From Leifsonia shinshuensis (GTDB taxonomy: Bacteria; Actinomycetota; Actinomycetes; Actinomycetales; Microbacteriaceae), in contig NZ_JAVDVK010000001.1 in the NCBI RefSeq assembly GCF_031456835.1, positions 744,001-808,000 of the forward strand: DNA of 64,000 nucleotides, given 5' to 3'. This document shows positions 1 to 64,000 of the stretch, piece after piece (positions within the stretch are counted from its first letter, which is position 1; each line of letters opens with the position of its first letter). The notes beneath the pieces were generated by a model. The model did no database searches, was not told where the DNA came from, and saw only the letters and a list, made by a program, of their open reading frames with translations. The position numbers and the translations under genes are program-made.

Positions 1-267
1 GTTACGGACGTGTCGTTCAGCGGTGTGAGCACGCAGTACCTGGTGGATGTGCCCGGTCTCGGCACCATCGTGGTGTTCGCGCAGAACACGGCCAGCGGAC
101 CGATCGCCGGCCTCGGCGCCGAGGTCTGGGTGGCCTGGGACGCCGGGCACACCTTCGTGCTCGCCGACGAGCCGCCCGCGGATGGGCGCTTCTCCGACGA
201 CGCCGACACCCAGGCGATCGCGGCCCAGGCCCGGGAGCGGATGCTCACGGAGCTGGAGGAGGCGTAA
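1..267 (+). CDS. Polyamine-type ABC transporter ATP-binding protein, C-terminal end (partial)
   Basis: Only the last 88 codons are present; the reading frame is open from the first base. The fragment is beta-rich and ends in an acidic helix, as expected for the TOBE domain after the nucleotide-binding domain of PotA-like ATPases. The stop codon overlaps the next start (TAATG), and the two following genes are clear PotB/PotC-type permeases, so the assignment rests largely on the operon. It would energise import of putrescine/spermidine or a related amine. The Walker motifs lie outside the window, so neither the subfamily nor the substrate can be verified. Confidence 0.75.
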   Translation, partial: VTDVSFSGVSTQYLVDVPGLGTIVVFAQNTASGPIAGLGAEVWVAWDAGHTFVLADEPPADGRFSDDADTQAIAAQARERMLTELEEA

Positions 268-1187
268 TGGCCCTCGCCGCGTTCACCGGGGCGCCCCCTG
301 TCCAGGACCAGGAGCCCGCGGTCCGCCGCAAGAGCGGGATCGCGCTGGTCCTGCTGCTGCCGGGCGTGCTGTACCTCGTGCTGTTCTTCCTCACACCGCT
401 GATCTCCCTGATCATCACCTCGTTCCAGGCGCCCGTCGTCGACGGGGACATCGGGCAGTACCAGACGGCGTTCCAGTGGCAGAACTACGTCGACTCGTTC
501 TCGGAGTACTGGCCGCAGATCATCCGGTCGTTCGGCTACGCGCTCATCGCGACCGCCGCAGCGCTGCTGATCAGCTACCCGCTCGCGTACTTCATCGGCG
601 TGACGATGCGCGGACGGCCGCTGGTGCAGAACCTGCTGATGACGCTGGTGATCGCCCCGTTCTTCATCAGCTTCCTGCTGCGGACTCTGGCGTGGAAGGC
701 ACTGCTCAGCGACGACGGCTGGATCGCCAGCTCGCTGAAGGCCCTGTCCATCCTGCCGCCGGATGCGCACATCACGGGGACGCCGTTCTCGGTGATCTTC
801 GGGCTCACGTACAACTTCATCCCGTTCATGTGCCTGCCGCTGTATTCGACCCTGGAGCGGCTCGACACCCGGCTGCTCGAGGCCGGACAGGACCTCTACG
901 CCAGCCCGTGGACGACCTTCCGCAAGGTCACCGTCCCGCTGTCGATGCCCGGCATCGTGTCGGGGACGCTGCTGACGTTCATCCCCGCCGCCGGCGACTA
1001 CATCAACGCCTCCCAGGACTTCCTCGGGGCCGCCGACACCTCGATGATGGGCAACGTCATCGAGAGCAACTTCCTGGTGCTGCAGAACTATCCGGCTGCC
1101 GCGTCCATGTCCGTGATCCTGATGGCGGTCATCCTCGTCATCGTCGGGTTCTACGTGCGGCGGAGCGGGACGGAGGAGCTCCTGTGA
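267..1187 (+). CDS. PotB-like ABC transporter permease
   Basis: Protein of 306 residues, the usual size for a PotB-type permease. The N-terminus is short and cytoplasmic, followed by about six membrane segments, the first around residues 25-48. The cytoplasmic EAA loop that contacts the ATPase is recognisable near residues 208-232 (EAGQDLYASPW then a Pro-Gly). The ATG overlaps the stop of the ATPase gene by one base and the stop overlaps the next GTG, so the three genes are translationally coupled. It should form a heterodimeric channel with the downstream permease. The substrate (putrescine, spermidine or another small cation) is inferred from family resemblance. Confidence 0.88.
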   Translation: MALAAFTGAPPVQDQEPAVRRKSGIALVLLLPGVLYLVLFFLTPLISLIITSFQAPVVDGDIGQYQTAFQWQNYVDSFSEYWPQIIRSFGYALIATAAALLISYPLAYFIGVTMRGRPLVQNLLMTLVIAPFFISFLLRTLAWKALLSDDGWIASSLKALSILPPDAHITGTPFSVIFGLTYNFIPFMCLPLYSTLERLDTRLLEAGQDLYASPWTTFRKVTVPLSMPGIVSGTLLTFIPAAGDYINASQDFLGAADTSMMGNVIESNFLVLQNYPAAASMSVILMAVILVIVGFYVRRSGTEELL

Positions 1188-2035
1188 CCACCATGATGAC
1201 GCCCACCGACACGACGACGCCGCCCAGCGCCGCGCGCGGCCGGCGGCGGTACAAGGGGCTCGGGCTCGGTGTCTACGCCTTCCTCGCCCTCGCGTTCCTG
1301 CTGATCCCGATCGTCTACACGTTCATCTTCTCGTTCAACGACGCGATCAAGAACAACATCGCCTGGCGCGGATTCACGCTGCGCAACTGGACCAACGTCT
1401 GCGACGCCGCGGGCATCTGTGACGCGTTCATGGCGAGCATCATCATCGGCATCATCTCGACGGTCTGCGCGACCGTGCTGGGCACGATGATCGCCATCGC
1501 GCTGATGCGGTACCGGTTCCGGTTCCGCTCGCAGACCAGCCTGCTGCTGTTCCTGCCGATGGCGAGCCCGGAGGTGGTGCTCGGTGCGGGTCTGGCCGCC
1601 CAGTTCCTGAGCCTCGGCGTCAACAAGGGCTTCGGCACGATCATCATCGCCCACGTGATGTTCTGCATCAGCTTCGTCGTGGTCACGGTGAAGGCGCGCG
1701 TCGCCTCCCTCGACCCCGCGCTGGAGGAGGCGGGCCGCGACCTCTACGGGTCGCCCAACGCCGTCTTCTGGCGGATCACGTTCCCGCTGCTGCTCCCGGG
1801 CATCCTGTCGGCCGCGTTGCTGTCGTTCTCGCTGAGCTTCGACGACTTCATCATCACGAACTTCAACGCCGGCGCGGTGACCACGTTCCCGATGTACATC
1901 TACATCGCGGCGTCGCGCGGCATCCCCGCGCAGGCCAACGTGATCGCCTCGGCAGTCTTCATCCTGACGCTCCTCGTGGTGCTCGTCTCGCAGCTCACCG
2001 CCGCCGCCCGCGCCCGCCGCCTCGCCCGCCAGTAG
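1184..2035 (+). CDS. PotC-like ABC transporter permease
   Basis: Protein of 283 residues from a GTG that overlaps the upstream TGA (GTGA); an in-frame ATG three codons later is a possible alternative start. Six membrane segments are visible, and the EAA loop (EEAGRDLYGSPN, then PLLLPG) sits in the last third. It is the partner permease of the polyamine-type importer. The C-terminus is Ala/Arg-rich. It is the last gene of the operon in this window; a 26-bp-arm hairpin follows 22 nt after the stop. The substrate-binding subunit is not downstream and is presumably upstream of the window. Confidence 0.88.
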   Translation: MTTMMTPTDTTTPPSAARGRRRYKGLGLGVYAFLALAFLLIPIVYTFIFSFNDAIKNNIAWRGFTLRNWTNVCDAAGICDAFMASIIIGIISTVCATVLGTMIAIALMRYRFRFRSQTSLLLFLPMASPEVVLGAGLAAQFLSLGVNKGFGTIIIAHVMFCISFVVVTVKARVASLDPALEEAGRDLYGSPNAVFWRITFPLLLPGILSAALLSFSLSFDDFIITNFNAGAVTTFPMYIYIAASRGIPAQANVIASAVFILTLLVVLVSQLTAAARARRLARQ

Positions 2036-2056
2036 TCCCGCGGCTCGCCCCCCTCC

Positions 2057-2118
2057 GTCGAGTACACGAAAAGTGCACGCTTCTCGGTGAGAAAGCGTGC
2101 ACTTTTCGTGTACTCGAC
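2057..2118. terminator. Long perfect hairpin between convergent genes
   Basis: Two perfect 26-bp arms (2057-2082 and 2093-2118) surround a 10-nt centre. Outside them CCCTC/GAGGG can extend the stem with one offset base. It lies between the potC-like gene (+) and the asparaginase gene (-). Position suggests a bidirectional terminator, but there is no clear T-tract and the arms are much longer than usual. Confidence 0.6.
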
Positions 2119-2141
2119 GAGGGGAGGGCTCGGGGGAGGGG

Positions 2142-3155
2142 TCAGGCGTAGGAGGCGCGGATGGCGCCGACGGGCTCGCCGCGGCCGAGCACCGCGAGGT
2201 CGAGCTTCGGGGCGACGCGGTCGACGTCCTCGTGGCTGAGCGCTCCGGCGTCCGCCAGCAGCCGCAGTGCGACGATCGAGGCGGCGCGCAGGCTGCCGTC
2301 GAGCACCTTGAGCGTCACCGTCGTTCCGTCGGGGGCGGCCATGACCATCACGCCCTCGGCCCCGCCCTTGGCGAAGACGCCGAGCTCGTCGATCACGACG
2401 GTGTTCGCGCGTCCCGGGCCGTCGATCGCCCAGCCGTCGGCGAGCACCGCGTTCTTGAGCAGCGCCGCGTTGCGGAACAGCGCGAACGGCGAGCCGTCCG
2501 ACGCGGTGGCGATGCGCTGGATGCCGCGGGCGAGCGCGATCAGCGACATCGCGTGCACGGGAGCACCGCATCCATCGACGCCGGTCGCGACGACCTTCTC
2601 CCCGGTGAGGCGCTCGATCGTGTCGCGGATGTGCTGCTGCACGGGATGCTGCGGGTCCAGGTAGCTCTCGGTCGGCCAGCCGTTCACCCGGCAGGCCAAC
2701 AGCATGGCGGCGTGCTTGCCCGAGCAGTTCATGAACACGGGGTGCTTGTGCTCCCCGGCCCGCACCAGCTCGTCGCGCGCCGCCGTGTCGAGGGGCCAGT
2801 CGGCCGGGCAGTGCAGCGCGTCCTCGGTGAGCTGGGCCTGCGCGAGCAGACTCCGCACGACGGAGAGGTGCGCGGGCGTTCCGGCATGGCTCGCGGTCGC
2901 AAGGACCGCGTTCGCGCCTTCCAGCGGCACACCGGCGCCCATCACGGCGACCGCCTGGAACGGCTTCATGCTCGACCGCGGGAACACCGGCCGGTCCGGC
3001 GCGCCGAGGGTGCGCACGATCGTGCCGTCGGGACCGAGCACCACCGCGGAGCCGGCGTGCCGGGACTCCACGAAGCCGCTGCGCTCCACCACGGCCAGCT
3101 CGACGGACTCGTCGACGGAGAACACCTCGGCGCCCACGGAGACCTCGGGGCTCAC
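2142..3155 (-). CDS. Asparaginase II family protein
   Basis: Protein of 337 residues starting at a GTG that overlaps the stop of the upstream gabT (GTGA), so the two are co-translated. It resembles the Asparaginase_II family (PF06089), found mainly in actinobacteria and rhizobia and distinct from AnsA/AnsB: the N-terminal ERSGF...ESRHAG, the RSSMKPFQ stretch and the FMNCSGKHAAML block near the middle are typical. Predicted cytoplasmic hydrolysis of asparagine to aspartate and ammonia; activity is inferred from family only. Pairing with a GABA aminotransferase next to an amine transporter suggests nitrogen salvage. Confidence 0.8.
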   Translation of the reverse strand: MSPEVSVGAEVFSVDESVELAVVERSGFVESRHAGSAVVLGPDGTIVRTLGAPDRPVFPRSSMKPFQAVAVMGAGVPLEGANAVLATASHAGTPAHLSVVRSLLAQAQLTEDALHCPADWPLDTAARDELVRAGEHKHPVFMNCSGKHAAMLLACRVNGWPTESYLDPQHPVQQHIRDTIERLTGEKVVATGVDGCGAPVHAMSLIALARGIQRIATASDGSPFALFRNAALLKNAVLADGWAIDGPGRANTVVIDELGVFAKGGAEGVMVMAAPDGTTVTLKVLDGSLRAASIVALRLLADAGALSHEDVDRVAPKLDLAVLGRGEPVGAIRASYA

Positions 3156-4513
3156 AGGGCCGAGATGGCGTCGTCGATCACCGAGACGGCGTCGGCGATC
3201 AGCTCGTCCGAGACGGCCAGGCTGGGCAGGAAGCGCAGGACGTTGCCCCACGTGCCGGCGTTCAGGAACAGGATGCCCTGCTGCGCCGCCGCCGCGACGA
3301 TCGCGTTGACCGCCTCGGGGTTCGGCTCCTTGGTGGTCTGGGCGGTGCCCGGCTTGACCAGCTCGATCGCGATCATGGCGCCGATCCCGCGGACCTCGCC
3401 GATGATGTCGTGCTTCTGCTGGAGGGCCTCGAGGGCCGGCTTCAGCGCCTTCTCGATGCGCTGCCCCTCGGCGAGGAGGTCGTTGCGCTCGATTGTCTCG
3501 AACACCGCGATCGCGGCCGCCGCGGCGACCGGGTTGCCGCCGAACGTGCCGCCGAGGCCGCCGGGCTGCGCCGAGTCCATGATCTCGGCGCGTCCCGTGA
3601 CGGCCGCGAGCGGCAGGCCGCCGGCGATGCCCTTGGCGCTCAGCACGAGGTCCGGGACGACCCCGAAGTGCTCGCTGGCGTAGTACGCGCCGGTGCGCGC
3701 CATCCCGCTCTGGATCTCGTCGGCGATGAACACGACGCCGTTGGCCGTGCACCACTCCTGCAGCGCGGCCAGGTAGCCCTCGGCCGGGACGATGAAGCCG
3801 CCCTCGCCCTGGATCGGCTCGGCGGCGAGGCAGGCCAGGTCGGAGGCGCCGACGACCTTCTCGAGGTACGCGATCGTCCGGGCGGCCGCCTCGGCGCCGC
3901 TCAGCCCGTCGCGGTACGGGTAGGAGTTCGGCGCGTGGTAGACGTCGCCGGCGAACGGTCCGAAGCCGGTCGCGTACGGCATGGCCTTGTAGTTCATGGC
4001 CATCGTCAGGTTCGTGCGGCCGTGGTACGCGTGGTCGAGCACGGCGACCGCGCGGCGGCCCGTGTATTTGCGGGCGATCTTCACGCCGTTCTCGACGGCC
4101 TCGGCGCCCGAGTTGACGAGCACGGTCTTCTTGGCGTGGTCGCCGGGGGTGTGGGCGGCGAGCAGCTCGGCGACGCGCACGTACTCCTCGTACGGGGTGA
4201 TGGTGAAGAGCGTGTGGATGACGTCCTGCAGCTGCCCGGCGGCGGCCTCGACGACCGCGGTCTCGGTGTGGCCCACCGTGGTGACGCCGATGCCGGCGCC
4301 GAAGTCGATGAACTGGTTGCCGTCCACATCCACCAGGATCGCGCCGTTGGCCCGGGCGATGTACACGGGCAGCGCAGAGGAGACGCCGGTCGGCACGACG
4401 GCCAGCCGGCGCTCGTGCAGCTCCTGCGACTTGGGGCCGGGGATGGCGGTCACGATGCGGCGTTCTTGTGGAACGGAGTAGACGGGCGCGGGGGTGCTCA
4501 CGGTGTCAGTCAT
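3152..4513 (-). CDS. gabT: 4-aminobutyrate aminotransferase
   Basis: Class III PLP-dependent aminotransferase of 453 residues, moving the amino group of GABA to 2-oxoglutarate to give succinate semialdehyde. Asp265 (in FIADEIQSG) should bind the PLP pyridine nitrogen, and Lys294 (LSAKGIAGG) is the expected Schiff-base lysine. The NSGAEAVEN block near 134 is the cofactor phosphate-binding region. A TAGACT -10 box lies 9 nt before the ATG, giving a very short leader. A second copy lies at 7794-9131. The polyamine transporter genes converge on this operon, which fits putrescine-to-GABA catabolism, but no putrescine oxidase or semialdehyde dehydrogenase is nearby. Confidence 0.93.
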   Translation of the reverse strand: MTDTVSTPAPVYSVPQERRIVTAIPGPKSQELHERRLAVVPTGVSSALPVYIARANGAILVDVDGNQFIDFGAGIGVTTVGHTETAVVEAAAGQLQDVIHTLFTITPYEEYVRVAELLAAHTPGDHAKKTVLVNSGAEAVENGVKIARKYTGRRAVAVLDHAYHGRTNLTMAMNYKAMPYATGFGPFAGDVYHAPNSYPYRDGLSGAEAAARTIAYLEKVVGASDLACLAAEPIQGEGGFIVPAEGYLAALQEWCTANGVVFIADEIQSGMARTGAYYASEHFGVVPDLVLSAKGIAGGLPLAAVTGRAEIMDSAQPGGLGGTFGGNPVAAAAAIAVFETIERNDLLAEGQRIEKALKPALEALQQKHDIIGEVRGIGAMIAIELVKPGTAQTTKEPNPEAVNAIVAAAAQQGILFLNAGTWGNVLRFLPSLAVSDELIADAVSVIDDAISAL

Positions 4514-4550
4514 GGTTATCCGAGTCTAGCCGCGGTGCGAGAATCGGAGC

Positions 4551-5024
4551 ATGAAGCTCGAGCACTCGTACGCGATCGACCTGCAGTGGACCGGCAACCG
4601 GGGGACGGGCACCAGCGGCTACAGGGACTACGGCCGCGACCACGTGGTGAGCACCGAGGGGAAGCACTCGATCGAGGGCTCGGCGGACCGGGTGTTCTTC
4701 GGCGACCGCGACCGCTGGAACCCCGAGGAGCTGCTGCTCGCGGCGCTCTCGCAGTGCCACATGCTCAGCTACCTCGCGGAGGCGGCCGGGGCTGGCGTCG
4801 TCGTGGTCGGCTACACGGATGCGGCCACGGGCACCATGGTGCAGACGGGCGACGGCGGCGGACACTTCACCGAGGTCACGCTGCGGCCGCGGGTCACGGT
4901 CGCCGACCCGGCGCAGGCCGAGCTGGCCGCGTCGCTGCACGCGCCCGCCTCGCGCAAGTGCTTCATCGCGGCGAGCGTGAACTTCCCCGTCCACCACGCC
5001 CCGGAGCTCCTCACCCTCGCCTGA
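4551..5024 (+). CDS. OsmC family peroxiredoxin-like protein
   Basis: Small protein of 157 residues with the OsmC/Ohr layout: N-terminal strands, a helix carrying Cys69 (LSQCHMLSYL) and a second cysteine, Cys137 (SRKCFIA), the pair that reduces organic hydroperoxides in this family. An NPEELLLAAL segment before the first cysteine is typical. It is divergent from gabT. An extended -10 (TGC GAGAAT, box at 4539-4544) ends 6 nt before the ATG, so the mRNA may be leaderless. Organic peroxide detoxification is inferred from family; the true substrate is unknown. Confidence 0.87.
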   Translation: MKLEHSYAIDLQWTGNRGTGTSGYRDYGRDHVVSTEGKHSIEGSADRVFFGDRDRWNPEELLLAALSQCHMLSYLAEAAGAGVVVVGYTDAATGTMVQTGDGGGHFTEVTLRPRVTVADPAQAELAASLHAPASRKCFIAASVNFPVHHAPELLTLA

Positions 5025-5047
5025 CCGAGGGCGCAGGGCGCGACGAC

Positions 5048-5806
5048 TCAGAGGCGCTCGGGGCGGAGGGCGCGCTTGACGCGCTCGACGGTGTTGGCGG
5101 GCGGCGCCTCGTTGTAGACGCCGGCGAGCTCCTGGCCGGTGAGCCCGTGGATGGCCGCCATGATGGCGTCCGTCGCCTGGCGCCGTGCGCGTCCCGACTC
5201 CGCCGGACCGAAGGTCGACACGTCGATCGGCTGCCCGAAACTCACTGTGATGCGGTGGATCTTCGGGATGCGCGCGCCCACGGGCTGCATCTGGTCCGTG
5301 CCGATCAACCCGACCGGGACCACGACGGCGCCGGTGGTCAGCGCGAGCCAGCCGATGCCCGTGCGACCGCGGTAGAGGCGCCCGTCGAGCGACCGGGTCC
5401 CCTCGGGGTAGATGGCGAAGGCCGCCCCGGTGTCGATGATGCGCTTGGCCTGGTCGAGCGCCTCCTGCGCCGCGGCCCCGGCGCCCCGCTTGACGCCGAC
5501 CGCGCCGATCGCCGTGAAGAACGCGCGCGAGACGCGTCCCTTCACACCGGTGCCCTCGAAGTAGCTCGACTTCGCGAGGAACTGCACGCGCCGCGGAGCC
5601 GTCATCGGGATCACCACCGAGTCGATGAACGACAGGTGGTTGCTGGCGAGGATGACCGCGCCGTGCTTCGGGACGTTGCGCTTGCCGATCACGCGCGGCC
5701 GGTAGACCAGCTTCAGCAGCGGCGCCATGAGGATGCGGCCGGCGAAGTACAGCGCGCCGGGCCTCTTCACCTCGGCGACGCCATCGTCGGGTTCGTCGAT
5801 GCTCAT
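5048..5806 (-). CDS. 1-acyl-sn-glycerol-3-phosphate acyltransferase (PlsC-like)
   Basis: Protein of 252 residues in the PlsC/LPLAT family. The catalytic HX4D motif is NHLSFID with His57 and Asp62, and the acceptor-binding block is YPEGTRS near residues 133-139. A hydrophobic stretch around residues 17-35 may anchor it to the inner membrane face. It should acylate lysophosphatidic acid to phosphatidic acid. Actinobacteria carry several paralogues, so this need not be the essential one. It converges on the osmC-like gene 23 bp away, with no convincing terminator between them. Confidence 0.9.
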   Translation of the reverse strand: MSIDEPDDGVAEVKRPGALYFAGRILMAPLLKLVYRPRVIGKRNVPKHGAVILASNHLSFIDSVVIPMTAPRRVQFLAKSSYFEGTGVKGRVSRAFFTAIGAVGVKRGAGAAAQEALDQAKRIIDTGAAFAIYPEGTRSLDGRLYRGRTGIGWLALTTGAVVVPVGLIGTDQMQPVGARIPKIHRITVSFGQPIDVSTFGPAESGRARRQATDAIMAAIHGLTGQELAGVYNEAPPANTVERVKRALRPERL

Positions 5807-5813
5807 CCCTTCG

Positions 5814-5819
5814 AGGGTA
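5814..5819 (-). promoter_or_regulatory. -10 box of the plsC-like gene (leaderless)
   Basis: TACCCT on the minus strand ends 7 nt before the ATG at 5806, which places the transcription start at or next to the start codon. Confidence 0.6.
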
Positions 5820-5864
5820 GGCGCGGACGTATGCCGGAGGCGGCATGCGCGCCGGTCCGGCGCG

Positions 5865-6719
5865 TCACGGCTCCAGCGGTGTGCCGAGCGTGCAGCCGAA
5901 TCCGCCCCGGTAGACGAGGCAGCCGTCGACGAACCCGGTGTAGCGGACCGCGAGCGGCGAGCCGAACCAGGCGCTGTAGAGCCGCGAGAAGTTGAGGTTG
6001 CCGTAGGCGGAGCACGCCCCGCCGGGACCCTTCGGCGCCTTCAGCGTCTCGCCGTTCGGCTGGTAGGGCGTGTAGTTGTACAGGTTCGCGGTCGCCTGGT
6101 TGAGGATCGTCACCGTGCTCGCGCCGCAGGCCGCATCCGGGTGGTACTGGATAGTGTTGCCGCCGATCTTGTACCGCCAGTCGCGGGGGTGCACGGTGTA
6201 CTCGCGGAACTGCCACGCCGCCCGGTACACCTGGTTGAAGAACCCGAAGTAGCGGGTGTCGCAGGCGGCCGTGTCGGGGCACGCGTACCCGGTGGCCCGC
6301 TGGTAGCCGGAGGCGCTGGGCGTCGTCAGCAGCGACTGCTCCTTTTGCAGAAGCACGAGCAGCACGCGCGGGCTGACCGTGCAGGCGTGGGCGACTCGCG
6401 CGATGATGCTGCTCGCGCGCTCGTTGCGCTTCGGCGCGATCGCCGTGCACCGCTCGGCGGAGGCCGGCTGAGCGGGCACGTCCATCCGGAAGTCGGACAG
6501 ACAGGGGGAGTCGTCCTTCGGATGGCACGAGCGCTGCTCCAGGAAGTCCTGGATCTGGGCCGCGGTCATCGCATCCGGGTTGAAGAAGCTGTCATCGCTG
6601 ATGATGTAGCCCGGATAGAACGGCGCCGGGGGTTCCGCAACGGCCGCCGCGGGCACCAGCGCGAGCGCCGCCGCCGCGGCGGACGCGGCGGCGATCAGCC
6701 GCAGGCGGGGGAGCCGCAC
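5865..6719 (-). CDS. Secreted protein of an actinobacterial family with a lysozyme-like look
   Basis: Protein of 284 residues with a Sec signal peptide (Arg-rich start, Ala/Leu core, likely cleavage after Ala-Val-Ala near 28). The mature part has landmarks seen in many secreted actinobacterial proteins of unknown function: YIISDDSFFN then MTAAQIQDFL, an LLVLLQKEQSLL helix with Glu127, and a C-terminal YGNLNFSRLYSAWFGSP. Its many cysteines suggest disulfides. The buried Glu in LQKEQSLL and the all-helical core resemble transglycosylase/lysozyme folds, but I cannot assign an activity. It is 10 bp downstream of the FKBP lipoprotein gene on the same strand and probably co-transcribed. Confidence 0.75.
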   Translation of the reverse strand: MRLPRLRLIAAASAAAAALALVPAAAVAEPPAPFYPGYIISDDSFFNPDAMTAAQIQDFLEQRSCHPKDDSPCLSDFRMDVPAQPASAERCTAIAPKRNERASSIIARVAHACTVSPRVLLVLLQKEQSLLTTPSASGYQRATGYACPDTAACDTRYFGFFNQVYRAAWQFREYTVHPRDWRYKIGGNTIQYHPDAACGASTVTILNQATANLYNYTPYQPNGETLKAPKGPGGACSAYGNLNFSRLYSAWFGSPLAVRYTGFVDGCLVYRGGFGCTLGTPLEP

Positions 6720-6729
6720 CGGTCGGGCC

Positions 6730-7710
6730 TCAGCGCGTGGTCTTCAGGATGTCGATCACGAACACCATGGTGTCGGTGGCCTTGATCTCTCCGGAGCCCG
6801 CCGAGCCGTACCCGTCGGCGGGCGGGACGATCGCGATCACCTGCGAGCCGACCTTCTGGCCTTCGAGCGCCTTCTTGAATCCTGCGACGACGCCGGTGGT
6901 CTGGAAGGAGGCGGGCGCGCCGCGGCTCCAGCTGGAGTCGAACATCTCGCCGTTCCGCCACAGGACGCCCTTGTACTGCACCGTCACCGTGTCGCCCGGC
7001 TGCACCGTCTCGCCGTCGCCCTGCTTGAGCAGCGCGATCTTGGTCTCCGTCGGCGGGTCGGCCTTCGGGATGGTGATGGCCGGCTCGCCCGTCTTGGTGT
7101 TGAGCTTCACGGTCGGGAATCCGGCGGTCGGGGCGACCGGCGTGCCGTCGGCGCGCGTCGGGGTCAGCGAGACCACGTCCGCGACGAAGACGACGCTGTC
7201 CTTGGTGGTGAGGCCCAGCTGCGAGAGGTCCTGGTTGCCGAAGGCGTCCTTGGCCGGTGCCGTGAGCACGACGCGCGACCCGGTCGGCAGGCATTCCACC
7301 GCGCGGACGAGGCCGGGCACGTACGCCTTGTCGTTCACCTGGATGGTGGCAGCGGCGGAACCGTCGAAGCCCTGCGGCGCCGTCAGCTCCTTGCCCGTCG
7401 TCCCGTTGTAGGCGGCCAGCGCGATGTCGACGCTGGAGCCGCCCTTCGCCTCGGCCCCGTGACCCGTGATGACGACGGTGCGCTCCACGTCGGTGGTCTT
7501 GAGCGGCGCGTCGAACGTGACCTTGGGGGTCGCGCGGTAGTCGCCGGTCACCTTCACCGACTTCGACGCCGTGCCCGACTTGACGTTCTGGCACGCGTTC
7601 GCGGCGGGGGTCGACGTGGCGGCGGGAGCGGCGGAGCTGCAGCCCGCGAGTCCGGCGACGAGGAGGGCGGCCGACGCGGTCGCGGTCAGGGCCTTGAGAG
7701 AGGTACGCAC
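6730..7710 (-). CDS. FKBP-type peptidyl-prolyl isomerase lipoprotein
   Basis: Protein of 326 residues. The N-terminus is a lipoprotein signal with lipobox LAGC, so Cys24 should be acylated and the protein held on the outer face of the membrane. The C-terminal ~95 residues form an FKBP domain ([43 protein letters not shown]). An upstream segment (about 50-200) looks like a second, degenerate FKBP-type domain. The start is GTG with an AGGA 9 nt upstream. The likely role is folding of secreted proteins; the co-oriented secreted protein gene just downstream is a candidate client. Confidence 0.88.
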
Positions 7711-7781
7711 GGTCGTCCATCCTGCCCTATCAGCCTCGGCCGAACCTGAGCGGCGGGAATGGGTCGGCTGGATGCGCCGCC

Positions 7782-7787
7782 TACGAT
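7782..7787 (+). promoter_or_regulatory. -10 box of second gabT (leaderless)
   Basis: TACGAT ends 6 nt before the ATG at 7794; no Shine-Dalgarno sequence is present in between. Confidence 0.65.
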
Positions 7788-7793
7788 GGATCC

Positions 7794-9131
7794 ATGACCC
7801 GCGAATTCACCGTGCCCCAGTCCCGTCACCTGGTCACCGAGCTGCCCGGCCCGCGCTCGGTCGAGCTGCAGCAGCGGCGGGTCGCGTCGGTCAGCCGGGG
7901 CGCGGGCACGCTGGCCAACATCTACATGGATTCCGGCTCTGGCGCGATCCTGGTGGATGTGGACGGCAACCGCCTGATCGACCTGGGATGCGGCATCGGC
8001 GTCACCACGATCGGCCACGCGCACCCGGCCGTTGCGGCGGCCGCCGCCGAGCAGGCGTCGAAGCTCACGCACACGCTCTTCACCGTGACGCCGTACGAGA
8101 ACTACGTCGCGGTCGCCGAGAAGCTCGCCGAGATCACGCCCGGCGACTTCGAGAAGCACAGCATCCTGGTCAACTCGGGTGCGGAGGCCGTGGAGAACGC
8201 GGTGAAGATCGCCCGCAAGTTCACCGGCCGCCGCGCGATCGCGACGCTCGACCACGCCTTCCACGGCCGGACGAACCTGACCATGGCGATGACGTACCGC
8301 CCCTGGCCGGAGCGCGCCGGCATGGGACCGTTCCCCGGCGAGATCTACAGCCTGCCGATCAGCTACCCGTTCCGCGACCCGGAGGGGATGACGGGCGAGG
8401 AGGCTGCCGAGCGGACCATCGACTACATCCGCACGCACATCGGGGCGACCGAGCTCGCCGCCCTCTTCGTGGAGCCGATCCAGGGCGACGGCGGCATCAT
8501 CATCCCGGCGCCCGGCTATTTCGCCCGGCTCTCCGAGTTCTGCGCCGAGAACGGCATCGTGTTCGTCGCCGACGAGATCCAGGCGGGCATCGGCCGCACC
8601 GGCACGTGGTACTCCATCGAGCACCACGGCGTCGTCCCGGACCTCGTCACGAGCGCGAAGGGCATCGCCGGCGGCTTCCCGCTCGCGGCGGTGACCGGCC
8701 GCGCCGAGATCATGGATGCGGTCCAGCCCGGCGGCATCGGCGGCACGTTCGGCGGCAACCCGGTCTCGACGGCGGCGGCCCTCGCGGTGTTCCAGGCGTT
8801 CGAGGACGAGGACCTGCTCGCCGAGGCCCGGCGCGTGGAGAAGGCGCTGTGGGCGCGCATCGGCGACTGGGCGGACCGCTTCCCCGTGGTCGGCGAGGTG
8901 CGCGGCAAGGGCGCGATGTTCGGCGTGGAGCTGGTGAAGCCCGGGACGAAGACCCCGAACCCGGAGGCGCTCAAGGATGTGCTGGCGCACGCCACCCGCA
9001 ACGGCGTCATCCCGCTCGACGCGGGCAGCTGGGACAGCGTCCTGCGGCTCCTGCCGTCGGTCGTCATCAGCGAGGAGCTGATCGACGACGCGGCGACGGT
9101 GCTGGAGGAGGCGCTCGGCCGCCTGGGCTGA
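7794..9131 (+). CDS. gabT: 4-aminobutyrate aminotransferase (second copy)
   Basis: Class III aminotransferase of 445 residues, clearly paralogous to the product of 3152-4513: both share VTE/AIPGP...ELQQRR-type N-termini, the [10 protein letters not shown] block, Asp260 in VADEIQ and Lys289 in SAKGIAGG. Differences concentrate in the N-terminus and in the segment around residues 165-200 that shapes the substrate entrance. Its own leaderless promoter means it is regulated separately from the first copy. GABA is the likeliest substrate; 5-aminovalerate or another omega-amino acid is possible. It ends 38 bp before dxr. Confidence 0.88.
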
Positions 9132-9157
9132 GCAGCCCCGGCGGGCGACGGCTCTCG

Positions 9158-9163
9158 TACGAT
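9158..9163 (+). promoter_or_regulatory. -10 box of dxr (leaderless)
   Basis: TACGAT ends 6 nt before the GTG at 9170, so dxr has its own promoter within the 38-bp gap after gabT. Confidence 0.65.
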
Positions 9164-9169
9164 GGCCTC

Positions 9170-10252
9170 GTGCGCAGAGTCATCATCCTCGGGTCCACCG
9201 GTTCCATCGGGACGCAGGCGCTCGACGTCATCGCGGCGAACCCGGACCGCTTCCGCGTCGTCGGCCTGAGCGCCGGGCGGAGCGCCGACGAGCTGGCCGC
9301 GCAGGCGGAGCGCTTCGGCGTGGTCGACACGGCGCTGGGCGCGGCCGACTCCGAGCTGCTGGTGCGGTCGGTGGAGGCGGATGTCGTCCTCAACGGCATC
9401 ACCGGCTCCGTGGGCCTCGGTCCGACGCTCGCCGCGCTCGAGACGGGGGCGATGCTGGCGCTGGCGAACAAGGAGTCGCTGATCGTCGGCGGCGGGCTGG
9501 TGAAGCGCGCCGCGGCGCCGGGTCAGCTCGTGCCGGTCGACTCCGAGCACTCGGCCATCGCGCAGGCGCTCCGCGCGGGGTCCGCCGGGGAGGTCCGGCG
9601 CCTCGTGCTGACGGCGTCGGGCGGCCCGTTCCGCGGTCGCTCCCGCGAGTCGCTGCGCGACGTCACCCCGCAGCAGGCGCTCGCGCATCCCACCTGGGAC
9701 ATGGGGCTCGTGGTGACCACCAACTCCTCGACCCTCGTGAACAAGGGCCTCGAGGTGATCGAGGCGCACCTGCTCTTCGACGTGCCGTATGACCGGATCG
9801 ACGTCACCGTGCACCCGCAATCCGTCATCCACTCGATGGTGGAGTTCGTGGACGGCTCGACCATCGCGCAGGCGTCCCCTCCGGACATGCGCCTGCCGAT
9901 CTCGCTCGGCCTCGGCTGGCCGGACCGCGTCCCCGACGTCGGCGTGCCGCTGGACTGGACCGCGTCCCACACCTGGACCTTCGAGCCGCTCGACGACGAG
10001 GCGTTCCCCGCGGTCGCCCTGGCGAAGCGCGTCGGGATGGCCGCGGGCACCTACCCGGCCGTCTTCAACGCCGCCAACGAGCAGGCGGTCGCGGCCTTCC
10101 ACGCCGGGGCGATCGGCTACCTCGACATCGTCGGGACGGTGGAGCGGGTCGTCGACGCCCACGTGCCGGCGGGGGAGCTCACCCGCGAGTCGCTCGCCGA
10201 GTCGGAGCGCTGGGCGCGCGCGAAGGCCGACGCGCTCATCGCGGCCCGCTGA
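9170..10252 (+). CDS. dxr: 1-deoxy-D-xylulose-5-phosphate reductoisomerase
   Basis: Protein of 360 residues that converts DXP to 2-C-methyl-D-erythritol 4-phosphate with NADPH, the first committed step of the MEP isoprenoid pathway. The NADPH-binding GSTGSIG is at residues 8-14. The substrate/metal region carries [23 protein letters not shown] and [17 protein letters not shown] chose the GTG at 9170 because GSTGSIG then sits at its normal distance from the N-terminus and a -10 box ends 6 nt upstream; the reading frame itself is open much further 5'. rseP and ispG follow, the usual actinobacterial order. Confidence 0.95.
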
Positions 10253-10275
10253 GCGCGGGCGCCGCGCCAGACGCG

Positions 10276-10756
10276 CCGGCCGATCGTCGGAGAAAGGTGT
10301 CCAAATCTCCGACACAGCGCTCTCTGGAGGGAGATCCGGAGGGATTTGCGCTGAATTTCCGACGGTCGCGCGCAGATCTCCGACGATAGGGGACCGGACG
10401 GAGGGTGCAGCCTGCGCACGCCCGGACGCCGGCCGTCGGCCGCCTCGACCTTTCCCCACCGGCCGATCGTCGGAGAAAGGTGTCCAAATCTCCGACACGG
10501 CGCTCTCTGGAGGGAGATCCGGAGGGATTTGCGCTGAATCTCCGACGGTCGCGCGCAGATCTCCGACGATAGGGGACCGGACGGAGGGTGCAGCCTGCGC
10601 ATGCCCGGACGCCGGCTGTCGGCCGCCTCGACCTTTCCCCACCGGCCGATCGTCGGAGAAAGGTGTCCAAATCTCCGACACAGCGCTCTCTGGAGGGAGA
10701 TCCGGAAGGATTCGCGCTGAATCTCCGACGGTCGCGCGCAGATCTCCGACGATAGG
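10276..10756. repeat. Tandem 183-bp-period repeat, 2.6 copies, with internal inverted repeats
   Basis: Three copies of a 115-bp core begin at 10276, 10459 and 10642; the first two are followed by a 68-bp spacer, giving a period of 183 bp. Units one and two differ at 4 positions and the third core differs at 3 positions from either of the others; all are transitions. Each core is bounded by an 11-bp inverted repeat (for example 10283-10293 with 10377-10387), contains one inverted and two or three direct copies of TCTCCGAC, and has an inner CAAATC/GATTTG pair. The array fills most of the 657-bp gap between dxr and rseP. Because 183 is divisible by three, several frames stay open across it, but the substitutions do not look protein-constrained, so I read it as noncoding. 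Confidence 0.9.
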
Positions 10757-10795
10757 ACGCGGGACGCGGACGCGGAACGCGGGACGCGGGACGGG
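10755..10795. repeat. Degenerate GGGACGC-type tandem repeat
   Basis: About six imperfect 6-8-bp units of the form GGACGCG or GGGACGC directly follow the third core of the 183-bp array. The remaining bases up to the rseP promoter (10796-10897) show nothing I can name. Confidence 0.7.
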
Positions 10796-10897
10796 AGCGC
10801 GAGGCGCGGGTCGCCGCACTCCGGCGTCTCCCAACTTCCCAGCCGCGGCATAGCGCGCACCGGGCGGCTTCGCGGCCAGCTCCAAGGCGTACGCCGC

Positions 10898-10903
10898 TAG
10901 CCT
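10898..10903 (+). promoter_or_regulatory. -10 box of rseP (leaderless)
   Basis: TAGCCT ends 6 nt before the GTG at 10910. Confidence 0.6.
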
Positions 10904-10909
10904 GAAGCC

Positions 10910-12241
10910 GTGGATTCCGTGCTCCTGTTCGTCCTCGGCGTCGTCATCATCCTGATCGGCGTCGCTCTGTCGATCGCGCTGCACGAGATCGGGCACCTGG
11001 TCCCCGCCAAGCTGTTCGGCGTCAAGGTGACCCAGTACATGATCGGCTTCGGCAAGACGCTGTTCTCGTTCCGGCGCGGCGAGACCGAGTACGGCGTGAA
11101 GGCCATCCCGCTCGGCGGCTACATCTCGATGATCGGGATGTTCCCCCCGGGCAAGGACGGCGGCCGCGGGCGCAACGCGACCACCGGGTTCATGCAGCAG
11201 ATGGTGCAGGATGCGCGCGTCGCGAGCTCCGAGACGGTCGCCGTCGGCGAGGAGGAGCGCACCTTCTACCGCCTCCCCGTCTGGAAGCGCATCGTCATCA
11301 TGTTCGGCGGCCCGTTCATGAACCTCCTGATCGGCGTGCTGCTGTTCGGCGTGCTCCTGATGGGCTTCGGCGCGCCGCAGAGCTCCACGACCGTCGCGAC
11401 GGTCAGCCAGTGCGTGCTGCCCGCCGGGAGCACCGCGAAGGCGTGCCCGGCCGACGCGACCCAGGGGCCGGCCGCCGCCGCTGGGCTGAAGCCCGGCGAC
11501 ACGATCGTGAGCATCGACGGCACCCGGATCACCAGCTGGGACCAGTCCACCGCGATCATCCGGAAGTCGGCCGGTCAGACGCTCACGGTGGTGCTCAGCC
11601 GCGACGGCGAGCAGCGGACCGTGCAGGTCACGCCCGTCGTGAACAAGGTCGCCAAGACCGACGCGAACGGCGCGGTCGTCAAGAACGCGGCCGGCGGCAT
11701 CGAGACGCTGACGGTCGGGTTCGTCGGCATCGGCCCGGTCGCCAAGCTCGTCCCGCAGCCCATCACCGCGGTGCTCCCGGCGGTGGGCGCGCAGACGGGG
11801 GCCGTCGTCAACGTCTTCGCCCACCTGCCGCAGCGCATGGTCGACGTCTGGAACGCCGCCTTCGGCTCGGCGCCGCGCGACCCGAACGGCCCGATCAGCG
11901 TCGTCGGCATCGGCCGCGCGGCGGGGGAGCTCACCGCGCTCGACGGCGTCCCGGTGGTGGACAAGGTCTACACGATGATCGGGATGCTCGCCTCGCTGAA
12001 CATCGCGCTGTTCGTGTTCAACCTGGTGCCGCTGCTCCCGCTCGACGGCGGCCACATCGCCGGCGCCCTGTGGGAGGGACTGCGGCGCACGTTCGCGAAG
12101 CTGTTCCGCCGCCGCGACCCGGGCCCGGTCGACATGGCCAAGCTGATGCCGCTGACCTTCGCCGTGGTGATCGTGCTGGGCGGGATGAGCGTCCTGCTGA
12201 TGTACGCCGACATCGTCAAGCCGGTCAACCTCTTCGGCTGA
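10910..12241 (+). CDS. rseP: Site-2-type zinc metalloprotease RseP
   Basis: Membrane protease of 443 residues in family M50. The zinc site HEIGH is at residues 25-29 in the first membrane helix, and the second catalytic motif, [13 protein letters not shown], lies in the third-last membrane region. A PDZ domain sits between them (about residues 165-275; [15 protein letters not shown] is its carboxylate-binding part). It should cut anti-sigma factors and other membrane proteins after a site-1 cut. It has its own leaderless promoter after the repeat array and is followed by ispG, also with its own promoter. Confidence 0.93.
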
Positions 12242-12295
12242 CCGGGCGCACGGGTCGCGCGCACCGGGTGCCCAGCCGACTCCCACGCAGCCGCG

Positions 12296-12301
12296 TAGGA
12301 T
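12296..12301 (+). promoter_or_regulatory. -10 box of ispG (leaderless)
   Basis: TAGGAT ends 7 nt before the GTG at 12309. Confidence 0.6.
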
Positions 12302-12308
12302 TGGGGAC

Positions 12309-13463
12309 GTGGCAGCAATCAATCTGGGGATGCCCAAAGTCCCCGAAACCCTCGCCCCCCGTCGCAAGTCCCGCCAGATCCGAGTGGGCAAAGTGCTGGT
12401 CGGCGGCGACGCCCCGATCAGCGTGCAGTCGATGACCACCACGCCGACGACCAACATCAACGCCACGCTGCAGCAGATCGCCGAACTGACGGCCTCCGGC
12501 TGCGACATCGTCCGCGTGGCCGTCCCGAGCCGCGACGACGCCGAGGCGCTGCCGATCATCGCGAAGAAGAGCCAGATCCCGGTCATCGCCGACATCCACT
12601 TCCAGCCCAACTACGTCTACGCGGCGATCGACGCCGGGTGCGCGGCCGTCCGCGTCAACCCGGGCAACATCCGCAAGTTCGACGACCAGGTGGGGGAGAT
12701 CGCACGCCGCGCCAAGGCGGCGGGCGTCTCGCTGCGTATCGGCGTGAACGCCGGATCGCTCGACCGCCGCCTGCTCGAGAAGTACGGAAAGGCCACCCCG
12801 GAGGCGCTCGTCGAGTCGGCCGTCTGGGAGGCCAGCCTGTTCGAGGAGCACGACTTCCACGACTTCAAGATCTCGGTCAAGCACAACGACCCGATCGTGA
12901 TGGTGAAGGCGTACCGGATGCTGGCCGAGCGCGGCGACTGGCCGCTCCACCTCGGCGTCACCGAGGCCGGCCCCGCCTTCCAGGGCACCATCAAGTCGGC
13001 CACCGCGTTCGGCATCCTGCTGGGCGAGGGCATCGGCGACACCATCCGCGTGTCGCTCTCGGCGCCGCCGGCGGAAGAGGTCAAGGTCGGCCTGCAGATC
13101 CTGCAGTCGCTCAACCTGCGCGAGCGCAAGCTCGAGATCGTCTCCTGCCCGAGCTGCGGTCGCGCGCAGGTGGACGTCTACTCGCTCGCCGACAGCGTCA
13201 CCGAGGGCCTCCAGGGCATGAGCGTTCCGCTGCGCGTCGCGGTCATGGGCTGCGTCGTGAACGGCCCCGGAGAGGCCCGCGAGGCCGACCTCGGTGTCGC
13301 GAGCGGCAACGGCAAGGGCCAGATCTTCGTCAAGGGCGAGGTCATCAAGACCGTGCCCGAGTCCGAGATCGTCGCGACGCTCATCCAGGAGGCCAACCGC
13401 CTCGCCGACGAGATGGCCGACCGCCCGTCGGGCGAGCCGACGGTCAGCGTCGGGGCTCACTGA
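12309..13463 (+). CDS. ispG: 4-hydroxy-3-methylbut-2-enyl diphosphate synthase (IspG/GcpE)
   Basis: Protein of 384 residues that reductively opens methylerythritol cyclodiphosphate to HMBPP in the MEP pathway. The [4Fe-4S] ligands are visible at Cys280, Cys283 (SCPSCGR) and Cys315 ([11 protein letters not shown]), with the fourth ligand expected at Glu322. The N-terminal TIM-barrel starts with [11 protein letters not shown]. Length matches the bacterial two-domain type. The GTG start is supported by the -10 box 7 nt upstream. It ends 21 bp before the convergent RNB gene. Confidence 0.96.
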
Positions 13464-13484
13464 CCCTCAGGGCACACTGAACCG

Positions 13485-14936
13485 TCAGGGCTGACGGACC
13501 GCGTCGGACGGCACCGGCTCGAAGGCCACCCGTCCGGTCCCGATGTCGGCCGCCATCACGCGGAGACGGATCCGGTCGCCCGGCTCGACGCCGTCCCAGC
13601 GCGGCGTCGACGCGGTGACGGCCGGCTCGTCCAGCTGCACCAGCACGGTCCCGTTGCGCACCGCGAGCACCGTCGCGCCCAGCTCCGCGCCGATGCGCGA
13701 GCTGAGCAGCGCGGCCTCCACCCGGTCCACGGCGCCCGCCTCGACCTGAGCGGCGAGGCGGCTGGAGGCGCCCATGATCGACGGGAGGGTGCCGAGCGAC
13801 GTCCGCGCCCACTCGGGCACCGGACGTCCGCCGCAGAGCGCCTCGCAGATCACGAGGCCCCAGCGGTCGACGAGCCGCCGCAGGGGCGCGGTGACGTGCG
13901 CGTACGGCGCGGCGATCGCGGCCTGCTGCGGGTCGTGCGGCGGCTCGCCGTCGAACGCCACGTAACCGGCGCCACGGAACAGCGCCGTGGCCGCCTGCAG
14001 CACGGCCGCCGCCAGCGGGTGCACCGGGTCGAGCGTGCGCAGGTAGGCGCCGTACGGCATCCCCTCGGCCCACGGCAGGCCCAGCGCGACCGTCTGCGCG
14101 CGGAAGGTCTGGAACGCCTCGTCGGTCGGCGCGGGCATGGTCCGCAGGATGCCGACCCGGCCCTCGATCATCAGCTGCGCCGCCGCCATCCCGGTCAGGA
14201 GCGACAGCTGCGCGTTCCACTCCTCGACCGGGAGCGGCGCGCGCCGCTCCAGGGCGTAGGTCCCGTCGCGCACGACGACCTCCTCGTCGGGCGTGTTGAG
14301 GCTCGCTCCGCCACGCTCGCGCTCGCACGCGATCCTGGCCTCCCCGATCTCCCGCAGCAGCGCGAGCTCCGGCGGCGCGCTCCCGTCGTCGAGCGCGGCC
14401 TGCGCCTCCTCGTAGCTCCAGCGGCGGCGCGAGCGGATGCGCGCCCGCGACACGTGCGCGGACGTCTGGTGGCCGTCGCCGTCGAGGGCGATCTCCCAAA
14501 CGAACGCACCGCGCACGACGTCGGGGAGCAGCGAGCCGGCGTCCTCGCCGATGACGTCGGGGTGGAGGGGCACGCGTCCGTCCGGGGCGTAGATGGTCTG
14601 CCCGCGGCCGCGCGCCTCCTGGTCGACGGCCCCGTCGGGCGCGACCAGGGCGGGGACGTCCGCGATCGCGTACCGCACCAGGAAGCCGTCGCCCGCGCGC
14701 GAGAGGTGCATCGCCTGGTCGAGGTCGGTGGACCCGGCGGGGTCGATGGTGAGGAACGGCAGGTCCGCCGCATCGGCGTCCGGCAGCGGATGCGCAGCCG
14801 CGGCCTCCTGCGCCTCGGTCTCGACGGCGGGCGGGAAGGCCTCCGGCAGCCCGAGCTCCTGGCGGAACGCGGCGAGCGATGCGGCGAGCGGTGCAGCCGC
14901 GGGGGAGGCGGCGACGCGGGTCCTGCGGTCGGGCAT
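13485..14936 (-). CDS. RNB-domain ribonuclease (RNase II/R-like)
   Basis: Protein of 483 residues, shorter than E. coli RNase II. The RNB catalytic centre is visible near the N-terminus: FLTIDPAGSTDLDQAMHL with Asp65, Asp71 and Asp73 as metal ligands. The GRVPLHPDVIGEDAGSLLP stretch follows. The C-terminal ~60 residues look like a degenerate S1-type OB fold, and the N-terminal cold-shock domains are missing. It should degrade RNA 3' to 5'. This compact form is common in actinobacteria. It is divergent from proS with a 57-bp intergenic region carrying both promoters. Confidence 0.88.
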   Translation of the reverse strand: MPDRRTRVAASPAAAPLAASLAAFRQELGLPEAFPPAVETEAQEAAAAHPLPDADAADLPFLTIDPAGSTDLDQAMHLSRAGDGFLVRYAIADVPALVAPDGAVDQEARGRGQTIYAPDGRVPLHPDVIGEDAGSLLPDVVRGAFVWEIALDGDGHQTSAHVSRARIRSRRRWSYEEAQAALDDGSAPPELALLREIGEARIACERERGGASLNTPDEEVVVRDGTYALERRAPLPVEEWNAQLSLLTGMAAAQLMIEGRVGILRTMPAPTDEAFQTFRAQTVALGLPWAEGMPYGAYLRTLDPVHPLAAAVLQAATALFRGAGYVAFDGEPPHDPQQAAIAAPYAHVTAPLRRLVDRWGLVICEALCGGRPVPEWARTSLGTLPSIMGASSRLAAQVEAGAVDRVEAALLSSRIGAELGATVLAVRNGTVLVQLDEPAVTASTPRWDGVEPGDRIRLRVMAADIGTGRVAFEPVPSDAVRQP

Positions 14937-14942
14937 GCCGCC

Positions 14943-14948
14943 ACCCTA
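14943..14948 (-). promoter_or_regulatory. -10 box of the RNB gene (leaderless)
   Basis: TAGGGT on the minus strand ends 6 nt before the ATG at 14936. Confidence 0.6.
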
Positions 14949-14981
14949 GTCTCCGTGGCCGTGCCGCCTTCCGGCTCCCCT

Positions 14982-14987
14982 TAACAT
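14982..14987 (+). promoter_or_regulatory. -10 box of proS (leaderless)
   Basis: TAACAT ends 6 nt before the GTG at 14994. It sits 34 bp from the opposing -10 box of the RNB gene, so the two promoters share the 57-bp gap. Confidence 0.65.
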
Positions 14988-14993
14988 GGAACG

Positions 14994-16760
14994 GTGCCTA
15001 CACGCCTGAGCAACTACTTCCTCCGCACCCTCCGTGAAGACCCCTCGGACGCCGAGGTCACCAGCCACCGCCTGCTGGTGCGCGCCGGCTACATCCGCCG
15101 CCAGGCGCCGGGCATCTTCGCGTGGCTGCCGCTGGGGCTGCGCGTGAAGGAGAAGATCGAGCGGATCATCCGCGAGGAGATGGCGGCCGCCGGCGCCCAC
15201 GAGGTGCACTTCCCCGCGCTGCTGCCGCGCGAGCCCTACGAGGCCACCGGCCGCTGGGAGGAGTACGGCGACGGCATCTTCCGCCTGCAGGACCGCAAGG
15301 GCGCCGACTACCTGCTCGCGCCGACGCACGAGGAGGTCTTCACCCTGCTCGTGAAGGACCTCTATTCGTCCTATAAGGACCTGCCGCTGACGATCTTCCA
15401 GATCCAGGACAAGTACCGCGACGAGGCGCGCCCGCGTGCCGGCCTCCTGCGCGGCCGCGAGTTCACGATGAAGGACGCGTACTCGTTCGATGCCACGGAT
15501 GAGGGACTCGACGCGAGCTACATGGCCCAGCGCGAGGCCTACGAGCGGATCTTCACCCGGCTCGGCCTGTCGTACGTCATCGTGCAGGCGGATGCCGGAG
15601 CGATGGGCGGCTCGCGGTCGGAGGAGTTCCTGCACCCGACGCCCGTCGGCGAGGACACCTTCGTGCGCTCGCCCGGCGGGTACGCCGCGAACGTCGAGGC
15701 GTTCACGACGATCGCGCCTCCCGCGCGCTCCTACGAGAAGCTGACGCCCCAGGAGGTGCTCGACACCCCCGGGTCGCCGACGATCCAGACGCTGGTCGAG
15801 GTGGCGAACGAGAAGCACCCGCGTCCGGACGGGCGCGCCTGGACGGCGGCGGACACGCTGAAGAACGTGGTCCTGGCCCTGACGAACCTCGACGGAACCC
15901 GCGAGCTGGTCGTCGTCGGCCTGCCGGGCGACCGCGAGGTCGACCTCAAGCGCGCCGAGGTGGCCTTCGCGCCCGCCGAGGTGGACGCCGCGACCGACGA
16001 CGACTTCGCCAAGAACCCCGGTCTCGTGAAGGGCTACATCGGCCCCTGGTCGGCAGACGGCCCCGTGCTGGGCGAGAAGTCCGCCACGGGCATCCGCTAC
16101 GTGGTCGACCCGCGCGTGGTCGACGGCTCGGGATGGATCACAGGCGCCAACATCGAGGGCAAGCACGTCTTCGGCCTGGTCGCCGGCCGCGACTTCTCGT
16201 GGGACGGGGTGGTCGAGGTCGCCGAGGTCAAGCCCGGCGATCCCGCGCCGGACGGGTCCGGACCGGTGGAACTCGCCCGCGGCATGGAGATCGGCCACGT
16301 CTTCCAGCTCGGCCGCAAGTACGCCGAGGCGCTCGGCCTCAAGGTGCTCGACGAGAACGGCAAGCTCGTCACGGTCACGATGGGGTCGTACGGCATCGGT
16401 GTGACGCGCATCCTCGCCATCCTCGCCGAGGAGAACAACGACGACCGCGGGCTGGTCTGGCCCGAGTCGATCGCTCCGTTCGACGTGCACGTCGTCGCCA
16501 CCGGTCGCGACCAGGTCGCCTACGACCTGGCCGAGGAGATCATCGGCCAGCTCGAGGACGCCCGGCTCGACGTGCTCTACGACGACCGGCCGAAGGTGTC
16601 GCCCGGTGTGAAGTTCGGCGACGCCGAGCTGATCGGCGTGCCGCGCGTGCTCGTGGTCGGTCGCGGCGCAGCCGATGGCGAGGTCGAGCTGTGGAACCGG
16701 CGCACCGGCGACCGGCGCACTCTGCCGGTGGCCGAGGCGGTCGCCGAGCTGACGGCCTAG
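14994..16760 (+). CDS. proS: Prolyl-tRNA synthetase
   Basis: Class II aminoacyl-tRNA synthetase of 588 residues, the bacterial-type size. It starts with the typical [11 protein letters not shown] and has motif 2 around [20 protein letters not shown]. The insertion domain (about residues 225-395) resembles the YbaK-type editing domain that clears mischarged Ala-tRNA(Pro). Motif 3 ([12 protein letters not shown]) and the anticodon-binding domain follow. Transcription is probably leaderless from the TAACAT box. It converges on the FUSC-family gene. Confidence 0.96.
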
Positions 16761-16775
16761 CCCCGGTCGGAGCGG

Positions 16776-16790
16776 GCCCGCGCCGCGGGC
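16776..16790. terminator. Possible hairpin between proS and the FUSC gene
   Basis: GCCCGCG and CGCGGGC flank a single central base, a 15-bp palindrome 16 nt after the proS stop. A real stem would be about 6 bp with a small loop and there is no T-tract, so this is a weak candidate. Confidence 0.35.
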
Positions 16791-16828
16791 ACGGCGCCTC
16801 AGCCGGACCTGAGCCGGTCATTCGGAGT

Positions 16829-17923
16829 TCAGCCGGACGAGGCGTCGTCGCCCGCGATCTCGACGTGGATGCGGCGCATGTCCTCCACGAGGGAGCCGAT
16901 CAGCACCCAGTGGCGCGGGTCCGGCGTCGCGACCGTCAGGGGCGCGGTGAGCACCGGGATGCCCGCCGTCTCCGTGCCGGGCTCGGCGACCGGCTCGTCC
17001 GGGTCGCGCGCCAGCAGCCGCAGGTCGTGCGCGGCGCGGTGCAGCTCGTCGGCGATGGCGTGGATGGTCGGCTCGCCGGCGAGACTGTCGTCGTAGTGGT
17101 CGTGGTAGGCCCGCGTCATCCCGAGCGTGCGGTTGATCAGCGGGCGGAGGCTGTCGAACAGTCGCTGGTCGTGCTCCAGGTAGACGCGGTGCTTGCGCTG
17201 GCGTGGGTTCAGCGACAGGCTCTCGTCCGCGGCGGTGATCGCGCTCTGCGCCTTGGCCTCCATCGGCCGCAGCAGCCGCGCCTCGATGAGCAGCGCATCC
17301 AGTTCGCCCCGGGTGTGCCGGGTGGTGAGCGCGTCGGCGAGCCGGTCGAGCGTGGACGCGATCTCCGTGCCGACCGCGACCACCGCCTCCCGGGCCGGGG
17401 CGGTGAGCACCGGGGGGACGATCGCGACGTTGACGATCACGCCGACGGCCGCGCCCAGCACCGTCTCGACGATCCGGGCGAGGGCGTACTCGGGGTCGGA
17501 GGCGCCGATGGCGAGCACGAGCATGGCCGTGATCGGCACCTGGTTCGCCGTCCCGGGGGTGAGCCTGAGCGCCCAGGCGAGCAGCACCGAGACGACGACC
17601 GCCAGGAGCACGATCCAGCTGTTGGTGCCGAAGGCCAGCCCGATCAGGTAGGCGACGACGACACCGCCGATCACACCGAGGGAGCGCTCGATCGCGCGCC
17701 CCACCGACTGGTTGACGCTCGGCTGCACGACCAGCAGGGCCGCGATCGTGGCGAAGATCGGCAGTTCGCCGTGCACGAAGACGCTCGCCACCGCCCACGC
17801 GACGATCATCGCCACGGCGGTCTTCACCACCTGGAGGAACGGGGCGCGCGTGGACGTGCGGATGGTGGCGGGGAGCGCGATGCCAGCCGGGAGCCGGCGG
17901 GAGGTCGAGCGGGTGCGTGCCAC
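16829..17923 (-). CDS. FUSC-family membrane protein (aromatic-acid-exporter-like)
   Basis: Protein of 364 residues. The first ~165 hold about six closely spaced membrane helices beginning FLQVVKTAVAMIVAWAVA and including LPIFATIAALLVVQPSVNQS, the signature region of the FUSC/DUF939 group. The C-terminal half is soluble and helical. Relatives include AaeB-type efflux proteins, but no function can be fixed here. Its -10 box overlaps the stop codon of the upstream gene, 9 bp away, so it can be expressed both alone and by read-through. Confidence 0.8.
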   Translation of the reverse strand: MARTRSTSRRLPAGIALPATIRTSTRAPFLQVVKTAVAMIVAWAVASVFVHGELPIFATIAALLVVQPSVNQSVGRAIERSLGVIGGVVVAYLIGLAFGTNSWIVLLAVVVSVLLAWALRLTPGTANQVPITAMLVLAIGASDPEYALARIVETVLGAAVGVIVNVAIVPPVLTAPAREAVVAVGTEIASTLDRLADALTTRHTRGELDALLIEARLLRPMEAKAQSAITAADESLSLNPRQRKHRVYLEHDQRLFDSLRPLINRTLGMTRAYHDHYDDSLAGEPTIHAIADELHRAAHDLRLLARDPDEPVAEPGTETAGIPVLTAPLTVATPDPRHWVLIGSLVEDMRRIHVEIAGDDASSG

Positions 17924-17929
17924 CCTTCA

Positions 17930-17935
17930 ACGCTA
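17930..17935 (-). promoter_or_regulatory. -10 box of the FUSC gene (leaderless), inside the upstream stop region
   Basis: TAGCGT on the minus strand ends 6 nt before the GTG at 17923 and overlaps the last codon of the winged-helix gene. Confidence 0.55.
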
Positions 17936-19039
17936 CCCGGCGTACCGGGCGTAGGCCGAAGCGGCCCTCTCGAGGCGCGCCCGGCGGGCGCCGCTCAGCT
18001 CGGCGAACGGGGCGGGGACGACGCGGGCGCCGTCACGGCGCCACGTGCCCACGATGCGGCCGCCGGCGACGATGATCGGCTGGAAGATGCCGTTCCCGCC
18101 CGGCACGATGAGCTCGGCGTGCTCGTCGTCGAGGATGGGGGAGCGGTCCTGGTAGCCGAGGAGGTACTCGTCGAACGCGGGCAGGAGGTGCACCGCCTCC
18201 TTCTCGGCGCGGGTGGCGGGGGTGGCCGCTGCGCGGTCGGCGAGCTCGGACGTGACGAGGTACTCGGCTCCGTCGCACTCGATCGCCGTGAGCGCGTCGC
18301 CGAGCTCCGCACGGGCCGCCTTCGCGGCGCTGATCGTGCCCTTCATCCACCAGACGAAATCGCGGATCGTCGCCGGGCCGTGACCGGTCAGGTAGCGGAG
18401 CAGGAATCGCGTGCTCGCCTCGTCCGCTCCGATCGCGGGCGGGGCGGGCGCCCACTCGTCGAGCAGGACGAGCGCCTGCGCCAGCGTGCCGTTCGGGCCG
18501 CGGACCACCGGGCCCCAGCAGAGCAGGCCGGTCTGGGAGAGGAAGTAGATGAGGTGATAGCCGCGCTGACCGGAGGTGCCGATCCCGGCCGACTCCCACA
18601 GCTCCATCAGCTCCGCGCGCCCGATGCGGCCGCCGCCCTCCAGTGCGCCGGTGACGACATCGGCCGCGCGCGCGAAGTCGGCGGCGGTCAGCGAGAGCTG
18701 CTCGTGCCGACGTGCCAGACCGGCGACCATCCGGTCGGTCGTGACCGAGAGCATCCAGCGCAGGTCGTCCGGCGGTACGAAGTGCAGCGTCCCCCGCATC
18801 GGCCAGGAGCGGATGATGCGGCCGGCGTCGAGCTCGGCGAGGACGTCGTCGCGTGTGGCACGGTCGGTGCGCACGGCGAGAGCCCAGCTTCCCGCCGCGA
18901 AGTCCTGGCCCTGCAGGGCGAGCAGCCGGCGCGCCACCCCGGCCGGATCCTGTTCGCGGGGGCCGTCGATCGCCTGCGCGAGCCGGCGCATCCGGAGCAG
19001 GTCGGCGCGGTTCGCGTGCGCGATGGGGCCGGAGGACAT
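17933..19039 (-). CDS. Winged-helix DNA-binding protein, AlkZ/YcaQ-like family
   Basis: Protein of 368 residues matching the HTH_42 family (PF06224) that contains the DNA glycosylases AlkZ and YcaQ. Landmarks are RRLLALQGQDFAAGSWAL near the N-terminus, RSWPMRGTLHFV (a motif close to the catalytic Q-x-Q/Q-x-D region in glycosylase members) and VPGGNGIFQPIIVAGGRIVGTW near the end. Some members unhook interstrand crosslinks or remove alkylated bases; others have no known activity. The LQGQD sequence keeps the Gln residues expected of a glycosylase, but activity is only inferred. Confidence 0.82.
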   Translation of the reverse strand: MSSGPIAHANRADLLRMRRLAQAIDGPREQDPAGVARRLLALQGQDFAAGSWALAVRTDRATRDDVLAELDAGRIIRSWPMRGTLHFVPPDDLRWMLSVTTDRMVAGLARRHEQLSLTAADFARAADVVTGALEGGGRIGRAELMELWESAGIGTSGQRGYHLIYFLSQTGLLCWGPVVRGPNGTLAQALVLLDEWAPAPPAIGADEASTRFLLRYLTGHGPATIRDFVWWMKGTISAAKAARAELGDALTAIECDGAEYLVTSELADRAAATPATRAEKEAVHLLPAFDEYLLGYQDRSPILDDEHAELIVPGGNGIFQPIIVAGGRIVGTWRRDGARVVPAPFAELSGARRARLERAASAYARYAG

Positions 19040-19079
19040 GGCACCAGCCTGGCAGACGCCACCGACACGTCGGTGCCCG

Positions 19080-20180
19080 CTACGGCAGGAGTCCGAGCTC
19101 CGTCAGCTGCTCGCTGAGACCGGCGCCGTCCGGCGCGTACACCCAGGGCGTACCGGAGAGCTCCCGGTGCTTGTCCGCCTTCGACCGGCCACCGGCGAGC
19201 ACCGCCTCGCTGTTCGACAGCTGGCGGATGGCGACGGCGGCGACGTTGTCGGGATGCGCGACCGTGAACTCGCCGTACAGGTCTTCGTCGTGCTGCCCGT
19301 CGTCGCCGATCAGCAGCCACTTCAGCCCCGGGAACTCCTGCGCCAGCCGTTCGAGGCTGGTGCGCTTGTGCTCGCGGCCGCTGCGGAACCAGCGATCGTG
19401 TGTGGGCCCCCAGTCGGTGAGCAGCAGCGGGCCGGCCGGGAAGAGGTTGCGCGACAGGAACCGGGTGAGCGTCGGCGCGACGTTCCAGGCGCCCGTCGAC
19501 AGGTAGACGACGGGTGCTCCGGGATGCGCGGCGGAGAGCCGCTCGAGGAGGACGGACATGCCCGGGGTGGGGACGCGCGCGTGCTCGTCGAGCACGAAGG
19601 TGTTCCAGGCGGCGAGCAAGGGCCGGGGGAGCGCCGTCACCATGACGGTGTCGTCGACGTCGGAGATCACGCCGAAGGTGGCCTTCGGGTCGAGCACGAA
19701 GACCGGCGCCTCGAACACGCGCGTCGACTCCGCGGTGGACAGGCGAACGATGTGCCACCCGGGGGAGAGCTGCACCGGGACCACGGAGTCGATCACGCCG
19801 CCGCGGTCGGTCGTCACCTCGTGACGGTCGCCCTCGATCTCGACCGTGACCGTCGTCTCCGCGAGCGGCACGCTGATGAAGGAGCGCCAGCCGCGGATCG
19901 ACTCCTCGCGCCTGCGGTGCAGCCGCTCGGCACGGCTCCCCGGGCGCGGCTCCTTGGCGAGCACGACGCGGCCCAGGATGCGCACCCACGAGGGCGAGCC
20001 GTAGCCGGTGTACGGCACCACCGTCGCCAGGAAACCGCGTTTGCGGGCCCGGCGGGCGCGGAAGTCGTGGAACGCGTCCTCGATGCGGGCGGCGCGGTGC
20101 ATGATCGGCTCGACCGCCGCGCCGCGACGGACGATGGGGTCGCCGGAGACCTTGTCATGGCGCGAATCGGAAGAGGGCAT
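19080..20180 (-). CDS. APP1-type phosphatidate phosphatase domain protein (DUF2183)
   Basis: Protein of 366 residues with the C-terminal APP1 catalytic domain (PF09949). The HAD-like nucleophile motif is ISDVDDTVM near residue 170; VVYLSTGAWN is motif II and LIGDDGQHDEDLYGEF is motif IV. The N-terminal ~150 residues are beta-rich and specific to bacterial members. The family acts on phosphatidate or related phosphoesters in yeast; the bacterial substrate is unknown. It is divergent from a TetR regulator, with a 16-bp palindrome 43 bp upstream of its ATG. Confidence 0.87.
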   Translation of the reverse strand: MPSSDSRHDKVSGDPIVRRGAAVEPIMHRAARIEDAFHDFRARRARKRGFLATVVPYTGYGSPSWVRILGRVVLAKEPRPGSRAERLHRRREESIRGWRSFISVPLAETTVTVEIEGDRHEVTTDRGGVIDSVVPVQLSPGWHIVRLSTAESTRVFEAPVFVLDPKATFGVISDVDDTVMVTALPRPLLAAWNTFVLDEHARVPTPGMSVLLERLSAAHPGAPVVYLSTGAWNVAPTLTRFLSRNLFPAGPLLLTDWGPTHDRWFRSGREHKRTSLERLAQEFPGLKWLLIGDDGQHDEDLYGEFTVAHPDNVAAVAIRQLSNSEAVLAGGRSKADKHRELSGTPWVYAPDGAGLSEQLTELGLLP

Positions 20181-20222
20181 CTAAGGCATTTTCTCACGGA
20201 GTGAACGTGCACACGAATGCAT

Positions 20223-20238
20223 CCCCCAGATCTGGGGG
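20223..20238. promoter_or_regulatory. Perfect 16-bp palindrome, candidate TetR operator
   Basis: CCCCCAGATCTGGGGG is a perfect dyad in the 202-bp gap between the DUF2183 gene and the divergent TetR gene. Size and position fit a TetR-family operator; binding is not shown. Confidence 0.5.
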
Positions 20239-20294
20239 ACTGTTTCTGCGGCGCGTCGAAGGGTATTCCACAGCGGAAGTGAGGTTTCCACGAA

Positions 20295-20300
20295 TATGAT
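20295..20300 (+). promoter_or_regulatory. -10 box of the TetR gene
   Basis: TATGAT, a near-consensus -10, is 82 nt upstream of the GTG at 20383. An AAAAGGAG ribosome site at 20367-20374 then gives a normal leadered start with 8-nt spacing. Confidence 0.5.
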
Positions 20301-20382
20301 CGTCTGAGTGCGACGGTGATCCTGTCGCCGGGCTGGGGACCCGAAACACCGCCTTGTTCGACTGAGAAAAGGAGTCGCCCTC

Positions 20383-21039
20383 GTGCCCATCAACGATCTG
20401 GTGGCCGGACAGAGCACGGTCGGAGCACCGCTCGTCCGCACGGAGCCCATCCAGGAGCGCAGCGCCGCACGCATCGACGCGCTGCTCGACGCGGCCGCGG
20501 CCGTGGTGGATGAGATCGGATTCGACCGGCTGACGACCGCCATGGTGGCGGAGCGGGCCGGAGCCTCCATCGGAACCGTCTACCGGTACTTCCCGGACCG
20601 CATCGTGCTGCTGCAGGCCCTCCGCGACCGCGCGCTCCTGCGCTACCGCCACTCCGTCGTGCAGGCCATCGACGCGCAGTCGCCGGAGCACTGGTGGAAC
20701 GCCGTGGAGGCCGCGATCGACGCCTTCGTCGACATGTTCCGCACCGAGCCGGGCTTCCGCATCATCCGGTTCGCCGACGCCGAGCGCGCGGGCGTCCCGG
20801 AGGACGAGGTCGTGCGCGACGCCGGGTTCGCCCGCCAGTTCGCGCAGATCCTCTCCGATGAGTACGGGCTGCCCGCCGGGGACGACCTGGCGTTCCGTCT
20901 CGACGTGGTCGTCGAGATCATGGACTCCCTGATCAACCGCGCATTCGTGGAGGACCCGAACGGCGACGAGCGCTACATCGCCGAGGCCAGGACCGTGGCC
21001 AAGGAGTACCTCGAGCGGCGCTTCGACCCGCAGCACTGA
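20383..21039 (+). CDS. TetR family transcriptional regulator
   Basis: Protein of 218 residues. The N-terminal helix-turn-helix spans about residues 25-70: RIDALLDAAAAVVDEIGFDRLTT-type helix 1, then MVAERAGASIGTVYRYFPDR, the recognition helix motif of TetR proteins. The C-terminal ligand domain is helical and gives no ligand. The GTG start is set by AAAAGGAG 8 nt upstream. It lies between the divergent DUF2183 gene and the co-directional osmoprotectant transporter operon, either of which may be its target. Confidence 0.92.
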   Translation: MPINDLVAGQSTVGAPLVRTEPIQERSAARIDALLDAAAAVVDEIGFDRLTTAMVAERAGASIGTVYRYFPDRIVLLQALRDRALLRYRHSVVQAIDAQSPEHWWNAVEAAIDAFVDMFRTEPGFRIIRFADAERAGVPEDEVVRDAGFARQFAQILSDEYGLPAGDDLAFRLDVVVEIMDSLINRAFVEDPNGDERYIAEARTVAKEYLERRFDPQH

Positions 21040-21199
21040 TCCCGTCGGATCGGGAATGTCGGTGGTGGGTGGCAGGTTGCCATCCACACGGGTGAGTGCT
21101 CCGAACAGAGTGCGCAGAACCCGAACGGCTACATCACCGAACGAAGGGGGGCCGGAATGCGACCGACCCTGAACGTCACGATTCGTCTCTTTTCATTGC

Positions 21200-21217
21200 C
21201 AAAACCGCGCGGTTTTG
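21200..21217. promoter_or_regulatory. 18-bp perfect palindrome before the osmoprotectant transporter operon
   Basis: CAAAACCGCGCGGTTTTG is a perfect dyad 85 bp before the ATPase start. It could be an operator or, with the GTTT that follows, a weak terminator of the TetR transcript. The rest of the 263-bp gap (21040-21302) holds nothing I can name. Confidence 0.45.
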
Positions 21218-21302
21218 TTTGGGTGGAGGAGATGGCCGCACACGCCCCCGCCCCCAGGAGCGATTCCGATCGCGCAGCGACCCCGATCCGGGGAGAGCTC
21301 TC

Positions 21303-22202
21303 GTGATCGAGTTCCGCGACGTGACGAAGCGCTTCCCGGACGGGACGCTCGCCGTCGACGACTTCTCGCTCGTCATCCCGTCGCGGCGGATCACCGTGCT
21401 GGTGGGCTCCTCCGGAAGCGGCAAGACGACCATCCTGCGCATGATCAACCGCATGGTGGACCCGACGTCCGGGTCGATCGAGATCGACGGCCAGGATGTG
21501 CTGTCGCTCAAGCCGGTCGCCCTGCGCCGCTCGATCGGCTACGTCATGCAGAATTCGGGCCTGCTCCCGCACCGCAAGGTCGTCGACAACATCGCGACGG
21601 TCCCGCTGCTCAAGGGCGTCAAGAAGAAAGAGGCGCGCGAGCACGCGCTGGAGCTCATGGACACGGTGGGCCTCGAGCGCTCGCTCGCCGACCGGTACCC
21701 GAGCCAGCTCTCAGGCGGCCAGCAGCAGCGCGTGGGCGTGGCCCGCGGGCTGGCGGTCGACCCGAACATCCTCCTGATGGATGAGCCTTTCGGCGCCGTC
21801 GACCCGATCGTGCGCGACGACCTGCAGAACGAGCTGCTGCACCTGCAGCGCGACCTCGACAAGACCGTCGTCTTCGTGACGCACGACATCGACGAGGCCT
21901 TCAAGCTGGGCGACCAGGTCGTGATCTTCCGCAAGGGCGGCATCGTCGCCCAGAAGGGCACGCCCGCCGAGATCCTCGCCGACCCGGCCGACGACTTCGT
22001 CGCGTCGTTCGTCGGCGCCGACCGTGGCCGCCGTGCACTCCACGTCGAGGAGACGCCGACCGGTTCGGTGCTCGTCGACAGCGACGGGCGCGCCGCCGGC
22101 GTGCTCTCCGGCTCGCCGCGTGGCACAGCCGCTCCCTCCGAGGCAAAGGCCGCGACCGTCTCGGTCGCGGGTGCTCCGGCGCAGGGTGAGGACGCGTCGT
22201 GA
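21303..22202 (+). CDS. OpuC-type osmoprotectant ABC transporter ATP-binding protein
   Basis: Protein of 299 residues from the GTG at 21303; upstream in-frame sequence does not align with the family. Walker A is GSSGSGKTT, the signature is LSGGQQQRVGVARGLA and Walker B is ILLMDEPFGAVD, followed by the VTHDIDEA switch histidine region. It resembles ProV/OpuCA ATPases for glycine betaine, carnitine or choline, but the C-terminal tail (about residues 240-299) is Ala/Ser-rich and too short for the CBS pair that senses ionic strength in OpuA/OpuC. It overlaps the next gene by GTGA. Confidence 0.9.
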   Translation: MIEFRDVTKRFPDGTLAVDDFSLVIPSRRITVLVGSSGSGKTTILRMINRMVDPTSGSIEIDGQDVLSLKPVALRRSIGYVMQNSGLLPHRKVVDNIATVPLLKGVKKKEAREHALELMDTVGLERSLADRYPSQLSGGQQQRVGVARGLAVDPNILLMDEPFGAVDPIVRDDLQNELLHLQRDLDKTVVFVTHDIDEAFKLGDQVVIFRKGGIVAQKGTPAEILADPADDFVASFVGADRGRRALHVEETPTGSVLVDSDGRAAGVLSGSPRGTAAPSEAKAATVSVAGAPAQGEDAS

Positions 22203-22888
22203 GTTTTCTGTGGTCGAACCTCGGCCAGGTCTGGAATCTCACGGTCTCCCACGTGTGGCTCGCCGCTCTCCCGATCGTCATCGGGTTCGTGGTCTCCCTG
22301 CCCATCGGGTGGGTCGCGAACCGCTACCGGTGGAGCCGCGGCGTGCTGCTGACGATCGGAGGCATCCTCTACACGATCCCGTCGCTGCCGCTGTTCTTCG
22401 CGATGCCCGCGCTGATCGGCACCCAGATCCTGTCGCCCCTCAACGTGGTGGTGGCGTTGAGCATCTACGCGCTCGCGCTCATGGTGCGCACGACGGCGGA
22501 CGCGCTGGGCTCCGTGCCGGGTGACGTGCTGCAGTCGGCGACCGCCGTCGGGTTCTCGTCCTGGCGCCGGTTCTGGTCCGTCGAACTCCCGCTGGCCGGA
22601 CCGGTGCTGCTCGCGGGACTCCGCGTGGTGTCGGTGAGCACGGTCAGTCTCGTCAGCGTCGGAGCGCTCCTCGGCGTCCCGAACCTCGGCTACCTGTTCA
22701 CCGACGGCCTCAACCGCTCGTACACCGAGGAGGTGGCGGTCGGCATCATCCTGATCATGGTGGTGGCGCTCGTCTTCGACCTGATCCTCGTGGGGCTCGG
22801 CCGTCTGCTCCTGCCCTGGACGCGATCCAACCGGCGGGCAGCACGGCTCAGCCGGCGCGCGGCGATGAGGGCGGTGACCGGCGCATGA
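22199..22888 (+). CDS. OpuC-type ABC transporter permease, first subunit
   Basis: Protein of 229 residues with about five or six membrane helices and the EAA-like loop QSATAVGFSSWRRFWSVELPLAGP. The GTG start overlaps the ATPase stop and its own stop overlaps the next ATG, so the operon is tightly coupled. It should pair with the following permease to form the channel. Confidence 0.88.
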   Translation: MSFLWSNLGQVWNLTVSHVWLAALPIVIGFVVSLPIGWVANRYRWSRGVLLTIGGILYTIPSLPLFFAMPALIGTQILSPLNVVVALSIYALALMVRTTADALGSVPGDVLQSATAVGFSSWRRFWSVELPLAGPVLLAGLRVVSVSTVSLVSVGALLGVPNLGYLFTDGLNRSYTEEVAVGIILIMVVALVFDLILVGLGRLLLPWTRSNRRAARLSRRAAMRAVTGA

Positions 22889-23622
22889 CCGACATCCTGG
22901 CTGCCTTCGGGTGGATCGGCGACCCGGCCAACTGGTCCGGGCCGAGCGGCATCCCCGCCCGTCTGGGCGAGCACATCGTCTATTCGCTGCTCACGCTGCT
23001 GCTCGCCGCGATCATCGCCCTGCCCATCGGGTTCGCGATCGGTCACTCGGGCCGGTTCCGTGGGCTCGCAGTCGGCGTCTCCGGAGCGCTGCGCGCACTG
23101 CCGACGCTGGGCCTCGTCATCTACCTGGCGCTGCTGACGACCAACCTCACCATCGTGCCGTCGCTCATCGCCCTGACGATCCTCGCGATCCCGCCGATCC
23201 TGGCGGGCGCCTACTCGGGACTCGAGTCGGTCGACCGGGCGCCCATCGACGCCGCGCGCGCGATCGGCATGACCGGATGGCAGGTGTTCACGAAAGTCGA
23301 GCTGCCGCTGTCGCTGCCGCTCGTGATCGGCGGCATCCGCTCGGGCGGTCTGCAGGTGATCGCCACCTGGACGGTCGCGGCGATCCTGCCGGTCGGCGGT
23401 CTCGGCCGCTTCCTGTTCGACGGCCTCTCGGTGCAGAACTACCCGGAGGTACTCGGCGGCTCCATCATCGTGGTCGCCCTCGCCCTCGTCGCGGACGGGC
23501 TGTTCGCCATCGTCCAGCGCCTCGTCGTGCCCCGGGGTGTCACCGCGGGGCGTGTCCGCGACAGCGCGGAAGGCGGCCGCTCGGCCGCCCGCCCGGTGCC
23601 GGAAGGCGCCCCCACCACCTGA
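22885..23622 (+). CDS. OpuC-type ABC transporter permease, second subunit
   Basis: Protein of 245 residues, homologous in layout to the first permease, with the EAA-like loop DAARAIGMTGWQVFTKVELP. The N-terminus carries an extra amphipathic stretch (IGDPANWSGPSGIPARLGEH) before the first membrane helix. The start ATG overlaps the previous stop (ATGA). A 65-bp gap separates it from the binding-protein gene. Confidence 0.88.
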   Translation: MTDILAAFGWIGDPANWSGPSGIPARLGEHIVYSLLTLLLAAIIALPIGFAIGHSGRFRGLAVGVSGALRALPTLGLVIYLALLTTNLTIVPSLIALTILAIPPILAGAYSGLESVDRAPIDAARAIGMTGWQVFTKVELPLSLPLVIGGIRSGGLQVIATWTVAAILPVGGLGRFLFDGLSVQNYPEVLGGSIIVVALALVADGLFAIVQRLVVPRGVTAGRVRDSAEGGRSAARPVPEGAPTT

Positions 23623-23687
23623 ACCCGTCCTGTCCAACCCAGCACACCAGCCTCCCCGACCGGGAGCACCCAAGAGAAGAGAAGATC

Positions 23688-24614
23688 ATGTTCGCATCGA
23701 AGAAGAGCCGCCTCGCGGCCGGCGTGCTCGCCGCCGGGGCGCTGCTCGCCCTCAGCGCCTGCTCCTCCGGGGGCGGCGCGTTCAGCACCGGTTCCGCCTC
23801 GTCGTCCAGTGACACCGTCACGGTCGGCTCCGCCGCGTTCGGCGAGTCCGAGATCCTCATGCAGATCTACGGCCAGGCCCTGGCCGCCAACGGCGTGAAG
23901 GTCGCGTACAAGCCGAGCATCGGCCAGCGCGACGTGTACCTGAAGGCGCTGCAGGACGGCTCCATCGACCTCATCCCGGAGTACAGCGGCAACCTGCTGC
24001 AGTTCTACGACAAGAACAGCACCGCGACCTCCAGCGACGACGTCTACGCCGCCCTGAACGACGCCCTGCCCAAGGGCTACGAGGTGCTCGACCAGTCGGA
24101 GGCCCAGGACGCCGACTCGTACAACGTCACCAAGGAGTTCTCGGAGAAGTGGGGTGTCACGAGCCTCGACGACCTGAAGAAGGTCACCGACCCGCTCACG
24201 GTCGGCGCGAATCCTGAGTTCGGGACGCGGCCCTACGGCATCCCGGGGCTGAAGTCGGCCTACGGCGTCACCGCGACGCTCAAGCCGATCAGCGACTCGG
24301 GCGGCCCGCTGACCGTCGCCGCGCTGAAGAACGGCGACGTGCAGCTCGCCGACATCTACACGACCACGCCGGCCATCAAGGACAACGGCTTCGTGACTCT
24401 GAAGGACCCGAAGAACCTGATCGCGGCCCAGAACATCGTGCCGCTGATCAACAGCTCGAAGGCGTCGGACAAGGTCAAGGACGTCCTGGACAAGGTCTCC
24501 AAGGAGCTCACCACCTCCGACCTGATCGACCTGAACGGCGAGAACCAGGGCTCCAGCAAGACGCAGCCCGACGTGCTCGCCAAGAAGTGGCTGCAGGACC
24601 ACCCGATCAAGTAG
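23688..24614 (+). CDS. Osmoprotectant-binding lipoprotein (OpuCC/OsmF-like)
   Basis: Protein of 308 residues. The signal ends in lipobox LSAC (Cys near 25), so it is tethered outside the membrane. The mature part follows the OpuAC fold: TVGSAAFGESEILMQIYGQAL, then DGSIDLIPEYSGNLLQFY, a block conserved in glycine betaine/choline binders. A GAGAAGA ribosome site precedes the ATG. It completes the ABC importer encoded by the three upstream genes. The exact ligand (betaine, choline, carnitine, proline) cannot be read from sequence. Confidence 0.9.
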   Translation: MFASKKSRLAAGVLAAGALLALSACSSGGGAFSTGSASSSSDTVTVGSAAFGESEILMQIYGQALAANGVKVAYKPSIGQRDVYLKALQDGSIDLIPEYSGNLLQFYDKNSTATSSDDVYAALNDALPKGYEVLDQSEAQDADSYNVTKEFSEKWGVTSLDDLKKVTDPLTVGANPEFGTRPYGIPGLKSAYGVTATLKPISDSGGPLTVAALKNGDVQLADIYTTTPAIKDNGFVTLKDPKNLIAAQNIVPLINSSKASDKVKDVLDKVSKELTTSDLIDLNGENQGSSKTQPDVLAKKWLQDHPIK

Positions 24615-25299
24615 CCGAGGGCTCTTCGGTCTCATCGAGCGGCGGTCCGGGTTCCCGGGCCGCCGCTTCCATGTGCTTGGCCTCGCGGGCGGACAGCACC
24701 TTCTTGACGACGAAGACCGCCACCAGGAACACGGCGATCACCGCCACGAACACGTAGCCGGCGCCATGGAGCTCGCGCGACAGCTCGCGATAGCTCCCCG
24801 CCGCCGCGGAACCCACACTGACGTAGGCGAACGCCCACAGCACGCACGCGGGCGCCGTCCATGCGAGGAACGTGCGGTACCGCATCGGGCTCATCCCGAC
24901 GGTCAGCGGGATGAGCGAGTGCAGCACCGGCAGGAACCGCGAGAGGAACACCGCGATGCCGCCGCGCCGCGCGAGGTAGGCCTCGGCGCGGTCGAAGTTG
25001 CGCACGCCGACCCGCCGGCCGAGCGCGCTGACCCGGATGCGCGGCCCGAACCAGCGCCCGAGGGCGAAGCCGATCGACTCCCCGCACAGCGCGCCGACGA
25101 TCACGGCGGCGACGAGGGCCGCGTACTCCGCGGGCCCGTCGACGCCCGTGGCGGCCACCAGCACGATGGTGTCGCCGGGAACGATCAGCCCGACCAGGAT
25201 GGACGTCTCGAACAGGATGCCGAGCCCGGCGAGCAGTGTCCGCAGCACCGGGTCGACGCCCTGCACCAGGTCGAGCACCCACGTCAGTGCATCGTTCAT
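24607..25299 (-). CDS. DedA family membrane protein
   Basis: Protein of 230 residues with the DedA/VTT pattern: an N-terminal helix with ETSILVGLIVPGDT, the conserved FLSRFLPVLHSLIPLTVGM segment around residues 120-140, and two C-terminal membrane helices. DedA proteins scramble or flip lipid carriers such as undecaprenyl phosphate and support envelope integrity. The last 27 residues are charged and acidic. Its stop overlaps the end of the convergent binding-protein gene by 8 bp, so no terminator can lie between them. A TACGCT -10 is visible at 25329-25334. Confidence 0.9.
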   Translation of the reverse strand: MNDALTWVLDLVQGVDPVLRTLLAGLGILFETSILVGLIVPGDTIVLVAATGVDGPAEYAALVAAVIVGALCGESIGFALGRWFGPRIRVSALGRRVGVRNFDRAEAYLARRGGIAVFLSRFLPVLHSLIPLTVGMSPMRYRTFLAWTAPACVLWAFAYVSVGSAAAGSYRELSRELHGAGYVFVAVIAVFLVAVFVVKKVLSAREAKHMEAAAREPGPPLDETEEPSAT

Positions 25300-25400
25300 G
25301 TCGACGGCTCACGTCTCGGCATACCCGCAGCGTAGCGGCGCCCCCTGGTCGCCCCCTGAGCCGCCGCTGCGCCTTCGCGCCGCCTCCCGTACCGTCCCGC

Positions 25401-25427
25401 GGGCGACATTCGTCACGAATGTCGCCC
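25401..25427. repeat. 27-bp near-perfect palindrome
   Basis: Thirteen-bp arms (GGGCGACATTCGT and its complement) around one base. An 18-bp part of it, GCGACATTCG-T/G-CACGAAT, is repeated in direct orientation at 25443-25460 with one mismatch. Confidence 0.8.
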
Positions 25428-25479
25428 CCTCCGCCCCGATAAGCGACATTCGGCACGAATCCGCGGTGACGTCCGATTG

Positions 25480-25540
25480 CGAGATTTGTGCCAAATCGTG
25501 GTTATGGCGGCGCGATAACCGCGATTTGGCACAAATCTCG
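25480..25540. repeat. 61-bp hairpin with 26-bp arms
   Basis: The left arm, 25480-25505, pairs with 25515-25540 with a single mismatch, around a 9-nt GC loop. It lies between the DedA gene and the M56 peptidase gene, which both read leftward. The architecture (26-bp arms, about 61 bp overall) matches the hairpin at 2057-2118, though the sequence differs. It may be a terminator for the upstream blaI-M56 transcript or a structured repeat. Confidence 0.75.
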
Positions 25541-25584
25541 GCACCTAAGGGCGCGAGCGGCGCCAGCGGGACGTGCGGGCAGCG

Positions 25585-26541
25585 TCAGCTCAGCAGGATC
25601 ACGAGGGGCGGCACCACGACGAGCAGCACCGTCGCGACGACCACGGCCGCGCGGAGCAGCGGGCCGACGGTGCGCCGGCCGTCCGTGAGGCGCTCCTCGC
25701 GCGCGACGAGGGCGGCGCGCCGCTGCTCGGGCGTGCGCCGGTCTTTGGGGGCGCCGAGGGCGGCGCCGGCGGGGCCGGTGGCGTCCACGAGGCGGATCGC
25801 CTCGGCGAGCACCGCATCCCCGGAGGTGCGGCGCGCCGTGTCGTCGGCGAGCATCTCGATCAGCAGGGCGACCGCGTCCTGCGCCCGGGTGGCGATCGGG
25901 AACCAGGGGAGGGAGCGCTTCCAGGAGCGGAACGCGTCCAGCAGCAGGTGGTGCTTCTGCCGCAGGTGGGCGCGCTCGTGCGCGACCACGGCATCCAGCT
26001 CGGCGGGGGAGAGCAGCTCGATCATGCCCTCGGACAGCACGGTCACGCTGCGTGCCCCGGGCAGGCAGTAGGCAGCGGGCGCGGGATGGTCGATCACGCG
26101 TGTGCTCGGAACGTCGGGCAGCGGGGAGGAGAGCAGGCGCAGCAGCTCCATGTGGCGGTGCCGCTGGTTGCGGCTCCGCACCGAGGTGAGCGCGAGATTG
26201 AGCACGAGGTGTGCGGTGAGAAGGACGGCCGCGCTCAGCAGGAACGCGTTCAGGAGGCTGACCTCGGGCGGCAGCGGACCGTGGAAGAGCGAGGCCCACG
26301 CTCCGCCGATGCGGCTCCACAGGTCGTCGCCGAACGGCTCGAGTCCCGCGAGCAGCAGCGAGCCGATCATGGAGATGCCCCCGGCGAGGGCGATCGACTG
26401 CCAGAGCGCCAGGGCGAGCGTCGGCGCGGCGGACGGCCACTTCGCCCGGGCGAGGAGCAGCGGCACGGGCCACGCCAGCGCGACGGCCAGCGCGCCCAGG
26501 AAGATCGCGCCGGCGAGCGGCGCGGCCGGGTCGGTGCTCAC
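25585..26541 (-). CDS. M56 family metallopeptidase, BlaR-like without sensor domain
   Basis: Integral membrane protein of 318 residues. The gluzincin motif is VVAHERAHLRQKH with HERAH at residues 188-192. Membrane helices lie before it (about 10-35, 42-65, 95-120), and a final helix closes the protein. BlaR1/MecR1 are nearly 600 residues because they carry an extracellular penicillin-binding sensor; that domain is absent here, as in the Rv1845c type of mycobacteria. Its start overlaps the BlaI stop (ATGA), so it is probably the protease that inactivates BlaI. The inducing signal is unknown. Confidence 0.88.
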   Translation of the reverse strand: MSTDPAAPLAGAIFLGALAVALAWPVPLLLARAKWPSAAPTLALALWQSIALAGGISMIGSLLLAGLEPFGDDLWSRIGGAWASLFHGPLPPEVSLLNAFLLSAAVLLTAHLVLNLALTSVRSRNQRHRHMELLRLLSSPLPDVPSTRVIDHPAPAAYCLPGARSVTVLSEGMIELLSPAELDAVVAHERAHLRQKHHLLLDAFRSWKRSLPWFPIATRAQDAVALLIEMLADDTARRTSGDAVLAEAIRLVDATGPAGAALGAPKDRRTPEQRRAALVAREERLTDGRRTVGPLLRAAVVVATVLLVVVPPLVILLS

Positions 26542-26906
26542 ACGCTGCGGTCGGCGAGGAGGCGGCGCAGCACCTCGGCCTCGGACTCGTCGACCGAGCC
26601 GACGAAGTAGGCGAGCGCCTCGGTGCGGTCGGAGGACGACTCCAGCACTTCGCGCATCAGGTCGGCGACGTGCCCGGCGCGGGACAGCGCGGCGTAATAG
26701 AGGTGCGGGCGGGCGTCACGGTCGCGCCCGACGAACCCTTTCGCCTCGAGACGGGAGAGCACGGTGAGGACCGTGGTCAGCGCCGGTGCCTTTCCGGTCT
26801 CGCGCGCCGTCGCTAGCCTGTCGCGGAGGTCGCCTGCGCTGAGGGGGGCGTCGCCGTCCCAGAGGGCGTCCATCACCGCCCGTTCGAGTTCACCCAGATT
26901 GGCCAC
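26538..26906 (-). CDS. blaI: BlaI/MecI family transcriptional repressor
   Basis: Protein of 122 residues with an N-terminal winged helix (LGELERAVMDALWDGDAPLS, then TTVLTVLSRLEAKGFV as the recognition part) and a C-terminal dimerisation helix pair. I chose the GTG at 26906 because it gives the family N-terminus and lies 6 nt after a TACCCT -10. It overlaps the M56 gene and is divergent from cydA. Two TACA/TGTA-type dyads lie in the gap, one over its -35 region, so autorepression and repression of cydABDC are both likely. Confidence 0.92.
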   Translation of the reverse strand: MANLGELERAVMDALWDGDAPLSAGDLRDRLATARETGKAPALTTVLTVLSRLEAKGFVGRDRDARPHLYYAALSRAGHVADLMREVLESSSDRTEALAYFVGSVDESEAEVLRRLLADRSV

Positions 26907-26912
26907 GTATCC

Positions 26913-26918
26913 AGGGTA
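26913..26918 (-). promoter_or_regulatory. -10 box of blaI (leaderless)
   Basis: TACCCT on the minus strand ends 6 nt before the GTG at 26906. The upstream dyad begins 20 bp further, over the expected -35 position. Confidence 0.6.
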
Positions 26919-26937
26919 GCGCGAACCGGCTGAGAAT

Positions 26938-26956
26938 GTTCTACACTCTGTAGAAG
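26938..26956. promoter_or_regulatory. BlaI-type operator 1
   Basis: The core TTCTACACTCTGTAGAA (26939-26955) is a perfect 7-3-7 dyad containing TACA-N3-TGTA, the hallmark of BlaI/MecI sites. It is centred at 26947 between blaI and cydA. Confidence 0.8.
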
Positions 26957-26961
26957 TAGAA

Positions 26962-26980
26962 GTTCTACGTTGTGTAGAAC
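26962..26980. promoter_or_regulatory. BlaI-type operator 2
   Basis: GTTCTAC-N5-GTAGAAC is a perfect 7-5-7 dyad centred at 26971, 24 bp from operator 1. It lies immediately before the cydA ribosome site, so a bound repressor would block cydA transcription. Confidence 0.8.
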
Positions 26981-26996
26981 AGTCGGAGGGATGCAC

Positions 26997-28409
26997 GTGA
27001 ACGAACTGCTGGACCCGCTCCTGCTGTCGCGCTGGCAGTTCGGGCTCACCACGATCTACCACTTCCTCTTCGTGCCGCTGACCATCGGTCTGGTCACCTG
27101 CACCGCCGTCTTCCAGACCGCCTGGTACCGCACCGGCAAGCCGCACTACCTGCAGCTGACGCATTTCTTCGGCAAGATCTTCCTGATCAACTTCGCCATG
27201 GGCGTCGTGACCGGCATCGTGCAGGAGTTCCAGTTCGGCATGAACTGGTCGAACTACTCCCGCTTCGTCGGCGACATCTTCGGCGCACCGCTCGCGCTGG
27301 AGGGCCTGCTCGCGTTCTTCCTGGAGGCGACGTTCATCGGCCTCTGGATCTTCGGCTGGGACCGTCTGCCGAAGGGTCTGCACCTCGCCACGATCTGGGT
27401 CGTCTCGGTGGGTAGCATCCTGTCCGCGTACTTCATCCTCGCGGCGAACGCCTTCATGCAGAACCCGGTGGGCTACCACCTGAACCCCGCCAAAGGACGC
27501 GCCGAGCTCACGGACCTGTGGGCGGTGCTCACCAACAAGGTGGCGCTGGCCGCGTTCCCGCACACGATCTTCGGCTGCTTCATGGTGTCGGCCGGCCTGA
27601 TCATCGCGGTGGCCGCCTGGCACCTGTCGCGCAACCGGCACCTCGACACGATGCGTCCCGCCCTGAAGTTCGGCCTGTGGCTGATGGTCGGCGCCGGCAT
27701 CGGCACCGTCCTCAGCGGCGACCAGCTGGGCCTCGCCATGGTCGAGACGCAGCCGATGAAGATGGCGGCCGCGGAGGCGCTCTACAAGACCTCGACCGGC
27801 GCGGACGCATCCTTCTCGATCTTCACTCTCGGCACACCGGACGGCGTGCACGAGCTGTTCTCCATCCGCATCCCGTACCTGTTGTCGTTCCTGTCGACGC
27901 ACAGCCTGAACGGCACCGTCGAGGGCATCAACGACCTGCAGGCGCAGTACACCCAGCTCTACGGCCCTGGCGACTACACGCCGGTCATCTGGGTCACCTA
28001 CTGGGCCTTCCGCTGGATGATCGGGCTCGGGATGCTGCACGTCCTGATCGCGGTGGTCGGCCTCTGGCTGACGCGGAAGGGCCGCACCCCACCCCGCGCG
28101 TGGATGTGGAAGATCGCGATCTGGGCGATGCCGCTCTCGCTGCTGGCGATGGTCGTCGGCTGGATCTTCACCGAGATGGGCCGCCAGCCCTGGATCGTGT
28201 TCAGCCTGATGAAGACCGCCGACGGCGTCTCGCCCGGCACGACGGGCGTCGAAGTGCTGATCTCGCTGATCGCGTTCACCGCCGTCTACGGCACCCTCGC
28301 CGTCGTCGAGTTCCTGCTCATCAAGCGGGCGGCGCAGAAGGGCCCGCAGGACATCGACCAGCATCTCGACGAGGCCGGCGAGCCCATCCCGGTCGCGACG
28401 GTCTACTAG
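26997..28409 (+). CDS. cydA: Cytochrome bd ubiquinol/menaquinol oxidase subunit I
   Basis: Protein of 470 residues, about nine membrane helices. His22 (TTIYHFLFVPL) is the expected heme b595 ligand; a second conserved His is in AAFPHTIFG, and GWIFTEMGRQPW marks the heme b558/quinol region. The Q-loop is short. I prefer the GTG at 26997, 6 nt after GGAGGG; the ATG at 26991 touches that ribosome site. The product reduces oxygen to water with high affinity. It is the first gene of cydABDC and lies directly downstream of two BlaI-type operators. Confidence 0.95.
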   Translation: MNELLDPLLLSRWQFGLTTIYHFLFVPLTIGLVTCTAVFQTAWYRTGKPHYLQLTHFFGKIFLINFAMGVVTGIVQEFQFGMNWSNYSRFVGDIFGAPLALEGLLAFFLEATFIGLWIFGWDRLPKGLHLATIWVVSVGSILSAYFILAANAFMQNPVGYHLNPAKGRAELTDLWAVLTNKVALAAFPHTIFGCFMVSAGLIIAVAAWHLSRNRHLDTMRPALKFGLWLMVGAGIGTVLSGDQLGLAMVETQPMKMAAAEALYKTSTGADASFSIFTLGTPDGVHELFSIRIPYLLSFLSTHSLNGTVEGINDLQAQYTQLYGPGDYTPVIWVTYWAFRWMIGLGMLHVLIAVVGLWLTRKGRTPPRAWMWKIAIWAMPLSLLAMVVGWIFTEMGRQPWIVFSLMKTADGVSPGTTGVEVLISLIAFTAVYGTLAVVEFLLIKRAAQKGPQDIDQHLDEAGEPIPVATVY

Positions 28410-28422
28410 GAGGAGCAGGGCA

Positions 28423-29454
28423 ATGGATCTCGCAGTTCTCTGGTTCGGAATCGTCGCGTTCTTTTTCGTCGGCTACTTCGTGCTCGACGGCTTCGACTTC
28501 GGCGTCGGGATGGCGCTGCCGTTCCTCGGCCGCGACGACGTCGACCGCCGCGTGATGATCAACACCATCGGCCCGGTGTGGGACCTCAACGAGACGTGGG
28601 TCATCGTGGGCGGCGCCGCGCTCTTCGCGGCCTTCCCGGAGTGGTACGCCACGCTGTTCAGCGGCTTCTACCTGGCGCTCCTGCTCATCCTGCTCGCGCT
28701 CATCGTGCGCGGCGTGTCGTTCGAGTACCGGCACCAGCGCGCCGGGGCCCGCTGGAAGCGGTGGTTCGACGGGATGATCGTGGTCGGCTCCGCGCTTCCC
28801 GCCTTCCTGTGGGGCGTCGCGTTCGCGAACATCGTCCAGGGTGTCGCCCTCGACGCGCACCACGACTACACGGGGACGTTCTTCGACCTGCTCAACGGCT
28901 ACGCGCTGCTCGGCGGGCTGACGACGCTGCTGCTGTTCTTCACCCACGGCGCCGTGTTCCTGTCGCTGAAGACCGACGGCGACCTGCGCCGGAGGGCGCG
29001 CCGCCTGGCCACCGTGTCCGGCGCCCTGGCGGTGGTCGTGGCCGCGACCTTCCTCGGCTGGACCGCGGTGACGCACTTCTCACCGGTGTTCCTGGCCCTC
29101 GCGCTCTTCGCGGCGATCGCGCTCGTCGCATCCTGGATCGCGAACCTGCGTGGCGCCGAGGGCTGGTCGTTCGGCTTCATGGCGGCGACCATCGCCCTCG
29201 CAGTTGTGTCGTTGTTCGCGGCGCTCTTCCCGGACGTGATGCCGTCGTCGCCGAACCCGCAGAACAGCCTCACCATCGCGAACGCGTCGAGCTCCGCCAC
29301 GACGCTGTCGATCATGACCTGGGTGGCGGCGATCTTCCTTCCGCTGATCCTCGTGTACCAGGCCTGGACGTATTGGATCTTCCGCAAGCGGGTGACGCAC
29401 GACCACATCCCGCAGGAGCCGGCCGAGCCCGTCGTCCCCACCGTGACGGTCTGA
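28423..29454 (+). CDS. cydB: Cytochrome bd oxidase subunit II
   Basis: Membrane protein of 343 residues, the usual CydB size, with about eight helices. The N-terminal FVGYFVLDGFDFGVGMALPFLG and the following GPVWDLNETWVIVGG are the conserved opening. AGGAGG lies 8 nt before the ATG, 13 bp after cydA. It forms the oxidase heterodimer with CydA. Its stop is directly followed by the cydD start. Confidence 0.95.
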   Translation: MDLAVLWFGIVAFFFVGYFVLDGFDFGVGMALPFLGRDDVDRRVMINTIGPVWDLNETWVIVGGAALFAAFPEWYATLFSGFYLALLLILLALIVRGVSFEYRHQRAGARWKRWFDGMIVVGSALPAFLWGVAFANIVQGVALDAHHDYTGTFFDLLNGYALLGGLTTLLLFFTHGAVFLSLKTDGDLRRRARRLATVSGALAVVVAATFLGWTAVTHFSPVFLALALFAAIALVASWIANLRGAEGWSFGFMAATIALAVVSLFAALFPDVMPSSPNPQNSLTIANASSSATTLSIMTWVAAIFLPLILVYQAWTYWIFRKRVTHDHIPQEPAEPVVPTVTV

Positions 29455-29455
29455 C

Positions 29456-31105
29456 GTGCGCCCGCTCGACCCGCGCCTGCTCCGCTACGCGTCCGCCACG
29501 CGCGGCACGCTGGCGGCCGGCGCCGTGCTCGCGGCGCTGCAGACCGCATCCATCGTCGCGTTCGCGTGGCTGGTGACGGACGTGATCGTCCGCGCGATCG
29601 CGGGGGAGCGGCTGCCGGAGCTGAGCGGGACGCTCGTGCTGCTCGGCGTCGTCATCGCCGTCCGCGCGGTGCTGCTCTGGGCCGTCGACGCAGTGGCGTC
29701 GCGCGGCGGGGCGCGCGCGGTCGGGCAGCTGCGCGAGCGGCTGGTCACGGCCGTCGGGAGGCTGGGACCGGGATGGACCTCCCGCCGCACCAGTGCCGAC
29801 GTCACCCTGGTCGCGGGCCGGGGCATGGAGGCGCTCGACGGCTACTTCGCGAAGTACCTGCCGCAGCTGATCGGCACCGCGGTCGCGACCCCGCTGCTCG
29901 TGGTGACGATCGGGTGGCGGGATGTGACCAGCGCGATCGTCCTGCTGGTGACGCTCCCGCTCATCCCGGTCTTCATGGTGCTGGTGGGATGGGCGACGCA
30001 GGCGGCGCAGCAGCGTCAGTGGACGGCGCTGTCGCGTCTGTCGAGCGGGTTCCTCGACGTCGTCGCGGGGCTGCCCACCCTCAAGCTGTTCGGGCGCCAG
30101 CACCGTCAGGAGGCGCGCATCCGGGAGGTGAGCGAGCAGTACCGCGTGCACACCATGCGGGTGCTGCGGATGTCGTTCCTCTCGGGATTCGTGCTGGAGC
30201 TGGCGGCCAGCCTGTCGGTCGCGGTGATCGCGGTGACGATCGGACTGCGGCTGCTGGGCGGTTCCCTCGACCTCTCGGTGGGGCTGTTCGTGCTGCTGCT
30301 GGCGCCGGAGGCATTCCTGCCGCTGCGCAACGTCGGCGCGTCGTACCACGCGGCCGCGGAGGGGATCGAGGCGGCGGCGCGGGCGTTCGCGGTGATCGAG
30401 GAGGCGGAGGCGGTGGATGGCGCCGCGCAGCAGGAGGGCACCAGCCGCGTGGCCTCGGAAACGAGCGGACTGGTGTTCGAGGACGTGACCGTCGCCTACG
30501 ACGGCCGGACCGCGGTCGACGGGTTCTCCGCGACGGCGCTGCCCGGCGAGCTGACGGTGCTGCGGGCCCCGAGCGGCGCCGGGAAGTCGACGCTGCTCGC
30601 GGCGGCACTCGGATTCGTCGCGTTCGAGGGCAACATCGTCGCCGATGGGCGCGTGGATGCCGGGGGACGGCGCGAGGCGCTCGCCTGGGCCGGTCAGCGT
30701 CCCGGGCTCCTCGCTGGAACGATCGCAGAGAACGTCGCACTCGGGGAGGAGCACCCGGACGCCGAGCTCGTGGCCCGCGTGCTCCACGAGGCCGCCGCGG
30801 ACGAGCTCGACCCGGAGACCGTGGTCGGCGCGGGCGGCAGCGGGATGTCGGGCGGGCAGGCGCAGCGGGTGGCAGTCGCCCGCGCGCTGTACCGCCTGCG
30901 GTCGCGGGGCTGCCGCATCCTGGTGCTCGACGAGCCGACGTCCGCCCTCGACGCCCGGACCGAGGAGCGGCTGGTCGCGGGCCTGCGGCGGATCGCCGCG
31001 GAGGGCGTCGCCGTGCTCGTGGTCAGCCACCGCGAGGCGGTCGCCTCGGCCGCCGGCCGAGTGATCACACTGGAGGCACGTCAGGAGGTGGCCCATGTCG
31101 GCTGA
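29456..31105 (+). CDS. cydD: Heterodimeric ABC transporter CydD (cytochrome bd assembly)
   Basis: Half-transporter of 549 residues: six membrane helices (about 20-310) then a nucleotide-binding domain. Walker A reads APSGAGKSTLL (Ala replaces the first Gly), the signature is MSGGQAQRVAVARALY and Walker B is ILVLDEPTSALD. With CydC it affects cysteine/glutathione or heme handling needed to mature cytochrome bd. The GTG start is one base after the cydB stop. It overlaps cydC by 11 bp. Confidence 0.93.
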   Translation: MRPLDPRLLRYASATRGTLAAGAVLAALQTASIVAFAWLVTDVIVRAIAGERLPELSGTLVLLGVVIAVRAVLLWAVDAVASRGGARAVGQLRERLVTAVGRLGPGWTSRRTSADVTLVAGRGMEALDGYFAKYLPQLIGTAVATPLLVVTIGWRDVTSAIVLLVTLPLIPVFMVLVGWATQAAQQRQWTALSRLSSGFLDVVAGLPTLKLFGRQHRQEARIREVSEQYRVHTMRVLRMSFLSGFVLELAASLSVAVIAVTIGLRLLGGSLDLSVGLFVLLLAPEAFLPLRNVGASYHAAAEGIEAAARAFAVIEEAEAVDGAAQQEGTSRVASETSGLVFEDVTVAYDGRTAVDGFSATALPGELTVLRAPSGAGKSTLLAAALGFVAFEGNIVADGRVDAGGRREALAWAGQRPGLLAGTIAENVALGEEHPDAELVARVLHEAAADELDPETVVGAGGSGMSGGQAQRVAVARALYRLRSRGCRILVLDEPTSALDARTEERLVAGLRRIAAEGVAVLVVSHREAVASAAGRVITLEARQEVAHVG

Positions 31106-32768
31106 TCCCGAGGTCCGTCGCATCCTCCGGCTGGCACTGCCGCCCGCGAGGCGGTTGTGGGCCGCCATCGCCCTCGGCGTGCTGAGCGGCGGAAGCGCCG
31201 TCGCCCTGCTGGGCGTGTCCGCGTGGCTGATCACCCGCGCGTCGGAGCAGCCGGCGCTGATGTACCTCTCGCTGGCCATCGTGGGCGTGCGCGCCTTCGC
31301 GCTCGGCCGCGCCTTCTTCCGGTACCTCGAGCGGCTGTCCGGCCACGACGCGGCCTTCCGGCAGCTGGGCACGGTCCGCGCCCGCCTCTACCGCCGGCTC
31401 GAGCCGCTGGCTCCGGACGGGCTGCGGGGCATTCGTTCGGGCGACCTGCTCACGCGGCTGGCGGACGACGTGGATGAGCTGCAGAACCTGTCGCTGCGGG
31501 TCGTCCAGCCGCTGGTCACCGCGGGCATCGTCGTCGCGGGCAGCGTCGTCGTCACCGCGCTGGTGCTCCCGGGCGCGGCCGTCGTGCTGACCGTGGCTCT
31601 GGCGGGCGCGCTGGCGGCCGGGGTGCTGGTGAACCGGTGGGCGACCGGCACGGCCGAGCGCCGGATCGCCCCGCTGCGGGCGGCGCTGAACGACGCGCTC
31701 CACGACCTGGTGAGCAACCTGGACGTCCTGACAGCGTTCGGAGCGCTCGCGGGCGCGCAGGAGCGCGTCCGGGCGGCGAGCGAGAGGCTGACGTCCGTCG
31801 CACGCCGCCGTGCGGTCGGCCTGGGTGTCACGGCCGGCGCCGTCTCGCTGTTCGCCGGTGCGGCCACGCTCGGCGCCCTGGTGGTCGGCGTCCCCGCTCT
31901 CGCCGCGGGGATGGACGCGCCCTCGCTCACGGTGATCGCCCTGCTGCCGCTCGCGGTCTTCGAGGTCTTCGGGGCCGTTCCGCTCGCTCTGGGAGCCTGG
32001 CGTCGTGTCCGCACGAGCGCCGAGCGGATCGCGACGACGGCTCCGGTGGATGTGCCGGACGGCATCCCCGTGGATGCGCGGGACGCCGCATCCTTCGCCG
32101 GTCCCGGCGTGCCCGAGGTGCGGCTGGACGGGCTGTCGGCGCACTGGCCCGGTGAGCACACGCCGGTGCTGCGCGACCTGACGCTCCGGCTGGCGCCGGG
32201 GGAGCGGGTGCTGCTCACCGGTCCCACCGGTGCGGGAAAGACGGCGCTCGCGCACGTCCTCACCCGGCTGCTCGACCACGACGGCGGCTACCTGCTGGCC
32301 GGCCGGGAGACGCGGGGCCTGCGGCAGGACGACGTGCGCCAGGCGGTCGGCCTGGTGGAGCAGCGGCCGCACCTGTTCGACGCGGACATCCGCCAGAACC
32401 TGCTCTTCGCCCGCGACACCGCGAGCGACGACGAGTTGCTCGGCGTGCTGGACCGGGTCGGGCTGCGCGAGTGGGTGCTCGAACGCGGCGGGCTCTCCGC
32501 GCCCGTCGGCGAGCGCGGCGCCCTGGTCTCGGGCGGGCAGGCTCAGCGGATCGCGCTCGCGCGGGCGCTGCTCGCCGACTTCCCGGTGCTCATCGTCGAC
32601 GAGCCGACCGCCAACGTGGATGCCGCGGTCGCGGATCGGATCGTCCGCGATGTGCTGACCACCGCAGCGGAGGACGAACGCACCGTGCTGCTCATCTCGC
32701 ACACCGAGGTGCCCGGCGAGCTGATCGACCGCAGCCTCCGGATGGAGGACGGGCGGCTGGTCGCCTGA
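31095..32768 (+). CDS. cydC: Heterodimeric ABC transporter CydC (cytochrome bd assembly)
   Basis: Half-transporter of 557 residues with an N-terminal six-helix domain and a C-terminal ATPase: Walker A GPTGAGKTALA, signature VSGGQAQRIALARALL, Walker B VLIVDEPTANVD. The ATG lies inside the end of cydD, which couples their translation. It completes the cydABDC operon and converges on the class IV aminotransferase gene 25 bp away without an evident hairpin. Confidence 0.93.
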   Translation: MSADPEVRRILRLALPPARRLWAAIALGVLSGGSAVALLGVSAWLITRASEQPALMYLSLAIVGVRAFALGRAFFRYLERLSGHDAAFRQLGTVRARLYRRLEPLAPDGLRGIRSGDLLTRLADDVDELQNLSLRVVQPLVTAGIVVAGSVVVTALVLPGAAVVLTVALAGALAAGVLVNRWATGTAERRIAPLRAALNDALHDLVSNLDVLTAFGALAGAQERVRAASERLTSVARRRAVGLGVTAGAVSLFAGAATLGALVVGVPALAAGMDAPSLTVIALLPLAVFEVFGAVPLALGAWRRVRTSAERIATTAPVDVPDGIPVDARDAASFAGPGVPEVRLDGLSAHWPGEHTPVLRDLTLRLAPGERVLLTGPTGAGKTALAHVLTRLLDHDGGYLLAGRETRGLRQDDVRQAVGLVEQRPHLFDADIRQNLLFARDTASDDELLGVLDRVGLREWVLERGGLSAPVGERGALVSGGQAQRIALARALLADFPVLIVDEPTANVDAAVADRIVRDVLTTAAEDERTVLLISHTEVPGELIDRSLRMEDGRLVA

Positions 32769-32793
32769 GCGCGGGCGCGGACCCGGTGGGTCG

Positions 32794-33603
32794 CTACTCG
32801 CCCGGCTCCGGCAGCGGCCGGGCGAGCGCCGCGAAGCGGGCGCGCCACGCATCCGTCCGCGCCGGGTCGGCGGCGAGCGCCGGACCGTCGACCCAGGCGG
32901 TGACCGCACGGATGCCGTGCAGCGCGTTGACCGCCCACAGCACGGCCCCCTCGAGCTGTGCAGGGCGCACCTCCTCCTCGTCGACCGGCACGCCGACCGC
33001 CGCGGCGATCCCGCGGACCGTCCGCGCGGCGACGCTGTCGACGCGCGGCAGCGCGAGCGGCGGGGTGAACAGGGTGCCGTCGCGCCACCACAGCAGGGCC
33101 GTGGTGGCGCCGTCGGCCACGCGTCCGTCGTCGAGGAGGACCGCCTCCTGCGCGCCGCGCCGCTGTGCGGCCTGGCGCGCCGCGCTCAGTCGTTCGATGT
33201 CCGGGCCCTTCAGATGCGGCACCTGGCGCGGGTCGCGTTCCGCGGTCGCCACCACCAGGCGCTCCGTCAGCTCGGGCGCCGGACGCACCCGCACGCGCAA
33301 CCGCAGCGCGTCGCGCACGCGCACCAGCTCGAACCGCGGGAACCAGACGCCGGTGCGCGGCAGCGCCGCTACGCCCGCCTCCCAGAACTCCGCGAGGTCG
33401 TCCCCGCCGTAGCCCTGCTCGCGCACCGTGTCGGCGAAGCGCGAGCGGTGCAGCCGCAGCGCGAGGGCCGCGCCGTGACGGACCAGGAAGGAATCGGCGG
33501 CAAGCAGCTCGGTCTCGACCACTTCGCAGTCGTCACGGATCCGCAGTTCGCCGTCCGCCCAGTCGGCGAGGGTCGTCAGGGGTTCCGTCGTGCGCGCATC
33601 CAC
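32794..33603 (-). CDS. Aminotransferase class IV, probable aminodeoxychorismate lyase
   Basis: Protein of 269 residues with the class IV PLP fold. The expected Schiff-base lysine is in PHLKGPDIERL near residue 145, and EAVLLDDGRVADGATTALLWW is the usual cofactor-phosphate region, with degenerate residues in places. It is divergent from pabB with only 17 bp between, so PabC activity (aminodeoxychorismate to p-aminobenzoate and pyruvate) is the natural reading. A D-amino acid or branched-chain transaminase is the alternative. The GTG start is leaderless. Confidence 0.78.
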   Translation of the reverse strand: MDARTTEPLTTLADWADGELRIRDDCEVVETELLAADSFLVRHGAALALRLHRSRFADTVREQGYGGDDLAEFWEAGVAALPRTGVWFPRFELVRVRDALRLRVRVRPAPELTERLVVATAERDPRQVPHLKGPDIERLSAARQAAQRRGAQEAVLLDDGRVADGATTALLWWRDGTLFTPPLALPRVDSVAARTVRGIAAAVGVPVDEEEVRPAQLEGAVLWAVNALHGIRAVTAWVDGPALAADPARTDAWRARFAALARPLPEPGE

Positions 33604-33608
33604 TCGCC

Positions 33609-33614
33609 TAGGCT
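33609..33614 (+). promoter_or_regulatory. -10 box of pabB (leaderless), overlapping the opposing -10
   Basis: TAGGCT ends 6 nt before the GTG at 33621. It shares five of its six bases with the minus-strand -10 box at 33610-33615. Confidence 0.65.
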
Positions 33615-33615
33615 A
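33610..33615 (-). promoter_or_regulatory. -10 box of the class IV aminotransferase gene (leaderless)
   Basis: TAGCCT on the minus strand ends 6 nt before the GTG at 33603. The two promoters therefore melt the same bases and should exclude each other. Confidence 0.65.
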
Positions 33616-33620
33616 GTCCG

Positions 33621-35021
33621 GTGGCCCCACCGCTCCGCGTGCTCCGGCTCGACACCTGGGTCGACCCGGCGGACGCGTTCGCCGCGCTGTTCGCTGCGCC
33701 GGACGCGGGCGACGCCGTCTGGCTCGACAGCGGTCCGGAGGCGACGGAGGGCCGCAGCCTGATCGGCACCGGCACCGTCACCGCGACCGCCTCGGTCGCC
33801 GACGGCACCGTGACGCTCGGTGGGCGCACTCGTGAGGGCGACATCCTGAGCGCACTGCGCGACGACCTGGCCGGCCGAGCGACCGGCGAGACGTCCGGTC
33901 ATCCGCTGGGGTGGTGGGGACGACTGGGATACGAGGCCGGTGCCGCGGCGGCCGGCGCGCCCGTCGCCCCCACGGGGATCCCGGACGCGGCCCTCCTGCT
34001 GGTCGACCGCCTCCTGTCGTTCGACCACGCGGCGCGGACCGTCGAGCTGGTCGCGGCCGACGATGCGGACGGGCGGGCGTGGATCGCGGCGACCGGCGAG
34101 GTCCTGGCACACTGCGGCGGCGCGGCCGCGGCACGTCTCGCCGAGCACACCGTGCCGGACGCCACCGCCACGTGGCGCCACGACGACACCGCGTACCTGG
34201 CCGCGATCGCGGCCTGTCAGGAGGCCATCCGCGCCGGGGACGCCTACCAGCTGTGCCTCACCAACCGGGCGGAGGCCCGGACCGCGGCCGATCCGCTCGC
34301 GGTGCACCTGCGGCTCCGCCGCGCCAGCCCCGCGCCGCACGCCGGGTTCGTCCGGATCGGCGGGGACGTGCTCGTCAGCTCCTCGCCCGAGGAGTTCCTC
34401 CGCGTCGACGCGGGCGGACGCGTCCGCACCCGTCCGATCAAGGGAACGCGACCGCGCGGGGCGACCGTCGCCGACGACCTCGCCCTCCGGGCGGAGCTGG
34501 AGGCGAGCGAGAAGGAGCGCGCCGAGAACGTCATGATCGTCGACCTCATGCGCAACGACCTCGGCCGCGTCTGCGAACTCGGCACGGTCGAGGTGACCAG
34601 CCTGCTCGCCGTCGAGAGCTACGCGCAGGTCCACCAGCTCGTCTCGAGCGTCGAGGGGCGGCTGCGCGCCGGACTCGGAGCGGTGGATGCGGTCGCCGCG
34701 TGCTTCCCGGCAGGCTCGATGACCGGCACGCCGAAGCTCAGCGCGATGCGCATCCTGAATCGGCTGGAAGACGGTCCGCGCGGTGCGTTCGCGGGCTGCT
34801 TCGGCTACGTCGGCCTCGACGGGAGCGCGCGGCTCGCCATGGTGATCCGCAGCCTCTACTTCACCGCCGGCACGGTCAGCATCGGGGCCGGCGGCGGCAT
34901 CACGGCGCTGTCCGTGCCGGAGGAGGAGCTCGCGGAGGTGCGGGTGAAGGCGTCGGCGCTGCTCGCTGCCGCGGGCCTGACCGCGCAGGACCCTCCGGAC
35001 GTCACGCCCGCGGCGAACTGA
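33621..35021 (+). CDS. pabB: Aminodeoxychorismate synthase component I
   Basis: Chorismate-binding enzyme of 466 residues. The decisive motif is PIKGT within [12 protein letters not shown]: PabB carries this nucleophilic lysine, whereas TrpE has PIAGT. The C-terminal catalytic core also has [26 protein letters not shown] and [15 protein letters not shown]. It should aminate chorismate for folate synthesis with a glutaminase partner encoded elsewhere; no pabA is in the window. The first ~110 residues are more diverged. It is divergent from the class IV aminotransferase gene. Confidence 0.9.
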
Positions 35022-35060
35022 GGGCGCGCTGGGAACGGACTGGACGGCGCCGACGTTTAG

Positions 35061-35149
35061 TACTCTGGAGACCCGGGCCATCTCGCCCGGACCTCTTCCG
35101 TGCCGCCCGATCCCGCCCGCGGCACGACGGAACCGAGAATGAGAGTCAC
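35061..35149 (+). promoter_or_regulatory. Promoter and structured leader of leuS
   Basis: A TACTCT -10 at 35061-35066 predicts a leader of about 77 nt. It holds CCGGGC/GCCCGG (just after 35070) and a longer imperfect stem, TTCCGTGCCGC pairing with GCGGCA..CGGAA (about 35096-35132). No T-box sequence (TGGNACCRCG) is present. Confidence 0.45.
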
Positions 35150-37762
35150 GTGGCACACGAGCACGACGCAGCCGGCACCACGGCCGCGAGCACCCCGCAG
35201 GACGCACCCGACCGCCCGCAGTACGACTTCGCGGCGATCCAGGAGAAGTGGCTCCCGGTCTGGGAGGAGCTGCGACCCTTCGCGACCGACGACCCCGCCG
35301 ACAAGCGCCCGCGCAAGTACATCCTCGACATGTTCCCGTACCCGTCCGGCGACCTGCACATGGGTCACGCCGAGGCTTACGCGCTGGGCGACGTGATCGC
35401 CCGCTACTGGCGTCAGCAGGGTTTCAACGTGCTGCATCCGATCGGCTGGGACTCGTTCGGCCTGCCCGCCGAGAACGCCGCCATCAAGCGCGGCCTCGAC
35501 CCGGCCGGCTGGACCAACGACAACATCGCCCAGCAGAAGGCGAGCATGCGCCGCTACGCGCCCAGCTTCGACTGGGACCGCGTGCTGCAGACGTCCGACC
35601 CGGCGTACTACCGCTGGAACCAGTGGCTGTTCCTGAAGCTGTACGAGAAGGGCCTGGCGTACCGCAAGGCCAGCCAGGTCAACTGGTGTCCCTTCGACCA
35701 GACGGTGCTGGCGAACGAGCAGGTCGTGAACGGCCGCTGCGAGCGCTGCGACAACCTGGTCACCAAGAAGAAGCTGACCCAGTGGTACTTCCGCATCACC
35801 GACTACGCGGACCGCCTGCTCGACGACCTGAACCAGCTGGAGGGCGCCTGGCCGTCCAAGGTCATCTCGATGCAGCGCAACTGGATCGGCCGGTCCACGG
35901 GCGCCGACGTGACCTTCCAGATCGAGGGGCGCGACGAGCCGGTCACGGTCTACACGACCCGTCCCGACACGCTGTACGGCGTCACGTTCATGGTGGTCGC
36001 GCCCGACTCCGACCTGGCCGCCGAGCTGGTTCAGGATGCGCGTCCCGAGGTGCGCAAGCGCTTCGACGACTACCTGGAGGCCGTGCGCGGCACCACGGAG
36101 ATGGACCGCCTGAGCACCGAGCGCGAGAAGACCGGTGTGTTCCTGGAGCGCCACGCGATCAACCCGCTGACCGGTGAGCGGCTGCCGATCTGGGCGGCCG
36201 ACTACGTGCTGAGCGACTACGGCCACGGCGCGATCATGGCCGTGCCCGCGCACGACCAGCGCGACCTCGACTTCGCTCGCGCGTTCGACCTGCCCGTGCG
36301 CGTGGTCGTCGACACGACGCAGCCGGTGACCGGCGCCATCCCGGTGATCCACACCGACCCGGAGACCGGCGAGCCGATCCTGCCCGAGGAGGCGGCGCTC
36401 GAGAACCCGTCCGAGACGGGCGTGGCGCTGACCGGCGAGGGCCGGCTGATCAACTCGGGTCCGTTCGACGGACTGAGCAAGTCCAACGCCATCCGTCGCG
36501 TCACCGAGGCGCTGCAGGCGGCGCACCTGGGCGCCGCCGCGAAGAACTTCCGCCTGCGCGACTGGCTGATCTCGCGTCAGCGGTACTGGGGCACGCCCAT
36601 CCCGATCATCCACTGCGAGCAGTGCGGCGAGGTCCCGGTGCCCGAGGCCGACCTGCCCGTGCTGCTGCCGCCGGCCGACGGACTGGACCTGCAGCCCAAG
36701 GGCACGAGCCCGCTGGGCGGAGCGACCGACTGGGTCAACGTCTCCTGCCCGAGCTGCGGCGGCCCGGCCAAGCGCGACACGGACACGATGGACACGTTCG
36801 TCGACAGCTCCTGGTACTTCCTGCGGTTCCTGTCGCCGAAGGACGACACCCAGGCGTTCGACCCGCGCGAGGCCGAGAAGTGGGCGCCCGTCGACCAGTA
36901 CGTGGGCGGCGTCACGCACGCCATCCTGCACCTGCTGTACGCGCGCTTCATCACGAAGGTGCTGTTCGACCTCGGCTACATCAGCTTCACGGAGCCGTTC
37001 ACGGCGCTGCTCAACCAGGGTCTGGTGCTCATGGACGGCTCCGCGATGTCGAAGTCGCGCGGCAACCTGGTGAAGCTGTCCGAGCAGCTCGACGAGCACG
37101 GCGTGGATGCGGTGCGCCTGACGATGGCGTTCGCCGGACCTCCGGAGGACGACATCGACTGGGCGGACGTGTCGCCCGCCGGCAGCGCCAAGTTCCTGGC
37201 CCGCGCGTGGCGGATCGCGGACGACGTCACCAGCGCGCCCGACGTGGTCTGGAAGACCGGCGACCCGGCACTGCGCCGGGTGACGCACCGCTTCCTGGCG
37301 GATGCGCCCGGTCTCGTGGAGTCCTTCAAGTTCAACGTCGTCGTCGCACGCCTGATGGAGCTCGTCAACGCGACCCGCAAGGCGATCGACACGGGCGCCG
37401 GCCCGGCCGACGCCGCGGTGCGGGAGGCGGCCGAGGTCATCGCCATGGCGCTGAACCTGTTCTCGCCGTACACGGCGGAGGAGATGTGGCAGAAGCTCGG
37501 CTACGAGCCGTCGGTCGCCCTGGCGCAGTGGCGCAAGCCCGACCCGACGCTGCTGATCGAGGAGTCGGTCACGGCGGTGGTCCAGGTGGACGGCAAGGTG
37601 CGCGACCGCCTCGAGGTGTCGCCGAAGATCGCATCGGACGAGCTGGAGGCCCTGGCGCGTCAGTCGGACGCCGTGCGCCGCTCGGTCGGCGACCGCGAGG
37701 TCGTCAACGTGATCGTGCGGGCGCCGCGCCTGGTCAACATCGCGACCAAGCCGCGGGGCTGA
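35150..37762 (+). CDS. leuS: Leucyl-tRNA synthetase
   Basis: Class Ia synthetase of 870 residues. The HIGH motif is [11 protein letters not shown] and KMSKS is SAMSKSRGN. The CP1 editing domain between them has the TTRPDTLYG motif (threonine-rich) and the [16 protein letters not shown] block with the conserved Asp that limits misediting. Cys-rich zinc segments are visible (CERCDNL; CPSCGG). The GTG at 35150 is the family start; the open frame reaches much further upstream but that part overlaps pabB and is not real. An intrinsic terminator follows. Confidence 0.95.
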
Positions 37763-37783
37763 GCGCCGGGTCGTCATCGCGCA

Positions 37784-37817
37784 AAAGCGCCGGGTTGTTT
37801 CCACAGCCCGGCGCTTT
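37784..37817 (+). terminator. Terminator of leuS
   Basis: Arms AAAGCGCCGGG and CCCGGCGCTTT pair perfectly over 11 bp around a 12-nt loop, 21 nt after the leuS stop. A short TTT lies at the 3' end of the stem. Confidence 0.75.
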
Positions 37818-37870
37818 CGGCGTTTCTGCACCGATTCGGCGTCGGCGCGCACGGGACAAGTGCCGCTTTC

Positions 37871-37876
37871 TAGCGT
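37871..37876 (+). promoter_or_regulatory. -10 box of comEA (leaderless)
   Basis: TAGCGT ends 6 nt before the ATG at 37883; GAGGGG fills the space. Confidence 0.55.
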
Positions 37877-37882
37877 GAGGGG

Positions 37883-38599
37883 ATGCGACACCGAGCACAT
37901 CCTTCCGCGGCGGACGATGCCATGGATGCCGACCTGTCTGCCGCCGGAGCTTCTCCGACGGCGCCAAGGCGGCTGCGCCTCGGAGTTGGAGCCGCGGTGG
38001 TGCTGCTGATCCTGGCGGGGGTCCTCGCAGTGCTGGTCTCTGCGGGCGCCCAGCAGGGCCACTCCGTGGGGCTGCCGACGCCGACCGCGCGCTCGTCTGT
38101 CAGGGCTGGGTTGGATGCGTCCGGCACGCCGCTCCCGAACGCCGGGGGCTCGGTACTCGTCCACGTCACGGGGGCGGTGCGGAAACCGGGGCTGGTATCG
38201 CTGGCGCCGGGAGCACGAGTGGTGGATGCGGTCGCCGCGGCCGGTGGGCTCACGGACGACGCGGAGGCGGCCGGGGTGAACCTCGCGCGACCGGTCGCCG
38301 ACGGTGAGCAGCTCGTGGTGCCCCGCGTCGGCGAGACGGCGCCGGCCGCCGCGCCGGGTGCGGGCGGTGCCGGGACTTCGGCGACCGGCTCTGCGCCGCC
38401 GGCCGGGGCGACCGTGAACCTGAACACCGCCACGCAGGCGGAGCTCGAGACGCTGCCGCGCATCGGGCCGGCGCTCGCGCAGCGCATCCTGGACTGGCGT
38501 CAGGCGAACGGGCGCTTCGCCCAGGTGACCGATCTGATGAAGGTGACCGGGATCGGCCAGAAGCTCTTCGACGGGCTCAAGGACCGGGTGGTGGTCTGA
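37883..38599 (+). CDS. comEA: ComEA-type DNA-binding protein
   Basis: Protein of 238 residues. A membrane anchor lies near residues 33-57 (GAAVVLLILAGVLAVLVSAGA). Then comes an SLBB domain (VHVTGAVRKPGLVSL, about 93-150), a Pro/Ala/Gly linker, and a C-terminal helix-hairpin-helix pair (VNLNTATQAELETLPRIGP ... GIGQKLFDGLKD). It should bind extracellular double-stranded DNA and hand it to ComEC. The stop overlaps the comEC ATG by one base. Natural competence is not established in this group. Confidence 0.92.
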   Translation: MRHRAHPSAADDAMDADLSAAGASPTAPRRLRLGVGAAVVLLILAGVLAVLVSAGAQQGHSVGLPTPTARSSVRAGLDASGTPLPNAGGSVLVHVTGAVRKPGLVSLAPGARVVDAVAAAGGLTDDAEAAGVNLARPVADGEQLVVPRVGETAPAAAPGAGGAGTSATGSAPPAGATVNLNTATQAELETLPRIGPALAQRILDWRQANGRFAQVTDLMKVTGIGQKLFDGLKDRVVV

Positions 38600-41397
38600 T
38601 GCCGGACCTTCGGCTCGCGTTGCCCGCCGTGTGCCTCTGGGCGACGTGCGCGGTGCTGATCGGGCTGACGGATGCGGCGGCCGCGGTGTGTGCCGCGGCG
38701 GCGATCGGTGCGGCAGCGTTCATCGGTGTCGCTGTGGCCCGGGCGCGACGGAAGTCGGTCAGGCCGTTGCCCGCCGGCCGGAGTCGAGTCGGCCGTGACC
38801 GGCCGGGACGGGTGCTCGCCTGCGTCGCCGTCATGCTCGGTGCCGTCGCGCTCGGAGCAGGGGTGGTGGCGGCGCAAGCGCCGGGCCGGGATGCGCAGGA
38901 CCTGGACCGCGCCGCTCGGCGCTCCGACGTGGTCCAGGTCGTCGTGCGCGTCGAGCGTCCGCCGCACCGCATGGCCGGGGGCTTCGGTTCGGAGCCCCGC
39001 TGGACGCTGCGCGGCACGACCGTGGAGGAGCCGCGCGGGGTCCCGGTCAGCGTGCAGTTCGACGCGGCACCGGACCAAGCGCGCGCCTTCGCCCTCGGAG
39101 CGACGGCACGCGCGGAGGGAGTGCCACGCCGTGACGACCCGGGAGAGGCGACGAGCTACACGGTGCGCAGCGCGGGCGCCGACGCGGTGAGAATCACAGA
39201 GCCTCCGCCGCCCTGGCTGGCATGGGCCGCCGCGGCGCGGACGACCTTCGCTGCAGCCGCCGCGCGGACACCCGGCGACGGCGGCACCCTGCTGCCCGGC
39301 CTCGCCATCGGCGACGAGACCGACCTCTCACCGGCACTCGACGAGGCGATGACCGCCTCATCGCTCAGCCACCTGACGGCCGTGTCCGGGGCGAACTGCG
39401 CTCTGGTGATCGGGCTGGTGTTCCTGATCGCCCGCGCCGCGGGAGCCGGTCGGCGCACGCGCATCGTGGCCGCCGGCGCAGCGCTCGCAGGTTTCGTCGC
39501 GCTGGTCGGGCCCGGCGCGAGCGTGATCCGTGCGGCCGCGATGGCGGGCGTCGTCCTCATCGGGCTCGCCCGCGGACGTCCGGCCGACGGCGTCCCGGCT
39601 CTCGCGCTGGCGGGCATCGTGCTGCTGGTGCACGACCCCTGGCTGGCTCGCGACTACGGCTTCGTCCTGTCCGCGCTCGCGACAACCGGGCTGCTGGTGC
39701 TCGCCGGACCGCTCGCGACGGTGCTCACGCGGTGGATGCCGCGGGCGCTGGCGCTCGCCCTGGCGATCCCGACCGCTGCTCAGCTGGCCTGTCAGCCGGT
39801 CCTGGTGCTGCTCTCGCCGACGCTCCCGCTGTACGGCGTCCCGGCCAACCTGCTCGCCGAGCCCGCCGCGCCGATCGCGACCATGCTCGGGTGCCTGGCG
39901 TGCGCCGTGCTTCCCTGGGCGCCGGCACTCGGCGAGCTGATCGTCCGGCTGGCGTGGCTCCCGGCCGCCTGGATCGCCCAGGTGGCGACCGCGATGAGCG
40001 CGCTTCCCGGTGTGGCGCTGCCGTGGGCTCCCGGTCCGCTCGGCGTCGCCCTGAGCGGGGCTGTGCTGGTGGCGGTCGCCGTTCTCGTCCTCGGGCGGCG
40101 TGCGCCGCGTGCCGTCGCGATCGTCGCGTGCGCCGCCCTCCTCATCGGCGTCGTCGGGTACGTCGGCGCCCTCGGCGGAGCCGCCGTCGGACGCGCCGTC
40201 GCCCTGCCCGCCGACTGGCAGCTGGCCGCGTGCGACGTGGGTCAGGGAGACGCCCTGCTCCTGCGCGACGGCGACGCGGTCGGGATGATCGATGTCGGGC
40301 GCCACCCGGAGCCTGCCACCGCGTGCCTCGACCGGCTCGGGATCCAGCACATCGATGTCCTGATCCTCAGCCACTTCGACGCGGACCACGTCGGCGGGGT
40401 GGAAGGGGTCGCCTCGCGCGTCCGCCGTGCGATCGTGCAACGCCCGGTGCGGGATGCCGACGAGCGCACGCTCGACGTCCTGCGCGCAGCGGGCGTGCCG
40501 GTGGAGCGGGGGAGCGCCGGACTGCACGGCGAACTGGGCGCACTCAGCTGGCGACTGCTCTGGCCGACGGCGACCGGCGGGTCCGGAATGGACTCCGGCG
40601 GGTCCGGCATGGACACCGGCAACCCCGGCAGCCTCACCGTCGAGGCGGAGGGCCGAGGGCTGCGGTCGCTGTTCCTGGGCGACCTGGGGGAGGAGGCGCA
40701 GGATGCCGTGCTCGCCACGCGGGCGGTCCGTCCCGTCGACGTGGTCAAAGTCGCGCACCACGGATCGGCCGACCAGAGCCCGGCGATGTATCGCGCGCTC
40801 GGCGCACGCCTGGGACTGGTCTCGGTCGGCGTCCACAACGGCTACGGGCATCCCACGCGCCGGGCACTCGATCTGCTGGCGTCCTGCGGGACACCCGTGG
40901 CACGGACCGATGAGCAGGGGCTGGTCCTCGTGTCGCCCGGGCCGGACGGGATCCGCGTCTGGAGCGAACGGCCGCCCGCGTCGAGTGCCGGTGGTCCCCC
41001 GTATCCTGGAGGAGTGAACCGGCCCGACGCCGGATCCGCACAAGCGCAAGGAGACACGTGGCGACCCGAGCCGGCAGCAGAGGTGGAGCGAGCAAGACGC
41101 GGCCCGCCGCGAGCGCCATCCCGCAGCTCCCGTGGAACCAGATCCGCACGGCCCCGGTGGTGCTCGTCACGGGTTCGGAGGGCTTCCTCGCCGACCGGGC
41201 CGTGCGCACACTGCGCGACGCACTCAAGGCCGACGACCCCAGTCTCGAGATCAGCGATCTGCACGCGGGGGACTACGCGCCGGGGGAGCTGCTCACCCTC
41301 GCGAGCCCCTCCCTGTTCGGTGAGCCGCGCCTCATCCGGGTGGACGCCGTCGAGAAGTGCAACGACGCGTTCCTGGCCGACATGCTCGACTACCTGA
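38599..41397 (+). CDS. comEC: ComEC/Rec2-type DNA uptake channel with read-through C-terminus
   Basis: Membrane protein, annotated as the full 932-residue frame. The N-terminal part has several helices and a soluble segment, the competence domain follows (SHLTAVSGANCALV, about 250-275), and a metallo-beta-lactamase-like domain starts at CDVGQGDALLL with HFDADHVGG as its metal motif. Homology-like sequence ends near residue 795 (VWSERP). The frame then runs on without a stop for about 135 residues, Arg/Ser/Pro-rich, overlapping holA in another frame by 340 bp. Whether that tail is made is doubtful. Confidence 0.85.
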   Translation: MPDLRLALPAVCLWATCAVLIGLTDAAAAVCAAAAIGAAAFIGVAVARARRKSVRPLPAGRSRVGRDRPGRVLACVAVMLGAVALGAGVVAAQAPGRDAQDLDRAARRSDVVQVVVRVERPPHRMAGGFGSEPRWTLRGTTVEEPRGVPVSVQFDAAPDQARAFALGATARAEGVPRRDDPGEATSYTVRSAGADAVRITEPPPPWLAWAAAARTTFAAAAARTPGDGGTLLPGLAIGDETDLSPALDEAMTASSLSHLTAVSGANCALVIGLVFLIARAAGAGRRTRIVAAGAALAGFVALVGPGASVIRAAAMAGVVLIGLARGRPADGVPALALAGIVLLVHDPWLARDYGFVLSALATTGLLVLAGPLATVLTRWMPRALALALAIPTAAQLACQPVLVLLSPTLPLYGVPANLLAEPAAPIATMLGCLACAVLPWAPALGELIVRLAWLPAAWIAQVATAMSALPGVALPWAPGPLGVALSGAVLVAVAVLVLGRRAPRAVAIVACAALLIGVVGYVGALGGAAVGRAVALPADWQLAACDVGQGDALLLRDGDAVGMIDVGRHPEPATACLDRLGIQHIDVLILSHFDADHVGGVEGVASRVRRAIVQRPVRDADERTLDVLRAAGVPVERGSAGLHGELGALSWRLLWPTATGGSGMDSGGSGMDTGNPGSLTVEAEGRGLRSLFLGDLGEEAQDAVLATRAVRPVDVVKVAHHGSADQSPAMYRALGARLGLVSVGVHNGYGHPTRRALDLLASCGTPVARTDEQGLVLVSPGPDGIRVWSERPPASSAGGPPYPGGVNRPDAGSAQAQGDTWRPEPAAEVERARRGPPRAPSRSSRGTRSARPRWCSSRVRRASSPTGPCAHCATHSRPTTPVSRSAICTRGTTRRGSCSPSRAPPCSVSRASSGWTPSRSATTRSWPTCSTT
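41002..41007 (+). promoter_or_regulatory. -10 box of holA
   Basis: TATCCT predicts a start near 41014 and a 44-nt leader with AAGGAG at 41048-41053, 4 nt before the holA GTG. The box lies inside the reading frame of comEC. Confidence 0.5.
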
Positions 41398-42098
41398 ACG
41401 CCCCCGCCGACGGCACCGTGGTGACGTTGCGGCATGCCGGCGGTGTGCGCGGCAAGAAGCTGCTCGACGCGATCCGTGCGGGCACCGGCGGCGGCATCGA
41501 GGTGGTCTGCGCCGAGCTCAAGAAGGATGCGGAGAAGTACGACTTCGCGCAGGCCGAGTTCGCGTCCGCGGGCCGCAAGGTGACCCCCGGAGCGCTCCGC
41601 GCCATCACGTCGGCGTTCTCCGACGACCTCGCCGAGCTCGCGGCCGCGTGCCAGCAGCTGCTCTCCGATTCGGCGGAGCAGATCACCGAGGCGACGGTCG
41701 ACAAGTACTACGGCGGACGCGTCGAGACGAACGCGTTCCAGGTGGCGGACGCGGCGATCGCCGGCCGCCACGGTGAGGCGCTCGTCACGATGCGCCACGC
41801 GCTTGCGTCGGGGGCCGATCCCGTGCCCATGGTCGCGGCCTTCGCCAGCAAGATCCGCACGATGGCCAAGATCTCCGGCGCGCAGGGCGGATCCGGGCAG
41901 CTCGCTCAGCAGTTCGGCCTGGCGCCCTGGCAGGTCGATCGGGCGCGCCGCGACCTCCAGGGCTGGACGGAGGACGGGCTCGGACGCTGCATCGAGCTCC
42001 TCGCCGAGACGGACGCCGACGTCAAGGGCGGCGGCCGCGACCCGGTGTTCGCCCTCGAGCGCATGATCCGCGTGGTCAGCGCCCGCGGGCGCGACTGA
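41058..42098 (+). CDS. holA: DNA polymerase III subunit delta
   Basis: Protein of 346 residues, part of the clamp loader that opens and loads the beta clamp. The opening VVLVTGSEGFLADRAVRTLRD is the typical degenerate P-loop region; LFGEPRLIRVDAVEK follows, and the C-terminal helical collar domain is present. The GTG start is set by AAGGAG. It overlaps the comEC frame. It converges on rpsT with a strong hairpin between, the common holA-rpsT arrangement. Confidence 0.92.
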   Translation: MATRAGSRGGASKTRPAASAIPQLPWNQIRTAPVVLVTGSEGFLADRAVRTLRDALKADDPSLEISDLHAGDYAPGELLTLASPSLFGEPRLIRVDAVEKCNDAFLADMLDYLNAPADGTVVTLRHAGGVRGKKLLDAIRAGTGGGIEVVCAELKKDAEKYDFAQAEFASAGRKVTPGALRAITSAFSDDLAELAAACQQLLSDSAEQITEATVDKYYGGRVETNAFQVADAAIAGRHGEALVTMRHALASGADPVPMVAAFASKIRTMAKISGAQGGSGQLAQQFGLAPWQVDRARRDLQGWTEDGLGRCIELLAETDADVKGGGRDPVFALERMIRVVSARGRD

Positions 42099-42145
42099 AC
42101 CGCGCGGTCGGACCGGGAACGCGACTCGACCGCGTCCGCACATGC

Positions 42146-42189
42146 AGCGAGCCCCCGCCCGGACCGTGGTCCAGAAGCGGGGGCTCGCT
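42146..42189. terminator. Bidirectional terminator between holA and rpsT
   Basis: AGCGAGCCCCCGC and GCGGGGGCTCGCT pair over 13 bp. The loop itself contains GGACC-GT-GGTCC, an inner 5-bp stem. It lies 47 nt after holA and 35 nt after the rpsT stop. Confidence 0.8.
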
Positions 42190-42224
42190 CGCGGCGCGGG
42201 ACAGGTCCCGCGGTCGGTCGTCGC

Positions 42225-42485
42225 TTAGAGCGCGGCGACCTGCTTGGCGATCGCAGACTTGCGGTTCGCCGCCTGGTTCTTGTGGATGACGCCCTTGCTG
42301 GCCGCCTTGTCGATCTTCTTCGCAGCGAGGCGCAGCGCCGCGGTCGCCTTGTCCTTGTCGCCGGAGACGACGGCCTCACGGGTGGCGCGGATGGCGGTCT
42401 TGAGCTCGCTCTTGACGGCCTTGTTGCGCTCCTGCGCCTTCTTGTTGGTGCGGTTGCGCTTGATCTGCGACTTGATGTTTGCCAC
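42225..42485 (-). CDS. rpsT: 30S ribosomal protein S20
   Basis: Basic protein of 86 residues that binds 16S rRNA early in 30S assembly. It begins [14 protein letters not shown], and the Lys/Arg/Ala-rich three-helix layout is typical. The start codon is GTG; the ribosome site is poor. A separate promoter and a leader of about 97 nt precede it. Confidence 0.96.
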
Positions 42486-42589
42486 GAGTGGTCACTTTCG
42501 TTTCTGAGTGAGTTAGGGATGTGCCGCTCAGCGGAGAGGGCGCCTTGCGGCGTTTCGTGCGGACACATCCACACGCAAGCCAACAAACA

Positions 42590-42619
42590 ACTCTACCAGC
42601 GGGTCCCGCATCCCGCCAA
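42590..42619 (-). promoter_or_regulatory. rpsT promoter
   Basis: On the minus strand a -35 TTGGCG (42619-42614) and -10 TAGAGT (42595-42590) are 18 bp apart. The predicted leader contains CGCC-GCAA-GGCG, a stem with a GNRA tetraloop, and CCGC-TGA-GCGG. Confidence 0.6.
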
Positions 42620-42675
42620 AATCGCTGCGACAGAATCGCTGAGACGGCCCGGCAGGCGCGGACGCGCGAGCCGGC

Positions 42676-43557
42676 TCAGACCCGCGCCGGCGCGTACGAA
42701 CCGACGAGCAGCTCCTCCAGCAGAGTGGCGCCGTTCGGCTCCCAGCCGAGGTCGATCCGGGCCTTCGAGCCGCGCGCCTGCTGGTCGAGCAGAAGCGCCT
42801 CCGCGAGGCCCTCGCCGAGGCGGGAGCGCGTCTCGTCTACGGGCTCCGTGACCACCCCGCCGGTGAGGCCGGCGGCCTGCGCGGCCGCCTCGCCGAGCTC
42901 GCGCACGGTCGGGTTCTGACCACCCGCGCCGATGTACGTCGCGCCGGCGGTGCCGTGCTCCAGCGCCAGCACGTACAGAGCGGCCAGGTCGTCGACGTGC
43001 ACGGTCGCCCAGTGCTGCGACCCGTCGCCGATCAGGCGGAGGGCCGGAGCGGCGCCCTCGGTCCGCGGAGCGTCGGCCACCACGTTCGGCAGGCCCTTGC
43101 CGTGCCCGTACACGATCGACGGGACCACGACGGTCCCGCGCACGCCCTTGGCGCCGCGGACCAGGCCCTCGGCCGCCGAGCGCCAGGCGGTGATCGCCGG
43201 CGGTGCGACGGGCGACTCCTCGGTGATGTCGTCGTTCGATCCGTAGGTCCAGATCCCCCCGGTGTGCACGAACGGCTTGCCCGACCCGGCGAGACCGGCC
43301 AGGACGGCAGGCACCAGCACGGCGTCGACGTCCTTGCCCGACGCCAGGTGGATGACGCCGTCGCTGACGCGCGCCGTACGCTCCACGAGGTCCGCGTCGG
43401 ACGCGTCGCCGACGACCGCCGACGCGCCGACGGCCTCGACCGCTGAGGCCTTGTCCGCGTCGCGGACCAGGGCGGTGACGCTGTGGCCCTCGTCGAGAAG
43501 GCGGGTGAGCACGGAGGATCCGATGAAGCCGGTCGCGCCGGTGAGGAGGATGTTCAT
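42676..43557 (-). CDS. NAD-dependent epimerase/dehydratase family protein
   Basis: Protein of 293 residues of the extended SDR/atypical SDR type. It starts with the Rossmann motif MNILLTGATGFIGSSVL. A GDASDADLV stretch follows strand 3 and VIHLASGKD strand 4; the region around VVVPSIVYGHGKGLPNVV replaces a canonical YxxxK with a serine/tyrosine arrangement I cannot fix. The N-terminus was set at the ATG at 43557; a longer frame exists upstream but adds no recognisable sequence. The substrate is unknown. Confidence 0.82.
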   Translation of the reverse strand: MNILLTGATGFIGSSVLTRLLDEGHSVTALVRDADKASAVEAVGASAVVGDASDADLVERTARVSDGVIHLASGKDVDAVLVPAVLAGLAGSGKPFVHTGGIWTYGSNDDITEESPVAPPAITAWRSAAEGLVRGAKGVRGTVVVPSIVYGHGKGLPNVVADAPRTEGAAPALRLIGDGSQHWATVHVDDLAALYVLALEHGTAGATYIGAGGQNPTVRELGEAAAQAAGLTGGVVTEPVDETRSRLGEGLAEALLLDQQARGSKARIDLGWEPNGATLLEELLVGSYAPARV

Positions 43558-43633
43558 AATCGTCCACAACTGACGGAGCGGATGAATATTCCGCAGATCG
43601 CATCGGTCCCGATGGGCCCGCACGCGACGCGCG

Positions 43634-43639
43634 TACGCT
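43634..43639 (+). promoter_or_regulatory. -10 box of the amidohydrolase gene (leaderless)
   Basis: TACGCT ends 6 nt before the ATG at 43646. Confidence 0.6.
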
Positions 43640-43645
43640 CGGATT

Positions 43646-44866
43646 ATGACTTCCTCCACTATCGCCATCGTCAACGGTCACGTCGTCCCCGTCGCCCAGC
43701 CGCCCATCGAGAACGGCACCGTCCTCGTCCGCGACGGCGTCATCGAGGCGGTCGGGCCGGCCGACCAGGTGACAATTCCCGACGGCGTCACGGTGGTGGA
43801 TGCGGCCGGCAAGTGGGTGCTCCCGGGCTTCATCGAGTCGCACGGCCATGTCGGCATCCACGAGGAGGCGAACGGACCGGCCGGCGACGACACGAACGAG
43901 ATGACGACCCCGAACACGGCGGCCGTCCGCGCGATCGACGCGATCAACATCGACGACGAGGGGTTCCGCGACGCGCTCTCCGGCGGTGTCACCTCGGTGG
44001 TCGTGAAGCCCGGGTCGGGCAACCCCATCGGCGGTCAGACCGTCGCGATCAAGACCTGGGGCGGTCGCATCATCGACGAGCAGATCATCCACGAGGCGGT
44101 GAGCGTCAAGTCGGCTCTCGGCGAGAATCCGAAGCGCGTCTACGGCGGCAAGAACCAGACGCCGAGCACGCGTCTCGGCGTCGCCATGATCGTCCGCGAG
44201 GCGTTCGTCGCCGCCCAGAACTACCGGGCGCAGCGCGACAACGCCGAGCGGGAGGGCAAGCCGTTCGACCGCGACCTGTCGAAGGAGACCCTGGTCCGGG
44301 TGCTCGACGGCGAGCTCGCGTGGGATCAGCACACGCACCGCCACGACGACATCGCCACCGCGCTGCGCCTCGCGGACGAGTTCGGCTACCGCCTGGTCGT
44401 CAACCACGGCACCGAGGCGCACAAGATCGCCGACGTGCTGGCCGAGCGCGACATCCCGGTGATCTTCGGGCCGATGTTCACGTCGCGGTCCAAGGTCGAG
44501 CTGCGCGACCGTGCCATCGCCAACCTCGCGGTGCTGGCGAAGGCGGGCGTGCGGGTCGCGATCACGACGGACCACCCGGTGGTGCCGATCAACTTCCTGA
44601 TCTACCAGGCGGCCCTCGCGGTGAAGGACGGGCTGCCGCGCGAGACGGCGCTCGAAGCGCTGACGGTCAACCCGGCCGCATTCCTGCGGCTGGACGACCG
44701 GGTCGGCTCGCTGACGCCCGGTCTCGACGGCGACGTGGTCGTGTGGTCGGGCGACCCGCTCGACGTGAACTCGCGCGCCGAGCGCGTGTTCATCCAGGGC
44801 GCCGAGGTCTACCGGTTCGAAGACGGACAGGGGCGCGTGGTCGAGCGCGCCGAGCGGTTCGCCTGA
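43646..44866 (+). CDS. Amidohydrolase (imidazolonepropionase-like)
   Basis: Protein of 406 residues of the metal-dependent amidohydrolase superfamily. The first metal motif is ESHGHVGIHEE (H-x-H) near residues 70-80; a His in VVNHGTEAH and Asp in ITTDHPV are further ligands. The N- and C-terminal strands form the composite beta-sandwich seen in imidazolonepropionase and dipeptidase relatives. It has a leaderless promoter and is divergent from the epimerase gene. The substrate (a cyclic amide or peptide) cannot be told. Confidence 0.85.
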   Translation: MTSSTIAIVNGHVVPVAQPPIENGTVLVRDGVIEAVGPADQVTIPDGVTVVDAAGKWVLPGFIESHGHVGIHEEANGPAGDDTNEMTTPNTAAVRAIDAINIDDEGFRDALSGGVTSVVVKPGSGNPIGGQTVAIKTWGGRIIDEQIIHEAVSVKSALGENPKRVYGGKNQTPSTRLGVAMIVREAFVAAQNYRAQRDNAEREGKPFDRDLSKETLVRVLDGELAWDQHTHRHDDIATALRLADEFGYRLVVNHGTEAHKIADVLAERDIPVIFGPMFTSRSKVELRDRAIANLAVLAKAGVRVAITTDHPVVPINFLIYQAALAVKDGLPRETALEALTVNPAAFLRLDDRVGSLTPGLDGDVVVWSGDPLDVNSRAERVFIQGAEVYRFEDGQGRVVERAERFA

Positions 44867-44897
44867 CCGCGGGCCGCGGTCGTCCCGGGCGCGCACG

Positions 44898-44951
44898 CGG
44901 GCCCGCACCCGGGTGCGCTGCCGGGTGCGCACGCGGGTGCGCTGCGCGGCC
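44898..44951. repeat. GC-rich imperfect repeat before lepA
   Basis: Three copies of CGGGTGCGC, 10-13 bp apart, and two of GCGCACGCGGG lie in the 111-bp gap between the amidohydrolase and lepA. CGCACCCGGGTGCG at 44904-44917 is a perfect palindrome that could terminate the upstream gene. Confidence 0.6.
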
Positions 44952-44977
44952 CGAGGACATGGGAGAATGGCCGGACG

Positions 44978-46828
<1,851 letters not shown>

Positions 46829-46834
46829 GCTGCA

Positions 46835-46852
46835 GCGCGCCGCCCGGCGCGC
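46835..46852. terminator. Candidate terminator after lepA
   Basis: GCGCGCCG and CGGCGCGC flank two bases, a perfect palindrome 6 nt after the lepA stop, without a T-tract. Confidence 0.4.
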
Positions 46853-46883
46853 GGCGGAACCCCGTTTCGCGAACCCCTCCGTC

Positions 46884-47549
46884 ATGACGGAAGATGAGTA
46901 CATGCGCCGCTCGAGCTTCACCGACCAACCCGTCACGTACGGGGCGGTCGGCGCCACCCAGGCGGCCGATCTGCTGTACTACCCGCCGAAGGGCTACAAG
47001 CCGCTCGAGCGCAGCATCCGGCTGGGCAGCGGCGAGGAGCGCTTCGAGACCTCTGCCACGGCGCTCATGGCGTGGGGCGTGCAGAAGGGGAGCGGCATCC
47101 ACGTGACGGATGTGCGCGAGGGCACCGGCGTGCAGTACGAGGGCGTCGAGTTCGGCCCCGACGGCACGCCGATGCGGATGCGCGCCAACCGCCCGGAGGA
47201 GGACGTGTTCTCCGAGGACGGCACGCCGTTCGTGCGCAACGGCATGACCGCGGTGCTGAAGATCCCGTTCGGCCCGTTCCGCGTGTCCGCCCCGATCCGG
47301 GTCGTGTACGTCGTCGACGAGCCGCACCGGCGCGGTTTCGCCTACGGGACTCTGCACGGGCACCCGGAGAGCGGTGAGGAGCTGTTCCTGGTGGAGCAGC
47401 GCGAGGACGGCACTGTCTGGTTCGTGCTGCGCGCCCTGTCCCGCCCGTCCAACGCCTTCTACCGGCTCGGTTCGCCGGTCCTGTCCTTCATGCAGCGCCG
47501 CTTCACCGCCAAGTACCTGCGCGCACTGCACCCGGTGAGCTCCGCCTGA
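46884..47549 (+). CDS. DUF1990 family protein
   Basis: Protein of 221 residues matching the DUF1990/UPF0548 family by its core: YYPPKGYKPLERSIRLGSGEERFETSA-like opening (about 32-58), a central IRVVYVVDEPHRRGFAYGTLHGHPESGEE and a C-terminal FVLRALSRPSN. No catalytic motif is evident. The start ATG lacks a strong ribosome site. The stop overlaps the hemW ATG by one base, so the two are coupled. The family's role is unknown. Confidence 0.82.
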   Translation: MTEDEYMRRSSFTDQPVTYGAVGATQAADLLYYPPKGYKPLERSIRLGSGEERFETSATALMAWGVQKGSGIHVTDVREGTGVQYEGVEFGPDGTPMRMRANRPEEDVFSEDGTPFVRNGMTAVLKIPFGPFRVSAPIRVVYVVDEPHRRGFAYGTLHGHPESGEELFLVEQREDGTVWFVLRALSRPSNAFYRLGSPVLSFMQRRFTAKYLRALHPVSSA

Positions 47550-48799
47550 TGCCCAGCACCCTTCCCCTCGGCGACCCCGCTCCCGCCGACGGCCTGCTGC
47601 CCGCATCCACCGCGGTGGATGCAGCCCACCGGCACTTCGGCGTCTACCTGCACGTGCCGTTCTGCCGCGTGCGCTGCGGCTACTGCGACTTCAACACGTA
47701 CACCGCGACCGAGCTGCGCGGCGTCTCCCAGTCCGACTACGCCGGTCACGCCGTCCGCGAGGTGGAGTTCGCCGCGCGTGCGCTGCGCGCGAGCGGCGTC
47801 CCCGACCGCCCGGTGTCGACGGTGTTCTTCGGGGGCGGCACGCCGACCCTCCTGCCGCCCGGCGACCTGACGGCCATGCTCGGTGCGGTCCGCGACGCGT
47901 GGGGTCTCGCCGACGGCGCCGAGGTGACCACGGAGGCGAACCCCGACTCGGTCGACGCCGACGACCTGCGGCGGCTGGCCGACGCGGGCTTCACGCGCGT
48001 CTCGTTCGGGATGCAGTCGGCCGTGCCCCACGTGCTGGAGACGCTGGAGCGCACGCACGACCCGGCGCGCGTCCCGCTCGTGGTCGGCTGGGCGCGCGAG
48101 GCCGGTCTGCAGGTGAGCCTCGACCTGATCTACGGCACACCGGGGGAGTCGCTCGACGACTGGTCCCGCAGCCTCGACGCGGCGCTGGCGTGCGAGCCGG
48201 ACCACCTGTCCGCGTACGCGCTGATCGTCGAGCCCGGCACCAAGCTGGCGCGGCAGATCCGCTCCGGCCAGGTGGCCGAGCCCGACGACGACCTCGAGGC
48301 CGACATGTACGAGCTCGCCGACCAGCGGCTCGCCGACGCGGGCTACGACTGGTACGAGGTCAGCAACTGGGCGACCGACGAGGAGCATCGCTCCCGCCAC
48401 AACCTGGCCTACTGGCTCGGTCACGACTGGTGGGGGATCGGGCCGGGGGCGCACAGCCACGTAGGCGGCGTCCGCTGGTGGAACGTCAAGCACCCGGCCG
48501 CATACGCGCAGCGCGTGCTGGCCGGGGAGTCCCCGGCGGCGGGGCGCGAGACGCTGGATGCGGAGACGCGGCACGTCGAGCGCGTCCTGCTGCTGAGCCG
48601 CATCCGGGAGGGTGTGCGGACCGCGGAGCTCGGCGACGCCGGCCGTCGCGAGGTGCCGTCGCTCATCGCCGACGGCCTGATCGACGGAAGAGCCGCCCTC
48701 CGCGGGTCGATCGTGCTGACCCTGCGGGGGCGGCTCCTGGCTGACGCGGTCGTCCGCCGACTGCTCGCCGAGGACGCCGCGGAGCGGACCGCTAGCTGA
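47549..48799 (+). CDS. hemW: HemW, radical SAM heme chaperone (coproporphyrinogen oxidase-like)
   Basis: Protein of 416 residues. The radical SAM cluster motif is CRVRCGYC with Cys39, Cys43 and Cys46. FFGGGTPTLLP is the SAM-binding glycine motif, and NPDSV, SFGMQS and DLIYGTPGES follow as in HemN/HemW. The lack of the fourth N-terminal Cys typical of HemN (CxxxCxxC followed by xC) supports HemW, a heme-insertion chaperone for respiratory enzymes, rather than the oxidase. It overlaps the convergent DUF4870 gene by 8 bp. Confidence 0.9.
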   Translation: MPSTLPLGDPAPADGLLPASTAVDAAHRHFGVYLHVPFCRVRCGYCDFNTYTATELRGVSQSDYAGHAVREVEFAARALRASGVPDRPVSTVFFGGGTPTLLPPGDLTAMLGAVRDAWGLADGAEVTTEANPDSVDADDLRRLADAGFTRVSFGMQSAVPHVLETLERTHDPARVPLVVGWAREAGLQVSLDLIYGTPGESLDDWSRSLDAALACEPDHLSAYALIVEPGTKLARQIRSGQVAEPDDDLEADMYELADQRLADAGYDWYEVSNWATDEEHRSRHNLAYWLGHDWWGIGPGAHSHVGGVRWWNVKHPAAYAQRVLAGESPAAGRETLDAETRHVERVLLLSRIREGVRTAELGDAGRREVPSLIADGLIDGRAALRGSIVLTLRGRLLADAVVRRLLAEDAAERTAS

Positions 48800-49172
48800 C
48801 GAAGCGGATGGCGACCGGGTAGGTGTAGAACTCGCCCTGGTTCGCCTTCACCGCGGCGATGATGCTGAACACGATGTTCAGCACCCACGCGGCGATGATG
48901 ATGAAGATGCCGATCACGACGATCGACAGGATGCCGCCCACCACGTACGCGATGAAGATGGTGATCTGGAAGTTCAGCGCGGTCGCGGTGTGCGCGCGCA
49001 CGAACGGCCCACGGTCTTTGAGGACGAGGTAGCCGATGAGCGCCGGGATCCAGCTGAACAGGATGCCGCCGATCTGGACGAGCGTCGCCCAGAGTTTCTC
49101 GTCGGCCGGGCTGAGCTGCGGCGCGCCGCCGTAAGGCTGCTGCGGCGGGGGCGGCGGGGGTGTGGCGGACAT
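48792..49172 (-). CDS. DUF4870 domain membrane protein
   Basis: Protein of 126 residues with a proline-rich N-terminus (PPPPPPQQPYGG), then three membrane segments of the DUF4870/Tic20-like type: WATLVQIGGILFSWIPALIG, FQITIFIAYVVGGILSIVV and the third near 90-110. AGAGGAGA lies about 8 nt before the ATG. A paralogue lies directly upstream. The function is unknown. Confidence 0.85.
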   Translation of the reverse strand: MSATPPPPPPQQPYGGAPQLSPADEKLWATLVQIGGILFSWIPALIGYLVLKDRGPFVRAHTATALNFQITIFIAYVVGGILSIVVIGIFIIIAAWVLNIVFSIIAAVKANQGEFYTYPVAIRFVS

Positions 49173-49266
49173 GGTGCTGTTCTCCTCTGACTGGCCAGGG
49201 GTGGACGTGGTCCATCCAGCCTAGGGCGCAGCGCCGTAGGCTGAAAAGAGCCTGAACGCGCGACCG

Positions 49267-49785
49267 CTACTTGATGAAGCGGAAGTTCACCGGGTAGCGG
49301 TAGGTGCCGCCGCTGTTCACGCGCACGAAGCCGAGGATGGAGAACACCAGGTTCAGGATGTACAGCGCCCACGGGATCAGCAGGCCGAAGAGCAGGTAGC
49401 CGATGCCGTAGGTGAAGCTGCCGATGATGATCCCGATGACCTGCGAGGCCACCCAGGCGATGATCCAGGTGATCTGCCAGTTGAGGGCTTCCTTGGCCTC
49501 CTGGTCGGTGAGACGGCCGCGGTCCTTGAAGACGAGCCAGATGATGAGCGAGGGCAGGAACCAGAGGATGCCGCCCAGGTGGGCGAACGACGCCCACTGC
49601 TTGTCCTGGGCGGGGTCGAGGGGTGCGGCGCCCGCGGCGGCGTAGGGCTGCTGGCCGGCTCCGGCCGGCTGCGCGTACGGTTGCTGGGGCGGCACGTTGC
49701 CGTAGGGCTGCTGGGGAGGGACGCCTCCGGGCTGCTGCGGCGGGACGCCGCCTGCCGGGTCGGCGGGCTGGTTCGGGTCTGTCAT
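49267..49785 (-). CDS. DUF4870 domain membrane protein with QQPY-rich N-terminus
   Basis: Protein of 172 residues. The first ~60 are disordered and repeat PPQQPYG-like units (PPQQPGG, PPQQPYG, PPQQPYA). The membrane part copies the downstream paralogue: WASFAHLGGILWFLPSLIIW, WQITWIIAWVASQVIGI and YILNLVFSILGFVRV; both end in TYPV/YPVNFRF-type strands. Tandem duplication is evident. The proline-rich tails suggest protein contacts at the membrane, by inference only. Confidence 0.85.
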   Translation of the reverse strand: MTDPNQPADPAGGVPPQQPGGVPPQQPYGNVPPQQPYAQPAGAGQQPYAAAGAAPLDPAQDKQWASFAHLGGILWFLPSLIIWLVFKDRGRLTDQEAKEALNWQITWIIAWVASQVIGIIIGSFTYGIGYLLFGLLIPWALYILNLVFSILGFVRVNSGGTYRYPVNFRFIK

Positions 49786-49895
49786 CTGCGGAACCCTTTC
49801 GTGATCGGTTGCGAGCGGGTCGAACCGGTGCCCATACGGTACTGCCGCCGTGTCTCAGCCAGCAATCATCCTGCGGGCGTTTCGGCGCGGTAGGA

Positions 49896-49922
49896 TTGGC
49901 ACTCAGGATCAGCGAGTGCTAA
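49896..49922 (+). promoter_or_regulatory. CIRCE operator of hrcA-dnaJ
   Basis: TTGGCACTC-N9-GAGTGCTAA matches the CIRCE inverted repeat with one departure from the consensus TTAGCACTC. It overlaps the TAGGAT -10 (49891-49896) and the predicted transcription start, so HrcA binding would block initiation of its own operon. Confidence 0.93.
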
Positions 49923-49942
49923 TCGATCGACGGGAGGCGGGT

Positions 49943-50965
49943 ATGGTCTCGGAACGCAGCCTCGAGGTGTTGCGCGTCATCGTCCAGGACTACGTGGCGT
50001 CGCGCGAGCCGGTGGGGTCCAAGAGCATCGTGGAGCGGCACTCCTTCGGCGTCTCCGCGGCGACGATCCGCAACGACATGGCCCTGCTCGAAGAGGAGGA
50101 GCTGATCGCGGCTCCGCACACCTCGTCCGGCCGGGTGCCGACCGACAAGGGCTACCGGCTCTTCGTCGACCACCTCGCAGAGATGCGGCCGCTCACGTCG
50201 GCGCAGCGGACCGCGATCGAGACCTTCCTCGGCCAGTCCGTCGACCTCGACGACGTGCTCTCGCGCACCGGGCGCCTGCTCTCCCAGCTCACCAATCAGG
50301 TGGCGCTGGTGCAGTACCCGACGGTCGCGCGCTCGCGCATCCGTCACATCGAGCTGGTCGCCCTGGCCCCGCGCCGGCTACTCAGCGTGCTGATCACGGA
50401 CTCCGGAGCGGTCGAGCAGCGGGTCATCGAGCCCATCGCCGAGCTGAGCGACGAAGACGTGGCCGAGATCCGCGGCGCGATAAACGGCGCGGCGGCGGGA
50501 CTCACCCTCGCCGAGGCGACCACGCGGCTGCGCGAGCTGCCCGGCGCGCTCACGGAGCGCACGCGCGCCCTGGTGGAGCCCGTGGTCAGCGCCCTGCTCG
50601 ACCAGATCGCGGCGAACCGCCAGGAGAAGCTCGTCATGGCGGGCGCGGCGAACCTCGTGCGCACCGAGCTCGACTTCCCCGGCACCATCACCCCGGTCCT
50701 CGAGGCGATCGAGGAGCAGGTGGTGCTGCTGCGCCTCTTCGACGAGATGGCCTCGGACCAGCACGGCGTCGCCGTCAGCATCGGGCGCGAGAACGCCGGC
50801 TTCGGCCTGACGGAAGCATCCGTCCTCTCCAGCGGTTACAGTGCGGCGGGGTCGGATGTCGCCCGCGTCGGACTGCTCGGACCGCTCCGCATGGACTACT
50901 CGGGCAACATGGCGGCGGTCCGCGCCGTGGCCCGTTACCTCTCCCGGCTGCTCGGCGACCAGTAG
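49943..50965 (+). CDS. hrcA: Heat-inducible transcription repressor HrcA
   Basis: Protein of 340 residues. The N-terminal winged helix spans about residues 1-75 ([23 protein letters not shown], then [17 protein letters not shown]). The GAF-like central and dimerisation parts follow, and it ends in a [15 protein letters not shown] block typical of HrcA. I placed the start at the ATG 20 nt after the CIRCE element, preceded by GGGAGG. It represses its own operon until heat or misfolded protein titrates chaperone. No groE or dnaK gene is in the window. Confidence 0.96.
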
Positions 50966-51020
50966 GCCGTCCGGCATCCCTCGACCACCACACGCGACGA
51001 AAGAAGAAGGAACAGCCCAC

Positions 51021-52136
51021 GTGGCCGACCACTACGAAGTCCTCGGCGTCGAGCGCGACGCAAGCCCCGACGAGATCAAGAAGGCGTACCGCCGGCTCGC
51101 GCGCGAGCTGCACCCGGACGTGAACCCCAGCTCCGAGGCGCAGGAGCGGTTCAAGCTCGTGACGCACGCGTATGACGTGCTCAGCGACCCGCAGCAGCGG
51201 CAGCAGTACGATCTCGGCGGCTCCGGGGGATTCGGCGGCGGCGCGGGCAGCGCCGACTTCGCCGGGTTCAGCGACATCTTCGAGACGTTCTTCGGCGGCG
51301 GCGCCCCGGGCGGGCGCGGCCCGCGGTCGCGCCGCGAGCGCGGCCAGGACGCCCTCCTCCGGGTGGAGGTCGACCTCGACGAGGTCATCTTCGGCACGCA
51401 CCGCGACCTCGAGGTCGACACGGCCGTGGTGTGCGAGACCTGCAACGGCTCGTGCTGCCAGCCCGGCACCCAGCCGGTGACCTGCGACATCTGCCACGGC
51501 ACGGGCAGCATCCAGCGCTCGGTGCGCTCGCTGCTCGGCAACGTCATGACGTCGAGCCCGTGCGGCACCTGCCGCGGGTACGGCACCGTCATCGCGACCC
51601 CGTGCGTCACCTGCCAGGGCCAGGGCCGCGTGCGCGCACGCCGCACCGTGCCGGTGGACATCCCCGCCGGCGTCGACACCGGCCTGCGCCTGCAGATGCC
51701 GGGCAGCGGCGAAGCCGGTCCGGCCGGTGGCCCCAATGGCGACCTCTATCTGGAGATCAAGGTCAAGCACCACGAGGTGTTCAGCCGCGACGGCGACGAC
51801 CTGCTCTGCACGCTCGAGCTGTCGATGACGGATGCGATCCTCGGCACGACCGCGAACGTGAAGGCCCTCGACGGCGACATCCGCCTCGAGCTCAAGCCCG
51901 GAACCCAGTCGGCCGACATCATCACGGTCAAAGACCGCGGCATCACGCACCTGCGCGGCAGCGGCCGCGGCGACCTTCGGGTCGGCATCCAGGTGGTCAC
52001 GCCCACCAAGCTCGACCACAAGGAGAAGGAGCTGATCAAGAAGTTCGCGGCGTCCCACCGGACGCAGGAGCCCTCGCTGGCGCACTTCCAGCAGGGCCTG
52101 TTCGCGAAGCTCCGCGACCGGTTCCTCAACCTGTAA
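51021..52136 (+). CDS. dnaJ: Chaperone DnaJ
   Basis: Type I Hsp40 of 371 residues: J domain with His31-Pro-Asp33, a Gly/Phe-rich linker (about 75-105), a zinc domain with four Cys pairs (CETC, CDIC, CGTC, CVTC) and the C-terminal substrate-binding domains. The first pair is followed by CNGSCC rather than the usual CxGxG, as in the DnaJ2 type beside hrcA in actinobacteria. The GTG start has AAGGAA upstream. It is co-transcribed with hrcA from the CIRCE-controlled promoter. Confidence 0.96.
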
Positions 52137-52141
52137 CCCTG

Positions 52142-52870
52142 ATGGCGTCCCTCTACCTGCGCGAGGACCTCGACGACGTCGAGGTCGGAGCGCGCCTGTC
52201 GCTGACGGGCGCCGAGGCGAAGCACGCCGCGACCGTCAACCGCACGCGGCCCGGCGAGTCGGTGCTGATCGGCAACGGCCGGGGGCTCGTCGCCTCCGGC
52301 GAGGTGCTGGTGGCGACGAACACCGAGCTGACGATCGACGTCGAGGCCGTCTCGCGCGTCGAGCGCCCGGCACCGGCGATCACGCTGGTGCAGGCGCTGG
52401 CGAAGGGCGACCGCGACGAGCTCGCGATCCAGGCGGCGACGGAGCTCGGGGTGGATGCGGTGGTGCCGTGGTCCGCAGCCCGCTCTGTCTCGCGCTGGGA
52501 AGGCGCCAAGGTGGCGAAGGGCCGGGAGCGCTGGACCTCGATCGTCCGGGAGGCGGCCAAGCAATCCATCCGCGCCTGGACGCCGGAGGTCGGCGAGCTG
52601 GCCACGACGAAGCAGCTGGCCGCGCTGGCGGCGACCGCCCGCGTCCTCGTGCTCGAGCCGGATGCGGAGGAGCCGCTGACCGGCATCGTGCCCGACGACC
52701 GCGGCCTGGTGCTGGTGGTCGGGCCCGAGGGGGGCATCGCGCCGCAGGAGCTCGCGGCGCTCAGGGACGCGGGCGCCGAGCTCGTCCGGCTGGGCGCGAC
52801 GGTGCTGCGCACCTCCACCGCGGGACCCGCCGCCCTCGCCGTGCTCAACGCGGCGCTCCGCCGCTGGTGA
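52142..52870 (+). CDS. rsmE: 16S rRNA (uracil-1498-N3)-methyltransferase
   Basis: SPOUT-class methyltransferase of 242 residues. An N-terminal PUA-like domain (ASLYLREDL ... LTGAEAKHAATVNR) precedes the knotted SAM domain, whose signatures are LVVGPEGGI and LRTSTAGPAALAVLNA. It methylates U1498 in the decoding centre. It starts 5 bp after dnaJ and belongs to the same operon. Confidence 0.95.
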   Translation: MASLYLREDLDDVEVGARLSLTGAEAKHAATVNRTRPGESVLIGNGRGLVASGEVLVATNTELTIDVEAVSRVERPAPAITLVQALAKGDRDELAIQAATELGVDAVVPWSAARSVSRWEGAKVAKGRERWTSIVREAAKQSIRAWTPEVGELATTKQLAALAATARVLVLEPDAEEPLTGIVPDDRGLVLVVGPEGGIAPQELAALRDAGAELVRLGATVLRTSTAGPAALAVLNAALRRW

Positions 52871-52899
52871 ACGCCCGGCGCGCTGTCGGCGCGCGCGAA

Positions 52900-52905
52900 T
52901 AGGAT
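52900..52905 (+). promoter_or_regulatory. -10 box of the HIT gene (leaderless)
   Basis: TAGGAT ends 6 nt before the ATG at 52912, so the HIT-phoH-ybeY part can be transcribed independently of heat control. Confidence 0.6.
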
Positions 52906-52911
52906 AGAGGC

Positions 52912-53268
52912 ATGGCAGAGACGGAGCGTTCGATCTTCTCGCGCATCATCGCGGGCGAGATCCCGGCCGACGTGGTGTACGACTCGGAGCGGATCATCGC
53001 GTTCCGCGACATCGCGCCGCAGGCGCCGCTCCACCTGCTCGTGGTCCCCAAGACCGAGCAGTACCGCGATGTGACGGAGCTCGCCGCCGGCGACCCCGAC
53101 CTGCTCGCGGAGCTCGTCGCGACGGCCAAGAAGCTCGCCGCCGAGCACTCCGACGGTGATTTCCGTCTCATCTTCAACACCGGACCGGGCGCGGGTCAGA
53201 CCGTGTTCCACGTCCACGCGCACGTACTGAGCGGTCAGCTCGAGGAAGGACGCCTTGGCCAACTCTGA
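52912..53268 (+). CDS. HIT family nucleotide-binding protein
   Basis: Protein of 118 residues of the Hint/PKCI branch. The histidine triad is HVHAHVLSG with His100, His102 and His104. The opening SIFSRIIAGEIPADVVYDSE is the typical Hint start. It hydrolyses nucleoside phosphoramidates in characterised relatives. It overlaps phoH by 14 bp. Confidence 0.94.
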   Translation: MAETERSIFSRIIAGEIPADVVYDSERIIAFRDIAPQAPLHLLVVPKTEQYRDVTELAAGDPDLLAELVATAKKLAAEHSDGDFRLIFNTGPGAGQTVFHVHAHVLSGQLEEGRLGQL

Positions 53269-54367
53269 TTCCACCGCCCCCGGAGCGATCCCGGAGGGCG
53301 ACGCCGGCAACCCGGGCAGCGCCGCCGAGGCGCACCTGAGCGTCGACGGTGTGCAGATGGTCCGCCTGCTCGGGCCGCAGGACCGGCTGCTCACCACGCT
53401 CGAGCGGCAGTACCCCCTCGTCAACGTGCACGTGCGCGGCAACGAGATCACGCTCGCGGGCGACCCGACCCAGGTGGCCGCGGCGCAGCGGCTGGTGGAA
53501 GAGCTTCTGCAGATGGTCCGCAACGGCCAGGAGCTGTCGGCCGCCGAGGTCACCAGCTCCGCCCGCATGCTCGGCAGCGATCTCAACCTCAGCCCGTCCG
53601 ACGTTCTCGGCCAGGCCATCCTGACCGCGCGCGGCAAGAGCATCCGCCCGAAGACGCTCGGTCAGAGCCAGTACGTCGACGCGATCGACCACAACACCAT
53701 CGTGTTCGGCATCGGCCCGGCCGGAACCGGCAAGACCTACCTGGCGATGGCGAAGGCCGTGCAGGCCCTGCAGCGCAAAGAGGTCAACCGCATCATCCTG
53801 ACGCGTCCGGCGGTGGAGGCGGGGGAGCGGCTGGGCTACCTGCCCGGCACGCTGACGGACAAGATCGACCCGTACCTGCGCCCGCTCTACGACGCGCTCA
53901 ACGAGATGATGGACCCGGAGCTGGTCCCCAAGCTCCTGGCGGCCGGGACGATCGAAGTGGCCCCGCTCGCGTACATGCGCGGTCGCACGCTCAACGACTC
54001 CTTCATCGTGCTCGACGAGGCGCAGAACACGACGCCCGAGCAGATGAAGATGTTCCTGACGCGCCTCGGCTTCAACTCGAAGATGGTCGTGACCGGCGAC
54101 ATCACCCAGATCGACCTGCCCAACTCGGCCAGCGGTCTGCGGCTGGTGACGCGCGTGCTCAACGACATCGACGACATCCACTTCGCCCGCCTGACGAGCG
54201 AAGACGTGGTGCGGCACAGCCTGGTCGGCCGGATCGTCGACGCCTACACCGAGTACGACGCGCGCCAGCAGGCGCGGCACTACGAGCGCGAGCAGGCGGC
54301 CGAGTTCGCCAACCGCGCCGAGCGCCGCAGCGGCACGCCGCGCGACCACCTCCCGAAGCGACGATAG
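53255..54367 (+). CDS. PhoH family ATPase
   Basis: Protein of 370 residues. The N-terminal ~110 residues resemble a small KH-like domain, followed by the PhoH P-loop ATPase: Walker [17 protein letters not shown] near residue 155 and Walker [13 protein letters not shown]. The start is TTG, supported by AGGAAGGA upstream and by overlap with the HIT gene. PhoH and YbeY adjacency is widespread and suggests a shared role in RNA processing. Confident for family, not for exact activity. Confidence 0.93.
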
Positions 54368-54374
54368 GGCCGCA

Positions 54375-54836
54375 GTGAGCATCGAGATCAACAACGAGTC
54401 GACCATCGAGGTCGACGAGGCCGCCCTGCAGCGGCTGGCGACCTACGCCTTCGACATCCTGCACGTGCACCCGGATGCGGAGCTCGCGATCGTGCTGGTC
54501 GACGAGGCTGCAATGGAGCAGCTCCACGTGCAGTGGATGGACGAGCCGGGTCCCACCGACGTCCTCAGCTTCCCGATGGACGAGCTTCGCCCGGGCACCG
54601 AGGAGGAGCCCTCGCCGGCCGGTCTCCTCGGCGACGTCGTGCTCTGCCCGCAGGTCGCCCAGGTGCAGGCCGAGACGGCCGGTCACTCCCTGATGGACGA
54701 GCTGCTCCTGCTCACCACGCACGGCATCCTGCACCTGCTCGGCTTCGACCACGCCGAGCCGGCGGAGGAGCGCGAGATGTTCGCGATCCAGCGCGACATC
54801 CTCGTGGGCTTCGCCCGTTACGACCGACAGCGTTAG
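54375..54836 (+). CDS. ybeY: Endoribonuclease YbeY
   Basis: Metal-dependent RNase of 153 residues for 16S rRNA 3' end maturation and 70S quality control. The zinc motif [11 protein letters not shown] provides His116, His120 and His126. The GTG start is 7 bp after phoH. It is part of the phoH-ybeY-CNNM-era string. Confidence 0.95.
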
Positions 54837-54844
54837 GGGGCGGG

Positions 54845-56290
54845 ATGCTGCAGGCGCTCTTCTTCGTCGTCGCGTTCCTGCTCGTGGCCTTCGGCGGCCT
54901 CATGGCGGCCGTCGACTCCGCCCTCGCGGTGCAGTCGCGCGGCGACATCGCCGACCTGGCGGAGACATCGCGCGCCAAGAAGTCGCTGCGATCCATCGCG
55001 GAGGACCCCGGGGCGTACCTCAACGCCGTCAGCTTCACGCGCCTGCTGGCGGAGACGACCGCCGCCGTGCTCGTCACCCTCGCGTTCGAGCAGATCTTCG
55101 CCGAGTGGTGGGTGTCGCTCATCCTCGCCGCCCTCATCATGACCGCCGTGTCGTTCGTGCTCGTCGGCGTCAGCCCGCGGAGCGTCGGCCGGGCGAACTC
55201 CACCCTCCTGCTGCGGCTCACGGCGCCCCTCGTGCGGTTCGTGCGCGTGGTGCTCGGCCCGATCCCCGGAGGGCTGGTGGCGCTCGGCAACCGCGTCACG
55301 CCGTCCCGCGCCCGGTCGGCCCCGGTCACCAGCGAGGAGCAGCTGCTCTCGATCGTGGACGAGGCGACCGAGTTCGACGTGCTCGAGGAGGACGACCGCG
55401 AGCTGATCCACTCCATCTTCGAGTTCAACGAGACCGTCGTGCGCGAGGTGATGATCCCGCGCACCGACATGATCACCGTCGACGCGACCGCCGGCCTCGG
55501 CACGGCGATGGGGCTCTTCTTCTCCACCGGCGTCTCGCGCATGCCCGTGATCGACGGCGGCGACCCGGACGAGGTGGTCGGCATCCTGTACCTGCGGGAC
55601 GCCGCCAAGCTGAGCTTCGAGCGCCCCCTCGGCGCCGACGAGCTGACGGTCCGCGACCTCGCCCGGCCGGCCCTGTTCGTACCCGAATCGCAGAAGGCGG
55701 ATGCGCTGCTCGCGCAGATGCAGCGCGAGTCGAACCACCTGGCGATGGTGGTGGACGAGTACGGCGGCATCGCCGGGCTGGTCACGCTCGAAGACCTCAT
55801 CGAGGAACTGGTCGGCGACATCTCGGACGAGTACGACCACGAGGTCGCGCTCATCCAGCCGCTCGGCGAGGGACGCTACCGCATCGCGACGCGCCTGCCC
55901 ATCGACGACCTGGGCGAGCTGTTCGACCTGGAGATCGAGGACGAGGACGTGGACAGCGTCGGCGGCCTCGTCACCAAGGCGCTGGGGCGGCTGCCCGAAG
56001 TCGGCTCGACCGTGAACGTGCACGGGCTCCGCTTCACGGTCGACCGCATCGAGGGCAAGCACAAGCACGTCGCCTCGGTGCTGGTCGAACGGGACGTGGC
56101 GCTGCTGCCGGAACCCGACGGCGGGCACGTCCCCATGCCGAAGGACGAAGACCGACCCGACCGGCACGCATCAGAGCGGCGCGCGTCAGAGCGGCACGCA
56201 TCAGAGCGGCACGCGTCAGAGCGGCACCAGACCGAGCGGCAGACCGCCCGCACCGACCACCGTCACACCGCGCAGGAGACCAGATCGTGA
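54845..56290 (+). CDS. CNNM/CorC-type transporter with CBS pair and repeat tail
   Basis: Protein of 481 residues. DUF21/CNNM membrane domain (about 1-170), a CBS pair (about 195-330; VREVMIPRTDM, then LAMVVDEYGGIAGLVTLEDLIEELVGDI) and the CorC_HlyC C-terminal domain (about 345-425). Such proteins export Mg2+ or Co2+. After residue ~438 the tail is hydrophilic with four RHASE-type pentapeptides encoded by a 15-bp tandem repeat. The ATG is preceded by GGGGG and lies 8 bp after ybeY. It overlaps era by GTGA. Confidence 0.92.
   Translation: MLQALFFVVAFLLVAFGGLMAAVDSALAVQSRGDIADLAETSRAKKSLRSIAEDPGAYLNAVSFTRLLAETTAAVLVTLAFEQIFAEWWVSLILAALIMTAVSFVLVGVSPRSVGRANSTLLLRLTAPLVRFVRVVLGPIPGGLVALGNRVTPSRARSAPVTSEEQLLSIVDEATEFDVLEEDDRELIHSIFEFNETVVREVMIPRTDMITVDATAGLGTAMGLFFSTGVSRMPVIDGGDPDEVVGILYLRDAAKLSFERPLGADELTVRDLARPALFVPESQKADALLAQMQRESNHLAMVVDEYGGIAGLVTLEDLIEELVGDISDEYDHEVALIQPLGEGRYRIATRLPIDDLGELFDLEIEDEDVDSVGGLVTKALGRLPEVGSTVNVHGLRFTVDRIEGKHKHVASVLVERDVALLPEPDGGHVPMPKDEDRPDRHASERRASERHASERHASERHQTERQTARTDHRHTAQETRS
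56162..56236. repeat. 15-bp tandem repeat coding RHASE units
   Basis: Four units of CGGCACGCATCAGAG (56162, 56177, 56192, 56207; differences at one to three bases) and a degenerate fifth at 56222. Units alternate between GCA and GCG for Ala. The unit keeps the reading frame, so copy changes would lengthen or shorten the protein tail. Confidence 0.9.
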
Positions 56291-57180
56291 CCGAGTACCA
56301 CGCCGGATTCGTCTCGTTCGTCGGCCGCCCCAACGTGGGCAAGTCGACGCTGACCAACGCCCTGGTGGGTGAGAAGGTGGCGATCACCAGCTCCAAGCCG
56401 CAGACCACGCGCCGGGCGATCCGGGGGATCGTGCACCAGAAGGACGGCCAGCTCATCCTGGTCGACACCCCGGGCATCCACCGCCCCCGCACCCTGCTCG
56501 GCGAGCGTCTCAACACGCTCGTGCAGTCGACGCTCGGCGACGTCGACGTGATCGGCTTCTGCGTGCCGGCCGACGAGAAGATCGGCCCGGGCGACCGCTT
56601 CATCAACGACCAGCTCGACGAGTACCCGCGCGCCAAGAAGGTGGCCATCGTCACCAAGGTGGACGCGGTGGGCAAGGCCCAGGTCGCCGAGCAGCTCCTC
56701 GCCGTGTCCGCCCTGCGCGAGTGGGAGGCGATCGTGCCCGTTTCCGCCGTCAGCCACATCCAGCTGGAGACGTTGACCTCGGAGCTCATGAAGCTGCTCC
56801 CGACGTCGCCCGCGCCGCTGTACCCGGACGAGGCCACCACCGACGAGGGCCTCGAGGACCGCATCTCCGAACTGATCCGCGAGGCCGTGCTCGAGGGCGT
56901 CGAGGACGAGCTCCCGCACTCGCTCGCGGTCACCATCGACGACATCGTCGAGCGCGACGACAAAGACCTGGTGGAGATCTACGCGAACCTCTTCGTGGAG
57001 CGCGACAGCCAGAAGGCGATCGTCATCGGCAAGGGCGGCAGCCGCATCCGCGATGTCGGCGCCGCCGCCCGCGCACCCATCGAGCAGCTGATGGGCCGCC
57101 ACGTGTTCCTGTCGATCCGCGTCAAGGTCGCGAAGGACTGGCAGCGCGACCCGAAGCAGCTGGGGCGCCTCGGCTTCTGA
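56287..57180 (+). CDS. era: GTPase Era
   Basis: Protein of 297 residues. G1 is GRPNVGKS (13-20), G3 DTPGI, G4 TKVD, and the C-terminal KH domain has VIGKGGSRIRDVG. It binds the 3' end of 16S rRNA during 30S assembly. The GTG start overlaps the CNNM stop. It ends the conserved string; GGCGGCGG (57181-57188) can pair with CCGCCGCC (57223-57230) across a long loop as a weak terminator. Confidence 0.96.
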   Translation: MTEYHAGFVSFVGRPNVGKSTLTNALVGEKVAITSSKPQTTRRAIRGIVHQKDGQLILVDTPGIHRPRTLLGERLNTLVQSTLGDVDVIGFCVPADEKIGPGDRFINDQLDEYPRAKKVAIVTKVDAVGKAQVAEQLLAVSALREWEAIVPVSAVSHIQLETLTSELMKLLPTSPAPLYPDEATTDEGLEDRISELIREAVLEGVEDELPHSLAVTIDDIVERDDKDLVEIYANLFVERDSQKAIVIGKGGSRIRDVGAAARAPIEQLMGRHVFLSIRVKVAKDWQRDPKQLGRLGF

Positions 57181-57259
57181 GGCGGCGGCCGAGCGCAGCG
57201 CCCGTACATCCCGAGGATGATTCCGCCGCCCGGATGCCCGAAGCCGGAGGGACGGACTC

Positions 57260-57265
57260 TACGGT
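57260..57265 (+). promoter_or_regulatory. -10 box of the histidine kinase gene (leaderless)
   Basis: TACGGT ends 6 nt before the ATG at 57272. Confidence 0.55.
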
Positions 57266-57271
57266 AGAAGC

Positions 57272-59137
57272 ATGCCCTCCCGCCGCCGACTCCTGAGCGC
57301 GCTGGCCCCGTACCGCTGGGTGCTGGAGCCCGCGCTGGCCGTCGCGCTGTTCGGGGCGTGGTTCGTCACCGGGCTGCCGTTCGAGCTCGCGGCGGCGCTC
57401 GCGCTCGTGTTCTACTGCGGGGCGGTCGCGCTGTCGCGCATCCTGCCGGCCGTGTCGCTCGCGCTGGTGTGGGTGGCGGTGCTACTGGAGCTGACGGAGC
57501 AGGAGTCCGCGCACGGCGCGTTCCGCGTGATCGCGGCGATCGCCGTGGTGACCGCGCTGGTGGGCGTCGCCGCGCACAGCGGCCGCGTGCTGCGCTGGGT
57601 CGACTTCGCGTCGGCCATCCTGCTCGCCCCGGCGATGGCGTACCTGTTCACGGTGCGCGGCGAGCTCAAGTTCCCGCAGTTCGGTCCCGTGATCGGCGGG
57701 TATTACACCAGCCAGGGGATCGGCTTCCTGCTGATGAGCCTGCTGCTCGCGGTGATCTTCGTCGCCGGCTGGCTGCTCGGGTTCCTGGTCGCCCGGCAGC
57801 GTGCCGCGCAGGCCGGGCCCGGCTCCGACGGTTCGTCGGTGCTGGTGTGGCTGGCGTCCAGCGGAGGGGCGGAGGTCGCGGAGGACGACCCGGACCGTGC
57901 CCAGCTGGTGCGGCGGCTGACGCGCACCCAGCTGACGGCGGACATCATCGGCGCGGTCGTGTTCGAGGTGTTCTGCCTCATCGTGGGTGAGCAGGACCGC
58001 ACGGCGTTCGTCGTGATCACCGTCTTCGCGGTGGCCGTCGCCCTGCGCCGCATGTCGCCGGCGGTGGCGCTCTCCCTGGCGTGGCTGGCGGCGGTCGTGC
58101 AGATGACGACCGGCCACAGCATCCTGGTCAGCGACCTCGGCGTGCTCATCGTGCTCTACGCGACCGCGGCCTACGGCGACCGGATCGTGCGGGCCGCCGG
58201 TCTCATCTCCGCCGGTCTCGGCGCCCTCGTCGCTGCCCTCTATCTGACGGTGACGGCGGCCGTCGCCCAGGGGTACTACGACCTGCTGTCGAGCGCCATC
58301 GCGAGCGTCGCGCTGCAGTTCGCGTTCCTGTTCGTGGTCAGCGTGACGGTGCTCGGGCTGTCCTGGGTGCTCGGCCTGCTGGTGCGCACCTGGCGGAACG
58401 CCCGGGTCGCGCGACGCGCGCGGCAGGCGGCAGAACTCGACCGCGACCGCGCCGTCGAGGATGTCGTGGTCGAGCAGGAGCGCACCCGCATCGCGCGGGA
58501 CATGCACGACGTGGTCGCCCACTCGCTCGCGGTCGTCATCGCGCAGGCGGACGGCGCGCGCTACGCCCGGCACTCCGATCCGGATGCCGTGGACGAGGCC
58601 CTCAGCACGATCGCCTCCACCGCGCGCTCCGCCCTCGGCGACGTCCGCGTGCTGCTCGCCGAGCTGCGGCAGTCGCATCCCGCCGACTCTGCTGGCGGCG
58701 CGTCCGGGCACGACGGCCCGCAGCCGTCGCTCGCGGACCTCGACCAGACCGTCGAGCACATCCGCTCGGCGGGCCTCGACGTGACCCTCGAGCGCACCAC
58801 GACCGGGGAGGCGCTCGGATCGGCGCAGCAGCTGGCCGCCTTCCGCATCGTGCAGGAGGCGCTCACCAACGCCCTGCGCCACGGCGACACCGCGCATTCC
58901 GCGAGCGTCGTGCTCGCCGACGCCCCGGAGGAACGGGGTCCCGGGCTCATCATCACCGTGAGGAACACCATGAGAGACACCACCGTCGAACCGACCACCA
59001 CCGGCTCGTTGTCACGCATCGGCCACGGCCTGCCCGGGATGCGCGAGCGCGCCTCCCTCGCCGGCGGCTCGCTGACCGCCGGACCCGACGGGCAGCAGTT
59101 CGTCGTGTCGGCGTTCCTCCCGGGGGCGGCCGCATGA
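57272..59137 (+). CDS. Sensor histidine kinase (NarL-type partner) with duplicated membrane sensor
   Basis: Protein of 621 residues. About twelve membrane helices fill residues 10-375; the two halves resemble each other at an offset near 200 (for example SRILPAVSLALVWVAVLLEL near 55 and RRMSPAVALSLAWLAAVVQM near 258), indicating internal duplication. The HisKA_3 box is RIARDMHDVVAHSLAVV with phospho-acceptor His412. The ATPase part has EALTNALRHG and GHGLPGMRERA. It overlaps the response regulator gene (ATGA). The signal is unknown; the downstream ABC transporter suggests envelope stress or a toxic peptide. Confidence 0.9.
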   Translation: MPSRRRLLSALAPYRWVLEPALAVALFGAWFVTGLPFELAAALALVFYCGAVALSRILPAVSLALVWVAVLLELTEQESAHGAFRVIAAIAVVTALVGVAAHSGRVLRWVDFASAILLAPAMAYLFTVRGELKFPQFGPVIGGYYTSQGIGFLLMSLLLAVIFVAGWLLGFLVARQRAAQAGPGSDGSSVLVWLASSGGAEVAEDDPDRAQLVRRLTRTQLTADIIGAVVFEVFCLIVGEQDRTAFVVITVFAVAVALRRMSPAVALSLAWLAAVVQMTTGHSILVSDLGVLIVLYATAAYGDRIVRAAGLISAGLGALVAALYLTVTAAVAQGYYDLLSSAIASVALQFAFLFVVSVTVLGLSWVLGLLVRTWRNARVARRARQAAELDRDRAVEDVVVEQERTRIARDMHDVVAHSLAVVIAQADGARYARHSDPDAVDEALSTIASTARSALGDVRVLLAELRQSHPADSAGGASGHDGPQPSLADLDQTVEHIRSAGLDVTLERTTTGEALGSAQQLAAFRIVQEALTNALRHGDTAHSASVVLADAPEERGPGLIITVRNTMRDTTVEPTTTGSLSRIGHGLPGMRERASLAGGSLTAGPDGQQFVVSAFLPGAAA

Positions 59138-59823
59138 CCGGGACGGACGTGGGCACCCGCATCCGGGTGCTGCTGGTGGACGACCAGCCGCTGTTCCGCG
59201 CCGGGGTGCGGATGCTGCTGGGATCGCAGGAGGACCTGGAGTTCGCCGGCGAGGCCGGGAACGGACAGGAGGGTGTGCGGCTCGCCGCGGAGACGCGTCC
59301 CGACGTCGTGCTGATGGACATCCGGATGCCCGTCATGGACGGCATCGCGGCCACGAGCGCCATCATCGCCGACGCCGAGCGCGCGGGCCGGACGCCGCCG
59401 CGGATCGTCGTGCTCACCACCTTCGACCTCGACGAGGCGGCCGCACGGGCGATCCGGGGCGGCGCGAGCGGGTTCGTGCTCAAGGACGCGGAGCCGGAGT
59501 TCCTGCTCGCCGCCATCCGGACGGTCCACGCGGGCAGCGCCGTGATCGCCGCCGGCGCGACGCGCGAGCTGTTCGAGTACTTCTCGTCCGCCCAGCCGAC
59601 CAGGCCGGAGCCGCCGGAGTTCGCGTCCCTCACCTCGCGTGAGCGCGAGATCTTCGTGCTCGCCGCCCGCGGGCTCAGCAACGCCGAGATCGCCGGGTCG
59701 GAGTTCCTCAGCGAGGCGACCGTGAAGACGCACATCTCGCGCATCCTCGCCAAACTGGGGCTGCGCGACCGCGTGCAGATGGTCGTCTACGCCTTCGAGC
59801 ACGGTCTGACCGCGGCGGAGTAG
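59134..59823 (+). CDS. NarL/LuxR family response regulator
   Basis: Protein of 229 residues. The receiver domain has the acidic pair VDDQ near 16 and phospho-acceptor Asp62 (VLMDIRMPVMDG), with Thr in VLTTFD and Lys in FVLKDAEP. The C-terminal HTH is LTSREREIFVLAARGLSNAEIA ... SEATVKTHISRIL, with a two-residue insertion (GSEF) before the recognition helix. It is co-translated with the kinase and probably controls the ABC transporter genes that follow. Confidence 0.93.
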   Translation: MTGTDVGTRIRVLLVDDQPLFRAGVRMLLGSQEDLEFAGEAGNGQEGVRLAAETRPDVVLMDIRMPVMDGIAATSAIIADAERAGRTPPRIVVLTTFDLDEAAARAIRGGASGFVLKDAEPEFLLAAIRTVHAGSAVIAAGATRELFEYFSSAQPTRPEPPEFASLTSREREIFVLAARGLSNAEIAGSEFLSEATVKTHISRILAKLGLRDRVQMVVYAFEHGLTAAE

Positions 59824-59856
59824 CCCTCGGAGAACGCCCGCGCCGGGTCCGCGTCA

Positions 59857-59869
59857 TCCTCAGGGAGGA
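59857..59869. promoter_or_regulatory. Candidate response-regulator operator
   Basis: TCCTC-AGG-GAGGA is a 13-bp dyad 46 bp before the -10 of the ABC transporter operon, where an activator would bind. A second dyad, GGATCGG/CCGATCC (59874-59880 with 59889-59895), follows near the -35. Confidence 0.4.
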
Positions 59870-59915
59870 CACAGGATCGGCCCGCCGCCCGATCCGCCGC
59901 ACCGGGCCCGCTCCC

Positions 59916-59921
59916 TAGCGT
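59916..59921 (+). promoter_or_regulatory. -10 box of the ABC ATPase gene (leaderless)
   Basis: TAGCGT ends 7 nt before the ATG at 59929. Confidence 0.6.
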
Positions 59922-59928
59922 TGAAGGC

Positions 59929-60684
59929 ATGGAGCTGACTCTCACCGGAACGGTGGCGCGCGTCGAAGCGGCCACGAAGACCTACGGCAGCGGGGCCGGG
60001 CGCGTGAACGCGCTCGATGACGTCACCATCGGCATCCCCGCCGCCGCCTTCACCGCGATCATGGGCCCGAGCGGCTCGGGAAAGTCCACGCTGATGCACG
60101 TGATGGCCGGCCTCGACTCGGTGACGAGCGGCCGCGTGTTCCTCGGGGACACCGAGATCACGCACCTGGGGGATGCGGAGCTGACGCTGCTGCGGCGCCG
60201 CCGCGTCGGGTTCGTCTTCCAGTCGTTCAACCTGGTGCCCACGCTGGATGTGCGGGGCAACATCCTGCTGCCCTTCGAGCTCGACGGGCGCAAGCCCACG
60301 CGCACCCAGATGGAGTGGATCGACCACCTCATCGACACGCTGGGCCTGCGCGGTCGGCTGACCCACCGCCCGCACGAGCTCTCCGGCGGGCAGCAGCAGC
60401 GGGCGGCCATCGTGCGCGCACTCGCCACGCGCCCGGACCTCGTCTTCGCGGACGAGCCGACCGGCAACCTCGACTCGCGCACCGGACGCGAGGTGCTCGG
60501 CGTGCTGCAGGAGGCGGCGCGCACGTTCGGCCAGAGCATCGCCATAGTCACCCACGACCCGGTCGCCGCCAGCTTCGCCGACCACATCGTGTTCCTCGCG
60601 GACGGCCGCGTCGTCGCCGAGCGTCCCGCATCGAGCGCCGAGGAGATCTCCTCGTTCATGCTCGGGATGGAGGCGGGCGCGTGA
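59929..60684 (+). CDS. MacB/LolD-type ABC transporter ATP-binding protein
   Basis: ATPase of 251 residues: Walker A GPSGSGKSTLMHVMAGLD, Q-loop FQSFNLVPT, signature LSGGQQQRAAIVRAL, Walker B LVFADEPTGNLDSR, switch VTHDP. The DEPTGNLD sequence is typical of MacB/BceA/LolD ATPases, which act by mechanotransmission rather than classical transport. It overlaps the FtsX-type permease (GTGA). With the adjacent two-component system it resembles antimicrobial-peptide or envelope-stress modules. Confidence 0.93.
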   Translation: MELTLTGTVARVEAATKTYGSGAGRVNALDDVTIGIPAAAFTAIMGPSGSGKSTLMHVMAGLDSVTSGRVFLGDTEITHLGDAELTLLRRRRVGFVFQSFNLVPTLDVRGNILLPFELDGRKPTRTQMEWIDHLIDTLGLRGRLTHRPHELSGGQQQRAAIVRALATRPDLVFADEPTGNLDSRTGREVLGVLQEAARTFGQSIAIVTHDPVAASFADHIVFLADGRVVAERPASSAEEISSFMLGMEAGA

Positions 60685-62126
60685 GCCGGCCCTTCTCCGC
60701 CTTCCGCGCGAACGCCCGCGACCACCGCGCCGGCCTCCTGGTCGCCGCCCTGAGCGCGGCGTTCGGGGTCGCCCTGGTCGGCGGCGTGAACGTGCTCGGC
60801 GCCTACATCGGCGGATCGGCCATGGGGGAGCACGGGAGCGTGCAGCTCGCGATCACCGTGGTGGCCGGGATCTTCTTCGTCGTGGCCGTGTACGTCGGCG
60901 CGATCGTGACCACCAACACCTTCGCCACGGTGATCGCCGGACGCACCCGGACGATCGCCCTCCTGCGGCTCATCGGGTCGAGCGCACGTGCGCAGCGCCG
61001 CTCGGTGGCCGGGGAAGGGTTCGCCGTCGGCCTGCTCGGGTCCGTGCTGGGCGGAGCGGCGGCGGCCGTCCTGGCCCTCGTGGCGGTCCGCGCGCTGGTC
61101 CTCACCGGCGTGCTGCCCGACGCCCTCTACCCGGTGCTGTCGTGGACGATGATCCCGCCGGCCGCGATCGTCGTGCTGACCACCTGGCTGGCCTCCTGGG
61201 TCGGCAGCCGCCGGGTGCTCGCCGTCACGCCCATCCAGGCGCTCGGCGCGGCGCAGGAGCGGCCGGCCGCCGCGGTGCGCAGCCGCGGGCGGCTCGCGGT
61301 CTCCGTCATGCTCATCGTGGCCGGTGGCGGACTGCTGACCCTGGGTCTCCTGCTCGGCCTCGGCGTGCTCGCCGGGCTCGGTGCGACCCTCGCCACCCTG
61401 TCGCCGTACGGAGTGCTCGTCGCGATGCTCGGCGGCATCCTCTCGTTCACCGGGATCGTGCTCGCGGCGCCGTTCTTCCTGCCGGGCGTGCTGCGCGCGG
61501 TCGGGCTGCTCGTGGGGCGCGGCGCCGCCGGCCGCCTCGCGGCGGCCAACGCGGTGCGCAACCCCGAACGCAGCTCGCGCACCGGGATCGGCCTCGTGAT
61601 CGGCGTGACGCTCATCACGATGTTCGTGGTCGCGGCGTCGAGCTGGCAGCAGCTGATCCACGAGGCGGCCGCCCAGGAGCCGGGGATGTACGAGGGCGCC
61701 GACGGAGTGATCGGCGGCACGCTGGCCGTGTTCACGGTGCTGGTCGGCTTCTCCGCCGTCATCGCCGCGTGCGGCGTCGTCAACACCCTGTCGCTGAGCG
61801 TGCTCCAGCGTGCTCGCGAGCTCGGGCTGCTGCGCGCACTGGGCTTCAGCGCCGCCCAGGTGCGACGGATGATCCTGACGGAGAGCGCGCAGCTGACCGT
61901 CGCCTCGGTGCTCACCGGCCTGGTGCTCGGCACGTTGTATGGGTGGATCGGCGCGCAGTCGCTGCTCGGGACGATCCCCGGCGGCGGCTTGCTGGCGCCC
62001 GCACTCCCGTGGCCGTTCCTCGCGTCGATCGTCGTCGCCGCGGCGGCCCTCGCCGTGCTGGCGGCGCTGGCGCCGACCCGCCGGGCGACCCGCGTGTCCC
62101 CGGTGGAGGCGCTGGCGGTCGAGTGA
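60681..62126 (+). CDS. FtsX/MacB-type ABC transporter permease
   Basis: Protein of 481 residues from a GTG overlapping the ATPase stop. An N-terminal helix (about 18-40) and a first FtsX-like three-helix block (about 55-180, including RTIALLRLIGSSARAQRRSVAGEG) are followed by a second block at the C-terminus (RARELGLLRALGFSAAQVRRMILTESAQ). No large extracellular MacB domain is present. It probably pulls a lipophilic molecule or peptide from the membrane in an ATP-driven cycle. Confidence 0.9.
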   Translation: MSRPFSAFRANARDHRAGLLVAALSAAFGVALVGGVNVLGAYIGGSAMGEHGSVQLAITVVAGIFFVVAVYVGAIVTTNTFATVIAGRTRTIALLRLIGSSARAQRRSVAGEGFAVGLLGSVLGGAAAAVLALVAVRALVLTGVLPDALYPVLSWTMIPPAAIVVLTTWLASWVGSRRVLAVTPIQALGAAQERPAAAVRSRGRLAVSVMLIVAGGGLLTLGLLLGLGVLAGLGATLATLSPYGVLVAMLGGILSFTGIVLAAPFFLPGVLRAVGLLVGRGAAGRLAAANAVRNPERSSRTGIGLVIGVTLITMFVVAASSWQQLIHEAAAQEPGMYEGADGVIGGTLAVFTVLVGFSAVIAACGVVNTLSLSVLQRARELGLLRALGFSAAQVRRMILTESAQLTVASVLTGLVLGTLYGWIGAQSLLGTIPGGGLLAPALPWPFLASIVVAAAALAVLAALAPTRRATRVSPVEALAVE

Positions 62127-62213
62127 CCGCCGCAGATCGCCGCTGAATGTTGGCTGAACTCTCACAGAGCCTCAGCTATCGGTGAACTGGGCACTGAATA
62201 ATCGAACCCGGCC

Positions 62214-63560
62214 GTGCCGCCGAGCACCGCATCCACGCCCGTACCGAGAGGACCCGTCCTGAACTGGCTGCTGACCCTGAGGATCGACAAGCCGCCGTTC
62301 CTCATCGCGCTCGACGTCCTCGCCGCCGTTCTCGCGCTGTACCTGTTGATCCGCCCGACCTGGAAGCGCACGCTCGCCGGGTTGACCGCGGCACTCCTCG
62401 GCGGTCTCGTCGGGTGGTTCCTGGTGTGGCTGCTGACCGACGCGATGGACCTGTTCGGCGTGGCGCTGACACCGGTCACCACCCTCTGGACGGCGCTCGG
62501 CTTCGGCGGTGTGAGCCTCGCGGTGGCCAACCTGTTCCGCTCGCGGTGGTGGCGCAAGGTCATCGCGATCGTCAGCATCCCGGTGTTCCTGGCCGCGGCG
62601 TTCTGCGGGATCAACGTGGACTTCGGCGCGTACCGCAACCTCAACGACGCGCTCGGCGTGGTGCCCTACAAGGCGCTCGACCTGCACACCGAGCGGGGGG
62701 AGGTCGTGGCCGGCACGGACTGGAAGGCCACGGCGGGCGTGGGCGATCCCGGCGCGATCCCCGCCAAGGGGGAGGTCGGCACGGTGCGCATCCCGGGCAC
62801 GGAGTCGCGGTTCCCGGCCCGGAAGGCCGTCGTCTACCTGCCCCCGATCGCACTGACCGCGAACCCGCCGGCGCTTCCGGTGCTCTACGCGCTCTCCGGG
62901 CAGCCCGGCGCCCCCGCCGACATGTTCACCGCCGGCGGCGTGGGGGCGGCGATGGACCGGTTCGCCGCAGCGCACGGCGGCTACGCGCCGATCGTCGTCG
63001 CGGCCGACCAGCTCGGCGGGCCCGGGCGCAACCCGATGTGCGTCGACTCGCGCGACTACGGCAACTCGGCGACGTATCTGCTGACGGATGTGCGGAATTG
63101 GGTGCGTTCGAACCTGCGGGTGAGCAGTGACCCGGCAGGATGGGGGGTGTTCGGCTACTCGCAGGGCGCCACCTGCGCCGTCCAGTTCGCGAGCGGCCGA
63201 CCGGACCTGTTCGGTTCGGCATTGGCCTCCTCGAGCGAGCTGGGGCCGACACTGGGGGATGAGGCACTGACCATCAGCACGGGGTTCGACGGGTCGAAGG
63301 CCGCCTACGAGGCGGCGCAGCCCGCCGCCATGATGACGAAGAACGCGCCGTACCGCGACTCGGTGATGGTCTTCGGCGCCGGAGCGAACGACGCCAAGTA
63401 CAGCGCGTTCGCCCGGACGCTCTACGGCGACGCGGAGCGCGCGGGGGTGCGCGCCCAGCTGCTGAGCTCGCCGGGCACCGCCCACGACTGGAAGACCGTC
63501 CGCTACGTGCTCGCACACGGCTTCCCAGCGATCGCCGCTCAGATGGGGCTGGGGTCGTGA
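62214..63560 (+). CDS. Membrane-anchored alpha/beta hydrolase (esterase-like)
   Basis: Frame of 448 residues with about four membrane helices in the first ~135 residues and a soluble esterase-like domain behind. The nucleophile elbow is FGYSQGAT; a later HDW near the end is the likely catalytic His. The GTG at 62214 has no ribosome site. A GAGAGGA ends 8 nt before an in-frame CTG (62259) that would start LNWLLTLRID, so a CTG start is plausible. It overlaps the next gene by GTGA. Layout resembles the aminoacyl-phosphatidylglycerol hydrolases paired with MprF-like synthases in corynebacteria; that role is inferred. Confidence 0.8.
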   Translation: MPPSTASTPVPRGPVLNWLLTLRIDKPPFLIALDVLAAVLALYLLIRPTWKRTLAGLTAALLGGLVGWFLVWLLTDAMDLFGVALTPVTTLWTALGFGGVSLAVANLFRSRWWRKVIAIVSIPVFLAAAFCGINVDFGAYRNLNDALGVVPYKALDLHTERGEVVAGTDWKATAGVGDPGAIPAKGEVGTVRIPGTESRFPARKAVVYLPPIALTANPPALPVLYALSGQPGAPADMFTAGGVGAAMDRFAAAHGGYAPIVVAADQLGGPGRNPMCVDSRDYGNSATYLLTDVRNWVRSNLRVSSDPAGWGVFGYSQGATCAVQFASGRPDLFGSALASSSELGPTLGDEALTISTGFDGSKAAYEAAQPAAMMTKNAPYRDSVMVFGAGANDAKYSAFARTLYGDAERAGVRAQLLSSPGTAHDWKTVRYVLAHGFPAIAAQMGLGS

Positions 63561-64000
63561 AACCGGCCGCTCTGCTCACGCGGACCGGCCGCCTGATCGC
63601 GCAGCATCCCTTCACGACCGGGGTGACGCTGCTCATCCTGGTGCTGGCCCTGGCGACCGGACCTCTTCGCGGACCGCACCGCCCCCTCCGCGGCTGGCTC
63701 GGCGCGGGCGCGGTCCAGCTGCTGGACGGGCACTGGTGGTCGCCCTTCACCGCGGTGCTCTTCACCGACGACCTGCTCGAGCTGATCGTCGTGCTCGTGC
63801 TGACCGTGGTGCTCGTGGGGGCGTCCGAGCGGCTCATGGGGACGTGGCGCACCGCGCTCGCCTTCTTCGGCACCGCGGTCGTCGGGATCGTCGTCGGCGC
63901 TGTGCTGCAGGTCGCGGCCAACGACATCGGCGAGCTGTGGGCGCGCAACGTGCACGGCCTCCTCGTGCTCGACGCGTTCACGGCGATCGGCGGCACGATC
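63557..64000 (+). CDS. Polytopic membrane protein, N-terminal part (MprF/LysX-like N-terminus)
   Basis: The first 148 residues, cut by the window edge. It starts VKPAALLTRTGRLIAQHPFT and has helices near 22-38, 74-92, 104-122 and 135 onward. The GHWWSPFTAVLFTDDLLELI segment resembles the rhomboid-like N-terminal domain found before the synthetase domain in actinobacterial aminoacyl-phosphatidylglycerol synthases. No catalytic part is visible, so a plain rhomboid-like protein is the alternative. It is translationally coupled to the hydrolase. Confidence 0.6.
   Translation, partial: MKPAALLTRTGRLIAQHPFTTGVTLLILVLALATGPLRGPHRPLRGWLGAGAVQLLDGHWWSPFTAVLFTDDLLELIVVLVLTVVLVGASERLMGTWRTALAFFGTAVVGIVVGAVLQVAANDIGELWARNVHGLLVLDAFTAIGGTI

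Follow-up and report, generated by a model that had tools for sequence, protein, structure and literature searches.

The best described systems of this kind are the staphylococcal BlaI/MecI-BlaR1/MecR1 pairs. There, a repressor of the PF03965 family is encoded beside a membrane metalloprotease with an HEXXH...E signature, and dyads serve as operators. Staphylococcus aureus BlaI is cut at N101/F102, according to the portion of the source available to us (PMC9834060). In Mycobacterium tuberculosis, BlaI reaches bioenergetic genes, namely the atp operon, as stated in the accessible parts of two reports (PMC5874750, PMC12565901). The regulon members named in those parts are atp, blaC, sigC, and ftsQ, and cyd is not among them. 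CopY belongs to the same repressor superfamily, and its operator is printed as TACANNTGTA in the excerpt that we consulted (PMC7253601).

The Leifsonia locus studied here shares with the staphylococcal pairs the PF03965 repressor, the adjoining HEXXH...E membrane metalloprotease, and the dyads. Unlike the BlaR1/MecR1 systems, it has no penicillin-binding sensor. Its predicted targets are cydABDC and pta-ackA, and the operator arms are TTCTAC and GTAGAA with five (or six) bases between them. The predicted targets and the absence of a penicillin sensor are what is new within BlaI/M56 systems. The literature searched, which lay largely outside subscription journals, held no report of BlaI control of cytochrome bd.

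Gene organization and predicted operators

The window is the whole stretch of 64,000 nucleotides (64 kb) that we analyzed, taken from a 3.79-Mb Leifsonia genome (G000). The features around the blaI-cydA gap are collected in Table 1. BlaI matches PF03965 (Penicillinase_R) with 72.8 bits (cut-off 22.6) over residues 4-118 of 122. It is the sole PF03965 match in the genome. The closest solved relative by sequence is 2g9w (E 2e-14), which we take to be the M. tuberculosis BlaI (Rv1846c). From their position, we presume that the two ABC transporter genes behind cydB are cydD and cydC. About 285 bp downstream of the M56 gene, the minus strand carries a gene for a VTT-domain (DedA-like) membrane protein (24607-25299).

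Table 1. Features of the blaI-cydA region, in window coordinates.
Feature	Position	Strand	Basis
M56/M48-type membrane metalloprotease, 318 aa, putative anti-repressor	25585..26541	-	Pfam; 4-bp overlap with the end of blaI
blaI, BlaI/MecI-type winged-helix repressor, 122 aa, GTG start	26538..26906	-	PF03965
-10-like TACCCT of blaI (inferred)	26913..26918	-	6 nt before the start codon
Operator 1, TTCTACACTCTGTAGAA (predicted)	26939..26955	.	sequence; position and letters conserved
Putative cydA -10-like TACACT, within operator 1	26942..26947	+	TANNNT recurrence in type-I gaps
Operator 2, TTCTACGTTGTGTAGAA (predicted)	26963..26979; dyad reaches 26962-26980	.	sequence; conserved
GGAGG ribosome-binding site of cydA	26985..26989	+	sequence
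cydA, cytochrome bd subunit I	26997..28409	+	PF01654, 549.7 bits
cydB, cytochrome bd subunit II	28423..29454	+	PF02322, 363.7 bits
cydD-like ABC transporter subunit	29456..31105	+	PF00664 and PF00005
cydC-like ABC transporter subunit	31095..32768	+	PF00664 and PF00005

The original prediction described two perfect dyads with centres 24 bp apart, and our reading of the sequence agrees. Dyad 1 (7-3-7) has the arms TTCTACA and TGTAGAA around CTC, and its centre is at 26947. Dyad 2 (7-5-7) has the arms GTTCTAC and GTAGAAC around GTTGT, and is centred at 26971. Common to both is a 17-bp core, TTCTAC-N5-GTAGAA, which is one base wider than the printed CopY operator. The conserved unit is this core, sometimes with N6, and not the TACA/TGTA of the original prediction.

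The core has only these two matches with zero or one mismatch in the window. With up to three mismatches, 15 matches appear against a mean of 2.18 in shuffled sequence (largest 6), and the other 13 carry two or three mismatches. In the whole genome there are three exact sites, and none of the reversed pattern.

A copper reading of the CopY kind was tried and rejected, as BlaI has no cysteine in its sequence and the NCBIfam match is weak (24.8 bits against a cut-off of 121.95). The Leifsonia BlaI differs from CopY in having no Cys metal motif, another operator spacing, and a protease partner.

Regarding the promoters, cydA probably starts at GTG 26997, because the in-frame ATG at 26991 is too close to the GGAGG. 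Dyad 2 ends 4 bp before this ribosome site, so the original prediction was right that it abuts it. Dyad 1 was proposed to cover the -35 of blaI. This stands roughly: judged from the TACCCT element, the expected -35 would fall on the border of dyad 1, but a sigma-70 consensus scan of the blaI-cydA gap found no promoter.

The gaps of relatives add positional regularities. A TANNNT ending exactly 6 nt before the blaI start is present in 37/43 type-I gaps and in 9/41 type-II gaps. Its recurrence in type I points to a blaI transcript without a leader. The first exact operator starts 30-32 nt from the blaI start in 36 of 39 type-I gaps. In 29 of the 39, a cydA-strand TANNNT lies at +3 of this operator, although half of that motif is fixed by the operator itself. 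Successive operators are spaced 23-25 bp in 36/45 type-I intervals. The simplest picture that this geometry suggests is that BlaI covers both putative divergent promoters.

Conservation in Microbacteriaceae

We surveyed 199 Microbacteriaceae genomes and found a BlaI match in 113, cydA in 153, and the exact motif in 85. At least 68 of the genomes listed have blaI adjoining cydA. The divergent gaps actually read come from 76 genomes, plus 10 named Leifsonia contigs, some of them possibly from the same strains.

The dyads are kept in relatives with the same gene order. A TTCTAC-type site with at most one mismatch is found in 74 of the 76 Microbacteriaceae gaps. When all 86 gaps are considered, 84 have such a site, 80 have an exact one, and most contain two or three. 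The total is 203 sites, whereas shuffled gaps average 0.04 and the reversed pattern gives none. These counts, together with those of the window, reject chance palindromes. The arms of the exact sites are separated by five bases in 156 cases and by six in 21.

We compared the CydA of the first 30 family loci with that of the window. The identity is either 75-94% (own excluded; type I) or 43-49% (type II). In four loci, the operons of the second kind are complete but diverged: CydB is 43-45% identical, CydD 35-40%, and CydC 33-49% (for the last, the comparison spans 99 residues only). The BlaI beside either kind is 57-66% identical outside Leifsonia. A CydA of the first kind is also present without BlaI (64-85% identical). 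The same repressor and operators occur at two different cyd operons, so this predicted unit of repressor and operator has joined at least two of them, whether by replacement or by transfer.

Predicted wider regulon

The genome search for the dyad placed two exact sites at blaI-cydA and the third at contig position 3538932. A DUF1254/DUF1214 gene begins 24 bp behind this site, and pta and ackA come next. The DUF1254/DUF1214 gene (L224:3973-5331; contig 1, ~3538970-3540330), situated between the operator and pta-ackA, may encode a protein of acetate or energy metabolism. Among the 22 Leifsonia genomes with a non-cyd site that was read, 19 have it before the DUF1254 gene. In all 19 but L103, whose fetched piece ends there, pta comes behind it. 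Leifsonia G201 has the site 270 bp before pta, and in G202 and G203 the site read precedes neither gene.

Genomes of other genera have exact sites before atpB, pta, ctaC, and genes for flavohemoproteins, a NarK-like transporter, and a pyrophosphatase. Some Leifsonia have an exact site before cox1, and two abutting sites before PPK2. These gene identities come from family models in one or two examples each (NarK below the cut-off) and from similarity in the rest. The operators before PPK2 (L101, L106) are 17 bp apart, unlike the 23-25 bp seen at cydA. The original prediction did not extend to this larger set of energy genes.

An energy gene lies within 400 bp in 45 of the 69 non-cyd exact-site loci read; three of the 45 have only a 34-35% PCu(A)C match, and a 27% match (L189) was counted as a miss. 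Since the query genes were picked from these loci and site-rich genomes were preferred, this figure is a description and not an unbiased enrichment. The other 24 loci have no listed energy gene. The reversed pattern occurs about 0.4 times per genome, so some of these 24 are due to chance.

Several loci deserve a separate mention. In the genome of the window, a one-mismatch site (L004:1501-1517; contig 1, 381872) lies just before a gene that reads as cation-diffusion-transporter-like. Two loci (L131 in G148, L134 in G001) have an exact site, in the same context, before a membrane protein that matches no Pfam or NCBIfam model. Three genomes of a single genus (L232-L234; G176, G122, G052) have exact sites close to nucleoside-hydrolase-like and adenosine-deaminase-like genes, as judged by reading. 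Two sites of G053 (L235, L236) are the middle of a much longer palindrome, GAACATTTTCTAC...GTAGAAAATGTTC, which is probably another kind of element than the BlaI operator. Finally, four small-genome Microbacteriaceae (L171-L174; G059, G128, G181, G083) have a diverged BlaI with TTCTAC operators, and in L174 this gene is divergent from a PCu(A)C copper chaperone gene. In L275-L277 the site precedes a gene with weak PCu(A)C similarity (34-35%). In those small genomes, copper may provide a link to oxidase assembly.

The M56 protease

The product of the M56 gene matches PF01435 above the cut-off (40.2 bits). Its match to PF05569 (BlaR1 peptidase M56) is 21.5 bits, below the cut-off of 31. The HEXXH at residues 188-192 (H188, E189, H192) and E229 are invariant in 31 homologues. 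The spacing of 41 between H188 and E229 is that of H201-E242 in BlaR1. A PDB sequence search with the protease gave no match. For the predicted structure, the best match is BlaR1, and the model aligns only to BlaR1 residues 3-293. Pfam finds no C-terminal penicillin-binding domain in the 318 residues, and the model ends with a helix (294-317). In BlaI, F101 is invariant (103/103). By number and context, it may correspond to F102 of the S. aureus protein.

These data bear on the idea of a classical circuit for beta-lactam or envelope stress, with cytochrome bd included by chance. We consider this idea unlikely. The protein does belong to the BlaI family, and mycobacterial BlaI is reported to repress both blaC and the atp operon in the part of the report at hand (PMC12565901). 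However, the M56 partner ends at residue 318 with no penicillin-binding domain. Moreover, the three exact sites of the genome are at cyd and pta, none at a beta-lactamase or resistance PBP, and by reading, the one-mismatch sites L004-L008 are not at beta-lactamases either. The link to envelope stress in the original prediction is not borne out, given the protease without penicillin-binding sensor and no exact site before a beta-lactamase in this genome.

Association of the motif with BlaI

Over the 199 genomes, 83 have both the exact motif and a BlaI match, 84 have neither, 30 have BlaI only, and two (G005, G061) have the motif only. The Fisher test gives p 2e-27. This value is too small and overstates the significance, as the genomes are related, but the direction is plain. 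Some of the 30 BlaI-positive genomes (of 113) without an exact site carry one-mismatch or TACTAC sites.

About 50 genomes have cydA but no BlaI match. None of them has an exact site anywhere, since the site without BlaI occurs only in G005 and G061, both without a cydA match among those listed. In 24 of these genomes we read the 400 bp before cydA and found no site, even with two mismatches. Four genomes go against the pattern. G097 has a close BlaI and a cydA without site. G159 has a close BlaI and no cydA among the matches listed. G166 has a diverged BlaI elsewhere, and a single one-mismatch site some 145 bp before its cydA. G024 has a diverged BlaI elsewhere and no site.

In G072 and G135, blaI is far from cydA. 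Nevertheless, cydA keeps two exact sites and one one-mismatch site in G072, and three exact sites in G135. The blaI genes of both have a one-mismatch site of their own. Such sites, staying before cydA while blaI is elsewhere, argue against pure autoregulation, in which the dyads would serve only blaI-m56 and cydABDC would be a mere neighbour. In its favour, autoregulation is common among BlaI-type repressors, operator 1 is placed at the putative blaI promoter, and G097 and G159 keep blaI-m56 with degenerate sites and without an adjoining cydA. Yet the gene pair with its sites recurs in 76 genomes, with both cyd types, and in five other families. Furthermore, operator 2 is at the cydA ribosome site, and the genome has its third site at pta rather than at blaI. 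We therefore give pure autoregulation rather less than one chance in ten.

A second predicted operator code and other families

The remaining two of the 76 gaps (G089 and G006, genus g7) have TACTAC-N5-GTAGTA and a BlaI of another clade. In the tree, based on 120 columns and with many weak forks, this BlaI groups with families f31 and f22. Another genome of g7, G152, carries a BlaI of the usual kind together with one-mismatch TTCTAC sites.

We also looked outside Microbacteriaceae in a class-wide sample of 148 genomes, counting entries with blaI and cydA on one contig. At least 21 genomes, of families f2, f20, f22, f29, and f31, have the two genes divergent within 500 bp. At least three further f20 genomes have them 620-870 bp apart. 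The cydA-type labels were not used outside Microbacteriaceae, where the pieces are short. We fetched 20 of these gaps. Families f2 and f20 have TTCTAC-type sites; f22, f29, and f31 have the TACTAC type, often with a GTCGTAG half.

The BlaI sets of the TTCTAC and TACTAC types (86 and 17 sequences, respectively) show near-consistent differences at residues 47, 51, 54, and 67-68. Residues 47, 51, and 54 are likely in the recognition helix and are candidates for setting operator specificity. In the alignment, the recognition-helix letters of M. tuberculosis BlaI resemble those of the TACTAC clade. The predicted operator changes in sequence together with the repressor clade. At the level of sequence, the comparison reveals a BlaI operator code that is conserved in front of the cytochrome bd genes in several actinobacterial families.

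A different regulator acting through the dyads, for example Rex or a protein of the CRP type, is very improbable. In Streptomyces, Rex controls cydABCD too, with another protein family and another site, and the part of the source that we consulted places the cytochrome bd of Streptomyces avermitilis under Rex (PMC5355995). Here, the blaI-cydA gap has no match to a Rex-type TTGTG-N6-CACAA, with up to three mismatches allowed, as the original prediction had noted. Besides, the presence of the motif follows BlaI, and its sequence follows the BlaI clade. We dismiss RNA hairpins or terminators as extremely improbable: a scan gives one terminator-like match (26980-26962, minus strand), but a hairpin would allow compensatory changes, and in the 156 exact five-base-spacer sites the letters of the arms themselves are kept and not only their pairing; in addition, the tail is not a run of T, and sites also occur at unrelated promoters.

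Discussion

The core of the original prediction, direct action of BlaI on cydABDC, is supported by the genome comparison, in which the dyads follow gene order, BlaI presence, and clade. That the dyads are operators of the neighbouring BlaI is strongly supported on these comparative grounds. In our judgement, it is quite likely that BlaI represses itself, the M56 protease, and cydABDC via both dyads, and that the protease lifts this repression, also at pta-ackA.

The mechanism would proceed as follows. BlaI dimers on both sites would block the divergent blaI-m56 and cydABDC promoters. The M56 protease, similar to the catalytic half of BlaR1 without the penicillin-binding sensor, would cleave or otherwise remove BlaI. 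Its trigger may be the state of the respiratory chain or of the membrane. For the protease and its trigger, we rely on what is known of the family and on the regulon. Once BlaI is gone, cytochrome bd would be made, along with the enzymes of the DUF1254-pta-ackA acetate pathway.

The signal is probably energy-related. The predicted targets are cytochrome bd and acetate genes, and in relatives the aa3 oxidase, ATP synthase, NO dioxygenase, and polyphosphate kinase. Such a set points to the respiratory or energy state and not to cell-wall damage.

More generally, the chances are about even that BlaI with a sensor-less M56 protease is a widespread actinobacterial energy switch, and that beta-lactam control is one special branch in these bacteria. 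The targets of this switch may be cytochrome bd, pta-ackA, the aa3 oxidase, ATP synthase, and genes for NO detoxification and polyphosphate. Sala et al. 2009 reportedly describes the M. tuberculosis BlaI regulon, and its target list may overlap with this one.

Cytochrome bd lets actinobacteria survive respiratory inhibitors and low oxygen, so its control is of practical interest. The locus also raises the question of which signal reaches an M56 protease that lacks the penicillin-binding domain. The proposal would give a frame for the puzzling control of the ATP synthase operon by mycobacterial BlaI, described in the accessible parts of two reports (PMC5874750, PMC12565901). If the proposal is true, a family filed under antibiotic resistance would regulate respiration, through a defined operator and one pair of genes, and with a list of targets.
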